In this document: positions 1 through 64,000 of the stretch, in pieces | Layout of the letters: the number at the start of each line of letters is the position of its first letter | Position numbering within the stretch: the stretch's first letter is position 1 | Made by a program: the position numbers and the translations under genes | NCBI GenBank assembly: GCA_032622095.1 | Contig: CP136061.1 | Location: 89,336,983-89,400,982 of the forward strand | Source of the DNA: Siphonodentalium dalli | Taxonomy: Eukaryota > Mollusca > Scaphopoda > Gadilida > Siphonodentaliidae | Length of the DNA: 64,000 nt | Reading direction: 5' to 3' | The notes under the pieces: generated by a model | Databases searched by the model: none | Told to the model about the DNA's origin: nothing | Seen by the model: only the letters and a program-made list of their open reading frames with translations

Positions 1-231
1 TTCTTATCTGCAGATTTGTTTATCGCGGTTGACACGGGAAATGACCGCGGTGTAAGGCGGTCGCGGAAAATAATACTGCGGTGTACGCCATAACGACTAG
101 ATTACCGCGGTGGACATCCAACATGACCGCGGTCAGAAACTGCTTGACTGAGGTCTAGTGGTGGTATGACCACGGTTATTACCGGCCCATAACCTCGTTA
201 AAGGGGTCGATTAATTAGAGCATAGCTGTAC
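1..231. repeat. Degenerate GCGGT-rich short repeat plus mariner-like MITE end
   Basis: The motif GCGGT recurs six or so times between about 24 and 176, mostly within ACCGCGGT or CTGCGGTGTA contexts at irregular 20-40 bp spacing, so this is a worn short tandem repeat. Positions about 196-231 match the right end of the TA-flanked palindromic MITE found intact at 8892-9091 (GTCGATTAATTAG followed by GCATA..TGTA). No gene is visible. Confidence 0.4.
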
Positions 232-419
232 TTTATTTAGAGACACCTATCAAACCGGCCCACCCTGTGAGTATACACAATATAAAATGTTCAAAACCTT
301 AAGGTTACTACAACCAGTCTGTACGTGGGGAAAATTTTGTTGACTGATTGGGATTGGCCAGTACGTTCTGATCAATCATAAATGAATGTAAGTGTTATTA
401 TGAGACAGTGAAATTGTTT

Positions 420-518
420 TTGGGGATATGGTGGGATTCGAACCCTGGCCCATGATGGCGAGCTCGCCTTGCGACTCAAAGTCCGACATCAATACCACAC
501 GGCCACCAAAGTGACCCC
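420..518 (-). other. tRNA-like sequence (Leu/Ser-type pseudogene or SINE head)
   Basis: Read on the minus strand this has an A-box-like TGGCCGTGTGG, a strong B-box GGTTCGAATCCC, and a 3' end CCCCA that pairs with the 5' TGGGG. The length of about 98 bases would fit a tRNA with a long variable arm, but the acceptor stem pairs only over five bases, so it is probably a tRNA pseudogene or tRNA-derived SINE head. It sits in the TULP4-like intron just before an exon. tRNAscan-SE would decide. Confidence 0.4.
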
Positions 519-564
519 ATATATAAATGAAAGCTTTAGTATTTTTGCTGTTTATTCTTTTTAG

Positions 565-750
565 CTCAAGAAAAGTAAGAGGAAACCGAGAAGGAAATAT
601 GTGTCAGTTTGTAAGGGCGTGAGAAAGTTTGTGATGCATAATAAAGCTCCATTGTGGAACGAGAACAGTCAAGTCTACCAGCTCGATTTCGGAGGCCGCG
701 TCACGCAAGAATCGGCAAAAAACTTCCAAATCGAATTTAAGGATAAACAG
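565..750 (+). CDS. TULP4: TULP4-like tubby protein, penultimate coding exon
   Basis: An acceptor (TTCTTTTTAG) precedes 565 and a donor (CAG|GTGAGA) follows 750, giving 62 codons in phase 0. After a basic stretch ([10 protein letters not shown]) the translation contains the tubby-domain signature [15 protein letters not shown], preceded by [15 protein letters not shown]. The tubby C-terminal domain is a beta-barrel around a central helix that binds phosphoinositides; TULP4 is the long family member with WD40 repeats and a SOCS box upstream. Those parts would lie left of the window. The '[13 protein letters not shown]' wording points to TULP4 rather than TUB/TULP1-3. It joins in frame to the exon at 2403. 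Confidence 0.85.
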
Positions 751-818
751 GTGAGAATAGTATGTGAGATTCAAGGAGTAAAGGGCTTTATTTAACACTT
801 TCTATAATAAATGTATTC

Positions 819-1239
819 CAAGACTGAGTTTAGTGTGCCTGTCATTTGCAGAATGAGGTCCCCAGAGGGGGAATTTAGTGACACTATCCCACATAGCAGG
901 CTAGCATCACTAAATTCACTCTCTGGGGACCTCATTCTGCTTAGGCCTCATCTTCTTGGAAAAGTTTCTTTATTATTAAAATTTCTATAGAAACTTCTTC
1001 ACAATAGATTCTATTTCTTTTTATAGTTTAGTTTCTCTATATCCCAAAATTGCCAGACGACACATTGCATAATCGAGGTTTCCCAAATCTGAGTCTATGT
1101 CTCCCATAGCAGATGAGGCCATGCAGAATGAGGTCCCCAGAGGATGAGTTTGGTGATGCTAGCCCGCTATGCAGGATAGCATCATTAAATTCACCCTCTG
1201 AGGACCTCATTCAGCAAAGGCACACTAAACTCAGGCTTG
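819..1239. mobile_element. hAT-like double-hairpin MITE, copy 1
   Basis: Exact 8-bp target duplication ATGTATTC at 811-818 and 1240-1247. The ends are CAAG(A/C)CTGAG...CTCAGGCTTG. Each end carries its own ~90-bp hairpin (AATGAGGTCCCCAGAGG...CCTCTGGGGACCTCATT), with an AT-rich middle. No transposase. It lies in the TULP4-like last intron. The 8-bp duplication and CA..TG ends fit the hAT superfamily. Confidence 0.85.
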
Positions 1240-1742
1240 ATGTATTCTACCACTCATTTATAAAAGGATACATTGGAATGGTCTATTATTCATCTGGAGG
1301 GGTTTTCAGGAAAAAAATAAGCTGACGACAGATAAGTAACGAAGTAGTCATATTTATCAGAGCGAAATGTTTCCTACATTCCTTAAGGGAACTACTCTTC
1401 AATTACTATTTATAGAAAGAATTAAATTTGGCAGCTGAATGAATTTCGGGGACTTTTCTTAGTGTTACAGCGCGACAGAGGTTAAAATTGGCCCCATTTT
1501 CAAGACTATGACTTGTCTTTCTTTGTTTCCCCAATTCTTATTTATAAAATTTCGCAATAAATAACATGATTTTTAAAGTGAGTCTCCCATGCTTTTCTGC
1601 CAAATGTAATTATCATTATGTACATTATTATTATGTACATTTACCAATTACAATGTACTGATGGAAATCATGGACAATCCCTTAAAATTGATCCTGTTGA
1701 GAATTTATGACGCTGTTTTGAAAAATTCACGTCATTCTTTAA
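1240..1742. other. TULP4-like intron, no feature recognised
   Basis: AT-rich intronic sequence between two MITEs. Apart from a short TTATTATGTACAT duplication near 1614-1640, I see no repeat or coding signal here. Confidence 0.4.
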
Positions 1743-2211
1743 AGGTACTCAACCCGTAAAGAGGGTCCCCATCTCAACAGATTCCAACAACAACAATCCG
1801 ATCAGAGGGTCCTATATTACTATTTCTTTGGCTTTGGGGGTAAAAAATATTTGATTCGAGTCGAGGAACCCATCAAACAAAGCTCAGAGTTATTAGATAT
1901 TGATTTTTCAAATTTGTTATGTTCTCGAGATGAGTACCAATAACTGCCGTAATCTGCTCTGGATGTGTACTCCAAATCTATTCAAACAGACAAGGATGAA
2001 TAACTCTAAAATCAAGTGGTAATTTTTACGCAATTTTGACTGAGTTCTGGGCCAGATAGTATTCCCGATAATGAAAAATAATAGATTTCTAAAATCGATA
2101 TCTAACAAATCTGAGCTTTGATGGGTGACTTCCTCGACTCGAATCAAATATTTTTGACCCCCGAAGCCATTGAAATAGTAATTGAGAGGAGTTTTATCGG
2201 GTTGAGTACCT
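1743..2211. mobile_element. TTAA-flanked MITE, AGGTACTCAA family
   Basis: TTAA at 1739-1742 and 2212-2215 flank inverted ends AGGTACTCAACCCG / CGGGTTGAGTACCT. The inverted arms extend over more than 150 bp (both carry a TCGAGGAA/TTCCTCGA and AAATATTTGA/TCAAATATTT segment). A TTAA target fits piggyBac or Kolobok type elements. Related arms recur near 5662, 6350, 11280 and 22780. Confidence 0.75.
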
Positions 2212-2402
2212 TTAACTTAATGATTAACTTTTGTGTTTGCAAAATTTTTCAAATATTTCACACCCCGTATATTTTTACTGCGTGGCCTGTACCTTATGCA
2301 GGTGGCTTTAATGCATGAAACTACAATATAAAACTGAGTTTTTATCTTTCTGTGTCCTTAAATTTCCATAGGAACCTATTTACACACTATTTTCTATTGC
2401 AG

Positions 2403-2519
2403 GTGATGCAGTTTGGGCGTATAGAGAATAATGCATACACTCTTGACTTCCAGTTCCCATTTGCAGCGATTCAAGCATTTGCTGTTGCTCTCGCTAACGT
2501 CACTCAGAGATTAAAATGA
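2403..2519 (+). CDS. TULP4: TULP4-like tubby protein, terminal exon
   Basis: An acceptor (TTCTATTGCAG) precedes 2403, and 38 codons run to a TGA at 2517-2519. The translation begins VMQFGRIENNAYTLDF and ends QAFAVALANVTQRLK. This is the last strand and helix of the tubby domain with the family's invariant QAFA motif, and the terminal RLK is typical of TULP4. Phase 0 matches the donor at 750 exactly. The 3' UTR downstream contains a TTAA MITE (2599). I could not fix a poly(A) site. Confidence 0.88.
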   Translation: MMQFGRIENNAYTLDFQFPFAAIQAFAVALANVTQRLK

Positions 2520-2598
2520 GTTTATTTTTGATTGGCGACTTGTTCTGGTGCTCACTGTTATTCAGAGAGGTTTCACGAAATCAGTAGACATCATTTAA

Positions 2599-2821
2599 CC
2601 CTTTCATGAGGTTCCTGATGGGAGCTGCGCTTGTGCAGCATTAACAATCCTGTGCTAGTGCATTCTCTTAGATATGCGAGTCTCCCATTGGGAGCCTCAC
2701 ATATATAAGAAAATGCACTGGCTCACAATATCAAAGTAAATATTGTTAGGCCAATGTATTCTCTTATATATGCGATAGGGTTTTCGTAAAAAAATTCCAG
2801 AAAGCTCCAGTCATGAAAGGG
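2599..2821. mobile_element. TTAA MITE, CCCTTTCATGA family, with double-hairpin cassette
   Basis: TTAA at 2595-2598 and 2822-2825; ends CCCTTTCATGA / TCATGAAAGGG. Inside lie GCTGCGC..GTGCAGC, then the first hairpin (CTTAGATATGCGAG...ATATATAAG), then AATATTGTTAGGCCAATG and a truncated second hairpin. It is probably in the TULP4-like 3' UTR or just beyond. The CCC start and TTAA target suggest a piggyBac-like element. Confidence 0.85.
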
Positions 2822-3368
2822 TTAACAGATTATTAATGAATAGGCACAAATTACATTTTTCCACATATTGAAAAACAACTTTATTGGTTTGCTCTCCTGT
2901 GAAATATGTTGGCTAAGATGGTAGTAATAATATTAATAAGGTCATTAAAGACATACTATATGGACATGCTCGTCACTATGCCAACTGGGAGAATGTAGAA
3001 TTCTACTAAAATCGCCAAAAATTTCTAAGAAATTTACCATACCACTCCATAGAAAACATCATCTGAACTGCGCTGAATTGTAAATATTTACATCTCGATT
3101 CAGCGATAAACTAAGACAAATAATTTTGCCATCGAGCGTGATTGCATTTAATTAATATAAAAAGTAACGCTGTGTGCTGTCAATTTGGATTAATTTATTC
3201 ATAAAAAATAACTACTTTGAGCCACATTATTCTCAATTTCTATTTGATCACCCCACCGGAGTGTTTCACATCACTTTAAAAATAAATGTCTGTGTTCTCA
3301 TGCTATGTATCCAGAGAAATTGTTATGGTTTAGTAAGAGTAAGAAAAACAGCATGATGAGAAGACTTA
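2822..3368. other. Intergenic AT-rich DNA
   Basis: No coding signal or recognisable repeat. The stretch may include the end of the TULP4-like transcript; the only AATAAA I noticed is near 3283. Confidence 0.35.
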
Positions 3369-3372
3369 TTAA

Positions 3373-3815
3373 AGATGGATTATCTCTTCATGTAACAAAT
3401 TTGAAATAGTTTCATGGGTATAAATAATAAATATGAATTGAAGAACCCCCTATCCAGAAATATTTCTATCAGTTAATTTTGATTTTATTTTGAATATTTT
3501 CTGATATAATAGGATGATTAAAAGGGACATATATTTGTTCTATTTTTAGAACAGACCGTTCAGGCGACATCAGATAGCGATAAGAGATTATTGGAGTGTT
3601 CCCATTGCTACACACCGAACGTCAAATGTCCCATATGGATTGTTTCTATTGTTATATTCTATAGTTACAAGCGATAATGAGTATGATTAACGTTTATTTG
3701 TGACAAAATTACACAATCAAATTTATGGTTTGTGTTAACAGTAACCACTATTAGTTGTTAGCTAAACGATCACCCATGTTTATACCAGAAAATATTAGAA
3801 AGAGATAGCCCATCT
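3373..3815. mobile_element. TTAA-flanked interspersed repeat, AGATGG family, copy 1
   Basis: TTAA at 3369-3372 and 3816-3819; short inverted ends AGATGGATTATCTC / GAGATAGCCCATCT. The body is about 80% alike, by eye, to 45941-46473 (shared TTTTTAGAACAGACC, AACGTTTATTTGTGACAAA, GTTAACAGTAACCACTAT). No open frame of note. Non-autonomous DNA element. Confidence 0.65.
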
Positions 3816-4440
3816 TTAAATGATGAATTAAAGTTTGGTGAGAAAAAACAACATATTAATTACAATGATACTTCTCTAATGCATATAAGATACATTTATT
3901 TTGGATTATTTAACATAGAAAATTTAATCTTTAAGTCGAGTGCACGCCTCATAATAATTAGGTGCCAGACATGTGCAGAATGAGGTGTCCAGAGGGCATT
4001 CGATTATAGGTAATTCCTTTATGATTTTATGGAACCGCTCTTACTATGATTATATGAAACCTCTCTTACTATGAGTCAAAAGTGCTTTGAAATAGTATTT
4101 ATTTCATTTGTTGAATCTCAGTTGTTTACTATGTTTTTCATTGTTTGAGGTCAGCCCAGTTTGATTCAGGTCAAGTCTGGAAATACTAGTAGTTTGCAGA
4201 ATGAAGTCCCCACAGGGGGCTTGCGCCTGTTCCCGAAAAATAATGTTACAGCGTCTTGGGCCGTATGATCTTTTTCATCTGTGGAATGAGACAACTTCGA
4301 CATAAATGACCTTTGACTCGACAATGAAACTGAACTATAAAATGCTTTTCACACATGATGAGTAAAGCCCTGTCTGTTTCTCAATAAACATTGTAAGTCA
4401 TTTTTTCAACTAATGGATTCTAGGATTGGTGGTGGTGTAT
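3816..4440. repeat. Fragments of the hAT-like double-hairpin MITE
   Basis: Short pieces of the hAT-like hairpin (GCAGAATGAGGTGTCCAGAGG near 3976; GCAGAATGAAGTCCCCA near 4196) lie in otherwise featureless sequence. Confidence 0.4.
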
Positions 4441-4548
4441 TAAACACAGAACGACACAAGTGTGTGAATGAGTTTGACGATACGGCACTTGTGACACTCT
4501 AGCTGTGTCCACAAACCCATTCCCACACTAGTGTTATTCTGTGTTTTA
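4441..4548. repeat. Short inverted repeat / MITE-like hairpin
   Basis: TTAAACACAGAACGACACAAG on the left pairs with GTTATTCTGTGTTTTA on the right; inner segments TGTGAATGAGTTTG and CAAACCCATTCCCACA also pair. About 108 bp with a 30-bp loop. Confidence 0.5.
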
Positions 4549-4555
4549 TGATATT

Positions 4556-4790
4556 CCAGGTTTTACTGCCCCGTGCTGGGTTAACATTTCAGGTTTTAGT
4601 GCACCATCCTTGATAAACATTCTGGGTTTTACTGCCCCACGTTTGGTGAACTTTTCAGGTTTTACTGCACCATCTTTGATAAACATTCTGGATTTTACTG
4701 CCCCATGTGAGCGACCTTTTCAGGTTTTACTGCACCATCCTTCATAAATAAACATTCTGGGATTTACATTTCTAGTTTCCAGGCAAACTC
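4556..4790. repeat. 33-bp minisatellite, left block
   Basis: Alternating ~33-bp units of GGTTTTACTGCCCCATGCTT and GGTTTTACTGCACCATCC, each ending TTCAG or TTCTGG. About six units. The block resumes at 5118-5215, so the MITE at 4795-5102 appears to have landed inside it. Confidence 0.75.
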
Positions 4791-4794
4791 CAGG

Positions 4795-5102
4795 CAGTGT
4801 TATCTCCCATCGCTCCGCTGAGATACCACTGCCATAATGATGGTGCTTTGCAGACGATAAATCTATTTTTACATATCGTCGCGGAACTGTATTTAGTCAC
4901 CTATTATCTTGTTTTGACCACCAATTTTCTTTTAAAGTTTGCAATAATGGTAATTCTTTCGGTTTTGATAAGAACAATATGAACTGAGCCAGACATAGAC
5001 AATTTTAATCCTAAAACATAAGAACTAAAACACGTAAGAATTCCTTACCAATTAATGTCATTATGGCAGTGCTATATCGCAGCGGTAGCGTAGAGGGCAC
5101 TG
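4795..5102. mobile_element. CAGTG-ended MITE inside the 33-bp minisatellite
   Basis: Inverted ends of ~45 bp: CAGTG..TCTCC..CGCTGAGATA and its complement near 5060-5102, both arms carrying CACTGCCATAATGA. I cannot identify a clean target duplication. Superfamily unknown. Confidence 0.6.
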
Positions 5103-5117
5103 TATGGATTTTGGTTT

Positions 5118-5215
5118 CCAGGTTTTACTGCCCCATGCTTGATAAATAAACATTCTGGGTTTTACATTTCTAGTTTCCAGGTTTTACTGCCCCATGCTTG
5201 ATACACATTATTTAC
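5118..5215. repeat. 33-bp minisatellite, right block
   Basis: Two to three further GTTTTACTGCCCCATGCTTG units, continuing the array interrupted at 4795. Confidence 0.65.
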
Positions 5216-5657
5216 TCATCCTGGTCTGACCTCATTCTGTTGCTGATATTATATGATGTTGATGTTATTTTCTTCCATTCCTCATTTTATTCCATGTAAA
5301 CATTCCAATTGAGATATATGTTATGCTTTAATTACCTTTGTTTTCAAATTCGTAAATTGTTATCCCGCACCGCAGGCTATCATCACCATAGCAAACCTTG
5401 TTCTGCTCAGGACTCAACTGCTATGGGAGACCTAGGATCAGATTGAAGTTCCCCAGTTGAAATTTGTGATGTTCACCCATTAGTCACCTCGGTTATGCAA
5501 TATATGTTCTGCAAATTAGGGGATATAGAAACAGAACAGAAGGGTAAAGCGACTAAAACAATGTTAATTGGAGACAATAGATACTTCCCATAAGATAAGG
5601 CTTGAGCTGTCCCCTTATCAACCGCTTCCAACTGATGTATCATTGTTGTTTCATCTA
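5216..5657. repeat. Fragment of the hAT-like MITE core and unassigned sequence
   Basis: About 5400-5535 matches the central part of the hAT-like double-hairpin elements (TATGGGAGACCTAGGATCAG, AATTAGGGGATATAGAAAC), without the hairpins. The rest is unassigned. Confidence 0.45.
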
Positions 5658-5661
5658 TTAA

Positions 5662-6440
5662 AGGTACTCAATCCGATTCGATGGTCCCCATATAATCAGA
5701 TTCCAACAACGACATTTTTAGAAATGCCGCTTCAGTTATCAGAATCGATTAATTGCCCAAAAATAATGGTAACACAGTCAACTATAGTATAAAATTGGCA
5801 GAAACGTGTTAATGTATCAACATGTTGTTTGACAAAATTTGGACTTATACGCCCTGTCACTAACTCGCGGCCATATAGGATCCACCAGACCCAGTTCCGT
5901 GGTTTTAGTGCTACAGGTCAAATGTCTGGAGTAGCATTCCATTGTGGAAGTCTCTCAGGCCTGCATGCAACCTTTTTATTCGTGTTCAAACTGCCAGGGA
6001 AAATTCTTAATCGGTATGAAATAATTGTGGTACGTTTCTTTATACAAGTGAGATCGAACAGATCTGTTTCCCCCCCCCCATTCATTTATACTGTAATTGC
6101 ATGGTAACTATGATGTATTGCCTAAATTTCCCAAAACTGTTTATCAACATGTTGTTCAACAAAATATGGCCGTATTATCACAATATTTGGCTGTATTACC
6201 ACTTGATTTTTAGAGTTATCCATCTTCATTCGCAATTTTGTCCCTGACTTTCAGGTTGATGACTTTTTTCGAGGCCACAAATAATTACACATTTCGAGAA
6301 ATATCGAATTTCAGAAATCGATATGTGATCACTCTGATCTTTGCTGGGTGGGTTCCTCGACTCAAATCAAATATTTTTTACTCCCGAAGCCAAAGAAATA
6401 GTAATTTGGGAGCGTTAATTCGGATTATGCATGTTTAAAC
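5662..6440. repeat. Interspersed TTAA-type repeat, related to 1743 and 11000
   Basis: Left end TTAA plus AGGTACTCAATCCG as in the element at 1743. The right part (TGGGTTCCTCGACTCAAATC, AAATATTTTTTAC, AGAAATAGTAATTTG) matches 1743-2211, 11270-11370 and 22770-22830. It shares CAGTCAACTATAGTATAAAA with 11027. The right end is not a clean partner of the left, so this may be a composite. Confidence 0.5.
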
Positions 6441-7514
6441 CCAGAGATAGCTGATGCAGAGGTGTAGTGCCCCAGAAAAAATTAAATATAAAATTAAATA
6501 TCATGCACCCGCATGGTTTTCAACACATTTTGGCCTGAGAAATGAGAGATTGACTTTGCATGGCCAAAGGGTGGGTATTTACTATTACTGCTTAAAATTT
6601 TGTAAAATAAATAATAGCTCTATATGCACATGGTACTGAAATTTTCAGTGATAAAATCTTCAAATTACTCACAAATTACACACATAATTTCTGTATTGAT
6701 CCCTATTCTAGTTAATAAATCATTATAAATGAGTTTATATTCATACTCACATATACATTAAATAGTAAGTTGTGATTCCTATGTTACATATCAAACTTTT
6801 ATGAAATACCGTGGGTTTAACAAAGTAAGTTACATTGGGAATTGGAATTTTTTACATGATCCGACTCCTTATTCCATTAATTAAACCTATTTTGTAATAA
6901 TGATATACAATGGTCATTGTATAACAGGAAATAGTGCCAGGTGTAAACAAATGTATTATTATTGCATAACCGTTGACTTCCGGCTTGTCGTCTATTTACA
7001 TTCTGTATGCTAAATTGATGTTTGTGACTATTTTTTATTTAGTTTGAACAGATATTTCATAAATATGTCAGAATCTTATTTATCTGGTACTATTTTTTAT
7101 GCTGGCAAACAATCCATAGTTGCGTGAAACGTCATAGCAGGCCTTATAGAAGTCGCTGTTAGTTTCAGGTTGCATTTATTGATTTAAGTATGTTTTATGG
7201 AGGTTTTGGATCAAGTAATAAATAGATAAAGGCTCAGTCGAGACCTTTTTACTGGACTTGTTTTGTAAATTTCGCTATCAACTGAGGACTCATAGATCCT
7301 TTAATTGTGTAATACTACAGACAAATTCATATTCTGTAGTTGAATTTTGTCAAATGTGTTTAAATTCTAACTTTTGAAACGAGTTTGAATTTGTAACAAT
7401 ATAAGTTATATCCTGCAACATCATGGGGTACATGAAGATTTGATTTGGCGTTATTCACTTCTTTCCAGACGATGTGCAGATGTTTTTGTATGACTCAAAT
7501 TGATTCTTCGTTAA
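6441..7514. other. Intergenic, nothing recognised
   Basis: AT-rich sequence with no ORF, hairpin or family match that I can support. Confidence 0.35.
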
Positions 7515-7762
7515 CCCTTCCATGACTGGAGCTTCCTGAACTTTTGTGAAAACCCTGTGCCAATGCATTCTATTATATATAGCGAGCCTCGCATGTATAA
7601 GAGAATACTTTGGACTAACAATATTTACCATGACCTTGTTAGCCAGTGCATTATCTTATATATGCGAGGCTCCCTATGTGAGACTAGCATATATACCAGT
7701 AAGAGAATGCACTGGCACAGGATCTTTAATGCTGCACCAGCGCAGCTCCCATCATGAAAGTG
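7515..7762. mobile_element. TTAA MITE, CCCTTCCATGA family, double hairpin
   Basis: TTAA at 7511-7514 and 7763-7766. Contains GAAAACCCTGTGCCAATGC, one hairpin (partly lost), TAACAATATTTACC, a second hairpin and GGATCTTTAATGCTGCACCA. Orientation is opposite to the copy at 2599. Confidence 0.8.
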
Positions 7763-7766
7763 TTAA

Positions 7767-8149
7767 AAATACCTCACTTTATAATATTTTTGTTTTAGTG
7801 GATTGAGATTTTACTAGATTGTAACTCCTTGCATCTTTACTATTTTATATGAATGCAATGGACAAAATCACTTTGTTCATTCCCCGTGATTACCAGCGAT
7901 GTCGCCACCAATCCGATTCATGACGTCTGCAACTACTCATTTACTCTATGTGGTCTTTTATACCCCCCCCCCCCCCTACCACTTTTCAAAGAAACCTGGT
8001 GGGTATAATAGGTTGACTTTGTCTGTCCATCCTGACATATATATATATATCTTTCAAAGACGGGTAAATGATGTTTGCGTTCTTCATTCCAGAGTTGTCA
8101 TTTGTCTATCTTGTTGTTTTTTTTCCATTCTCTCAGATTTCTCAGAGGG
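7767..8149. other. Low-complexity intergenic DNA
   Basis: Holds a poly-C run at about 7963-7976 and an (AT) run near 8037-8050. No gene is seen. Confidence 0.4.
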
Positions 8150-8220
8150 TTAATTTGGTGATGCTAGTCCGATGTACGGGATAGTGTCACTAAATTCACC
8201 CTCTGGGGACCTCATTCAGC
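8150..8220. repeat. Solo hairpin of the hAT-like MITE
   Basis: TTAATTTGGTGATGCTAGTCC pairs with the later GTCACTAAATTCACC, followed by CTCTGGGGACCTCATTC. Only one end of the family is present. Confidence 0.55.
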
Positions 8221-8306
8221 CTTGTTCTCAGCCATGGGTTATCAGATCTGAAAGAAAAACCAAAGCAATACATCCTGCTAATGATGACGTCAGAGCAGTT
8301 TTAGAC

Positions 8307-8432
8307 CAAGCCTAAGTTTAGTGTGTCTGTCATTAATTTGGTGATGCTAGCCGATGTGCGGGATAGCGTCACTATATTCACCCTCTGGGGGACCTCATTC
8401 TGCAAATGACAGACACACTATAATCAGGGTTG
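8307..8432. mobile_element. hAT-like MITE, short single-hairpin form
   Basis: Target duplication TTTTAGAC (8299-8306) / TTTTAGAA (8433-8440), 7 of 8 bases. Ends CAAGCCTAAG / ATCAGGGTTG. Only ~126 bp with a single hairpin, so it is an internally deleted derivative. Confidence 0.75.
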
Positions 8433-8663
8433 TTTTAGAATAGTCATACAGAGAAATAAAAATTCAGGGAAACCCAAAAGACTCAATGTTTAGTAAATGA
8501 CTTTGATTGTTTTTGGTTTCCATCCTGCCCGGGGCATGCTAGCACCCAAGGTGAAACTTCTTGTTTAATTTAGTGCTTATATTGGCAAATTAGCGTGCAT
8601 TGCACATCCCAATTGGCAGGACATTTAAGCATCAGTAGTTTTACATATAATTCTCCAATTTCC

Positions 8664-8885
8664 GACACTCCACAATTTCACATTTCAGTGACTTGTCAAC
8701 CACCCCTTCACTCCACCCACTGGCTTCAAGACCAACTTTATTTTTGAATGGTGCAATTTTTATTATCAATGCAAGACACTCCACAATTTCACACTTCAGT
8801 GACTTGTCAATCACCCCTATACTCCACCCACTGGCTTCAAGACCAACTTCATATTTGAATGGTGCAATTTTTATTATCAATGCAT
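8664..8885 (-). repeat. 111-bp direct tandem duplication with an open frame
   Basis: Two units (8664-8774, 8775-8885) differ at only about six or seven positions. The period of 111 is divisible by three, and the minus strand stays open through both (8641-8880), each unit reading IIKIAPFK..VGLEASGWS.GV.DKSLKCEIVEC. I do not recognise the peptide. It could be a duplicated exon fragment, a pseudogene piece or chance. A mariner-like MITE starts seven bases further on. Confidence 0.7.
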
Positions 8886-8891
8886 TTTATA

Positions 8892-9091
8892 CAGTAATGC
8901 CCTAAATAATCGACTCCTTAACCACAGCAGAATTATGGGTAACATTTTAGGATTTAGTCGTTGCTATTCATCGGAAAGCTCTCGGGAAGAGCTTTCCAAT
9001 GAATGGCAACAAGCCATATTTCCGACTAAATCCTGAAAAGTTACCCATAATTCTGCTGTGGTTAAGGAGTCGATTAATTAGGGCATTACTG
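8892..9091. mobile_element. TA-flanked palindromic (mariner-like) MITE, copy 1
   Basis: TA at 8890-8891 and 9092-9093; ends CAGTAATGCCCTAAATAATC / GATTAATTAGGGCATTACTG. The whole 200 bp is one near-perfect palindrome meeting at GGAAAGCTCTC..GAGCTTTCC. TA targets and CAGT ends fit Tc1/mariner derivatives. Other copies: 16554, 20083, 23308, 53574. Confidence 0.88.
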
Positions 9092-9176
9092 TACATTGTG
9101 AATACATGTTACTTATTTAAAGATGTACTCAGGGTTCCAACAATTTACATAACCTAAATACACACATGTTCATATC

Positions 9177-9310
9177 TAGAGGATCTCTAATGAGTCGCAA
9201 TTCTATATGAAATTTATTAATCGAGTGCACTTATTCAAAGCGAGGTTAGAATCAAATTTAGTGAATGAAATTAATATAATTCGTATAGAATTGCGACAAA
9301 ATTGAAATAA
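9177..9310. repeat. Diverged member of the TAGAGGATCTC inverted repeat family
   Basis: TAGAGGATCTCTAATGAGT followed by AATTCTATATGAAATTTATT, then the inverted arm AATTCGTATAGAATTGCGAC. It has the same layout as 13943-14258, 49678-49830 and 51640-51970 but is much diverged. Confidence 0.45.
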
Positions 9311-9611
9311 ATTTTATTACATAGTCACATTTTAGCAAGGAAAAACGATCTTGAAATGGTTGGAGTTAAAACAAATTAATAATAATTTCATTATCACAAC
9401 CAAAGAGGAAGAAAAGACACCTTCAATTGGCCTTAAATTAAAACAACAACATATGAATAGTCAAATTTAAGATCACTACTGACTTTGTTTTGCTGAAAAT
9501 AACATTATAAACTGAATTTGTCGCATAAACTTGATTTATAAATACCAAACAATACCACTTTGTTATTCACGGTGGGGAATCCTATTGTTTCGAGCTGATG
9601 AGTATCACGCA

Positions 9612-10264
9612 CAGTGTCCGCGCTGGACCGAAAAATACTTTAGCCAAAAGTTTTTGGCCAAATTAAATCCTCATTTTCTGGGCGGTTCACAATTAATGAC
9701 TAAAATATTTGCTTTAAACTTTATTTGTTACTCAGTATAAAAACAAAATTAAAACAACACGAAAACAATATTATACGAACATATGTATGCATTATATTAC
9801 ACAGGCAGATCAATTCATAAAAATTAATATAGAATACGGCGGGATTTCACATCGAACAATACGCAAAAAAGCCCGCATAAATCTGCTAATCTAATTGTAA
9901 TACTTTTATGGTGAGAAGTCAGTTTATTAAACGGGATGCAGATTACGCAACCATTGATTAAGAACTGCTCTTCTATAATCAACAAAAGATTTAGGTGTTT
10001 TATCTTATCAAGACGGCTTAATCAATTACATAACCGGTGTACAGCTTATGCGTTTTGACGATTAGGCTGGTTAAATGTTAGAGCTTACCTTTCGCTGTCT
10101 CGTGAAGTTTGATTACGTATTAATTAGCTTTACGACTCTATGCTTTCGGTCTCCATTTGGGCCAAAAAATTTAAGCCAAAAGTTTAGCCAAATTAAATTT
10201 TTATTAGCCAAATTCGAAAAATATTAGCCATTGGCTAATTTGGCTACCGACAGCGCGAACACTG
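9612..10264. mobile_element. hAT-type non-autonomous element, CAGTGTYCGCGCTG ends
   Basis: Exact 8-bp duplication ATCACGCA at 9604-9611 and 10265-10272. Ends CAGTGTCCGCGCTGGACCG and CGGT..CAGCGCGAACACTG (right arm inverted). Subterminal repeats of (T)TAGCCAAA and AAATTAAAT on both sides are typical of hAT transposase binding clusters. No transposase in the 653 bp. Confidence 0.85.
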
Positions 10265-10272
10265 ATCACGCA

Positions 10273-10345
10273 TTCAAAAATTTCAGGATTTATTCGGAAA
10301 TATGGCTTGTTGCCATTCATCAGAAAGCGCTCACTGAACATTTGT
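10273..10345. mobile_element. Fragment of the TA-flanked palindromic MITE
   Basis: TTCAGGATTTATTCGGAAATAT..GGCTTGTTGCCATTCATC matches the arm of the mariner-like MITE; both ends are missing. The hAT duplication at 10265-10272 abuts it, so the hAT element probably inserted into this older MITE. Confidence 0.6.
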
Positions 10346-10960
10346 ATGCAGCCCTGAATACATCTTGAACTGTTTCTGTTGTTATTTTCAGGCTCAGATT
10401 AAATTATTTGACTCATTGTATTTTAGAACATTTTTTGTAAAATCACTAAATTCTTCTAAAATCATTTTGGGATTCTTATCTTGTGTTTCGTTTCTTCCAT
10501 CAAATTACAAATGGGTTAGCTATCAGACGATTCCATTGCGTTGGTCCGTACATTGCATTGATACAGTCTGTTGCATACATGTTAAATTTCCCGATTTAGG
10601 CAGGAGTGTCCCAAATTTCAGCCCTATTTCCCACCCTCCTGATCGGGGAAACAGTTTGGGGACCTGTGCGATCTACCAGTTGGAATATGACGTAATCAGT
10701 GGAACATGCTTTTACAAAGAATGTAGAGGTGTCAAAGACAGATCGCTAAATGGTATTATTTGAGATTACAGTGAGTAAAAATAGACAGTTTGTAACTATG
10801 AAGAATCGACTGATTGGAACTAAACTTCCAAAATTCTGAAGTTCAATCTAACGAATTCGAAATCGGCCTTCCAGAAGTTAACATGTATGGTCTGTTGTCT
10901 GCTCACTCGGGTGCTTATGTTACATTATAACGCAGAGTGCAGCTATTAAGTTTGATATTG
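10346..10960. other. Unassigned sequence
   Basis: A 132-codon open frame (10365-10763, +) has no recognisable domain and no support from splice signals, so I treat it as chance. Nothing else is seen. Confidence 0.35.
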
Positions 10961-11375
10961 GAATAAATGCGATATTGCAAATCAATCTATCATCAGAATT
11001 GAGTAATTCCCCAAAAATGCTGACCACAGTCAACTATAGTATAAAATGGTACAAAACCTGTTATTTATCAACATTTTGTTCCAAAAAATTTTGCCGGTTT
11101 GTCAAATATCTGACACAAAAAAGCCAATTTATTTTAGAATTATCCATCTTCATCTGCAATTTGGACAGAGACTGTGTTCTCGTCGACTTTTTACGGGGCC
11201 ACTATAAATTATCAGTGGTGAAAAATAATAGATTTCAAAAATCAATATCTGATCACTGAGCTTTGGTGGGTGGGTTCCTCGACTCAAATCAAATATTTTT
11301 TACCCCCAAGCCAAGGAAATAGTAATTTGCCACCGCTAATTCAGATTATGCATCATTAACATAATTCATTGGGCT
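10961..11375. repeat. Interspersed repeat related to 5662-6440
   Basis: Shares ACAGTCAACTATAGTATAAA, TATCAACAT, TTTTAGAATTATCCATCTTC and TGGGTTCCTCGACTCAAATC with 5770-6370, in the same order. Ends are not clear. Confidence 0.5.
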
Positions 11376-11666
11376 TGTGCGAATATAGGCCTTTATATAG
11401 AATACGTAGATAGTGGCATCACATAACCCTTTCTATTCTGAATGGATTCTTCCATTCAGTTATAAAAGTATACATTGGAATTGTCTATTATTCATTTGGA
11501 GGGATGTTCAGGTAATAAAAGAAGACGGCAGACAACAAAACAGATCAAATAAAAGCAGAAAGATTCATATTCATTGGTCATTTGTTGAACTTATTATCTG
11601 AACATTTCCTAAGGTAACTACTCGTCAATGAGAAAAGTAAAGAAAACAAAGTATCTCTTCCCTAAA

Positions 11667-12118
11667 CATTCCTGAGTTTAGTGTGCCTGTCATTTGCAGA
11701 ATGAGGTCCCCAGAGGGTGAGTTTAGTGACGCTATCCCACATAGTGGGTTAGCATCACCAAATTCATCCTCTGGGGACCTCATTCTGCATGGCCTCATAT
11801 GCTATGGGAGACACTCAGATTGAAGTTCCCAAATGGTGAATATTGTGATGTATACCCATTGGGAACCTCAATTATGCAATGTGTCGTCTGCCAATTTGGG
11901 GATAAAGAGAAACTAAACTAAAAAAGAAATAGAAGCTATGTGAAGAAGTTTCTATAGTAATTTGATAATAAACTTTCCAGAGAAGATGAGGCCAAAGTAG
12001 AATGAAGTCCCCAGAGGGTGAATTTAGTGATGCTAGCCCACTATGCGGGATAGCATCACTAAATTCACCCTCTGGGGACCTCATTCTGCAAATGGCAGGC
12101 ACATTAAATTCATGCTTG
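11667..12118. mobile_element. hAT-like double-hairpin MITE, copy 2
   Basis: Target duplication TCCCTAAA (11659-11666) / TCCCTGAA (12119-12126). Two hairpins around AATGAGGTCCCCAGAGGGTG, separated by the ~210-bp AT-rich core. No coding capacity. Confidence 0.82.
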
Positions 12119-12626
12119 TCCCTGAACATTCTGTATAGCCTGGGAGGGTATAAAATATTAATTGTGAGATAAAAAGAACATGCAACAGGGTTTCTGTCAT
12201 TAGGAAGTAACTTTTGTCCATTTATTTTCTATGAACCAAGATGGAAAATGTGGCTATTTTTAGAACATAAGTATTTCGGGTTTCGTCCATTCATTGCAAC
12301 AGAGCTATGTCCCTTAAGAGTTAAAATGTATCTGTGCCTACATTGTATCTCAGTCATCGTTTATCATGTTTGAATGCTCTATAGTATACTCATGAAGCAG
12401 ATGAAGGGAACAATATCTACATGTTTTTGTCCATTCATTTAACCCTTTCTATATGAAATGGATTCTCCCATTCAGTTACAATATTATACATTGGAAAGGT
12501 CTATTATTCATTTGGAGGGGCATGAGCAGATGTCAGCCAGAGGAAAAGATAAAACAAGTGCAGAACAATTCATATTCATTGGTGGAAAAATGTTCAGATA
12601 ATAAATTCAACAAATGACCTATTATC
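12119..12626. other. Unassigned intergenic DNA
   Basis: ACCCTTTCTAT..GAATGGATTCTTCCATTCAG-type phrases near 12440 echo 11430, hinting at another worn repeat. No gene. Confidence 0.3.
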
Positions 12627-12630
12627 TTAA

Positions 12631-13005
12631 CCCTTTACCCAACAAACCGGCCAAATAAAGCTGCAACAGCCTAAATTATCTTGGGTCTGTCTCAATAAAA
12701 CCATACAAATATGGATATCATTGGAACCGGCTCCTTGACCACATTGTGATGGTTATAGTTATGCCCTGTGCCAATGCATTCTCTTATATATGCGAGTCGA
12801 CCATAGGTCGCCTCGCATATATAAGAGAATGCATTGGCCTAAACTGACACTTTTTACCATTTTTTCTTACGGTACATTCTTCAACAATTTTATAATTTTT
12901 AATGTGTTAAGCCAATGCATTCTCTTATATATGCGAGGCGACCTATGGTTGACTCGCATATATAAGAGAATGCATTGGCACAGGGCCGTTCTGTTGGGTA
13001 AAGGG
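12631..13005. mobile_element. TTAA MITE, CCCTTTACCCAACA family, copy 1
   Basis: TTAA at 12627-12630 and 13006-13009; ends CCCTTTACCCAACA / TGTTGGGTAAAGGG. One arm carries AACCGGCCAAATAAAGC and GGAACCGGCTCC. The other two-thirds is the double-hairpin cassette (CCCTGTGCCAATGC...GCATTGGCACAGGG) with GTCGACC/GGTCG-type tips. A second copy in reverse orientation lies at 45544. Confidence 0.88.
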
Positions 13006-13009
13006 TTAA

Positions 13010-13331
13010 AGGGGTACTGTACACTAAATCTGGCCATTTATGTGACCATCTCCCTTTATACTCAACAGAATATATGTAACAATTGAATTAATTTGAGCCA
13101 TGGATTAATGCAAAAAACACTTGTGTGCTATATGAACGATGCAAACAACATGGTAATGGTAATGTAAATTCATTTTAATTATAAATACCATGTTGTTTGC
13201 GTTATTCATAGAGCACACAAGTGTATTTTGTACTAATCCATGGCTCACATTCATTCATTAGTTGCATATATTCTGTAGAGTATAAAGGGAGATGGTCCCA
13301 TAAGTGGCTGGATTTAGTGTACAGTCCCCCA
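13010..13331. mobile_element. TTAA MITE, GGGGTACTGTACAC family
   Basis: It shares the TTAA at 13006-13009 with its left neighbour and has TTAA at 13332-13335. Ends AGGGGTACTGTACACTAAATC and GATTTAGTGTACAGTCCCCCA. Long inverted arms (CCATCTCCCTTTATACTC; ACACTTGTGTGCTATAT.AA; AACAACATGGTA), spacer about 30 bp. No ORF. Confidence 0.83.
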
Positions 13332-13457
13332 TTAATATTTCCTACTACTCATCAATGAGTATTTAGTATAGAATGCGTTAATCAGAGTTATGACCCTCAG
13401 AGGGTGAATACGTTCATCCCTGTATATCCGTCATCTTAGATATGAGATAAAGGCTAT

Positions 13458-14009
13458 CCACATGCTAAGAGGTTTTATCCGTCATTGCACGCCAGATTAA
13501 GACGCCTTTTGAATTAATTGAAAATGATTAAACCTTTCATGATGGGAGCTGCGCTGGTGCAGCATTAAAGACCCTGTGCCAGTGCATTCTCTTATATATG
13601 CGAGTCTCCCATTGGGAGCCTCGCATATATAAGATAATGCACTGGCTTACAAGATCAAGGTAAATAGAGGATCTCACATGAGTTTCTATTTTATACGGAA
13701 TTTATCAACCGAGTTCACTAAATTCGATTTGAGCCACATGCTAAGAGGTTTTATCCGTCATTGCACGCCAGATTAAGACGCCTTTTGAATTAATTGAAAA
13801 TGATTAAACCTTTCATGATGGGAGCTGCGCTGGTGCAGCATTAAAGACCCTGTGCCAGTGCATTCTCTTATATATGCGAGTCTCCCATTGGGAGCCTCGC
13901 ATATATAAGAGAATGCACTGGCTTACAAGATCAAGGTAAATAGAGGATCTCACATGAGTTTCTATTTTATACGGAATTTATCAACCGAGTTCACTAAATT
14001 CGATTTGAG
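13458..14009. repeat. 276-bp tandem segmental duplication
   Basis: 13458-13733 is repeated as 13734-14009; I see one mismatch (AAGATAATGC vs AAGAGAATGC). The unit spans a unique flank, the left end of a TTAA MITE, one hairpin and part of a nested element. It therefore arose after those insertions, by slippage or unequal exchange. Confidence 0.9.
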
Positions 14010-14382
14010 CCGAGGTTTACCGAGGCTCAAATAGAATTTAGAGGACGAGGTTGATAAATTACGTATAAAATAGGACGAGTATGAGATACCTTTTATCACA
14101 TGATCAAATAAACCCGAAATATTCATCGAAAACAACAATCATAAACTACAGCGATCGCAAGTTATTTGAAGAACGCCGTGACGTCATCGCACGCGCTGAT
14201 ATTAAACGTGTCTATTACCGATAATTATGAAACTGCTTTTATGGTCAAATTATGTGATAAATATTGTTAGACCAATGTATTCTCTTATTTTTGCGAGGCT
14301 CCCTTTATATATATATATATATAAGAGAATGCATTGGCACAGGGTTTTCGCAAAATTTCAGGAATCTCCAGTCATGGAGGGG
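13532..14382. mobile_element. Composite TTAA MITE (CCTTTCATGA family) with nested insert and duplication
   Basis: Left TTAA at 13528-13531, right TTAA at 14383-14386. The left hairpin is present twice because of the 276-bp duplication. The spacer AAGGTAAATATTGTTAG between the two hairpins is split by a second element at about 13943-14258. The second hairpin and GGGTTTTCGCAAAATTTCAG end follow. Confidence 0.75.
13943..14258. mobile_element. TAGAGGATCTCACATGAG inverted-repeat element, nested
   Basis: Starts GAGGATCTCACATGAGT. It has a long imperfect inverted repeat (TTTATCAACCGAG..CACTAAATTC / GAATTTAGAGGACGAGGTTG), then a GC-richer tail (GTGACGTCATCGCACGCG). It is flanked by AAATA on both sides and interrupts the MITE spacer. 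The same element in reverse orientation is at about 51640-51970. Confidence 0.65.
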
Positions 14383-14532
14383 TTAAACCATACCTAGAAG
14401 CCACCTTTACTGGGATACTCTGTGTATGATATGATTAGGAAAGAGACCATGCATTTCAGCACAATATATTTATTTTTCAGAATAATATCCATAAACAGCA
14501 ACATATATCTGAAGTAAATATAACATTTTAGG

Positions 14533-14790
14533 CTAGCCTGCAAATAGTGTGTCTGTCATTTGCATGAGGTCCCCAGAAGGTGAATTTAGTGATGCTATCC
14601 CATAAAGTGGGCTAGCATCACCAAAAGTAGAAGATATATTGCATTATCGAGGTGCCCAATAGGTGAACATCAACTTCAACTGGGGAACTTCAATCTGATC
14701 CTAGGTCTCCCATACCAGAGGGTGAATTTGGTGATGCTAGCCCACCATGGGGGACCTCATTTTGCAAATGAGACACTATTTGCAGGCTTG
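14533..14790. mobile_element. hAT-like MITE, copy 3 (hairpins partly lost)
   Basis: Exact 8-bp duplication ATTTTAGG at 14525-14532 and 14791-14798. Ends CTAGCCTGCAAATAGTGTG / CACTATTTGCAGGCTTG. Both hairpins are incomplete. Confidence 0.82.
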
Positions 14791-14915
14791 ATTTTAGGCC
14801 AATATAAAACAAATTGCTGGATTTACAAGATTCCCCTCCCGATCTTATTTTTAGTCCACTTCTCACTTTTTTTAATTTGGATAATTTTTATGTAAATTTT
14901 GTTCTCATGCCTTAA

Positions 14916-15368
14916 CCCTTTCAGTGCCAGGTCCGATTTTTGTATCAACCCATATACCCTGTGCCAATGCATTCTCTTACATATGCGAGTCGACCATAGG
15001 TCGCCTCGCATATATAAGAGAATGCATTGGCCTAACAATTTTTCATCATTTGTTATTATTTTTTACAATTTTTTACAATTTTAATAATTTTTCTTATATT
15101 CTTTAATAGACTTATTTTGTAGGTTTAGTGCCAGGGAATCTTACGTTTTTCATGGGCATCAAAATTATTACTATGAATACTTGGTGATAGTTTTGAGTTA
15201 TAACATGCCCCTAAGGTTTTATCCAGTTTGTTTTTAAATTTGCTATAGCATGCTTAAACATACCCAAAAAAATTGAACCCAAAAAAAATCTAAAAACAAA
15301 TAATTTTAGGGCCGATTTTACAGACCGTAAATTAGGGCCAATGAGATCGGCCCCTGGCACTGAAAGGG
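14916..15368. mobile_element. TTAA MITE, CCCTTTCAGTGCCA family, copy 1
   Basis: TTAA at 14912-14915 and 15369-15372; ends CCCTTTCAGTGCCA / TGGCACTGAAAGGG. The left half holds one cassette hairpin after ATATACCCTGTGCCAATGC. The right half is a conserved unique segment (GTGCCAGGGAATCTTACG, GGGCCGATTTTACAGACCG). Confidence 0.87.
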
Positions 15369-15372
15369 TTAA

Positions 15373-15767
15373 ACGTCAAATTACGTTTCAATGACCAATT
15401 AATCATTCTATTTGGATCAAATTGGACAATCTAAATCACCTTGAAATATATAAGATACTACTTTTTTATCTAGAACTGTCCATAACCATTTATGTTAGGA
15501 AGAATAAAATAAAAATTGCCCTCCTGCCCAATTTTTATAAAAGTTGAATGTAAATCAAGCAATTTATTTTTATATTGGCCTTAGGCGTGGGTTTTATACA
15601 CAAAATAAACAGCACAAGCGCCATGGTCTGTCAATAGAGAGGTTACGCTTCTAGCTTGTGACTTGTAAGGTAAATGAAGTTCAAAGAACTCGTGACAATC
15701 GGTTGAGTAAAACATGTGTAGCTGGTTATAAATTCGAAGGCTCCATGATAATAGACTATACTATTAT
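15373..15767. other. Intergenic, nothing recognised
   Basis: AT-rich with no supported feature. Confidence 0.35.
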
Positions 15768-16241
15768 CAGGTCAGGTACTCCCCTATTATAGTGGTATAT
15801 GACCATAACATATTCATGTTTCTTTATTTGCACCAGGAATAGAAGACGGCACATACCAGTGCACAGCCAAATTTCACTCTTAACAATATCGCAGCGAATG
15901 AACAGTCTTCCGACAAAATTTGCTGTGCAATCTTTTGAGCCAGCTTTGTTATTCAATAATATTACTAATATATGCCTTTATAAATGACAAAAACAGGATG
16001 ACTCATTCGCTCCTTCATAACATTTAATCTAATTGAATGCTAATTGAGTTGCTTATTGTGTGCCGTCATGATTAATCATTCTCCTGGACAAAATATATGC
16101 ATGATACCAAATTTGTGCAACACTTGATTTTGAATAATTTGTGTGAAATATGATGTTGGATTATCTCTCTTTTATTAAATTCATAAAACGGTAATATTCA
16201 TATACCACTATAATAGTGTAATTCAGGATGTGCCTGACCTG
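15768..16241. mobile_element. CAGGTCAGG inverted-repeat element
   Basis: CAGGTCAGGTACTCCCC..TATTATAGTGGTATATGA on the left matches the complement of TCATATACCACTATAATAG..GTGCCTGACCTG on the right. About 474 bp. No clear target duplication and no ORF. Confidence 0.6.
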
Positions 16242-16553
16242 AGAATATTCTATAATATTATAACTCCCGATCAGAATGCACGACGTATATGCTTGGACAT
16301 CCTCCGAAAAAATGGTGGCTGCTGGAGCAGAGGAAAAGATTGTAAATCAGATACTAAATCAGATTGTATCTTGTGGCATCTGAGATGAACTTTTTGCTGT
16401 ATAATATTACGCACATCTGGAAAGGCATGCTTTTTCTCAGAAGTTGATCAACTCCTAAACCTGTTATAATTAGTCAACATACAGGAAAAAATAAAGTCTA
16501 CCAGGAAACTAAGAAAAATCCTGAAATTTTCCAATTTACAGAAATCCTGAATG
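16242..16553. other. Unassigned sequence
   Basis: Nothing recognised. Confidence 0.3.
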
Positions 16554-16657
16554 AGAGCTTTCCGATGAATGGCAATAAGCCATATTTCCGACTAAATCCT
16601 GAAAAATTACCCATAATTCTGCTGTGGTTAAGGAGTCGATTATTTAGGGAATTACTG
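16554..16657. mobile_element. TA-flanked palindromic MITE, right arm only
   Basis: GAGAGCTTTCCGATGAATGG through AGGGAATTACTG followed by TA matches one arm of the mariner-like palindrome; the left arm is lost. Confidence 0.75.
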
Positions 16658-16674
16658 TATCTCTGATGGATGGC

Positions 16675-17130
16675 TGAGAATAAGGTGCCTGTCATTTGCA
16701 GAATGAGGTCCACAGAGGGTGAATTTAGTGATGCTAGCCCACTTCGTCCTCACCTTTTGCTTTGTTATCAAATTTCTATAGAAACTTCTTCACATAGATT
16801 CTATTTCTTTTTTAGTTTAGTTTCTCTATATCCCCAAATTGACAAGACGACACATTGCATAATCGAGGTTCCTAATGGGTGTACACCATTTGGGAACTTC
16901 AATCTGAGTCTATATCTCCCATGGCAGATGAGGCCATGTATTATTATTATTAATATTATTTAATACATTTATAACGCGCAAATTCCATATACATGTTCAC
17001 ATGCGCAAACCCTAGAGTGAGGTTCCCAGAGGCTGAATTTAGTGATGCTAGCCCGATATGCGGGATATCATCACTAAATTCACCCCTCTGGGGACATCAT
17101 TCTGCAAATGACAGGCACACTAAACTCTGG
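16675..17130. mobile_element. hAT-like double-hairpin MITE, copy 4
   Basis: AGGTGCCTGTCATTTGCAG opens the first, truncated hairpin. The core (TTTCTATAGAAACTTCTTCA, AAGACGACACATTGCATAAT) and second hairpin follow, ending TTTGCAGAATGA-complement and AAATGACAGGCACACTAAAC. Ends are eroded. Confidence 0.7.
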
Positions 17131-17870
17131 CTTTCTATAGATGGATGCCTTTGGGGATTTTCGTGATACACACATAATGATTGCATGCATTTCTCATTTT
17201 CCGCTGTTGTATTAAAAGTGTAAAACTTTAGCTATTTCTGTCATATTAAACAGGAGCGTCACGACGTGGTAATTACAACAAAAGGCCATAACTCTGTGAA
17301 AAATTAGCTGGCGGAACCCAAATTCGAACTTGACTTGCATTTTGTGCTAGTAAACCCACATAATAGATTTCATTCCATTAAGTTGAGACTATCTAAAGTT
17401 ATTATCCAGAAACCAAAACCCGAATGACGGACAGACTAATAACATAATGAGTCCCTTTTTTTTAAAACAGCAGACGCTCTTTATAAGATAAATTGACTAA
17501 TTTGGTGTCAAATCAGACAGAATATCTTTAAAAGTTAATATTAAACAGTATCTACAGCTGGTAAATTCTGGTTTCAGAAGGACAATATTCCACACCAGAA
17601 TATTAAATAAACAATAGCTTACGATGCGAAGAGTTGAACTAAAAATATAAAGAAACAGACATCACCAAGAAAAAGCTACACGAAATGATAATACAAGTGC
17701 AGGAGAATTGTATTCATAATGCCACACGGAACATTAAATAGAAATAGCTTAATACAACAAGAAGTATTGAGCTAAAAGAAAAAAGTCTTCACCAAGAAAA
17801 AGCTTGACAAGTAGGGAAGGATTAGCGAGTAATGTTCAGTCACAGGTATCATTAGTCATTAACCATGTGA
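17131..17870. other. Unassigned AT-rich DNA
   Basis: Two loosely similar stretches (AAGAGTTGAACTAAAAA near 17629 and GTATTGAGCTAAAAG near 17763, each followed by CACCAAGAAAAAGCT) suggest an old ~130-bp duplication. No gene. Confidence 0.35.
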
Positions 17871-17879
17871 TGACGTGAC

Positions 17880-17935
17880 CAGTGCTGGTGCAGCATTAAA
17901 GATTCTGTGCAGGGCATTCTCTTATATATGACGGT
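17880..17935. repeat. Fragment of the TTAA double-hairpin MITE
   Basis: GTGCTGGTGCAGCATTAAAGAT..TGTGC..GGCATTCTCTTATATATG, then truncated. Confidence 0.55.
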
Positions 17936-18256
17936 TTACTTGAGGTGTAGCTAACCAATCACTGTGCGATTTGTATGAGCGGTCTGTTGATTACAGCATG
18001 TGATCTCTCACCTCTGTAGAAAGCCAAATATCAGACGTCACAGATCTGATCATTGACATTGATTTATGCTTGATCTATTGTCCGATAGATACACAGTTTA
18101 CATCAATTTATTCACGTTTGATCATTGTTATAGCATCATTTTAGCATGTTTTTTCATTTTACCAAACAGAACAAAATAAAAGCGGTTTTAAAGTGACCGA
18201 AATTACGGGCTCAGCACAGGATAATCAGCAGGAACTATTTTGTCACATATCAATAT

Positions 18257-18515
18257 ATAGTAGGATCTGTCTGTCTGTCTGTCTGTGCGCATTTTTCTCA
18301 CAGACCCCTAGACCGATTTCAAACAAATTTGGTGTGGTGACTCAGGGAACACTGGTGGAGGTTAAATCAGCTTTAGTTTTTATTTTATTTTAATTGAAAA
18401 AAAAAAATAGTTAAATTAAACAAGATGAATTTGAAACAAAATTTTTGTGCCACAGGCCCGTCCGATGTTAAATAAAGGCTCCCAATGGGAGCCCGTTTCA
18501 GCAAATTATCTATAA
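18257..18515. repeat. Possible Helitron-like fragment
   Basis: ATCTGTCTGTCTGTCTGTC is followed by GACCGATTTCAAACAAATTT and ends near a GGCTCCCAATGGGAGCC hairpin. The opening resembles the Helitron-like element at 25325, but the 3' end lacks a clear CTRR. Provisional. Confidence 0.35.
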
Positions 18516-18885
18516 AGTTAATGAATTATAATGGTAGAAAGTGTTATAAACCAATCAATTGGTTTCGATGACCACGTAATTGCCTGGAGGCTTGACATTG
18601 AATGAGTTGAAAAAAGGTTGCATGTCAAACAACATGGTCAAATATTTATCTGAGACGAAAATGTAGAAAGAACATTTCTGGCAAGAATATTGTTAAATAA
18701 TCCAATGAGTGTAGGTAATGTTTTCCAAACAGCAAAAAACTCTAAAAAATATCGAACTAGCTGCCAAAACAGACAAAGCAAAACAAAACATTATACCAAA
18801 AACATAATACCAAAATGTATACATGTACTAAATATGACAGATACAAATGAAGGGAACAGAATGAAATTGCACTCTCAAAACTCAT
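18516..18885. other. Unassigned sequence
   Basis: Nothing recognised. Confidence 0.3.
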
Positions 18886-19032
18886 AAGGTGTGCTACTCA
18901 GGTGTACCCGTTAAGGTGTGCTACTCAGGTGTACCCATTAAGGTGTGCTACTCAGGTGTACCCATTAACCCCAAATAATCATAAGGTGTACTACTCACCC
19001 ATTAAGGTGTGCTACTCAGGTGTACCTGTTAA
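18886..19032. repeat. 27-bp minisatellite (AAGGTGTGCTACTCAGGTGT)
   Basis: Units begin at 18886, 18913 and 18940, then degenerate units follow. It continues at 19488-19518 on the far side of a TTAA MITE, whose TTAA target is supplied by the array's own ...GTTAAGG unit junction. Confidence 0.8.
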
Positions 19033-19487
19033 CCCTTTCAGTGCCAAGTCCGATTTTTGTATCAACCCATATACCCTGTGCCAATGCATTCTCTTATATA
19101 TGCGAGTCGACCATAGGTCGCCTCGCATATATAAGAGAATGCATTGGCCTAAAACATTTTCATCATTTGTTATTATTTTTTACAATTTTTTACAATTTTA
19201 ATAATTTTTTCTTATATTCTACTCTCTTTCATTGCCAGACTTATTTTGTAGGTTTAGTGCCAGGGAATCTTACATTTTTCATGGGCAGCAAAATTATTAC
19301 TATGAATACTTGGTGATAGTTTTAAGTTATAACATGCCCCTAAGGTTTTTACCAGTTTGTTTTTAAATTCGCTATAGCATGCTTAAGCATACCCAAAAAT
19401 AATTCAACCCAAAATTTTATTTTTTTAGGGCCGATTTTACAGACCGTAAATTAGGGCCGATGAGATCGGCCCCTGGCACTGAAAGGG
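19033..19487. mobile_element. TTAA MITE, CCCTTTCAGTGCCA family, copy 2
   Basis: TTAA at 19029-19032 and 19488-19491. Nearly the same as 14916-15368 along its length, including one complete cassette hairpin. Inserted in the 27-bp array. Confidence 0.88.
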
Positions 19488-19614
19488 TTAAGGTGTGCTA
19501 CTCAGGTGTACCCGTTAACCCCATTTAATCGTAAGGCCATGCAAAGTTTCTTTCCAAAAGGCCTGCACACATGGTCTCAAAACCTGCATGTGCATCCTTT
19601 TTATTCACGTTTAA

Positions 19615-19868
19615 CCATTTCATGATGGGATCTGCGCTGGTGAAACATTAAATATCCTGTGCCAGTACATTCTCATATATGTGATTCTCCCATAGGGAGC
19701 CTTGTATATATAAGAGAATGCACTGGCTTACAAGGTCAAGGTAAATGTTGTTAGTCCAATATATTCTCTTATATATGTGCGGCTCCCTATGGGAGACTCG
19801 CATATATAAGAGTATGCATTGGCACAGGGTTTTTTGCAAAATTTCAGTAAATTCCAATCATGGAGGGG
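19615..19868. mobile_element. TTAA MITE, CATGA family, double hairpin
   Basis: TTAA at 19611-19614 and 19869-19872. Complete double-hairpin layout with spacer TTACAAGGTCAAGGTAAATG and right end GGGTTTTTTGCAAAATTTCA. Confidence 0.85.
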
Positions 19869-20082
19869 TTAATATGCTGAGGAAAATGTTAATCTGTATG
19901 AAATTATTATGGTACATTTTTTTGGAAACAAGCATGGGAGTGAGATTAAACAGTCGCGTTTTCCAGTTCAGATTTCTGGGATATTACTGTAATTGGTTCA
20001 AACACAGCCCTGTTAATTAGCAGCAATGTGCCTAGGCCAGAAATTGTTCTTCGGCTTAAAAGCTTAGGATCCGCATAGTATA

Positions 20083-20375
20083 CAGTAATGCCCTAAGTAA
20101 TCGACTCTTTAACTACAGCAGAATTATGGGTAACTTTTCAGGATTTAGTCGGAAATATGGCTTGTTGCCATTCATCGGAAAGCTCTCCCCGAGAGCTTTC
20201 CGATGAATGGCAACAAGCCATATTTCCGACTAAATCCTGAAAAGTTACCCATAATTCTGCTGTAGTTGGGGAGAGCTTTCCGATGAATGGCAACAAGCCA
20301 TATTTCCGACTAAATCCTGAAAAGTTACCCATAATTCTGCTGTAGTTAAAGAGTCGATTACTTAGGGCATTACTA
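20083..20375. mobile_element. TA-flanked palindromic MITE with a third arm
   Basis: Normal left arm from CAGTAATGCCCTAAGTAATC. The right arm appears twice in a row (about 20190-20268 and 20274-20370), so the element has three arms instead of two. The end is TTACTATAG instead of TTACTGTA. Confidence 0.85.
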
Positions 20376-20673
20376 TAGTTGCATGCTCTACAGATATAAC
20401 TTTAGTTTACAATTGGAACTTGGTCCATTATCATGCCATTCATTGCAAACTGTTTTTGGGTCAGGTTTACAATTGCTGATTTTTATCAAGAGAATATTTC
20501 TCTCAGTAGTCCTTGTTATCAGTAGATTTTTTGCTGTCTGCAGACTTCCACAGTGCAACACTATGACAATGTCTCCAGAAATTTGTTTAAATTTTGCCCA
20601 AAACATCAGCAGGTTCTGAAATTTGCAGACGCTAAATAATAGCTGATGAAATTTCATTTTTGCCTCGATTCAG
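20376..20673. other. Unassigned sequence
   Basis: Nothing recognised; open frames on both strands overlap and look like chance. Confidence 0.3.
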
Positions 20674-21304
20674 CCCTTTTATGACTGGAGCAGCGAAAAC
20701 CCTGTGCCAATGCATTCTATTATATATATCCATAGAGCGCCTCGCATATATAAGAGAATGCATTGGCTTAACAATATTTACCTTGATATTGTAAGCCAGT
20801 GCATACTCTTATATATGCAAGGCTCCCTATGGGAGACTCCCATATATAAGAGAATGCACTAGCACAGGGTCTTTAACCCTTTTAGTTCCAAGTCCGATTT
20901 TTGTATCAACCCATATACCCTGTGCCAATGCATTCTCTTATATATGCGAGTCTACAATTTTTTACAATTTTAATAAATTTTTCTTATATTCTACTCTCTT
21001 TCATTGCCAGACTTATTTTGTAGGTTTAGTGCCAGGGAATCTTACGTTTTTCATGGGCATCAAAATTATTACTATGAATACTTGGTGATAGTTTTGAGTT
21101 ATAACATGCCCCTAAGGTTTTATCCAGTTTGTTTTTAATTTCGCTATAGCATGCTTAAGCATACCCAAAAAAAATTCAACCCAAAAAAATCTAAAACTAT
21201 TTTTTTAGGGCCGATTTTACAGACCGTAAATTAGGGCCGATGAGATCGGCCCCTGGCACTGAAAGGGTTAATACTGCACCAGCGCAGCTCCCATCATGAA
21301 AGGG
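20674..21304. mobile_element. TTAA MITE (CATGA family), host of a nested element
   Basis: Left end CCCTTTTATGACTGGAGC (TTAA decayed to TTCA); right TTAA at 21305-21308. Double hairpins are present. Its own GTCTTTAATGCTGCACC segment is split at TTAA by the element at 20877. Confidence 0.82.
20877..21267. mobile_element. TTAA MITE, CCCTTT(C)AGT family, copy 3, nested
   Basis: TTAA at 20873-20876 and 21268-21271. Same right-half sequence as 14916 and 19033, with the cassette reduced to half a hairpin. Inserted into another TTAA MITE. Confidence 0.87.
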
Positions 21305-21388
21305 TTAACAGGGCTGTAAACATGTGTTAAAAACGTAAATAACCGCAACTGCAATCTCATTCAACAATATGTCAGTGATATTGAATGG

Positions 21389-21821
21389 CAAGCCTTGAAA
21401 TAGTGTGTCTGACATTTGCAGAAAGAGGTTCCCAGAGGGTGAGTTTAGTGACACTATCCTCCACTGCGGGCTAGCATCACCAAATTCACACTCTGGGAAC
21501 CTCATTCTGCTTAGGCCTCAACTGATATGGGAGACCTAGGATAAGATTGAAGTTCCCCAGTTGAAGTTGGTGATGTTCACCCATTAGCACCTTGATTGTG
21601 CATTTTATCTTCTGAAAATTAGGGGATATACATGTAGAAACTGAAGAGAAGGGAAAATGTAACTAAAAACAATGTTAATTTGAGACATCCCAGATATTGA
21701 GGCCTAAGCAGAATGAGGTCCTCAGAGGATGAATTTAGTGATGGCCCGCTGTGCGGATCACTAAATTCACCCTCTGGGGACCTCATTCTACAAATGTCAG
21801 ATCATGCTATTTTGAGGCTTG
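21389..21821. mobile_element. hAT-like double-hairpin MITE, copy 5
   Basis: Target duplication TTGAATGG (21381-21388) / TTGATTAG (21822-21829), 6 of 8. Ends CAAGCCTTGAAATAG and TATTTTGAGGCTTG; two hairpins and a ~180-bp core. Confidence 0.78.
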
Positions 21822-22104
21822 TTGATTAGGGAATTTTGGACATAATAAATCACAAGTGATCTATCAATAATTTTTTTACGGACATCTGATTAAGTGAAAT
21901 ATTGGCTGCACAGCCCACATGCAACTGAAATTAGACCTGGAGCCAGCCGATGCGGAGGTGGAATAATACTTCATTGACGTGTGACCCAGAAATATAAAAA
22001 TAAAATATGAAATCCAGCGCGCATATGTTTAAAACTTTTTTGACGTGAGAAACAGTGAGAAATGGGAAATCAACTTTGCATGCCTTAAGTTTGTGGTGTG
22101 TTCC

Positions 22105-22458
22105 TAAGTGAATGTTCAGACGACCACGTTTCAATCGTAAGTGGAAGGATTTCCGTCATAGGAAGTAACCGGTAGTTGGACTGCGCATGCTCACGTCAAT
22201 ATCGCAAGTCAAAAAATTATTTTAGATTCAAAATTGAGGCATATCCTTGGATACCTCCACTTGCGATGTAATTGCAGATGTGTGTAAGTAAAAATCATAG
22301 CTCGAAATATCGTAGGGTAGTCAATCACATGCTTATGAACAACCTACAATATCATCATGCATGACAACATCGCAATCGTATGAACAAACTATCCATGATT
22401 TTGTCAGGCCCGATTCCTCCACTTACGATTGAATCGCGGTCATCTGAACGTTCACTAA
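22105..22458. mobile_element. TAAGTGAATGTTCAGA inverted-repeat MITE
   Basis: Left TAAGTGAATGTTCAGACGACC..TTTCAATCGTAAGTGGA is inverted at the right as CCACTTACGATTGAA..GTCATCTGAACGTTCACTAAG. About 354 bp; a further CCTCCACTTGCGA lies inside. Confidence 0.6.
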
Positions 22459-22738
22459 GTTTAAACTATAAATCTATACATTACTCAAATTGGTTGTACA
22501 GATAGATGTGCTATGCATAAAGATGAATATACTTAGGCTAGTGGTGCATATATTGTAGCATTACATTTACTATATCGAGGATAGCGGTGTGCCCAGTTTA
22601 TTATTGATAATTTGTGCATATGTTGAAGAAAATGATTTCTACTAAATTTGATATCAATCAAATGAAAATCAGTTTTCTTTAAAATGTTAGCTACTGAAAT
22701 CATTCTATATTCTCACTAGACACTGATCTTGCATTTAA
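22459..22738. other. Unassigned sequence
   Basis: Nothing recognised. Confidence 0.3.
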
Positions 22739-23659
22739 AGATACATAATCGGATTTGATGCCCATAAACTACTATTTCTTTGGCTTCGGGTGTAATAAAT
22801 ATTTTAATTGAATCGAGGAACCCACCCCTCAAAGCTCAGAGTGATCAGATTTCGATTTTTGAATTCTGTTATTTTTCACCACCTGGAATATTTGGCGGCC
22901 TGGCAAATATTCAGCTGACTTCTTCAAGAAATAGTACAGACAGGCACAGACGCCGTTACGAGAGGTCATGCAAGGTCACTGCTCGATATACCATCAGCTC
23001 ATCAGTGTCAACCGGAAATTAATTAAGAATTAAAAGACAATGAAAAGTATCGCCATCAACAAGAATACTGTACATGTACATAATACTTATTTAGGAATAG
23101 GTAACCATGTTTTATTCATGCAAATAGACAAGTTATATGGCACCACGCTGGTTACATGTGGAATTACTATGTGTTGACGTTTGTGATAACACGCATTCGA
23201 GAATACCAATTTGACGTGGAATCACCATATATGGAAGATGTAAACCACACCCACTCATCCTCCAAATTGCCAAGAAACTCTGTTATTATATGACTTTTCA
23301 GCAAATACAGTAATGCCGTAAATAAACGACCCCTTAACCACAGCAGAATTATTGGTAACTTTTCAGGATTTAGTCGAAAATATGGCTTGTTGCCATTCAT
23401 CGGAAAGCTCTCGGTGAGAGCTTTCCGATGAATGGTAACAAGCCTTATTTCCGACTAAATCGTGAAAAATATTACCCATAATTCTGCTGTGGTTAAGGGG
23501 TCGATTATTTAGGGCATTACTGTATGATATCGTGATTGGTATTGTTGTGAGTATTTATTGGTAATAAACTAATTTGGATAACTAAATCAGCTTTTGGTGA
23601 TATTCCGTTGTTGTAACTGGATGATATGGGGCCCGGCCATCAAATCGGATTATGTATCT
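22739..23659. mobile_element. TTAA element, AGATACATAATCGG family
   Basis: TTAA at 22735-22738 and 23660-23663; ends AGATACATAATCGGATTTGA and its complement TCAAATCGGATTATGTATCT. Contains the TTTGGCTTCGG...TCGAGGAACCCA block shared with 1743 and 6350. Carries a nested TA-flanked MITE (23308). Confidence 0.78.
23308..23522. mobile_element. TA-flanked palindromic MITE, copy 4
   Basis: TA on both sides; full-length palindrome of 215 bp, ends CAGTAATGCCGTAAATAA / TTATTTAGGGCATTACTG. Nested in the TTAA element. Confidence 0.87.
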
Positions 23660-23796
23660 TTAATCTATTTACTAGTAATCCTCTTAAACCACCAACTTTA
23701 GCATTGAAATCACCGAAAAAATGCTGGTTATATTTCTGTGAAGAATACAAAGACTCCAGTGGCCAGAATCTTCTGTTAGAATAGCAGAGTCATTTT

Positions 23797-24051
23797 CAAG
23801 CCTTGAAATAGCGTGTCTGTCATTTGCAGAATGAGGTCCCCAGAGGGTGAATTTAGTGATGCTACCCCGCATAGCAGGCTAGCATCACCAAATTCACCCT
23901 ATGGGAACCTCATTCTGCTGAGGTGTAAGCAGAATGAGGTCCCCAGAGGGTGAATTTGGTGATGCTAGCCCACTATGCGGGGTAGCATCACTAAATTCAC
24001 CCTCTGGGGACCTCATTCTGCAAATGACAGACACACAAATTTCAAGGCTTG
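23797..24051. mobile_element. hAT-like double-hairpin MITE, compact form
   Basis: Target duplication GTCATTTT (23789-23796) / GTCCTTTT (24052-24059). The two hairpins lie almost back to back, separated only by GCTGAGGTGTAAGC, without the AT-rich core. Same form at 41706 and 43633. Confidence 0.85.
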
Positions 24052-24149
24052 GTCCTTTTTGGTGGTGAATCCTTGGGAATAGAGTGGTGACGAAACTCCA
24101 GAATCTGAAACAAGATAAAAAGATGATTGCAATAACGACAAATCATTGA

Positions 24150-24330
24150 TGGCAGGGATGGGTCAATTAATTGCCCAAAATAATTAATTACAATTACAAT
24201 TACTTCAAAACATTTCAATTAAAAATACAATTACAATTACTTTCAAAACGCACAGTAATTAATTAAAATTACAATTAATTGGCAATGTGATTAATCACTT
24301 TTCAATTACTTTAATGGTACTTTCAACTTT
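24150..24330. repeat. AT-rich (ATTACAATTA) repeat
   Basis: Many AATTACAATTAC / GTAATTAATTAAAATTAC phrases in both orientations; low-complexity or the worn end of an unknown element. Confidence 0.5.
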
Positions 24331-25320
24331 CTCAGATGTTTCATTGTGAATGGTTAAGTAAATAAAAAGCTAGTCACCGAGTACATACCAGAACTTACTA
24401 TTTTATTATAATAAGATTTCACTACATGTAAATGACACGCACGCATGCAACAAGAAATCAACTATGATATTTACCAGATAACCTGTGTGGGTGGAGTCAA
24501 TTGTTGAATACAGTACATCAAATTGATGGGCTTCTAAAACATTATGAAAAGTTGACTTATGTCTCCCACAGTTAACACCCAAGTCACTGTCCTTTGTCTC
24601 CACAGACATTCAGTTCACTAATTAATTACTACTACTCATTCACACTTCAGCATACCTTCACTCACGCAATACAATAATCCTCTCTAACATCTCACTGCAC
24701 TCTTATGACCTTACACACAATCTATAAACATTTAACCCCTCAGACTATGAGTTGTACCTGCCTTTTTCGTGCAAAATACTTTGCAGTACTTAGTGTTGAA
24801 ACGATTATGGGTTTTCAGAAGTCGACATGAGAAGTCGACTACAAGTATATTAGTTAAACCCCATCTCCTGGTGACATGATTGACAACGGAATGTCTTTTC
24901 AAACAATATTTTGAAAACTGTTATTTGTAATTTTATGACTGATTATATTTCATAAATATGTCATTAAGGCCCTTACAGATAGCGATGCGACCCAACGCGA
25001 ATGACGTGTACATGAATAATGCGAGCGTTGTGATTTCTGCTTCAATGGCGCCAAAATATTCTCGTGGAAATTCTGTCATCTCATGTTGGGGGTCGATTAT
25101 CTCGTTTGTCTTCAAATGGCAACTAGGCAGCAAATCATCACATATAGTAAATACGTGGTAATTTTCCACAAGTGACTGTAGGCTCATTAGTCCAACACAT
25201 GTCGAGTCAATGGCACTGAAATAGTCTTTTGAATGCAATGTCCATCCATATTCATGTTCTGTGTGTGTTTATATCATGCAGAGTCTTATTATATAATACT
25301 TCATCTATTATATATTTTGA
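24331..25320. other. Intergenic, no gene recognised
   Basis: A 101-codon minus-strand frame (24933-25238) has no recognisable domain. GGCCCTTACAGATAGCGATGCG at 24969 looks like a transposon end, but I found no partner. Confidence 0.3.
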
Positions 25321-25324
25321 AAGA

Positions 25325-26163
25325 TCTGTGTGTGTGTTTGTTTGTGTGTGTGTGTGTTTGAAATCGATGGACTCGAAAACGACTAAGCCAATTTCGATGA
25401 AATTTGGTATTTGGATGTGTTTTCGGCCGGAGACGAACATAGGCATATTTATTTGTCCGTGCGAGGTCAACTTTTCACGTGCGGAGGTCAAATCTATTTT
25501 TATGCCGTTTTTGCGCTAATATATTTCAGTTCGGTGCTCACAAATCGATTCGATATAGCGCGAATAATAAATTGCCAGTCATATAATTTGCACGGTTAGA
25601 ATCTGTGTGGCTTCATCTTTCCAACGATATATAATATGTATGTATCCGTTTTAGTTATCTGCCTCAATTATTAGGTACAAGTGGTACGATGCTTTTATCG
25701 GGATAAAATCAATGCGTAATTTCTATGACGTCGTCAGAGGTCATAAAGTTAGATTACGTTAACTCTCACCCTGCCAATGCATTTGACTGTGTCGCGTTAA
25801 CTCATCACCGGCCGAGGTATCCGCAAATGACATTGGGCTATATATCTCGGAAACGGGTGTAGCTATCGACTTGAAATTTGGTATGTGAATGTATCTTGCC
25901 CCGGATACCAATTTTATCGGGTCGCCGAGCACGTGCGACGCCAGCTTCGCGCATGCGCAGACGAGATCTCGGAAACGGGTTGAGATATTGACTTTAAATT
26001 TGGTATGTGAATGTATCTTGCCCCGGATACGAATTTTATCGGGTCGCCGAGCACGTGCGACACCAGCTTCGCGCATGCGCAGACCAGATCTAGGAAACGG
26101 GTGGAGCAATCGACTTGAAATTTGGTTTTTGAATAGCCCGGACGAAGTCGGGTCACCTTCTAG
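25325..26163. mobile_element. Helitron-like non-autonomous element
   Basis: The 3' end has a hairpin (CCCGGAC-GAA-GTCGGG, 26137-26152) followed by TCACCTT and CTAG (26160-26163) before a T. That is the Helitron pattern (hairpin, then CTRR, insertion before T). The 5' end is probably at ATCTGTGTGTGTG. Inside are about 2.5 tandem 122-bp units (CTCGGAAACGGGT at 25846, 25968, 26090). No Rep/helicase sequence. Confidence 0.7.
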
Positions 26164-26609
26164 TACTTTATATTTCCGCTATATTATGTTGAATTTGAAG
26201 TAGCTATTCTGTGAGCAACGAATGAACTTGGCAATGTTGGTGGACTCTACATCTGGTGACTTCTATCTGATAGTACATGAGCTAGTAATTATTGTTATAT
26301 GTGTTCCCGGATCTAGGATACACTTCCTTTCCCCAGTGATTGTAATGATAGGTTAATTGTATAGATAAGCACAGCACGTCAAGATGTAAATGATATAGTA
26401 TAAGAATACACAAGCATAATTAACAAGATCATATTCTTAATTGGTTATGACTGGTAGCAACCATTGTATAAGTGAGGGAGGATCAAACCAGTATCATTCT
26501 ATAGTAAACAATAGTATGATACACATCATAGACAAGGGATTCATGGTATCTCAGACCTTATTTGGATGCATGATGCACCATACGTTGGAATAACTACTCG
26601 TGTCAAGAA
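26164..26609. other. Unassigned sequence
   Basis: Nothing recognised. Confidence 0.3.
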
Positions 26610-26979
26610 ATAATATTTTTTTACCCAAAATATATATCTCCTATAATAAATATCTTGGACACTGAATGAACTAATGGTTATATATTTCTTGCTTGCAAGA
26701 ACATAGAAGTCGTTTTAAAAATCGGTACGGATTACCTACAGTACGCGCACTGTCAAACCTAAACAACTTTACCTCTGGACCAATCATGTGAGTCCTTTCG
26801 CTATAGAAGCGAATGACAAGTAAGAATTCGATCCTTTTTAATTTCTTCCTCCTGTGTGTTCGATACGTTTGACCGAGTGCGCGGGGCGGGAATGTTGAAC
26901 CCAACTGGGAGGGCCCTTAGTGTTCAGTGTCCAATATATTTATTATAGGAGATACATATTTTGGGTAAAAAAATATTAT
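26610..26979. mobile_element. 370-bp inverted-repeat element abutting the 5.5-kb element
   Basis: Left arm ATAATATTTTTTTACCCAAAA..ATCTCCTATAATAAATAT is inverted at 26925-26979. Its left ~200 bp (TTGGACACTGAATGAACTAA through GGATCGAATTC) also matches, inverted, the right arm of the large element (32240-32450). It may therefore be a deletion derivative of it, or its displaced left end. Confidence 0.65.
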
Positions 26980-27509
26980 ATCTCCTTCAAATATATCTTG
27001 GACACTGAATGAACTAATGGTTATAATTAGAATTCTTGAAGAGGAGGAGGCCACGAGGCAGATAATCCGACTATGTCCATGAAACCCGCCTGCTGAAGCA
27101 GAAAAGACCGGCATCCTGTACCAAAAAGATTTCTTGGTAGACATGTGCCAAAAAATAGATCATTGTGTCCCATATGCAGTAGCTCAGATAAACCCAAAAC
27201 AACTGAGCCTCCTAAAAGGTAACAACACGTACCTCATGTGCCCTAATAATCACAGGGTGAAGGTGTCCAGGACAAACATTGGTCATAGGCAAGGGAAATA
27301 ACTCATTCGTTCATGTTCCTAATAGGATAAAGGAACCTACCCCCCCCCCCCCCACCCCTTAGAGGATGAAGCAGCACTAGCACGACCGGCCCACAAGACA
27401 TGCAAAAGGGGCACCGAGGGGAAAACACGGTTATGACACCCCCCCCCCCAGAAACGCCGAATCAATGCTCATAATGGATCTCGCAAAATGAGTCAATGCT
27501 CAGTGCGGT

Positions 27510-28439
27510 TAGTCCAAGTCTTCTCGTACTAAAACTAGCTAAGATTTTGGGATGGAGATGCTAGTGTTTAGTCCGAGTTCCAGGCCCATGCATTCCTATG
27601 ACACGAGTTACGCCCAGGATCTGTGGCGGGAATCTGTGGTGTATTTTACTCGATTTACCTAACAAAGCAATACATGATGCTATATACATCGGAAAGAGTG
27701 ACATCTTATGGTCATAATGGTGTATAATAATCTAACTTTAATGTTAAATTACACATAGAATATTCCGTTGATTGCCACAAACATCGTTGTTTTTTCTGTT
27801 TGTTTACTTAACTGAAAGCCGAACTCAGGTTCCGAAGAACTTCGGCATTGTCCGGTGTTTGTTTTGGCCGAGACGAATTTCGATACAAACAAAATGGCGG
27901 CCCCCATGATATTCTAATGCTCATTGTGTTTACACTGTTTTAAACTGTGAGATGGTTGTAATCCCCGTAATTTATTTAATGTATTACATTTATATCTTCA
28001 ATATGTATTTAATCTATGTATTTATTTATTTATTGTCACGTATAATTACGATTACAATGGAGAATTCACCGTGCGTGGTTGATTGAAAATCTACGGAATA
28101 TTTTCACCGGAAAATGCCGAACGCAGTTCGCAAGGTCAACTGAGTTCGCATACTTTAAAAAATATGTAAACACTGCGGCAAATGTTTCTTTTCACATTAA
28201 ATTACCGCTTTCAATTCACAACCGATGTGGGTTTCAGATCAAATAGCATGTCTTCTGCGGAAACTATCCGTTTATTGTCGCAATTGTGATATTTTATTTC
28301 ATATAATTGTGGTTTTATTTGAGTGGGTCACTAACGCTTAAGTCGTGTCATAGGAATGCATGGGCCTGGAACTCGGACTAAACACTAGCATCTCCATCCC
28401 AAAAGCTTAGCTAGTTTTAGTACGAGAAGACTTGGACTA
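27510..28439. mobile_element. hAT-type MITE nested in the 5.5-kb element
   Basis: Exact 8-bp duplication AGTGCGGT at 27502-27509 and 28440-28447. Near-perfect ~100-bp inverted ends starting TAGTCCAAGTCTTCTCGTAC, with a subterminal TTTAGTCCGAGTTCC. The 930-bp interior is non-coding. Confidence 0.9.
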
Positions 28440-28912
28440 AGTGCGGTATGACTAACTTGACAGTATTTTGAGCCCGACCGAGAGACCCAGGGGTGATATG
28501 ATAAACCGTTGGGCCCAGACCAATGGGGGGAACCAGGGATACACCAGGAAAACATGACTGAGTTGAGCTGATTATGTCCAGAGCACTGGGAATAATGTCC
28601 ATGGAAAATGTAGTGTACGGTCAACCAAGGAGAGGAACTGATACCGCTAATGGAACACTGTCTGATCATACGGCCAATTTGTGATGCAATGCACAGACCT
28701 GCATGGTTTCAAATTAATGTGGACCTGAGTTATCGTTAGTCAGGTGGTTGTATAGGTAACCTATACCGTAGGTTAGCAGAAAAGTTACACAAACGGTGAT
28801 AACACGACAACTGGTATTATCAAGCACCGATGGGCATGCGGCAATAATTGTTAAATGTCGCAAATAAGGTGAGAATCGGTGATCGGTAAATCGGATTAGA
28901 ATTAGAATCACG

Positions 28913-29210
28913 CCTGTCAAGTGATGTGAAACACTCTGTCAGAGTGAGAACATAGAATTGGAAAATATTCATGGTCAAAGTCGGTTCTGTGACAAATACT
29001 ATAACAAAATGGACTACATACAGGACGCATAGACACCAACGAGCGTAGTTCAGACGATAGTGTCTATGGAGCGGAACGGTCGAAAATCATGATATGTTCG
29101 GCTAAGTGAGTAGAAAGCTGTTCCCTGTGAGATATAGCACCCGCATACTAACTTATCAGGTTCACACCCACGATCAAGTCCATAATACGTCTAGGTTTGT
29201 CTCATAAAAG
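28913..29210. repeat. Old interspersed repeat shared with 36190-36530
   Basis: GAAACACTCT, TCTATGGAG, ATAGCACC, ACTAACTTATCAG and CAAGTCCATAATA occur in the same order at both places, with an insertion in the later copy. Unclassified. Confidence 0.55.
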
Positions 29211-29399
29211 CGGCCTAATCGTTGAATAAAAATCGAACAGATTTGAAGGCCCGAAACTATAAAGACAGGTCTCAACAACACCCGGAATACCCCGACGGGA
29301 TAAGAAGGGAGGTGATAATGGAGGCGAAATAAACTTATTCAGGAGCAGTTCCTGATTGTGGCACATAGCCAGAGCAATGGGATATGGCAGCAAGCAGAC

Positions 29400-31200
29400 T
29401 GACAGAGGAAACCTCAAAGTACAAAGAACGGAGGTAATAGTGCACTAAACACTCCATCGAATGATTGCAACTTGTCGGCAACAAGGAACAATGAGGTAGC
29501 CAAGGCAAGAAAGGGTTCGGAAAAAACGGTATGTGCCATGACAGATGAACCTGGATGGACTGAGGCAGGACCAGCGGTAGCTGCTGCAGAACATCCATCG
29601 CTGCGAAGGTGGTGGAAGCCGCGACTACAAATAGGAGACATGACCACCAACAGACTCCAAGCCTGCAGCGCAGGCTGAACCGAGTTGACAGAGGAAAATC
29701 CATTGTTGCCCGACTCTGTGAAGGTTGTGGAAGCTGCGACTACAAATAGAGGAGGCATGACCACCAACAGATTCCGAGCCTGCAGCGCAGGCTGTACCGA
29801 GTGGACAGAGGAAAAATCATTGTTTCCTGTCTCTGCGAAGGATGTGGAAGCCGCGACTACAAATAGAGGAGGCATGACCACCAACAGACTCCGAGCCTGC
29901 AGCGCAGGCTGTACCGAGTTGGCAGAGGAAAATCCATTGTTGACCGTCTCTGCGAAGGTTGTGGAAGCCGCGACTACAAATAGAGGAGGCATGACCACGA
30001 ACAGACCCTGAGCCTGCCGCGCAGGCTGTATCGAGTTGGCAGAGGAAAAATCGTCACACGTTGGTTTTTGTACTTGATATGTGGGCCCCATCCAGTCCTT
30101 CGGTTGTGGAAGACAGGCGTACTTCTCTGCAGATGGCTCAGGAGGCCGCGACCAATAAGGAGGAGGCATGTCCCGCACCCGACTCCAGCGGAGGCTCCAT
30201 GTAAATGGAGGAAGCAAGAGAAAGGCCATGTTTGTTCTTCCTTTTTCTGTGCTGTTAGTATCGTGCTGCTAATGCATGCAAAATTGTGTGCAATTGTTAT
30301 CCCAAGATCGAAGGACTGACCCATCCGAAATGACCCTCATGGAAGGCACTCGCGGATGGGCATGGCGAACTCGGACACGCATCAAACGCTGCCAAATCCA
30401 GGGGATGTTGCGACAGCACGTCCTCGTCTCTGAACAGCACCGTCCGTCCAGGAGATGGGGGAAAGGGGCAAGTATCCCGACCAGGTCTCCTGGTTTGATG
30501 AGGCAAAAATTCCAAAGCCTCGGAAAGGAAACTAAGTCTAAGTTCTGGCCTAGGAGCCCAAAAGAGGCCCAAAACTGTACAAAGCAAGGCCACACTGGTG
30601 GAGGAAAGAACACAGGTGAATAATAGGGATACATACCCACCCCAAAACCGGTAGAGACGGATGCCGGAAAAGACGTTGACGAATGGAGGACAGGTCAGAA
30701 CCCGTGCAGTCAAATCCCCTGGAGTGGAAGCAGTGGCAGTTGACACATTGAACTGCGTAGGCACCGGGCACCGGGATTGCGAGCTAAACGGACCACTGAT
30801 GTGGTAGCTGTAGCAAGTGGCCGGCTGGTGCAGCGATGGTGCGAACCCGGCGGAACTGGAGGCAGGACCAAGGGCAGCTGCACTTGGACCACCATCGCTG
30901 CCCTTCTCTGCGGGGGCTATGGACGCCGCGACCCTGAGGGAGGAGGCATGTCCACCAACCAACTCCAGCGGAGACTCCAAGTTAATGGAGGATGCAAGAG
31001 AAGGTGCCACGTCAGCAGAGGTGCCACGATCATTGAACTTGATAATCGATAGTCAATACGAGATTAGAATCGATGAAGCGTATCTAATAGCAAGGACAGA
31101 GGAAGTAGTGCATAATATTCACATGTGCATAATTTGTATCAGAAACCACCGAGACTGTCCTTCCCATGACAAAAAATACAGTTTTGTTGATTAGAAGGGT
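29400..31200. repeat. GC-rich 117-bp tandem repeat island with open frames
   Basis: Exact 117-bp spacing of GCGACTACAAATA at 29620, 29737, 29854 and 29971 (39 codons each), with more diverged units near 30139 and 30913. Because the period is a multiple of three, long frames persist on both strands: 271 codons on minus (29414-30229), repeats reading PLFVVAASTTFAE; 108 codons on plus (29685-30011), repeats reading VEAATTNRGGMTTNR. I recognise no domain and cannot tell whether either strand is translated. Base composition differs sharply from the AT-rich surroundings. Confidence 0.7.
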
Positions 31201-32200
31201 GTAATTGCACCGGTAATATAATTGTAAGTTGGGGTTATCTCAAATCAAAGGTCATTGTGTGATATACCCAAGTCCACTGACACTTTCACATGCCCATAAA
31301 TTAACGGAGATGGGAAATGTGCTAAATATATCTTCACATATTTTAATATTGATGGTGACCAGGTGGACAAGTGCAAATGGTGAATACCCGTGAATAGAAA
31401 ATTGCGAGAGCAATCGTTACTGTCTCGTGGGAAGGAGAGCCGGTAATGAGCATGATGCGTTACAAATATCTTTGCACGATCAACGATCGTTAACCTGTCC
31501 GTTGGATATTAAACTGTAAAACAGGGTATCCAATATGTCCGGTACTTTTTGACATCCGAAATAAAGAACTCAAGAGTAATCGCCGCCGAAAGTGGTAATT
31601 GAATATCGGCTGTATCAACGTTTCATCGATTATATGATCAATCGTGGCAAAGAGGGAAAAAGGAGGGAAAAAACATTACGAAGGTTTCATCGTAAAAGCA
31701 TTGAGCCTTATGTTCAATGTAGAGAGAAGAGGCAAGCCACACTGTGGCTATTTTATCTAGCATCCGTGAGGAAAATTATTGTAAAATATTGTAATGTAAA
31801 ATATTGGAAATTATTAAGTCCAATACATTGGGATAGGATTTTGTCAGGGACCAAACTCCAAACTGGAGCTTAGTGTAGACGCCAACACAATATTGCATCC
31901 AGTGCAGTGTTAAAAGAAACCCTACGAGAACCCGAATGACTCAAAAGAGCATCGGTTTATTGAATATTGTTTTATGCAAAAAACGATATTTGTGTGAAGT
32001 GATTCTCGTAAACAAAACAAAATTGAAATATTTGTTAATGAAATTATCCACCCACGGACCACTGTCATTAATAAGACAGTATTGTAGAATAAAAGATTGT
32101 TGAACAATTGTAAAACCGAATTCCGAAAATTGGAAAACACGTGCGTAGTGCACGAAATTAGGAAACAGCGCGGTTTCGTTCGCAATATCGTAAAGAGAAC
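31201..32200. other. Right interior of the 5.5-kb element, unassigned
   Basis: A 93-codon + frame rich in Lys/Arg (31592-31873) and a 113-codon - frame (31941-32282) have no recognised domain. Confidence 0.35.
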
Positions 32201-32457
32201 GTTCATTAAAAATGAACAGATGAAAGTTGCGACTTATCTTGCGACGTAGAAGAAATAAAAGGATCGAATTCTTACCTGTCATTCGCTTCTATAGCGAAAG
32301 GACTCACATGATTGGTCCAGAGGTAAAGTTGTTTAGGTTTGACAGTGCGCGTACTGTAGGTAATCCGTACCGATTTTTAAAACGACTTCTATGTTCTTGC
32401 AAGCAAGAAATATATAACCATTAGTTCATTCAGTGTCCAAGATATATTTGAAGGAGA

Positions 32458-33119
32458 TATACAGAGACACTCCTCGCGTCGCCGTCTGAATAGCCTTTTA
32501 ATGCCAACTTGATGCTGAAAGTTGCTATATTAACTCTTACGTAATTAAAGGATTAACTCTACTTAATTAAAGAGCGCGTGTCAGTGCTTACAAACAGGCT
32601 TGCTGAATTTTTGCGAAAACCCTGTCCGGTATGTACTCGGCGTATTGATTCGTGCTCACGTAAACCACCCGCAAGCTACAGTGAAATAACAAAAGCTACA
32701 GTGAAATAACGAACTTGTATTTCACTGTAACTTCTAAGAGATACATACGATGATCTATGTTTTGGTAATTTTCAGCAATTTTATAGGCAAACATAACAAG
32801 AGGTGTGCACTTGAGTGCTAGCATACCACCACCGTGGCAAATTCAACCCGCATTATCCGTAAACCCAACAAAAAAGATTTTTAACTTTAAAGAAAAATTT
32901 GGACTAATAATATCGATATGGTGTCACAAGAAGCTTGTACAGAAAAAATTATTCAAATTGGTTCATATTTGTTAAAGTTATTAAGTCAGACAGAATTTTC
33001 TAAGTCAAAATAAGTCGAAAATGAAGTGCAATATTACACAAAACAGTTTGAGCCAATCCCTAGCCGCATCATGTAGAGAGGGTATTGTGAGAAGCATGTA
33101 TACCAAAATTATTGAAATT
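32458..33119. other. Left flank of the 38-bp array
   Basis: Contains a short direct repeat (AGCTACAGTGAAATAAC twice, near 32677 and 32695) and sequence leading into the array (TTATTGAAATTATAATGGTTCG). It may be the conserved 5' part of a pearl/Helitron-like element whose core expanded into the array. Confidence 0.4.
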
Positions 33120-35945
33120 ATAATGGTTCGATCTAACTGCACAGAGTTCTAATCACAGTAATGATTCGATCTAACTTCACAGGGTTCTAATCACAGTAAT
33201 GATTCGATCTAACTTCACAGGGTTCACAGGGTTCACAGGGTTCTAATCACAGTAATGATTCGATCTAACTGCACAGGGTTCTAATCACAGTAATGATTCG
33301 ATCTAACTGCAGAGGGTTCTAATCACAGTAATGATTCGATCTAACTTCACAGGGTTCACAGGGTTCTAATCACAGTAATGATTCGATCTAACTGCACAGG
33401 GTTCTAATCACAGTAATGATTCGATCTAACTGCAGAGGGTTCTAATCACAGTAATGATTCGATCTAACTGCACAGGGTTCTAATCACAGTAATGATTCGA
33501 TCTAACTGCACAGGGTTCTAATCACAGTAATGATTCGATCTAACTGCACAGGGTTCTAATCACAGTAATGATTCGATCTAACTGCAGAGGGTTCTAATCA
33601 CAGTAATGATTCGATCTAACTTCACAGGGTTCTAATCACAGTAATGATTCGATCTAACTGCACAGGGTTCACAGGGTTCTAATCACAGTAATGATTCGAT
33701 CTAACTTCACAGGGTTCTAATCACAGTAATGATTCGATCTAACTGCACAGGGTTCACAGGGTTCACAGGGTTCACAGGGTTCTAATCACAGTAATGATTC
33801 GATCTAACTTCACAGGGTTCTAATCACAGTAATGATTCGATCTAACTGCACAGGGTTCACAGGGTTCTAATCACAGTAATGATTCGATCTAACTGCACAG
33901 GGTTCTAATCACAGTAATGATTCGATCTAACTGCAGAGGGTTCTAATCACAGTAATGATTCGATCTAACTTCACAGGGTTCTAATCACAGTAATGATTCG
34001 ATCTAACTGCAGAGGGTTCTAATCACAGTAATGATTCGATCTAACTTCACAGGGTTCACAGGGTTCTAATCACAGTAATGATTCGATCTAACTGCACAGG
34101 GTTCACAGGGTTCACAGGGTTCTAATCACAGTAATGATTCGATCTAACTGCACAGGGTTCTAATCACAGTAATGATTCGATCTAACTTCACAGGGTTCTA
34201 ATCACAGTAATGATTCGATCTAACTGCACAGGGTTCTAATCACAGTAATGATTCGATCTAACTGCAGAGGGTTCTAATCACAGTAATGATTCGATCTAAC
34301 TTAACAGGGTTCTAATCACAGTAATGATTCGATCTAACTTCACAGGGTTCTAATCACAGTAATGATTCGATCTAACTTCACAGGGTTCACAGGGTTCTAA
34401 TCACAGTAATGATTCGATCTAACTTCACAGGGTTCACAGGGTTCTAATCACAGTAATGATTCGATCTAACTGCACAGGGTTCTAATCACAGTAATGATTC
34501 GATCTAACTGCAGAGGGTTCTAATCACAGTAATGATTCGATCTAACTTCACAGGGTTCACAGGGTTCTAATCACAGTAATGGTTCGATCTAACTTCACAG
34601 GGTTCTAATCACAGTAATGATTCGATCTAACTTCACAGGGTTCACATCACAGTAATGATTCGATCTAACTTCACAGGGTTCACAGGGTTCTAATCACAGT
34701 AATGATTCGATCTAACTTCACAGGGTTCACAGGGTTCTAATCACAGTAATGATTCGATCTAACTGCACAGGGTTCTAATCACAGTAATGATTCGATCTAA
34801 CTTCACAGGGTTCACAGGGTTCTAATCACAGTAATGATTCGATCTAACTGCACAGGGTTCTAATCACAGTAATGATTCGATCTAACTGCAGAGGGTTCTA
34901 ATCACAGTAATGATTCGATCTAACTTCACAGGGTTCACAGGGTTCTAATCACAGTAATGATTCGATCTAACTTCACAGGGTTCTAATCACAGTAATGATT
35001 CGATCTAACTGCACAGGGTTCTAATCACAGTAATGATTCGATCTAACTTCACAGGGTTCACAGGGTTCTAATCACAGTAATGATTCGATCTAACTGCACA
35101 GGGTTCTAATCACAGTAATGATTCGATCTAACTTCACAGGGTTCACAGGGTTCTAATCACAGTAATGATTCGATCTAACTGCACAGGGTTCTAATCACAG
35201 TAATGATTCGATCTAACTGCAGAGGGTTCTAATCACAGTAATGATTCGATCTAACTGCACAGGGTTCTAATCACAGTAATGATTCGATCTAACTGCAGAG
35301 GGTTCTAATCACAGTAATGATTCGATCTAACTTCACAGGGTTCTAATCACAGTAATGATTCGATCTAACTGCAGAGGGTTCTAATCACAGTAATGATTCG
35401 ATCTAACTTCACAGGGTTCACAGGGTTCTAATCACAGTAATGATTCGATCTAACTGCACAGGGTTCTAATCACAGTAATGATTCGATCTAACTTCACAGG
35501 GTTCACAGGGTTCTAATCACAGTAATGGTTCGATCTAACTGCACAGGGTTCTAATCACAGTAATGATTCGATCTAACTTCACAGGGTTCACAGGGTTCAC
35601 AGGGTTCTAATCACAGTAATGGTTCGATCTAACTTCACAGGGTTCTAATCACAGTAATGATTCGATCTAACTTCACAGGGTTCACAGGGTTCACAGGGTT
35701 CTAATCACAGTAATGGTTCGATCTAACTTCACAGGGTTCTAATCACAGTAATGGTTCGATCTAACTTCACAGGGTTCACATCACAGTAATGGTTCGATCT
35801 AACTTCACAGGGTTCTAATCACAGTAATGATTCGATCTAACTTCACAGGGTTCACAGGGTTCACAGGGTTCACAGGGTTCTAATCACAGTAATGGTTCGA
35901 TCTAACTGCACAGGGTTCTAATCACAGTAATGATTCGATCTATCA
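33120..35945. repeat. 38-bp minisatellite with expandable 9-bp subunit
   Basis: The unit runs GTTCTAATCACAGTAATGAT then TCGATCTAACTTCACAGG. Variants at fixed positions: TTCACAGG, TGCACAGG or TGCAGAGG, and ATGATTCG or ATGGTTCG. Many units carry one to three extra GTTCACAGG 9-mers at their end. About 2.8 kb, roughly 65 units judged by length. Not coding, not a CRISPR (no variable spacers). Bounded left by ACCAAAATTATTGAAATTAT and right by TATCACAAATTTATATAT. Confidence 0.95.
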
Positions 35946-36189
35946 CAAATTTATATATTTACTTGAAGTAATGATGAGAGTTTGATGCCATTTCAAACTG
36001 ATGTGCTCCCTAATTTCAATGGAGCTTCAATGAAAACCGTGAATATCTGCTGTGGCCATACACAACTCATCAATATGTTATTTGAGATATAAATTATAAA
36101 TTCTATCTGATGTATATTCAATCTCAAGTTTACATGCACGAAGTGACATTGATTAGTTAATCTCACAGTATGTTTCATTCAATTAAAGT
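35946..36189. other. Right flank of the 38-bp array
   Basis: No feature recognised. Confidence 0.3.
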
Positions 36190-36530
36190 GGTATGAAACA
36201 CTCTGGTAGGGTAGAATACTCTTGATCAAAGTAATTATACTTACAAATATTATATCCAAATTGACAACACACACCTTCATTCTTATATATTAATTAAATG
36301 CAGTGACTCACATTGGCGAAATCATTTTTGTTTGTTTATTACTTGCGTCCCGAATCGAAAAGAAAATATTTACATAGTTCGGATGATGTTATCTATGGAG
36401 TGGTAGGGTTGATTTGCTTGAGATTTTCGGCAATGTTAGTAGAATGCTACATTCCTCCAGTTGGTATAGCACCTAAACACTAACTTATCAGTTTCAGGCA
36501 CCCGAACAAGTCCATAATATATCTTTAATA
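36190..36530. repeat. Old interspersed repeat, second copy
   Basis: Matches 28913-29210 (ATGAAACACTCT, ATCTATGGAGTGG, TATAGCACC..ACACTAACTTATCAG, GAACAAGTCCATAATAT) with an AT-rich insertion. Confidence 0.55.
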
Positions 36531-36743
36531 ACAAGGTTATTACGTGGTTAGTTTGATATCGGCGGAGATATATGACCCCTGGTAACCTCATAACAGCCTT
36601 TGAATTTCAGTCCCAGGATGATATGAAGTTACCTCATATCTCGCCCAATATGAAACTATCCAAGTACATATAATAATATTTAGTTAAGGGATTATAATAC
36701 ATAGCCAATTTGAACATATTTTTAGTTTCGTTATTGACAATTA

Positions 36744-36749
36744 TTTATT
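36744..36749 (-). promoter_or_regulatory. Possible FBXL5 poly(A) signal
   Basis: AATAAA on the minus strand, about 510 bases past the FBXL5 stop and just beyond the hAT MITE that would then lie in the 3' UTR. Chance occurrence is likely in such AT-rich DNA. Confidence 0.25.
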
Positions 36750-36779
36750 ATTATTTCTGACATAAGCTAAGCTTGAGAT

Positions 36780-37222
36780 CAAGCCTGAGTTTAGTGTGTC
36801 TTGTCATTTGCAGAATGAGGTCCCCAGAGGGTGAATTTAGTGACACTATCCTGCATAGCGGGCTAGCATAACTAAATTCACCCTCTGGGGACCTAATTCT
36901 GTTTAGGCCTCATCTTCTCTTGAAAGTTACTTTCTTATCAAATTTCTATCGAAACTTTTTCACAAAGATTCTATTTCTTTTTTAGTTTAGTTTCTCTATA
37001 TCCCCAAATTGGCAGACGACACATTGCATAATCGAGGTTCCCCAATGGGAATTTAGGAACTTCAATCTGAGTCTATGTCTCTCATAGCAGATGAGGCCAT
37101 GCAGAATGAGGTCCCCAGAGGGTGAATTTGGTGATGCTAGCCCGCTATGCGGGATAGGGTCATTTACTTCACACTCTGGGGACCTCATTCTGCAAATGAC
37201 AAGCACAATAAACTCAGGCTAG
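36780..37222. mobile_element. hAT-like double-hairpin MITE, copy in FBXL5 3' flank
   Basis: Exact 8-bp duplication CTTGAGAT at 36772-36779 and 37223-37230. Full-length form: CAAGCCTGAG..., hairpin, AT-rich core, hairpin, ...CTCAGGCTAG. It ends 38 bases past the FBXL5 stop codon, so it is probably transcribed in the 3' UTR. Confidence 0.9.
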
Positions 37223-37260
37223 CTTGAGATGGCTACTCTGTTTTATATAACTCACACGAC

Positions 37261-37489
37261 CTAATGACCGTATCGACAGCAAGCTCGATACGGACATTCT
37301 AGATTTTGGCACCCTCCAGCAGTCTTATCAAACGGGCCGTCAACAAGATTATCACAATAATAGAACTGGTTGCCGTCCAGCGCAGGGCACACTCCAACGA
37401 GGTCAATGAGTGCATCAGCCGTGATGTTATAAAGACCAGAAAGGTCAAGGTAACTGAGACTGGGAAGCCCACCAAAATCAGCCAAGGAC
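37261..37489 (-). CDS. FBXL5: FBXL5 last exon (LRR end and Cys-rich C-terminus)
   Basis: Acceptor CATTTCAG before 37489; the G completes an Arg codon with the donor AG at 39963. Reads SLADFGGLPSLSYLDLSG, then YYCDN..., GCQNLECPYRACCRYGH and TAG. The Cys pattern (C..GC..C...CC) matches the [2Fe-2S] ligand region of FBXL5. Confidence 0.93.
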
Positions 37490-40400
37490 CTGAAATGAAC
37501 GAATAAAATAAATAAAAGTCGAACCAAGTAAAATCGCTAGAGGAGATAAATAACTAATAGAGGAAGGCCCTAGTATAGCTAGAATACAGAATGAGTCCAC
37601 TAGGCCAAAAAAAAATACCTGTGTGTAGGGTATCCCTACCTACCCTAGAAAACGGTGCCTACCCAAAACTTTTTATTGGACTGCAGACACAAATTTTTTT
37701 TTCAGTGGGAAGGGCATCAAAAGGTATCTTTGGCCCTATATTCAGACCACAGGCTGTTGTGGATCCTGGCTTATACGGACCCTGGCTTATATGGACCCTG
37801 GCTTATATGGACCCCAGCTTATACAGACCCTGGCTTATACAGACCCTGGCTTATATGGACCCTGGCTTATATGGACGCTGGCTAATCTAGACCCTGGCTT
37901 ATACAGACCATAGCTAATATAGACCATGGCTTATACGGACCACAGGTTGTTGTGGATCATGGCTTATACAGACCCTGGCTTATATGGACCCCTGCTAATA
38001 TATACCCTGGCTTATACGGACTATGGCTAATATGGACCCTGTCTTATACGGACCACAGGTTGTTGTGGATCATGGCTTATACAGACCCTGACTGATACAG
38101 ATCCTGGCTAACACAGACCCTGGCTTATACGGACCCTGGCTTATACAAACCCTGGCTGATACTGATCCTGGCTAACACAGACCCTGGCTGATACAGATCC
38201 TGGCTAACACAGACCCTGGCTGATACAGACCCTGGCTAACATAGACCCTGGCTGATACAGATCCTGGCTAACACAGACCCTGGCAGATACAGACCCTGGC
38301 TGATACAGACCCTGGCTGATACAGACCTTTTATATAATACTTTCTTTTAACCCAGCATGATCTATAGTCATTGCATCATATGGCAACCATAAAGTTGAAA
38401 ACAGTTGATGAGTATATCAAGTATGTTTACCCTATTACGATCACTGGAATGCCACGAATGTGATAGTGTTCTCAGTCTATCTTGAGACTTGAAAGATGTG
38501 TTACCAATATGTGTTAATCAATTTAGCAGAAACACCATTGGTTATGGTGGTCCGTAAAAGCCAGGAACTCTATCAAATACGTATTGTCCAGGGTCGGCAT
38601 TCACTAAAAACATGAAATATAACATTAGAAGGGATAAGTCTTAAAGGATTGCTATCCTGATGAATACAACAAAACATTATCGGAAAGCCACCCCTATTAT
38701 GATCCCAATGATCCAAGACCCATAACAATCGCGTAATAAATAAGCCGATAAATAAATAAATAATACCCCCCACCGGTTGTCGACTATCTCCGTCGCAAAT
38801 CCTCATATGAAGTCAAATGAGTAGACTAATTAAAAACACGGAATCGGAATCAGAGTTAATTGTGTTTACCTACATGTATATGACGTCATCACTATTATGT
38901 AATCGCGGTGGCGAGTGGCGACGTTAAAAGCACAGAATCGACAGAGCATGCATGTTAATAGAAAAACTTTATGGTAGCATGTCAACAATTTAAATTAAGG
39001 CTTGTATATGGTGTAATTTGGGCCGGGCTAAGGTTTAAATATAATAATGTATATATTAGAGTTGTGAATTGAATTGAAGATTTTTAAAATAACATTGTCG
39101 TCGTGGACGTTTTGTGACCGGGATATTCAATAGACCGCGTTCGCTAGAGTGCTAATTTTAAAGGCCACTAACCATGCACAGACGCAGCGAATTTTCATCA
39201 GTGGCAGTCGGCAAGAGTGCCTTTTTTGGGGGGGGGGGGGGAGCAATATTCCGAAATATATATATACACCCTATTTCCCTAATATATACATGATTCATAA
39301 CTATGATTCATAACTTATCACATCATATTTCTAACGAATGGCTTGATTATAATTTATTAAAACCGACAGCAATAAACAAAATTATTTTTGTTTTACCGCG
39401 TTACGATAAATTAAAACGAAATGCTCTTTATTGCCACACGACTAAGTCATCTAGAAATTGGAATGTTTACGAGATGATAATTGTTTAATAACTGTACAAG
39501 TCTTATATATGCAATCTTTATATGAATATATAATATAACTTGGACTATTCCATTAATGTAAAAAAAAGAGAAATGCGAGCACGTGTTTATATTGATAACT
39601 GTGCGCAAAACCGAAATAATATACGATAATTTATTAATACATCGTGGTAGAATATACTTATTAATATACCAAAGTCTTCATCTGTGATTACTATTACATC
39701 GCTATACATATAATAATAACACGATCAAGACAATAGGTGGGTGCACAATATTCACCATCTGGGAACTTAAATCTCATTCCAGGTCTCCATAGAAGATGAG
39801 GCCATGCAGAATGATTCAATGAGGTCCCCAGAGGATGAATTTGGTGACACAGCGGGCTAGCATAACTAAATTCACCCTCTTGGGGACCTCATTCTGAAAA
39901 TTTCCGGCACCATATTCAAACCTGGAGATGGAACAATGATTGGATTTCTTTGCTGTACTGACCTGATCCCCTCATTTGTAACTTTATAACATCCAGAAAG
40001 ACTCAGAAAACACAGTCCCCGACTCCGCGGATATGGAACAGTCTTACAACAAAAACTCCCATCAGGAGAAGTCCGTATGAAATTCTGATCTGTGTTAACA
40101 TCAGATATCAAACACCGAGAAAAATCATCCTCGATGCTGTCTATCAAGTCAATACCAAGCTGCGTTTGGGCATTATAAGTCTGTTTCTCATCTTCGATCA
40201 CGTAATCACCACAAATAACGCCGTCGCTGCAGATTTTATTCAACAAGCTGTCTCTAGGTAACGTGGAATCGGCTGGATTTTGGAAATTAACTTCGGATTT
40301 ATTCTCATTTCGTGCCAGTCTATTCTGAATGTTGACCACTCCTGCAGTTTGTTCTGGTTTCGGTGGTATCTGTGATGAACTGCCTCTTCCACAACAACTC

Positions 40401-43400
40401 CTGGCGTCACCCAATGCTTTCGATATCTGCCTCACAGATACATCAGTCAGTTTTTCACAGCCTGTTAGATCCAAATGTCTCAGCTTTGTTCCAGAGCCAT
40501 TCTTGCCAAACCTGTTAAGGATAAATAAGATATATAGGTCTTTCCAGATGACTTTCGACGTGGAGTTGCGCAAATAGTGTGAACCATGGATAATTCTGTG
40601 GACTTCCCTGAAATTATGTTGCATTTTATTGGTTATCTCATTTTTTCTGTGTAATTTGAATTACTACATTAGAATTACCTCTCTTGACCATGTCTGTTTT
40701 GTTGGATGACATTTACTATATGTCGTCACTGCAAACTTAGTGCATAGATTCTCAAAATCGTTCATCTCAGTCACAATATATTGCAATGTGTCTTATTGTC
40801 CATGACATTTCCTTTCTTTTGATGCATAATTTGATAGCATCAAACAAAGGGAAGACGAGATATCATACCGAAAACATACAAAATATACTGTAAATTTTGG
40901 AGTAAAACGGGTTTACCTGTCTGCCTAATAACCTCAATATAAATTCTAACAAATTGTCAACTCAGGCAAAATATGCCCCATTGTATGTTACAGGACATAA
41001 AATTACCTTTCGTTTGATATATAACTTGACAGGAGCCAATTGAAGCGAAGTCAACAAATCGGATGGGAAATTAGCAAGTTCGACAACTGTGATCGTAATA
41101 ATTGAATTGTATCCATGTATAATCACTACTTACCGCACAGGGAAACTGACAACCGCTTTTATCAGTAAGTTTAGCTAGTTTTCGATATGATATATTGAAT
41201 TCCGTTCATTTGGCACAATTGAATTATACACCAAAATAAAGGAAATTTGCGACCGAGATGAACGATTTTATAAATCTATGAGGAATATGATAGATAATGT
41301 GTTTTTCCCAAAATCGGACTTGTGAACCTCGTCACTGGTATAGTATATATTGTTTATCTGATTATGACCAATTTGATAAATATTCACTTTCTTACCAGTG
41401 CCCTGATAACGGTACCCGCATCAAGTTTGGAACCTTGTTCAATGAATTTACCATTAGGACTTATTTAGATATTAAAACAAAAACAATGGTCGATCCATCT
41501 TTTATGAGAAAATGACTATGAAAAGTAGCAACTAACACCAGTTTCTAAAATACATTTGAATGCAGGTCAATTCCAAGAGTTGTACCTGGCACAAAAATAT
41601 ATTCCTCGAACAAAATTATACCTGGTATATTTGTCTCCATGTAAACGAGCCTTTAGAGTTATGAAAAGATTAATAAAATAAAAAAACTTCATGATGTTGC
41701 ATGATCAAGCCTTGAAATAGTGTGGCTGTCATTTGCAGAATGAGGTCCCCAGAGGGTGAATTTAGTGATGCTACCCCACATAGCGGGCTAGCATCACCAA
41801 ATTCACCCTCTGGGAACCTCATGCTACTGAGGTGTAAGCAGAATGAGGTCCCCAGAGGGTGAATTTGGTGATGCTAGCCCACTATGCGGGGTAGCATCAC
41901 TAAATTCACCCTCTGTGGACCTCATTCTGCAAATGACAGCCACACTATTTCAAGGCTTGTTCATGATCTCAAGCACAGAGTTCACCCTGTCATAGGCCAA
42001 TGGCTATTTTTAATAAAAATGACAACATAAATTGTTGTGGCCAAATTTTTTTTACCCCAAAATCGAAAATAAAAAACCAAATTGATTTTGTAACAGGAGC
42101 ATTGACTGGGTCAACTAATTGATTACATGATACAGCTTAATTGGTAACACAAGACATTCAGGGCAGTGATCTATCAAACAATGGGTCACCAATACAATAA
42201 AATGGTAATGAGGATTAACACTAATGAATCCTTTGTCTCCCATAAGGCTGAATGGGTAGAGGCTGGATAGTGGTATATTTTCAAGTAACAATGGTGGGAT
42301 TAAAGAAGTCAAGACACAGTATTTGGAGGTATGAACATGCCTTACATTGAGATGTGTGATTAAATTTTAAGTTTCTTTGGCACGGTATTGACATAAGATT
42401 TGTTTTACGTGCTTACTGTATACACCCGTCACTGGGCCGTCAGTAAGCCCGGGGGCTCGTGCACATTTTTGCTCTAAAAGTGGGTACTGGGCTTACTCAC
42501 GAGGACCCCCCTGTGCAAAAATTCAGTTAGCCTTCAGGTGCCGACCTACCATCATGTTTTATACCAATACCATATTTTTGTATTGAATAAAGATAATTGG
42601 ATTCACTCTAATGGAGGTGTGAACAATAAGTGTCACATCCTTTGATTTTATTGATACCTCTTTGATTGATCCAACAACTAAGAATAGAATAAGATGTGTA
42701 TAATTCAGAACAATATTAACACAAGTGTATACTATTATACATCTTTATTATTTAAGAAAAACTGTAAAAAATAATAAAAGATGTGCTTCAGTATCTTCTA
42801 CTATTCTACAGGGTAGAAAGACATGATTGTACATGTATTCACCTTCCAAATGCTCAGAAATGGGGGTGGGCTTTATCTAAAAGGACCACCCCATGTTTTG
42901 TTTAGGGTAAAAAACCCAGACAGGGCCTATCTTCGTGGATGGGCTTACTGACAGGTGTATACAGTATGTGGATTTATTTGATCATAATTATATATAATGT
43001 TAGATGTAAAAAAAAAAAAAAATATTCATTAATTGTGGGACGAGAAAATGAGGATTTAATGTGGCCAAAGTTTTTTCTTAATTTGGTCTAAAAAAAATCA
43101 GAGCTGTCCAAAAGATTTTTTGGCCCAGCATGAATACTGCTCAAGTGTGGATAATATCTACCTCAGCATCGAGGAAACCTACCCTTTGAAGGCCATGTCA
43201 GAAATCTTCGTCTGACAAAGGATCAACTCCTCTATATTAGGGCACAAGTTAAGCAGTTTCACCAACTGAAAAAGAGAAGAAATTCACATGTTTAACCCTT
43301 TCAGAACGGAAGCTGCGCTGGTGCAGCATTAAAGTCCTTGTGCCAATGCATTCTCTAAGATATGCGAGTGAGAATGCACTGGCTTACAAGGTCAAGGTAA

Positions 43401-46400
43401 ATATTGTTAGGCCAATGTATTCTCTAATATATGTGAAGCTCCCTATGGGAGACTCACATATATAAGAGAATGCATTGGCACAAGGTTTTCGCAAAATTAA
43501 TTATCGGGCGGAACTTGTCTGAATATGGTATCTTAATTATCAGGTAAGGCATACCTAAATCTACTGGCATCCAACGGTCTATAAGATTAATCAAGCATTC
43601 TAGTTAGGCCTAAATGGGTCCATAACGATCAACAAGCGTTGAAATAGTGTGTCTGTCATTTTGCAGAATGAGGTCCCCAGAGAATGAATTTAGTGACACT
43701 ACCCCGCATAGCGGGCTAGCATCACCAAATTCACCCTCTGGGGACCTCATTCTGCTTAGGCCTTAGCAGAATGAGGTTCCCAGAGGGTGAATTTGGTGAT
43801 GCTAGCCCGCTCTGCGGGATAGCATCACTAAAATCACCCTCTGGGAACCTCATTCTGCAAATGACAGGCTCACTATTTCAAGGCTTGACTATCAACATGA
43901 TCTTCACAAGGTTCTTTCCCTTAATATCATATCGGAGGTGATCGGTATGCCTTGTACATGTATATTATCATTAGGAGAAAGTATTGTTAACATTTTATCA
44001 TTATTATTTTATTATTAAGTCAGTATTAACATCACAATTAAGTTAGAACATAGAGAAATAGATAAACTTTGTTCCTATATTCATTATTAACCCTTTCAGT
44101 GCCAAGCCGATTTTTATATTAACCCATATTTCCTTGATCATTTTTCAAATTTATTGTTATAATAATGTGATACATTGATGGAAAGAGCTCTTAGTGCTCT
44201 TTCCATCAATGTATCACATTATTTTAATCAATAAATTTGAAAAATGATCAAGGAAATATGGGTTGATACAAAAATTGGACTTGGCACTGAAAGGGTTAAT
44301 AGTTCTCCAATAACCAAATTTTGCATGCTGAAACCAAAAGCCAAAGTTTAAAAATAATTTCTGGGTTTTCAAGTAATTTCCAGGATCACTGAAAAAAACA
44401 TCAAATTTTACCAGGATTGTCAAGAACATAGAATTAACTAATGTTTTAATTTAACCCTTCCATGACTGGAGCTTCCTTAAATTTAGCGAAAACCCTGTGC
44501 CAATGAATTCTCTTATATATGCGAGTCTACCATAGGTTGCCTTGCATATATAAGAGAATGCATTGGCCTAGCAAATTTTATATTATTTTTTATAATTGTT
44601 AAAGAATGTAAGAAAAAAAGAAAAAATTATAAAAAATTGGTAAAGAATGTAAATAAAAATGAAAAAAAATGATAAAAATTGTTAAAGAATGGAAGAAAAA
44701 TTGATAAAAAATTGTTAGACTAATGCATTCACTTATATATGCGAGGATCACTATGGGAGACCCACATATATAAGAGAATGCACTGTCACAGGGTCTTTAA
44801 TGCTGCACCAGCGCAGCTCCCGTCTTTAAAGGGTTAAAGTAGTTTCCAGTTTTTAAGATTGCCGAACACTGAAACTAATTTACTGACTACTGATTGGCAA
44901 GCCTGCAAATAGTGTGTCTGTTATTTGCAGAATGAGGTCCCCAGAGGGTGAATTTAGAGATGCTACCCCGCATAGCGGGCTAGCATCACCAAATTCACCC
45001 TCTGGGGACCTCATTCTGCTGGGAAGTATCTATAAGTCTCAAATTAACAATGTTTTTAGTTCTGGGAAGTTTCTATATCCCATAATTTGCAGAAGATAAA
45101 ATGCATATAAACGAGGTAACTAATGGGTATATAAACATCACCAACTTCAACTGGGGATCTTCAATCTGATCATTGGTCTTCCATAGCATATGAGGTCTAA
45201 GCAGAATGAGGTTCCCAAGGTGAATTTGGTGATGCTAGCAAGCCATGCAGGATAGCGTCACTAAATTCACCCTCTGGGGACCTCATTCTGCAAATGACAG
45301 ACACACTATTTGCAGGCTTGGCCACAAATGAGTTGACTTACAGCAGCATTGGAGAGTCCCTTGCTGTAACCCAGATTACACTTCCTTACAGAGCAGCCGA
45401 TTTGGGGAAGTAAATACTTCGTTATAGCAGTTAACATCTTCGCTTCAAGAAAGACCTGTAGATAGTCAAAATGTCATGTAGGAAGCACATAGTGAAACCA
45501 CAAAATAAACATGCAACATGTTGATAATTGGAGGCTTGTTTAACCCTTTACCCAACAGAAGGGCCCTGTGCCAATGCATTCTCTTATATATGCGAGTCGA
45601 CCATAGGTCGCCTCGCATATATAAGAGAATGCATTGGCTTAACACATTAAAAATTATAAAATTGTTAAAGAATGTAAGAAAAAATGGTAAAAAGTGTTAA
45701 AAAACAGATTTTTTTTAGGCCAATGCATTCTCTTATATATGCGAGGCGACCTATGGTCGACTCGCATATATAAGAGAATGCATTGGCACAGGGCATAACT
45801 GTAACTATCACAATGTGGTCAAGGAGCCGGTTCCAATGATATCCATATTTGTATGGTTCTATTGAGACAGACCGAAGATATTTTAGGCTGTTGAAGCTTT
45901 ATTTGGCCGGTTGTGGCCGGTTTGTTGGGTAAAGGGTTAAAGATAGATTATCTTTTTAAATAACAATTTTGAAATAGTTTCGTGGGTATAAAATAGTAAA
46001 TATGAATTGAAGACCCATGTCCGGAAACTCTTCAATTAATATTGATTTTATTTCGAATATTTTATTATAAAATGTGATGATTAAGTGGAACACTTTATTG
46101 TTCTATTTTTAGAACAGACCATTCAGGCGATACCATATAGCAATAGAGATCATTAGGGTGTTCCATAGCTATGCTCTGAATGTCAAATGTCCCAGATTGA
46201 TTGTTTGTATTGTTTTATTACATAGTTATAAGCGATAGTGAGTTTAATTAACGTTTATTTGTGACAAAGCTACACAATACAATTTCTGGACTCTGTTAAC
46301 AGTAACCACTATTTCGTTAGCTAAACAACCACTTGTTTCTAGATGAGAAAGTACTCAAAATATAATCAATATTAAATGATAGACGCATTTCCGAACAGGG

Positions 46401-49400
46401 GTCTTCGATTCATATCTAATATTTTATACCTCGGTAACAATATAACACATGTTTACAAAGAGATAGACCTTTTTTAACACTTAAGCTAAGCTTTTGTCAT
46501 ACTATCTCTGCCTACCTCGATGTAAGATTTATTTGATGTATCAGCTAATTTGTGCTATCACACCTCTACACGTAACAAAAGAACATATATAAATAAACAT
46601 ACCATATGTCCAGATTGGTATGATCCCATAGGGAGCCTCACATATACAAGAGAATGTATTGGCCAAATAATATTTACCTTGACCTTGTAAGCCACTGGCA
46701 TTCTCTTATATATGCGAGGCTCCCTATGGGAGACTCGCATATATAAGAGAATGCACTGGCACATGATCTTTAATGCTGCACCAGCGCAGTTCTCGTAATG
46801 AAATGTGACCCGCCAATGCATGTACCAATGCATTCTCTTATATATGCGAGTCGACCATTGGTCGCCTCGCATATATAAGAGAATGCATTGGCCTAACAAT
46901 TTTTTATCATTTTTTTTAAATAAATGTTTCTTACAATTTTTAGGACATAAAATAAAAAACATCCATTACCCTGCAGGGAGCCCCACACATATATAGAAGC
47001 ATATAGAAGAGTGTCGTCTGCTCATGTTTGTCTGGGGCTCTGTATGGGTGAAATTATAAAATTGTTAAAGAATACAAAGAACAAGAAACAAGGGGTATGC
47101 ATCTAAGATGCTTTTGTCGAGTTTTTTGGCAGTCCAACCAAACTTCTGCCAATAAGGTGCACAACTTCGGGGAAAAAAGTCGGACGGTGGTATATTATTG
47201 CAATAGACCTATATACCAAATATCAATTGAATCTGTTAATATTTCATTGAGTTATCGCACTAACAGTGATAAAATTGTTATTAAAATAGACAAACTAAGA
47301 CCCATAACTCCGGAAAAAGAATTCGGACAAACCAGGTTTTTGAACTCGTCCGAGATATTGTTGCAAGAGACTCATATACCAAATATTGTTTAAATCGGTT
47401 AATATTTCATTGAGTTATCGCGCTAACGGTGATAACATTGCTAAAAATAGACAAACTAAGACCCATAACTCCGCGAAAAACATTTGGACAAACCTGGTTT
47501 TCGAAATCGTCCGAGATATTGTTGCAAGAGACTCATATACCGAATATTGTTTAAATCAGTTAATATTTCATCGAGTTATCGCGCTAATGGTGATAAAATT
47601 GCTAAAAAATAGACAAACTAAGACCCATAACTCCGCGAAAAACATTTGAACAAACCTGGTTTTAGAACTCGTCCGAGATATTGTTGCAGCAGACTCATAT
47701 ACCAAATATTATTGTAATCAGTTAATATTTCGTCGAGTTATCGCGCTATCAGTGACAAAATTGCTAAAAATAGACAAACTAAGGCCCATAACTCCGCAAA
47801 ACAAATTTGGACAAACCTGGTTTTCGAACTCATCCGAGATATTGTTGCAGGGGACTCATATACCAAATATTGTTGAAATCGATTAATATTTCATCGAGTT
47901 ATCGCGCTATCGGTGATAAAATTGCTAAAAATAGACAAACTACGGCCCATAACTCCGCGAAAAAAATTTGGACAAACCTGGTTTTCGAACTCGTCCGAGA
48001 TATTGTTGCAGGAGACTCATATACCAAATATTGTTTAAATCGGTTAATATTTCATCGAGTTATCACGCTATCGGTGATAAAATTGCTAAAAATAGACAAA
48101 CTAAGGCCCATAACTCCGCGAAAATAATTCGGACAAACCTGTTTTTCGAACTCGTCCGAGATATTGTTGCAAGAGTCTCATATACCAAATATTGTTGAAA
48201 TTGGTTAATATTTGCGTGAGTTATCGCGCTATCGGTGAAAAACTTAACTAAAAACCATCTAAGATGGATAACTCTTGTAAAAAAGTTTTGACGTGACCCA
48301 TTTTCTACAGGCAGTAAATAGTCATTGGGAGCAACTGCCATACCAAATTTGTTTTGAATCCGTTCACAAATGTCAAAGTTATAAGGCATTCTTTAGGTCC
48401 GCCTGCCCGCCGCCCGCCCGCCCGCCAACCGTCCCTCGCCAAACCATAAGTCGAGTTTTTGAAAAACTCGACTAAAAATTATTAAAATTGTAAAAAATTG
48501 TTAGTCCAATGCATTCTCTTATATATGCGATGCGACCTATGGTCGACTCGCATCAATAAGAGAATGCATTGGCACAGGGTAAAAAAATCCCGACTTACGA
48601 CTGGATTTGATATGGCGGGTCACAAATAGTTAAGCTGCTCCCTGTGCTAAGATTGATCAAACATCTTGGAACAGTGACCCACATCAAATAATATTTTATG
48701 CGAGAGAGGATCTTACCCGAGTAAATTCAGAATTTTGTTCATCAGCTGTAGCCTTGTACGATTCATCGATATCAGCGTCGTCGTCCAGCATGGAATATTT
48801 GTTGTCACTCTGCTGTGATAGTTCCTCCTCGTCCACATCCTGGTAAACAAACGTCCAGTTACCTGGAAAAAAAGATAAATATGTTAAAGGGGTGTTTATA
48901 CGAATCCACTGAATTGTGTGTTGGAACGTTGCGTTGAAATTGGAATATAGGCAACACGACTAAGGCATTCAGGTGTCGTGTCCAAATATGATGCAGAATG
49001 TGGTCCCCAGAGGGTGAAGTTAGTGATACAACCCGACACAGAGGGCTAAAATCACCAAATTCATCCTCATTCTACTTAGACCTCATCTTTTGGAAAGTAT
49101 CTATAGTCTCAAATTAACATTTTAATACGGGAGACTTGCATATATAGGAGAATTGACTGGCACAGGATCTTTATTGCTGCACCAGCACAGCTCCCATCAT
49201 GGATCTAACAAACCAAATTCATCAACAAACTATGTCACCGGATGTAGACGATGATGGTCTACAAAAGATATAGATACATTACCTTTAGCCCACTGCAAAG
49301 GCTGGAGTTCTGCCCAGAGTGACCCATCGAATGCAACCTTGTTGATCCAGTGCGACACCTGTCCACATCGGAGTAGGTCTCTCGGAGACAGATGAGAGAA

Positions 49401-52400
49401 TATCTTGAGAACGATTTCATCGGGCAGACTAAGGATGCTGACATGTCTCTTAGTCGGGAATTCTTCTTCATCTGACGACTCACCTGTCAAAAGTCAATAT
49501 TTAAAGTGAACTGTAATTTAAGATGAATATTTGTTGCTAAAACACACATTCTAATTGGTCGAAAACTGCTAACTTTAGTCAAAAGTCAATATTTAAGGTG
49601 AAAATCTCCATCTGGGTCCAGATCCGTGCTGGCCAAATATTATTTTCCGCATTTTTTAAGGATCTTCGGCCAAATAAATAGAGGATATGAAATGAGTGTT
49701 TCTCTCATATGATATTTATGAAACGAGTCTAAGAATTTTCAGTTTTCTCGAGCCTCCGGCGAGAGAAAACTGAAAATTCATGACGAGTTTCATAAATATC
49801 ATATGAGAGAAACACGAATTACATATTCTATTTATCATATGACACCTATAAATTGATTATGATGTCCAAAACGCACACAAATCACTAAATAGCTATATGA
49901 CATTGGCAGCAAAAGGTTAATGTGACGTCACTTCATTGCACCGGAAGCCCAATTACACCTGGTGAACTAGCAGAAATAATATGCACGCGAAGATATAGTG
50001 CGCTATTCTGTTCTCAGTTTGACATTATATCGTATGTTTATTAGATAAATACGAATTACATATTCTATTTATCGTATAACAATGTCCAAAACTATATATT
50101 TCAAGATTATAATTGCGAGAATTTCGGCATCGCGTTGATTGACGTGCACGAATTTGACCTGCATTTAGTTAGAGATGCGGGCAGACATGTCAACCCTCCC
50201 GATTTCGGCGGGAGTCTCCCGATATTGATTTATGACATACTTTCCAACGTAAATAATGATTGAGTCATATGATAAAATAACATATCAATTTTGAAATGAG
50301 AAACTTGACACTACATGTGTGCACTATTGTTATCAGCAAAATCTTGAAAATAGGTATAATCGGTATGGTATAACCAACATAAATGTGCACAGGTGTTTCA
50401 TATGAAGATCTATAAAGCAAATAATGCTAAGTATCTAAATCTTCAATACAGAGCTGTATAGGACCATAGGTGGAGGGACGTGGGTAGAGGGTCTATCATG
50501 GGAGGGGGTGTCCAACTATCAGGGATAAAAATTTCAAACTGATGAAAATGTTGACTCCCAAATCCCCTCCCACCCCTCAAACCTTGACTGTCTCCACATC
50601 ACTAAGTGTGAATTTCAACCAAACTCACTGGAATGGGCGTCTTCAAACTGTTTCTCTTCTGAGTCGGAATTAAAATGTTCTTCTTTGGAGAAATGTTTCT
50701 CGATGACTGTCATTTTTATCTCCCGCAATTCTTCAAAGGTGAAGTACTGAATTAACAATGGCTGAAAAACCTGAAAATGAGAAATAGGATTGGATAATAA
50801 TAAACATATTTGTTGTATAGGTAACCAATTAGTGGTAAGTGGGTGTCTGACCAGGTGACACATCATGCAGGGTTAGCGAAAATCACAACTAGCATCCCGG
50901 AATGACAGTAAAAAGTCATAATGAAATGCTGGCTGACGGCTCAAAAGCTTTTTGATATGTCAAATTAGGATAAGCTGAAAGAAAAACGACCTGAAACCAA
51001 TTAGTCATATAACATTTTCTCACAAAGTGAGGGTGGTACCAAATGTATTGATGACAAGAGACAGAGGAGGGAGTCTGCAAAATATATAAAAGAAAGGGGG
51101 GGGAATTAAAGGAACAGTGACCCAATTTTGTGCAGATACCTGATTCCACATTCACTTGTCATAAATTTAGAGTGGAGAGCAGTGGCCTGGGATGGTTTAA
51201 CATTTTGGAAAATAATTTTGAACGTCTGTGCCAAAGATTTAAATTACAGTATTTAACCCAAAAGCTAAAAATTACAATTCATAAATGATATCACCAAAGA
51301 AGTAAAATAGAGAAAGCCAATAGGAGCTTCATCAGTTGCACTGTTAACCCGTGCCATACTAAACGTATGAACACTAACTTTTGTACCTTTACTTGCAAGA
51401 AATTGTACTAAAGGTTAGCTCGGTCACATTATAATAATGCAGATCCTATCTACAAAATACCTGACAATGAGAAATATGATGAGATAATAATAAACATATT
51501 TATTTACAAACAACACAAGTAACTCCCTCTTTCAGACGTCATCAGGCCACAATTAAACATATATTTATTTGACTTTAAACTATTGCATGACGGGACCTGC
51601 ACTGGTACAACATTAAAGAACCTATGCCAATGCATTTTATCACATAATTTGCCCATAAAAGCAGTTCCATAATTATCGGTAAGACACACGTTTAATATCA
51701 GCGCGTGTGATGACATCACGCCATTCTTTAAATGACTTGCGATCGCTGCAGTTTACGATTGTTGTTTTCGACGAATACATCGCATTGCTTCACGTTTATT
51801 TGATCACGTGATAAAAGGTATCTCACACTCGTCCTATTTTATACATAATTTATCAACCTCGTCCACTAAATTCTATTTGAGCCTCGGTAAACCTCGGCTC
51901 AAATCGGATTTAGTGAACTCGGTTGATAAAATTCCGTATAAAATAGAAACTCATGTGAGATCCTCTATCTCTTATATATGCGAGTCGACCATAAGTCGCC
52001 TCGCATATATAAGAGAATGCATTTGCCTAACAATTTTTTAGCAATTTTTCTTACATTCTTTAACAATTTTTATCATTTTTTCTTATATGCTTTAACAATT
52101 TTATAAAAATTTTATAATTTTTTTTCATACATTCTTAATAAATTTTATCATTTTTTATCATTTTTTCTAACATTCTTTATATATATTTATCATTTTTGTT
52201 ACATTCTTAACAATTTTTATCATTTTTTTCTTACAGTCTTCAGCCTTCATAATTGGCTACGGCAATCAGCATTGCCGAAGCATTTTGCTGAAGCAAACTG
52301 GGCCACGGCATACTGTTGCTGTAGCAGATTGCCGAAGCCAAACAATCTGAATTAAGAGGGCTGAGTCTTTAACAATTTTTATAATTGTTTATATTTTTTT

Positions 52401-54061
52401 CTTACATTCTATAACAATTTTTATAATTTTTTCTTATATGCTTTAACAATTTTATCAATTTTTTAGAATTTTTTTCATACATTCTTAATAAATTTTATCA
52501 TTTTTTATCATTTTTTCTAACATCCTTTATCTATATTTATCATTTTTGTTACATTCTTAACAATTTTTATAATTTTTTTTATTTTTTATAATTTTTTAAC
52601 AATTATAAAAAATAGTATGAATTTGTTAGGACAATGCATTCTCTTATATATGCAAGGCAACCTATATGTATGGTTGACTCGCAAATAAAAGATAATGCAT
52701 TGGCATAGGGTTTTCGCAATCTCAGGAAGCTCCCGTCATGAAAGGGTTAAAAGTGAGAAAAAGGTTAAAATAATAACAAGATTTGCATATCAACGATGGC
52801 CTCATAGTTTTATTTAGGGGATAAAAGAGTGAATCTGTCGGCAAAAAAATTTCAAAATGGTTGGCATTTGTTCATGTTGTCATTACAAATAGAACAAATT
52901 GGATTGGATTTGGTTCAGTTATCGTGCTAACAGCCTTTTACAATTGCTAAAAATAGACAAACTAAGGGCCTGGCCATATTTCTTTTATATCAGACTTGAT
53001 TGAGATATTGTAGTGAAAGCAACCCTCAAAATTAGGAAAAATGTCCCATGGCAAATTTATTGCTGTGGCATTAGATTCCACATGTTGCCTCGGGGTTTCC
53101 CATGGCATTACTTATTGCTGTGGCCAATTTCGAGGAATGGTGAAATATCCATAAACTGTACTCGCCATTGCTAAAGCCAAATGAAATTAATTGTCTGGTT
53201 GGGATTACATATCAGAAAAAATAGGGTCTTTTGGTAGGCTTAAAATGATTTTTTTTTATTAAGCTATTTATGTGGTCATCATTTCTGCTTTGAAATTCAA
53301 TGACAACAATGGGATGAGAAAAGTTTTAATTGTGCTTTGTATAATCAAAATACTTTGACAAAGAAATCAACAGATTTTTTTAACATTGAAATCTGCTATT
53401 TATTTTTTATTTTATTTGCTATTTACAATGAAAATTTCAAGAGATTTTATTTGTGCCATGATCATTTTTATTAGGTTTAGGGTAGGGGGTATTGAAACCC
53501 TACCACATATATGGTTTTTCTTTGACCTTAGCTTTGGGGTCAAACAAAAGCGAGATAGTGACATTATTGCATACAGTAATGCCCTAAATAATCGACTCCT
53601 TAACCACAGCAGAATTATGGGTAACTTTTCAGGATTTAGTCGGAAATATGGCTTGTTGCCACTCATTGGAAAGCTCTCACTGAGAGCTTTAAGGAGTCGA
53701 TTATTTAGGGCATTACTGTACAAACCTGCTCCTCCTCTTCCATATGAGGGATGAATTTTTCTGTGAATTCTTCCAGAGCCTGTTTGAGTTTGCTTCCATA
53801 CTTGACGCGGACTTCGTCAGGAGTTTTATTACATTTATACCCTCCTTCAAGCATATTTAGCATCTCTGTCAGTCTGTTGTCCTTGTGACAGTCACACACA
53901 GCCGTACAGTGCACAGATTTCTCCTGCATCTTCGCCACCAGTTTCCGCATGATGTATTTGTTTTCTATCTGTTCGTGAGCCTTGAATTCAATGAAAGTGT
54001 TGACCAAGTTTCCCAGCAGTGAGTTCCAGTGAATTACATCAGCAAAGTTTGTGTCAGTTAA
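37261..54061 (-). CDS. FBXL5: FBXL5: iron-responsive F-box/LRR E3 ligase subunit (gene span, first exon missing)
   Basis: Eight coding exons join with perfect phase: 54061-53726, 50770-50629, 49483-49283, 48862-48717, 45455-45342, 43265-43183, 40511-39963, 37489-37261 (1800 bases, 599 residues plus stop). In order they encode a hemerythrin-like iron-binding domain, an F-box, leucine-rich repeats, an acidic low-complexity insert, and a Cys-rich tail. In known FBXL5 proteins the hemerythrin domain binds a di-iron centre and a C-terminal [2Fe-2S] cluster helps recruit IRP2 for SCF-mediated degradation. The usual length is about 690 residues; the missing N-terminal exon (~30 residues, with the first ligand His) was not seen up to 64000. 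Introns are full of MITEs. All donors are GT, all acceptors AG. Confidence 0.93.
37742..38332. repeat. 16-bp minisatellite in the last FBXL5 intron
   Basis: About 37 units of CTTATACGGACCCTGG and variants (CTTATATGGACCCTGG, CTGATACAGATCCTGG, CTAACACAGACCCTGG). 16 is not a multiple of 3, so all three frames read the same peptide cycle; not coding. Confidence 0.93.
38333..39735. other. FBXL5 intron, no gene
   Basis: AT-rich, with a poly-G run at about 39227-39241. No further feature supported. Confidence 0.4.
39738..39908. mobile_element. Truncated hAT-like MITE beside an FBXL5 exon
   Basis: End of the core (TTCACCATCTGGGAACTTAA, AGATGAGGCCATGCAGAATG) and one hairpin, about 55 bases from the exon donor at 39963. 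Confidence 0.7.
39963..40511 (-). CDS. FBXL5: FBXL5 exon 7 (LRRs and acidic insert)
   Basis: 183 codons' worth of sequence from acceptor TTAACAG|G to donor ATCAG|GTCAGT. Starts FGKNGSGTKLRHLDLTGCEK, continues LTDVSVRQISKALG, then a long Ser/Asn/Asp-rich linker (CCGRGSSS, IDSIEDDFSRC) and ends with the LRR GLCFLSLSGCYKVTNEGIR. Confidence 0.93.
40512..41705. other. FBXL5 intron, nothing recognised
   Basis: Unique-looking AT-rich intron with no MITE I can name. Confidence 0.4.
41706..41959. mobile_element. hAT-like double-hairpin MITE, compact form, FBXL5 intron
   Basis: Target duplication TGCATGAT (41698-41705) / TTCATGAT (41960-41967). Two hairpins separated by GCTACTGAGGTGTAAGC. Almost the same as 23797-24051. 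Confidence 0.87.
42416..42964. mobile_element. TA-flanked MITE, CTGTATACACC ends
   Basis: TA at 42414-42415 and 42965-42966; ends CTGTATACACCCGTCA and TGACAGGTGTATACAG, with GTCAGTAAGCCC / GGGCTTACTGAC just inside. 549 bp, non-coding, in an FBXL5 intron. Confidence 0.78.
43183..43265 (-). CDS. FBXL5: FBXL5 exon 6 (LRR)
   Basis: 83 bp from acceptor TTTTTCAG to donor AAAGG|GTAGG, phase 0 to 2. Reads LVKLLNLCPNIEELILCQTK and on to ISDMAFKG, a leucine-rich repeat. Confidence 0.9.
43296..43499. mobile_element. TTAA double-hairpin MITE, right end lost
   Basis: TTAA at 43292-43295; CCCTTTCAGAACGGAAGCTG, first hairpin shortened, spacer TTACAAGGTCAAGGTAAATA, complete second hairpin, then truncated at GGTTTTCGCAAAATTAATT. 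Only ~31 bases from exon 6. Confidence 0.75.
43633..43887. mobile_element. hAT-like double-hairpin MITE, compact form, FBXL5 intron
   Basis: Target duplication ACGATCAA (43625-43632) / ACTATCAA (43888-43895). Two hairpins joined by GCTTAGGCCTTAGC. Confidence 0.86.
44091..44295. mobile_element. TTAA palindrome with CCCTTTCAGTGCCA ends but no cassette
   Basis: TTAA at 44087-44090 and 44296-44299. The 205 bp form one long hairpin (arms of ~95 bp, tip GAGCTCTTAGTGCTC). The outer ~35 bp (CCCTTTCAGTGCCAAG..CCGATTTTTATATTAACCCATAT) match the family at 14916 and 19033, but the interior is different and lacks the TATATATGCGAG hairpin. Confidence 0.87.
44455..44833. mobile_element. TTAA double-hairpin MITE with AT-rich expanded spacer
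   Basis: TTAA at 44451-44454 and 44834-44837. Left CCCTTCCATGACTGGAGC, hairpin 1 with GTCTACC/GGTTGCC tip, ~130 bp of (TGTTAAAGAATGTAAGAAAA)-like repeats, hairpin 2, right GTCTTTAATGCTGCACCAGC. Confidence 0.82.
44898..45320. mobile_element. hAT-like double-hairpin MITE, FBXL5 intron
   Basis: Ends CAAGCCTGCAAATAGTGTG / CACTATTTGCAGGCTTG, two hairpins and a core of ~180 bp. The flanking 8-mers CTGATTGG and GCCACAAA do not match, so it may have recombined since insertion. It ends 21 bases from the exon 5 donor side (45342). Confidence 0.8.
45342..45455 (-). CDS. FBXL5: FBXL5 exon 5
   Basis: 38 codons, phase 0 at both ends; acceptor CTACAG, donor GCT|GTAAGT. Reads VFLEAKMLTAITKYLLPQIG and on to a LGYSKGLSNAA repeat end, matching the region between F-box and LRRs. 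Confidence 0.9.
45544..45936. mobile_element. TTAA MITE, CCCTTTACCCAACA family, copy 2
   Basis: TTAA at 45540-45543 and 45937-45940. Reverse orientation relative to 12631. Both hairpins complete, spacer AAAATTATAAAATTGTTAAAG-like, then the GGAACCGGCTCC-complement arm. Confidence 0.88.
45941..46473. mobile_element. TTAA interspersed repeat, AGATGG family, copy 2
   Basis: It shares the TTAA at 45937-45940 with the left neighbour; right TTAA at 46474-46477. Body aligns to 3373-3815 over ~400 bp, plus ~100 bp extra on the right. Confidence 0.7.
46640..46800. mobile_element. Partial TTAA double-hairpin MITE
   Basis: Half of one hairpin, spacer TATTTACCTTGACCTTGTAAG, one full hairpin, then ATCTTTAATGCTGCACCAGC. 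Both TTAA ends are gone. Its right side abuts the next element. Confidence 0.7.
46805..48623. mobile_element. GTGACCCGCCA-ended MITE split by a 161-bp array element
   Basis: Ends GTGACCCGCCA / TGGCGGGTCAC with AAAT on both sides (46801-46804, 48624-48627). Cassette hairpins lie at each end (about 46826-46891 and 48506-48577) with the usual AT-rich spacer. The spacer is interrupted by a ~1.4-kb insertion. Confidence 0.75.
47075..48475. mobile_element. Pearl/Helitron-like element with ~161-bp core repeats
   Basis: Six to seven core repeats: CGAGATATTG recurs at 47351, 47512, 47674, 47835, 47995 and 48157 (spacings 161, 162, 161, 160, 162). The flanks are different from the repeats: left TCTAAGATGCTTTTGTCGAG, right a GC-rich (CCGCC)n tract and a hairpin GTCGAGTTTTTGAAAAACTC near the end. 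This layout matches the bivalve 'pearl' family of non-autonomous elements with ~160-bp core repeats. Open frames in it are by-products of the repeats. Confidence 0.7.
48717..48862 (-). CDS. FBXL5: FBXL5 exon 4 (acidic linker after F-box)
   Basis: 146 bp from acceptor TTTTTCCAG to donor CGG|GTAAGA. Reads NWTFVYQDVDEEELSQQSDN and on through LDDDADIDESY to NSEFTR. Confidence 0.88.
48990..49205. repeat. Fragments of hAT-like and TTAA MITEs
   Basis: About 48993-49090 is a worn hAT-like hairpin (TGTGGTCCCCAGAGGGTGAA); about 49128-49205 is the right end of a TTAA double-hairpin MITE (GGGAGACTTGCATATATAGG, ATTGCTGCACCAGCACAGCT). Confidence 0.6.
49283..49483 (-). CDS. FBXL5: FBXL5 exon 3 (F-box)
   Basis: 201 bp, phase 1 to 1. 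The F-box reads ILSLPDEIVLKIFSHLSPRD, then LLRCGQVSHWINKVAFDGSLW. This is the segment that docks SKP1 in the SCF ligase. Preceded by an acidic SSDEEEF stretch. Confidence 0.94.
49678..49830. repeat. Inverted repeat of the TAGAGGAT family, FBXL5 intron
   Basis: AATAGAGGATATGAAATGAG; arms GTTTCTCTCATATGATATTT..GAAAACTGAAAATTC fold back around TCGAGCCTCCGGCG. The tail to about 50100 repeats ACGAATTACATATTCTATTT twice (49814, 50049). Confidence 0.6.
49831..50628. other. FBXL5 intron, otherwise unassigned
   Basis: Apart from the second ACGAATTACATATTCTATTT near 50049, nothing is recognised. Confidence 0.35.
50629..50770 (-). CDS. FBXL5: FBXL5 exon 2 of those seen (end of hemerythrin domain)
   Basis: 142 bp from acceptor TTTTCAG to donor CCA|GTGAGT. 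Reads VFQPLLIQYFTFEELREIKM, the last helix of the hemerythrin fold, then an acidic linker. Confidence 0.93.
50771..51578. other. FBXL5 intron, nothing recognised
   Basis: Short shared phrase (GAGAAATA.GAT.GGATAATAATAAAC) at 50779 and 51469 suggests a small duplication. No other feature. Confidence 0.35.
51632..51966. mobile_element. TAGAGGATCTC inverted-repeat element, reverse copy
   Basis: Reverse complement of 13943-14258 over its whole length (ATGACATCACGCC, TTGCGATCGCTGCAGTTTA, GAAACTCATGTGAGATCCTC). It interrupts a cassette hairpin between CCAATGCATT and TCTCTTATATATG. Confidence 0.7.
52241..52363. mobile_element. 123-bp MITE with CAGCC ends
   Basis: 6-bp duplication AGTCTT at 52235-52240 and 52364-52369. 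Ends CAGCCTTCATAATT / AATTAAGAGGGCTG; inner arms GGCTACGGCAATCAGC and GCAGATTGCCGAAGCC. Confidence 0.7.
53574..53718. mobile_element. TA-flanked palindromic MITE touching an FBXL5 splice donor
   Basis: TA at 53572-53573 and 53719-53720. Left arm complete, right arm internally deleted (GAGAGCTTT joins directly to AAGGAGTCGATTATTTAGGG). On the gene strand the donor is CAG|GTTTG then TA and the MITE, so only five intron bases precede the flanking TA. Confidence 0.88.
53726..54061 (-). CDS. FBXL5: FBXL5 exon with hemerythrin-like domain
   Basis: 112 codons, phase 0 to 0; acceptor AATTCCAG, donor GAGCAG|GTTTGT. Reads LTDTNFADVIHW, then FIEFKAHEQIENKYIMRKL, a Cys-containing loop (CTAVCDCHKDNRL) and ends FIPHMEEEEQ. 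His and Glu residues in the HEQIE and PHMEEEE motifs correspond to di-iron ligands of the family. The CxDCH loop with three cysteines is unusual for this loop. Confidence 0.94.
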
Positions 54062-54252
54062 CTGGAATTAAAAAGCAAGTTACCTAATATATGCATGACA
54101 ATTAGAGCGCATCCGTATACCAGTGACATATCTAAGAATTTTTTGGGGACACCTGTTTCTGTGTCAAGGATGTCCCCAAATAAATTATGGGATATTAATA
54201 TTTCGCAATACCACATAAATATGGTCCCCACTAGTCTATAAATGAAGGCTGG

Positions 54253-54670
54253 GTGTATAACCCTGAGGTTCATCATGGGAGCTGCACTGTTGCAGCATTG
54301 AAGATCCTGTGCCAGTGCATTCTCTTATATATGCGAGTCTCCCCAGCATATAAATTAGTGATGAAAAATGACAGCTATTCTTCATTTAGAGTAGATGTAT
54401 CAAGTTCAGTTGGACTGCTGGACACTTTTCTGGAATCATCTAGATGGCCTACTAATGCATTAGTGCGTAAATTTTATGTTGCAAGATGTGATTGTGTTTG
54501 TGGAACTGCATGCATCTTACGTGCTTAATTTTGTTTTAAATGTTTATTTATTATTTATAACTTATATATGGACCTTGTGTCTGAAATAAAGTACATACAA
54601 TATAAGAGAATGCAGTGGCTTACAATGTCGAGGTAAATATTGTTAGGCCAATGCATTCTCTTATGGGAGA
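54253..54670. mobile_element. TTAA-type double-hairpin MITE with an inserted LINE tail
   Basis: CCTGAGGTTCATCATGGGAG, GCAGCATTGAAGATCCTGTG and half of hairpin 1, then foreign sequence 54343-54597, then TATAAGAGAATGCAGTGGC, the spacer and half of hairpin 2. The right end is fused to a LINE copy. Confidence 0.7.
54343..54597 (+). pseudogene. Retroelement-like fragment inside the MITE
   Basis: Plus-strand frame SYSSFRVDVSSSVGLLDTFL followed by ESSRWPTNALVRKFY resembles the end of LINE ORF1-type proteins (the ..WP..VRKF.. ending). It is followed by TAA, AT-rich sequence and GAAATAAAG before the junction, like a 3' UTR with a poly(A) signal. Assignment is from memory of the motif only. Confidence 0.4.
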
Positions 54671-56260
54671 CTTGATTTTACTCTTTGGCCTGGTTCCCTT
54701 CAGGAAGTCATCTGGTGGAAGCGCTGGTATATGACCTCCTGCTACTTTAACTAGGTAGCTCAGTCTCTGGGTTTTTCGTCGGTCTTGTAGAGGTGGAAGT
54801 GCTAGGTCTTGTAGCATGTTTGTCATATCTCCTTCCTCTCTAGACCTATAGTAATTTGTTATGAATCTGGCTGCTTTCCGTTGGATCTTTTCGAGGATGT
54901 TGATGTTTTTCTGTTGGTATGGGTCTCAGATTATGGCTCCACAGTCCAGGCATGATCTGATCAGTGATATGTATGCTGTTCGTTTTGATTTGTGTGGCAT
55001 GAAGCGATATTTCTTCTCAAGAAGCCAAGGGTGGAGTTTGCCTTTTTTGAGATTTTGTTGATGTGATTTGTCCACTTAAGGTCATTTGATATTTGCAGGC
55101 CTAGGTAGGGATTGTCTTCAACCTGTCCGAGGATTTCATTCCCCAGCATGTAGAATTTGGAGATTTAATTTTTTGTGTGCATCGCATAGCATTTATTTGG
55201 ATTGAACTGCATGCCCGAATTTTCTGCTCATACCTCTAGTTTCCGTAAGTCTCTCTGTAGTTTTAGTTGGTCATTGATGGTACGGATTTGTCTATAGAGA
55301 AGACAGTCGTCGGCGAATTGACGTACCGGTACTCTTGATGTCACACAGTCTGGTAGATCATTTATATGTCATAAGAATAGTAAAGTTCCAAGTACAGTCC
55401 CCTGTTGTACTCCCGAATCGACGTTGATCTCTTGTGATTTGCTTCCTTCCAAAATCACTCTCATCTTCCTCTCTGTTAAGAATGATGTCAGCCAGTCCTG
55501 GAGCTGTCCTCGGATGTCATATTGGTCCAGTTTGTATAGGAGTTTATTGTGTGGGACGGTGTCGAAAGCCTTTGAGAAATCTAATATTATACGGTCTGTT
55601 TGTATGTCGGAGTCAAATGATTTTAGCAGGTCGTTGGTTATTGTTAACAGCCGAGTATTATATATTATATGCTCCAATAGTTTGCTGGCTACTGATGTTA
55701 GAGACACCGGCCTATAGTTTGCTGCTGTGTGTTTATCTCCTATTTTGAATATGCAAGAGACGTTGGCGTTTCTTCAGTCATCTGGTAATGTCCCAGTGTC
55801 GATGGATAGTTGGTAGATGGTTGTCAGTGCTGGCTTCACTCTTCTGCACACTCCTTTAGGACTCGGTTGGGGATGTAATCTGGTCCTGAGGCTTTTGATG
55901 GGTTAACCGGTCGGAGTAGTTTGGTGACACCATTTTGGTCAATCGTCAGTGGTTGGATATCGCTGGTGATGTGTTTGGTGATTGTTGTCGATGGTCCAGA
56001 CTTGTCCTGATTGAATATGGGCTGGAACTGGTCTACTAGGATTCTGCTTTCTCTTGACTGTTGCTGACAAGCTTTCCATTCGATAGTAGAGGCGCCAATC
56101 CAATGGAGCATGTTTTTTTTACTTTATCAAAGTTTATGTATCGCCAGAAAGGTTTGGAGTCGTTTTTTTGAATATCTCTTATAAGTTATTCAGCCATTTT
56201 AGGGGACCTCTGCAAACGAAGACTTGCTGCAGATCGTCGGACCCTTGCCAGTGGACAACT
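54670..56260 (-). pseudogene. LINE copy B: reverse transcriptase domain, 5'- and 3'-truncated
   Basis: Minus-strand frames: 56260-55836 (DIQKNDSKPFWRYIN, ..PSKASGPDYIPNRVLKE), 55707-55369 (ILDFSKAFDTVPHNKLL, DWLTSFLTERKMRV, SGVQQGTVLG), then QFADDCLLYRQ near 55300 (catalytic ADD), 55149-54961 (NPYLGLQISNDLKWTNHI, KKANSTLGFLRRN) and 54826 to about 54670. It is broken by stops and frameshifts, and the 3' end is cut off at a MITE. CR1/Jockey-clade-like, no endonuclease left. Confidence 0.85.
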
Positions 56261-56299
56261 GGCACAATCACCATCAATGGCATCATCCCAATTGTCATG

Positions 56300-59200
56300 T
56301 TATCAATATCAGTTTCTGTCTGTATCTGTATCTGTATGTCCCAGGGACCAGTTTGGCTTTTATAGGACCGTGGAGAGAGCGCATTTATTTCTCGCTCCTA
56401 GTGAGTGCCACTTTGAATGTTTCGATATCTGCGGCGTTGACCGTGTCGTCGTCAAGTTTATTCCAGTCCAGGATGGTGCGAGGGAATAAGGAATACTTGA
56501 ACTGGTCTGAGTTTGCCTGTATTGGTTGGAATGATTGTTTGTTGTTGGTCTCAGACTTTTCCACAATGTTGGTATAGACACAGTCTTCGTATTTCTTTGC
56601 CTTGATCTTCCTTTTCGATGGGTTTGTTTTTTTCAGGTAATTATCGGGTGATATTGGGGGGGGGCCGATCCCTGAACCACTTTGTAAAATAGGGTCAGGC
56701 GTTTACTTCTGCGACACTCTTCTAGAGGTGGAAGTTCCAGATTTTTGAGCATTCTGGTGACGCAGCCCTTATCTTGTGAGATGTAGTCTCTGGTGATGAA
56801 CCGTGCTGATTTTCTTTGCACCTTTTCCAGCATTGATGAGTACTTAGCCGTGTACGGGTCCCAGATTGTGGTGGAGTACTCCGTGATTGGTTTCACCAGA
56901 GCAATATATGCTGTTTTTCTGCATTTTTCTGGGCAGTGTTGGAGGTTCCTCTTCAAGAAGCCGAGGGTGGAGTTTGCCTTCTTGGTAATGTTAGTTATGT
57001 GTACGCCCCACTTGAGGTCGTTTGACAGTTGGACGCCGAGATAAGGATTTGTGGGTACTTCCGCGAGGATTTGGCCACCCAGTGTGTAGAATTTCTGGGT
57101 TTTCTGTTGGATGCTCATTATGTAGCATTTGCTGGTGTTGAACCGCATCCCCCACTTCTTTGCCCATTCTTCCAGGTTATTCAGATCGTTCTGTAGTTTG
57201 CTGTGGTCTTCGTATTTGTCGATAGGCCGATAGAGTAGGCAGTCGTCGGCGAAGAGTCGGACTTGCGATTTGACTGTGCTGGGAAGGTCGTTTATGTGGC
57301 ACAGAAAAAGCAGCGGTCCTAGAATACAGTACCTTGGGGTACTCCTGACTGCACATCAACTTCTCTTGAGAACTGCCCTTCAAGCATGACTCTCATAGAT
57401 CGTCTGGTTAAGAATGATGTTAGCCAACTATGTATTTGACCATCGATGCCGTATGTTGTCAGTTTGTGGAGGAGCTTGTTGTGGGGCACCGTATCAAACG
57501 CATTTGAAAAGTCGAGTATGGCTACGTCAACCTGCTTTCCGTTGTCGTATTTTTGAAGTGGGTCATGGAGTGTGACTGCCAATTGTGTCTCGTATGAGTA
57601 TCCAGTTTTGAAGCCATGATTTAGTGATGTTAGGATGTTATTCTCCTCAAGATGTTTCATAATGTGGCGACATATTATATGTTCCAGAATTTTACAAGGG
57701 ACTGATGTTAGGGATACAGGTCTGTAGTTTTCTGCCAGGTGCCTGTCTCCTTTTTTGTAGATACTTGACACGTTTGCCTTCAGCCAATCTTGGGGGAGTT
57801 TGCCGGTGTCTAGGGAGAGCTTGAAGATAAGTCTGAGAGCTGGTGCTAGTTCCTTTGTGCATGTCTTGAGTACCAGGTTGGGTATGCCGTCGGGTCTTGA
57901 GTCTGTGTAGGAGAACTTCTATGCCTTTTATATCCAGCTTGATGTTGTTGATGCTGTCATACTTCTTATCCGGTGGTGTTATATCCGTCTGATTCAGTGG
58001 TTCTTCCTTGGTGAATACGGACTGGAATTGTCGGATGAGTACTTCGGCTTTGCCTTTGGCGTCATCTATTAGGGTTCCTCCATCTTTTAGAGGTGACACT
58101 CCGATGTTATCGTGTTGTCGGGCATTTCTGTATTGCCAAAATGGTCTGGTGGTGTTGTTCTTTTGGTGTTGACAAAGTCTCTTTCGGCTTTTCTTAATTC
58201 CCGTTTACACTCTCGTTGTATCTGCCTGTAGTTTTCCCATTTCCCTGATCTTTTCGCTCTGTTGTATATTCTTCTCTTCTTTCTTAAGAGGCGCTTCGTG
58301 TGTTTGTCAACCCAGGGAGTATTGTGTTTAGGTTTGATCATCTTTGATGGTATATATGTTTGTCCATGATCTCCTGGATTCCGCCTTTCAGTGTGTCCCA
58401 CATGGTGTTGACGTCAGGATTTGTCAGTAGCCGAAGGCTTTCCCCTAGGATTGCCACTTCACCCGCTATGGCTCACCAATCCGCTTTCCCGTACATGTAT
58501 ATATGGGGAGGTGTGTCTTGGTGGTGAGCTTTCATGTCGAAGTCCGTCACTACCATGGCATGATCTGATATGCCTGGTATGTTGTTTGATGTCTTCGCCA
58601 GTGATGGGTTTGAGGTGAAGACTAAGTCGAGGCGGTGCTTTTCTCTTGTTGGTTTGTCGTGGATCTGTGTTAGTCCAGCTCTTGATGTAGCGTGAAGCAG
58701 GTTTTCTTGCTCTTCCATCTCTGGTGCTGGTTTTGTCACCATCAGCCGTTTCCAATCCACGTTAGGGCAGTTGAAGTCGCCGCATAGGATGGTCTGTTTG
58801 TTGTCTCCAGCTGCCAGTTTGATCGACTTCTCTAGCTCATTTATGTGTTTGTCCTCGCGATGGGGCATGTAGAAGGATCTGATCAGGATGTCTTTATTCG
58901 ATCGTGCCTTTATCTTTACCCACATTATTTCGCAGTTGGTGATGAGTTGTGGCTGCTCCGTTGATATGAGGCTTTTGTATGCCAGGACGAAGACTCCTCC
59001 CCCTACTGATTCTCTGTCGTTCCGATATACGTTGTAGTTTTCGGGGAAGATTTCACTTGATCTGATGTGCCCGTCTGTTGGTTTTTTGCCTGGTTTCACT
59101 CCGATCAGCCAAGATTCTGAACCGCAGATGATGTCCGGTTTTACATATTCTATGGTTGCTGCGAGTTCTGCCCTTTTATCCCTGATGCTCCCGACAGTTC

Positions 59201-59905
59201 ACAGTGAGGATTCTCAGGTTCCGTTTCGGTGGTAAATCGAAGGCGCTTGTATGATTTTGCCTTGGTTCACCTGTGGTGTTGGCTTTTGATGTGTTGTTTC
59301 TCGGTGTTGGTGTGCTCGCCTTCACTGGGCTAAAGGTCGATGGTGACTCAACAGACTCGATGGTGGAATTTAGCTGCTCGTAGATGTTTGACAAGAGTTC
59401 GTAGCCATGGAAGGTGAATGAGTCCACGTTCATGCTGTCACATTTGCAGCATATCCACGCTACACTTGATCTTTCAGGATCTCTAATATCTTGTGTGCAG
59501 TTCCCGAGGCAAGAGTGGTGATGCCAGATACTGCAGTGGTCACAACAGACGCCGCCCACGGACCATGTTAGTTGTTACAGGTTTTTCGCAGAATCCGCAT
59601 GGGTAGATATCCTTTGCCCTGGGTCCTGGTTGGGTTTCAATTTCACCGGAGAGTATTATCACCAGTACGATGACGGATCTTGGGTTTGCAGCTACAGGCA
59701 AATTCATTGGTCCTTTCCTTAAGCCTTAAGGTCGCCAGTTTGTTGTTCAAGAGGCATGTTGTCAGTTGCGCTTTTGCAGCTTGTAGTAGGACTAGTATCG
59801 CGACGTATGAGATGAGCATGATGTCGGTATTTAGTAGGATCGTCATGCTGGCACAGTTAACGATAGGCAGCTCGGTGTCAAGTCCGTGCTCGCCTGCTGT
59901 TAACT
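56300..59905 (-). pseudogene. LINE copy A: zinc finger/PHD, APE endonuclease and reverse transcriptase
   Basis: Nearly complete element read right to left. ATG near 59846; hydrophobic N-terminus and 2A-like ETQPGP (about 59635); Cys/His zinc finger (59559-59430); AP endonuclease (59099-58473) with SESWL, GDFNCPNVDW and SDHAMV motifs; linker; reverse transcriptase (58099-57319) with NYRPVSLTSV, ILDFSNAFDTVPHNKLL and SGVPQGTV, then LFADDCLLY near 57250; C-terminal region ending LFPRTILDWNKLDDDT...ALTRSEK, stop at 56385. At least five frameshifts (for example near 59690, 59560, 59190, 58350 and in a G-run at 56657) and a TGA at 58473 make it inactive. A (CAGATA)n-like stretch is in the 3' UTR. 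Confidence 0.88.
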
Positions 59906-61385
59906 GTGACAGTTATCAATATCACGGATTATGTGTACAATTTACAAAAACAATTTGGCGAAATTGTAAAAAAAATAATCAATTATTTCGAGGTCAAATT
60001 CGGAATTCAATAACAGAAAACGCACCATGTCTAGATATTTCTGGACTAATTCTTTCATTCGAGTGTGAGGAACTGTAAAAACATCCACTTCTTCGGGATA
60101 AATTTGAGACATCATCTTTCACTTTTTATCAGTACAATTCATTTCCTGTTTACCCTTCGCTTCGATGTCCGAATACAACCAAGCCCACATTTAGACAAAT
60201 GCGCCCAATTTGAAAGCGACGAAAGAACTATAAAGTGTATGCCGAGGCCGAGGCCGGCTCCAAATAAAAGGTGTAAACGGGGTGTTATGTGGCGTTTGCT
60301 CTGTTGTTTCTAAATGGATATTAATGAAATTTGGTGTATATGTCCGGACTGGGACATGGAATAGAATGACGTTTGAGTTGTTTTTAAATTCACAAATTTG
60401 TTGATTTTATTCAACTTTTTCGTTCTGAAACACACTATAAAGTGTAAACGGCCGGCTCCAATTAAAAGGTGTATTTTTGTGTCATCGGCACAGGGGGCGT
60501 AAAAAAGTTGCGAGACGTGGGGGTGTTTTTTATCATTGCCATTTTTTTTACACCCACCCACCCTTTCTTGCATTTTTTTGTCATAAAATTTTAGACACAC
60601 ACCCCAAAAACCCAAAGTAGGTTGGTGTAGGGAAGATAACTCCAATTTGGTCTTCTGTTTACAGTATACCGGCTGTACTCTTGATTTACTATTATATGTC
60701 TACTATATATTATTAACTATACATTATTCTGATACATTATGAGAATAATCAATTTTAGTATACAAACACTGATACAAATACTTATTTCATACATTACACT
60801 CATGCATCAACTAACTGTATGAGTAAAGAGACTGTCATGAAGTATAAGAATTATTGTAATATATCTGTCATGAGTTGTTAGCTGATATTGCCAGACTGCA
60901 TTAAGTTCACCCTATACATTACCCTAGAGCTATCTGAAGTATTTTTTTTATTGAACTACACCGTGAACTAGACAATTTTCAATATAAAAACTGCCAAGCA
61001 AGCTGAAATAGACACAATAAAAAAAATTGCGCAAAAAAAAAATCAATGAAAATTTTGGGACCCACCCCCACAATATTCACTATTTTTCCATTTTATATCA
61101 ACTTATGGGAGTAATTATAACAATATTGAATGTATTAGTGCTTCTCATGTTGCAACAAGCCACAACATATAAACAAATATGTTTAAAACAGTTGAAAATA
61201 TGTCAATGAAAAAAAATGCCAAAAAAGTGGTCAAAAACTGTTTCCGGCCTCGGGTACCCACCCACCCCCACCTCATGTCTCGTAAAAAAAAAATCGCCCC
61301 CCCCCTGAATTAACTACCAATAAATCACTACCATATTTGAAAAGGTCGAGATCCACTTGAAACAAAAGTAATGTTAGCGTGCACT
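59906..61385. other. Unassigned AT-rich DNA with short GC-rich repeats
   Basis: CGGCCGGCTCCAA.TAAAAGGTGTA occurs at about 60250 and 60449, indicating an old duplication of ~200 bp. No gene is supported. Confidence 0.35.
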
Positions 61386-61394
61386 GGTGCCTGT

Positions 61395-61615
61395 AGGCTA
61401 CATACATAACGCGCTCCATGCACTGCCCGGCGAGTACACACCCCGTTTGCTCTGCCCCTATATGCCGATGCTATACGCGCCTGCTTCACGTTAATGGTAG
61501 GCCTACTATAATAATAGTACAATAGTACCATTAACGTGAAGCAGACGCGTATATAGCGTCGACGTATCTATAGGGGCAGTACAAAAGGGGCAGGACAGCG
61601 GAGCGCGGTATATAT
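61395..61615. repeat. Palindromic element (CTGCCCCTATA arms)
   Basis: Left CTGCCCCTATATGCCGATGC and GCCTGCTTCACGTTAATGGTA pair with TACCATTAACGTGAAGCAGAC and TATAGGGGCAG on the right; CGCGCTCC/GGAGCGCG extends the arms. Loop AGGCCTACTATAATAATAGT. Confidence 0.7.
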
Positions 61616-61619
61616 GGGA

Positions 61620-63630
61620 GATAAGATAAGATAAGTTTGGTACGCCTAATCTCAGGAACCGCTAAATGTAGAATGCTGAAATTTTCTGTGTGTGTACAAC
61701 TCCCACGGGAATCGGCAGTTGAGGCATTGCGAGTTTTGTCCGTGCCCGATTTATGGAGTTATGGCCCTTAAACCGGCCTCTCACATTTATCGACAATTGT
61801 CGAGTATATCTGGAAAGCATTGAGGCAGCGGAACCGGACAAATTTTATGATACAGAGCAACTTAAATGTAGTTCAGTTCCACAAAATGGACGTTGTCCGA
61901 TATTACCCGGGGAGTGGCCGGGACGGGTGTTCAAAGTCGTGAAAAATAAAGTCTCTTCGATTGCGACCAAACTTACATGTCATAGTCTACATTTTACACC
62001 GATAACGATGCCGTGAAATTTTGTAAATCGGTTGAAAATTGACAGAGTTACCGACCCCTGAATGTCCAAAATAATAAATTTCTCTCCCTAATGGAGGAAA
62101 ATGGCTGTTGGAGGAGCTGGAGCACAGGAGAGGGTGAGACCAGGCCCGGAAAAGCGGTGTGACCATGCCAGGGTTGTGAGACCAGACCGGATGGTGGGAC
62201 CAGGCAGACCGGTGGCGGATGTAAACGGCAGATTTAGCAAAAAAACAAAAACAAAAACAAGTCCAGCGCTGTCAATTTTTTAGTGCATGGTCCGAATGGG
62301 AAGAGTGATGCGGATCAGAATATACCAATTGCTAGTTTTTTGGTCCGACCGTTACTGACCTACGATCGGGACAATAAATGTTCTATTTATAGCGCCAAAT
62401 CGAAACGGTCTAATTATTAAGCAAGTTTAATGCAGTAGCAGATACGGCGGTATCCTGTAGGTACGAATCCAAAGTTTGACCACTCTACTGTTAAAGCATC
62501 ATGCCCAAAAGCGACCCAGCTTCAGGTGGGTTCAAACTTTTGGCAAATTCCAACGAAAATCAAAGGGGGAAAATTTGTCAAAAAATCAAACATCAAGATA
62601 AACAAAATTTGATAAGTGGATGTGATAGCTAGTGTCCAGGCGCAACTTAGTCATGTCTGTTTCAATCGCCCTAAAGCCGAAGGTTTACTCGTGGCGAGGC
62701 TTTATAAGGTAAATGAGAATAGTTAAGTGCTGTATCACTAACCCATTTTTCCCGCCAAATCGGAACGGGCTAATGAAAGAGCGAGCTAATGCAGGAGCAG
62801 GTATTTTGATATACCGTAGATAATCTCCCTAACTTTGAGCATTCTACGATATAAGCAACCTGCCCAACGGAGAGCTCACATTCGGGTGGGTCCAAATATG
62901 TAAATTTCACCGAAAATGAAAGGTGAAAAAATACTCCAAAAATCAAACATGGAGATAAAAAGTTTTTGATGAGTGGAAGTTATTAGGAGTATCAACGCGC
63001 CATTTGAGTGCGATTTCCTGAGTTTTGGCGCGAACGGTTTACTCATGGCGACGCTATAATTATATCGTAAAACGTACGTACCACTAACTTAATCGTGTCT
63101 TGTATGTGAGCATGGAACAATATTTACCGTTTATATCAAGAAAAATAGTATGACTATTTGTGCACTCAATTGTCTTGTCTGCATTGTGATACAAATTACA
63201 ATGTCTGTAATTTGGCAGAGGTGTCCATCTTCTTGGTACGTGTACAGAATACCTAATGCTATTGAATTATTGAAGCAGTCTCATAGTTCAGAAGTATAGG
63301 GACAATCACATGCTACTATATAGTCATGTAAATTGAATTTTCCCAGACATAACGTGACTTCAAACATTCACTGGGAAAAGTACTTGTGCAAAAGTACCAG
63401 AGAAACACAGTACCTGCGACTTTGGTCAACTACAGATGACAGTGAAAACAAACAAACAGGTGTACACCATAAAAATTCAAAACATAAAAGTAGCATCAAC
63501 GCGAGAAATAGGGAGAGAGAAGAAGAAATAGACAGTGGTGAAGCGCAATACAGGTAAAACGAAAATCATTCAAACCTTTAATTATATGGAAGTATACGAA
63601 TTTCCCACCGGGAATTCGAAAAGCCGCTAG
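61620..63630. mobile_element. Helitron-like region ending at 63630
   Basis: The 3' end has a hairpin CGAATTTCCCA-CC-GGGAATTCG (63598-63618), then AAAAGCCG and CTAG (63627-63630) followed by T, a textbook Helitron terminus. The 5' end is uncertain (perhaps near 61620, just before AATCTCAGGAACCGCTAA). Two diverged ~350-bp units (about 62360-62720 and 62745-63070) repeat in tandem (CGAAGGTTTACTCGTGGCGA / CGAACGGTTTACTCATGGCG). A GTGAGACCAGGC-type ~20-bp repeat lies at 62130-62215. Confidence 0.6.
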
Positions 63631-63811
63631 TTTTATTATTATATTTTTATGTATATAATTTTTTGTTTTTTATATTTCACAGGCCAAATCCGACGATGCC
63701 ATTGCAATTTGCATACGACCAGTTTCGCAGAGATTTCAGCACCCATCACCGACAACGACAGCGATATATATAGCGACGACGACGACATGTCATTGTTTGA
63801 ATTTGTTAATT
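63346..63811 (+). CDS. Candidate two-exon coding segment, unknown product
   Basis: Possible exon 63346-63552: acceptor TTTTCCCAG before it, donor ACAG|GTAAAA after it. The open frame has HNVTSNIHWEKYLCKSTRET and a basic/acidic REREEEIDSGEAQY end. Possible next exon from 63682 after TTTATATTTCACAG. Phase-2 joining gives RPNPTMPLQFAYDQFRRDF and a stop near 63770; another frame gives ITDNDSDIYSDDDDMSLFEF and a stop at 63809-63811. I do not recognise either. The Helitron 3' end lies in the intron, so the first exon may be captured sequence or chance. Confidence 0.2.
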
Positions 63812-64000
63812 GAATTTGTTATTGTTATATTGTCAGATAGATAGATAGATAATTTTTTAATGGCTAAAAGATGCAAGATTTGCAGACATATGAGCATGTA
63901 TACAAAAGAGTAAAACAGAGTGTGACATTCATATAGTATAAATATAAAAAGTATAGATATATAAATATAACAAGAATGCAGCTTGACAGTTCTGTAGAGG

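Follow-up and report, generated by a model that had tools for sequence, protein, structure and literature searches.

The same double-hairpin cassette recurs across a 64,000-nucleotide stretch of Siphonodentalium dalli DNA (hereafter termed the window), within MITEs that end in different sequences. The question raised by this locus is how one core comes to lie between different ends. A preliminary description, made from the sequence of the window alone, proposed either a mobile element that parasitizes other MITEs or a functional part swapped between families, and named gradual divergence of the ends from one ancestor as the alternative. Here, these readings are weighed using the copies in the window and loci fetched from the rest of the genome.

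Results

Architecture and Abundance of the Module

The module consists of CCCTGT, a 69-bp hairpin, an AT-rich spacer, a mirror-image hairpin and ACAGGG, and spans 222 bp in the C-type copy at 12627-13009 (Table 1). Each hairpin is near-perfect, with a 33-pair stem that contains one T-C mismatch and a 3-base loop, and the 80-bp module arms are 98-99% complementary. Folding as DNA gave -36.1 kcal/mol for hairpin 1 (z = -14.3 against shuffles) and -32.5 kcal/mol for hairpin 2 (z = -13.8). The whole arrangement, CCCTGTGCCAATGC-hairpin-spacer-mirror hairpin-GCATTGGCACAGGG, was present in the C copies with edges at 12627-13009 and 45540-45940, which are one element in opposite orientations. The complete module had already been placed in these two elements (listed at 12631 and 45544) and its own ends, CCCTGTG and CACAGGG, recognized as inverted repeats, and both observations were confirmed.

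A 14-base module end has 168,556 exact occurrences in the 2.23-Gb genome (nine contigs), with 0 for the reversed control. In the window, this 14-mer was found 31 times at up to three mismatches, against 3.8 expected and a maximum of 9 in 100 shuffles, and a 12-mer of the hairpin arm was found 58 times at up to two mismatches, against 5.7 expected. The 69-position hairpin consensus is identical across the B, C and D families described below, and A-type cores differ from these three in having another loop, a mostly different spacer and a few changed stem pairs. The consensus C spacer holds TTCTTTAACAATTTT, the TTAA of which is a landing site for inserts in other copies; the spacer of the copy at 12627-13009 reads TTCTTCAACAATTTT at this place. 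A search of Rfam returned 34 matches at E ≤0.1 (loci L080, L085 and L012), none of which reached the gathering score of its family; all were to microRNA-precursor models and are read as generic long-hairpin matches. A 26-base hairpin arm gave 0 matches in viral_contigs.

Table 1. Copies of the module and related elements in the window
Feature	Position	Strand	Remark
Complete C-type MITE (TTAACCCTTTACCCAACA ... TGTTGGGTAAAGGGTTAA), 383 bp with both TTAA	12627-13009	+	Edges checked
Two-hairpin core (CCCTGTG ... CACAGGG)	12764-12985	+	
Hairpin 1, 69 bp, 33-pair stem, one T-C mismatch, loop ATA	12770-12838	+	
AT-rich spacer	12839-12910	.	
Hairpin 2, mirror image of hairpin 1	12911-12979	-	
Second complete C-type MITE, core 45564-45793	45540-45940	-	Edges including TTAA checked
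A-type MITE (TTAACCCTTTCATGA ...), diverged core, three arms found	2595-2825	+	
A-type MITE	7511-7766	+	
A-type MITE	19611-19872	+	
A-type MITE; long AT-rich spacer like B/C/D, intermediate loop	44451-44837	-	
B-type composite (TTAACCCTTTCAGTGCCA ends), single (left) hairpin, no mirror hairpin	14912-15372	+	
B-type composite, single (left) hairpin, no mirror hairpin	19029-19491	+	
B-type element in TTAA 3 bases outside core of A-type element	20873-21271	+	
B-type ends with different palindromic core, no cassette	44087-44299	+	
D-type fragment: one hairpin joined to 11 bases of D end	46805-46892	+	
D-type fragment: right hairpin and complete 44-bp D end	48505-48623	-	

Several features of the surrounding DNA were recorded in addition. 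An inverted repeat with 164-bp arms, 85% complementary and 2 bp apart, adjoins the C element (window 13006-13335), and a direct duplication with copies ∼276 bp apart takes in the left half of an A-type element (window 13500-13900). Evenly spaced copies at C1:735-780 kb, C1:820-921 kb, C1:94.237-94.292 Mb and C9:156.333-156.376 Mb suggest tandem arrays containing these MITEs, with units of ∼14.6, 11.2, 7.9 and 8.5 kb. The L011/L016 and L012/L015 loci share flanks in opposite orientation, and the regions concerned (C1:1.79-1.83 Mb and C1:3.55-3.59 Mb) are a probable inverted segmental duplication.

Four Unrelated Sets of Ends

The core was found between four unrelated sets of ends, three of them associated with TTAA (piggyBac-type; A, B and C) and one not (D). 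The A end is characterized by CATGA and TTAACCCTTTCATGA, with unequal inner flanks; the B end by CAGTGCCA, in elements that read TTAACCCTTTCAGTGCCA...CCCATATA; the C end by ACCCAACA and TTAACCCTTTACCCAACA, with flanks that measure 147 bases, counting TTAA, on one side and 24 bases on the opposite side; and the D end by GTGACCCGCC, with GTGACCCGCCATATCAAATCCAGTCGTAAGTCGGGATTTTTTTA on both sides. Genome-wide counts of exact end matches covered B, C and D and gave 21,866, 91,648 and 20,014, respectively; A ends were seen in the window and in fetched loci. Complete copies of A, B and C have TTAA at both ends, some copies carrying mutated ends, and the CCCTTT present in all three agrees with the terminal CC[C/T]T motif as defined in PMC2872659.

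All four sets of ends reported in the preliminary description are thus real, and its details required revision at two places. In the B copies at 14916 and 19033, described as carrying the double hairpin, the left hairpin alone was found and the mirror hairpin is absent. The element at 46805 does join a hairpin to the D end, as a fragment with 11 bases of that end and one hairpin; complete D elements are present elsewhere in the genome, among the fetched loci.

Ten bases, TTAACCCTTT, are common to the A, B and C ends, as might be expected had one ancestral element diverged gradually, its ends faster than its core. Beyond TTAACCCTTT, however, between-family alignments of the ends were about as good as those of shuffles (13 comparisons, 500 shuffles each). 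The best score, for B-D, was reached by 21 of the 500 shuffles, followed by B-C_R (95) and C_L-D (96), with higher numbers for the rest, such that at least 95 shuffles reached the score in 12 of the 13 comparisons. The two ends of A resemble each other, as do the two ends of C. In addition, B ends were also found on a quite different palindromic core starting TTTCCTTGATC, both in the window (44087-44299) and at L061, L064, L065, L068, L070 and L071, and ends and cores are therefore separate units. Gradual divergence from one ancestor is consequently considered highly improbable.

The D ends differ further in their flanks. Among 17 D end pairs (four duplicates dropped), TTAA flanked none, 11 had identical 4-base A/T flanks (ATAT in 10) and 6 had no match. 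Given the lack of TTAA at its edges and the mostly matching A/T flanks of 4 bases, D looks like a member of another superfamily than the TTAA elements. In one D-type element (L052, C1:4495900-4497800), the hairpin loop holds ∼1.2 kb with GC-rich inverted repeats, including an ORF (652-1080) of 142 amino acids that matches Pfam Bcl-2 (E = 9e-11); judged by this similarity, the MITE appears to have captured a gene for an apoptosis regulator. The spacing of D ends suggests a sister of this element near C1:4549552.

Search for Independent Movement of the Module

The inverted ends of the cassette would suit a MITE of another superfamily that had inserted into older MITEs, as would the TA present to either side of the core in D and in our reconstruction of the B arrangement. 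Against such mobility, free copies were absent from a sample of 171 hairpins that were exactly 69 bp long and had an outer flank: 167 lay in the A-D families, and the remaining four look truncated, damaged or nested. This sample allowed up to 8 mismatches per arm, leaving badly damaged copies uncounted, and five overlapping or duplicate loci were dropped beforehand; it was fetched largely via hairpin and end patterns, and its proportions are not those of the genome. Modules preceded by C or T, an unusual flank for A-D, occur at 1,045 places, and the 20 that were read comprised 16 C, 2 A and 2 D-type cores, the last two having no recognizable D end.

Empty sites were sought with joined-host patterns, which depend on an exact match to the outer sequence and would overlook empty copies that have diverged. 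These gave 7 matches for C, the 5 followed up all containing leftover module letters at the joint, one place for D, again with module letters, and 0 matches for B, and no clear empty site was recognized. With regard to two of the checks proposed beforehand, the search for empty sites thus yielded none that was clear for C, D or B, and copies outside TTAA elements included those of the D family, with no clear free cassette in the sampled loci.

Particular modes of movement were also considered and rejected. A cassette bringing its own TTAA is poorly accommodated by the rarity of TTAA before the core: TTAACCCTGTGCCAATGCATTC, a 22-mer, was found at 328 places as against 168,556 for the 14-mer, the longer pattern being not strictly comparable, and the 328 include D copies in which TTAA terminates the T-run (e.g. 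C1:37115464/37115490). A TA target fits the two sides of the core in D, but the flanks in A and C are neither TA nor TTAA. In the IS200/605 group, both hairpins are read on the same strand. A single-strand reading of that kind was set aside, the two hairpins here being inverted relative to each other.

Loci chosen by other routes were inspected for arms of the module. Ten random 10-kb stretches contained four arm groups, of which one belonged to C, one to D and one to a damaged A-like copy, the fourth being a weak single arm. At loci picked by their ends, at least two arms were present in 23 of 23 C loci and in 15 of 15 D loci (L089 duplicating L088). D ends without the usual following C occur at 102 places, and among 16 of these that were read, 15 continued into the module and the last into a version of it with a deletion. 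B loci, picked by element length, had the core in 9 of 19 cases, with two duplicate pairs (L067/L069 and L072/L073) among the nine.

In summary, no target-site duplications of its own, clear empty sites or free copies were found for the cassette in these samples and with these exact patterns, and there is therefore no sign that the module moves alone. A cassette that is itself mobile, whether or not as a parasite of MITEs, is judged quite improbable.

Nested Insertions and the Assembly of New Combinations

Several joints between elements were preserved. The B element at 20873-21271 is bounded by a duplicated TTAA, and its flanks rejoin into A sequence. At L058, the spacer of a C element is interrupted at its TTAA by a 2.0-kb insert, which has TTAA at either side, flanks that rejoin and ends that match weakly (18 of 24 bases). 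At L056, a D element lies inside the hairpin of an A element. A different type of joint was observed at L072 and L073, duplicates of one insertion, in which a B element ending GGCACTGAAAGAGTTAA is followed directly by core spacer, one hairpin and a second B end; 38 of 40 spacer bases at this junction match the D spacer. The inner end is degraded or missing from the other hairpin-bearing B copies. The B/spacer junction of the L072/L073 type has 237 exact occurrences, the 100 matches listed falling on four contigs, and the B composite has therefore moved as a unit. Taken together, the nested insertions and this amplified fossil junction show that new end-core combinations are made by nested insertion. 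As an amplified composite, the route was seen in B only; the founding events of C and D are not visible.

In comparisons with block-shuffled sequence, the spacers of B, C, D and the A copy at 44451-44837 proved to be related when aligned in one orientation (score reached by 0 or 1 of 500 shuffles); with the A copy, alignment in the opposite orientation likewise scored highly (1, 10 and 25 of 500), which can happen with AT-rich sequence. We presume that the spacer travelled with the core.

Nested insertions alone could explain the composites, and a handful of captures would suffice. B elements, moreover, multiply both with and without the core. The cassette may then be a neutral passenger, captured a few times by chance and common because its hosts are common. 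That a fourth family, which lacks TTAA, has the same core speaks against a passenger of this kind, as do the patterns of variation in the hairpins presented below.

Variation within the Hairpins

Copies found via hairpin patterns exaggerate hairpin conservation and were not used in the variation test. Instead, C and D copies were chosen by their ends, by their presence in the window or by random region, never by the hairpin. The sample comprised 25 C copies from 24 loci and, from 13 loci, the 10 D copies that passed filters on length and interior; 22 of the C copies came from the first 6.2 Mb of contig C1 and all of the D copies from its first 12.5 Mb.

Variants shared by at least two copies, which are those that have spread, were depleted in the hairpins. 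In C, 3 of 150 hairpin columns held such variants versus 21 of 214 columns in the rest of the element (P = 0.002), and in D the corresponding values were 0 of 150 versus 11 of 266 (P = 0.009); these results were unchanged when one of each pair with similar 10-base flanks was dropped. Private mutations occurred in C at 0.0073 per site in the hairpins versus 0.0125 elsewhere (P = 0.02), and in D at 0.0191 versus 0.0207 (P = 0.8). With CpG and homopolymer columns removed, the depletion of shared variants persisted in C (2 of 134 versus 14 of 161, P = 0.008) and weakened in D (0 of 134 versus 5 of 183, P = 0.08), and private mutations were at 0.0066 versus 0.0136 in C (P = 0.005) and 0.0191 versus 0.0171 in D. 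The lower number of mutations contributes to the depletion in the C hairpins, and gene conversion, noise in the spacer alignment or lower mutability could be its cause. Since private mutations are present and shared variants are depleted, the hairpins do mutate, but mutated hairpins have seldom founded new copies in this modest sample. For the neutral passenger, this shortage of spreading variants despite new mutations is difficult to accommodate.

The stems were compared in the 126 of 139 hairpins that were 69 bp long with a recognized outer end, badly damaged copies being uncounted. Pair 30/40 was G-C in 108 hairpins and T-A in 9, pair 31/39 was A-T in 115 and C-G in 10, and pair 5/65 was A-T in 116 and G-C in 4. 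The larger differences between families are thus two-sided, and one-sided changes are scattered along the stem. That several between-family changes in the stem are two-sided is a further argument against a neutral passenger, which we regard as possible but rather doubtful.

The two-sided differences that separate A from B/C/D at three stem pairs would also arise if the palindromes were kept by copying and not by function, one arm serving to correct the other through template switching or gene conversion, and the rarity of private mutations in the C hairpins points in the same direction. Arm-to-arm correction should, however, have removed the T-C mismatch at 28/42, which was kept in 124 of the 126 hairpins, and private mutations in D are as common in the hairpins as elsewhere. 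Maintenance by copying is therefore regarded as unlikely.

The proposal of a functional part swapped between families is supported in part, in that the same core is present in TTAA and non-TTAA families, spreading variants are depleted in the hairpins and stem changes are two-sided; the function itself is putative.

Candidate Transposases

A total of 128 matches to piggyBac-type transposases (PF13843) was found in the genome, some loci being in two pieces. TTAA end pairs were absent from 3.6-kb pieces around the transposases; longer pieces recovered both sides of one family and one side of two others. The family with both sides has TTAACCCTTT ends on each, and its two copies are 99.0% identical over 3.4 kb and contain no cassette. 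The piggyBac-type elements located at C4:107436796-107440213 (L040/L129) and C3:298385364-298388776 (L043/L130), 3.4 kb long with ends TTAACCCTTTATCTGCTAT and ORFs of 593-594 amino acids, are 99.0% identical to each other and have probably been active recently.

Among 17 fetched loci with a piggyBac domain (3.6 kb each, the ends often lying outside), none was an autonomous partner bearing the ends specific to A, B, C or D, and the specific subterminal sequence of A-C was not seen. A search of the same loci for the hairpin arm at up to 8 mismatches gave nothing convincing, with one match, at 8 mismatches, in L041.

Discussion

We judge it somewhat probable that the cassette is the core of non-autonomous cut-and-paste MITEs, which acquires new ends by nested insertion and whose palindromes are kept for transposition. 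On this model, the cassette would not be a transposon of its own and would be carried as a fixed part of several MITE families with different ends that probably employ different transposases. A MITE would insert into or beside the core of another, the next jump would use the new pair of outer ends, and the composite would then be amplified. Copies with broken palindromes would transpose less well, and the palindromes would be kept in consequence.

The paired cysteine-rich domains of the piggyBac and piggyBat transposases bind palindromes near the transposon ends (PMC11707139). By analogy, the simplest cause in A, B and C may be that a piggyBac-type transposase binds the hairpin with its pair of cysteine-rich domains. 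The elements described here resemble those of piggyBac and piggyBat in having palindromes near the tips, and the piggyBac palindrome is placed asymmetrically from the two tips. The palindromes described there are ∼14-19 bp, in contrast to the 69-bp hairpins of the present module, which begin ∼26 to 150 bases from the tips and for which binding is putative. Given that D lacks TTAA, one transposase cannot explain all four families, and for D a different factor or a structural effect is assumed, unless a factor is common to both superfamilies. B elements without the core have also multiplied, and the core is thus not needed in the B family. The best-supported interpretation is nevertheless that the core would be needed by, or profitable to, transposition of the MITEs, a putative benefit.

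A broader reading treats the double hairpin as a cis-acting module that can be exchanged between MITEs and makes them more successful under any transposase, TTAA-type or not. The hairpin might bind a host factor, or a cruciform might aid excision, replication-coupled gain or escape from silencing, and families acquiring the double hairpin would then explode in number. This broader reading is put forward tentatively and is thought unlikely.

The closest precedent in the literature searched is provided by the CMITE families of Acropora corals (PMC2872659). CMITEs are described there as TTAA families with different TIRs and an internal region more conserved than the ends; piggyBac-like transposases are present in the genome, CMITEs occur in tandem arrays, and a new element, CMITE-IN, was made when one element inserted into the TTAA of another. 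Different TIRs around a conserved core, piggyBac-type transposases, tandem arrays and an element made by TTAA insertion are thus shared with the present case. The CMITE core, by contrast, is ∼75 bp and present in ∼1,600 copies by the authors' estimate, whereas the core described here consists of two 69-bp palindromes with more than 168,000 copies of the module end, and one of its families, type D, is non-TTAA. The 60-base consensus printed in PMC2872659 had no clear similarity to the elements described here, the best score being reached by 17 of 300 shuffles. A second parallel is the V domain of MER6 and SINEs, which, according to PMC6887750, is a conserved domain in unrelated element families and once lies inside a MITE, as is the case here; the V domain derives from SINEs, which are RNA-copied, whereas the present core was seen in DNA-type elements only.

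The kind of arrangement is therefore already known from CMITE, and no description of this particular cassette was found in the literature searched. Relative to CMITE, the novelty lies in a core built of palindromes, in far more copies, in a carrier family that lacks TTAA, in joints where recombination can be seen and in the test of variation.

The present case bears on the means by which MITEs attain copy numbers in the tens of thousands and on the origin of their families. Within this one genome, MITEs can be compared for the influence of a core on their success, the C and D copies sampled by their ends always having the core and B occurring with and without it. If the hairpins are indeed functional across transposase superfamilies, they would represent a kind of cis-element without description in the literature searched. 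The fossils of nested insertion, for their part, display a concrete way in which new MITE families get assembled.
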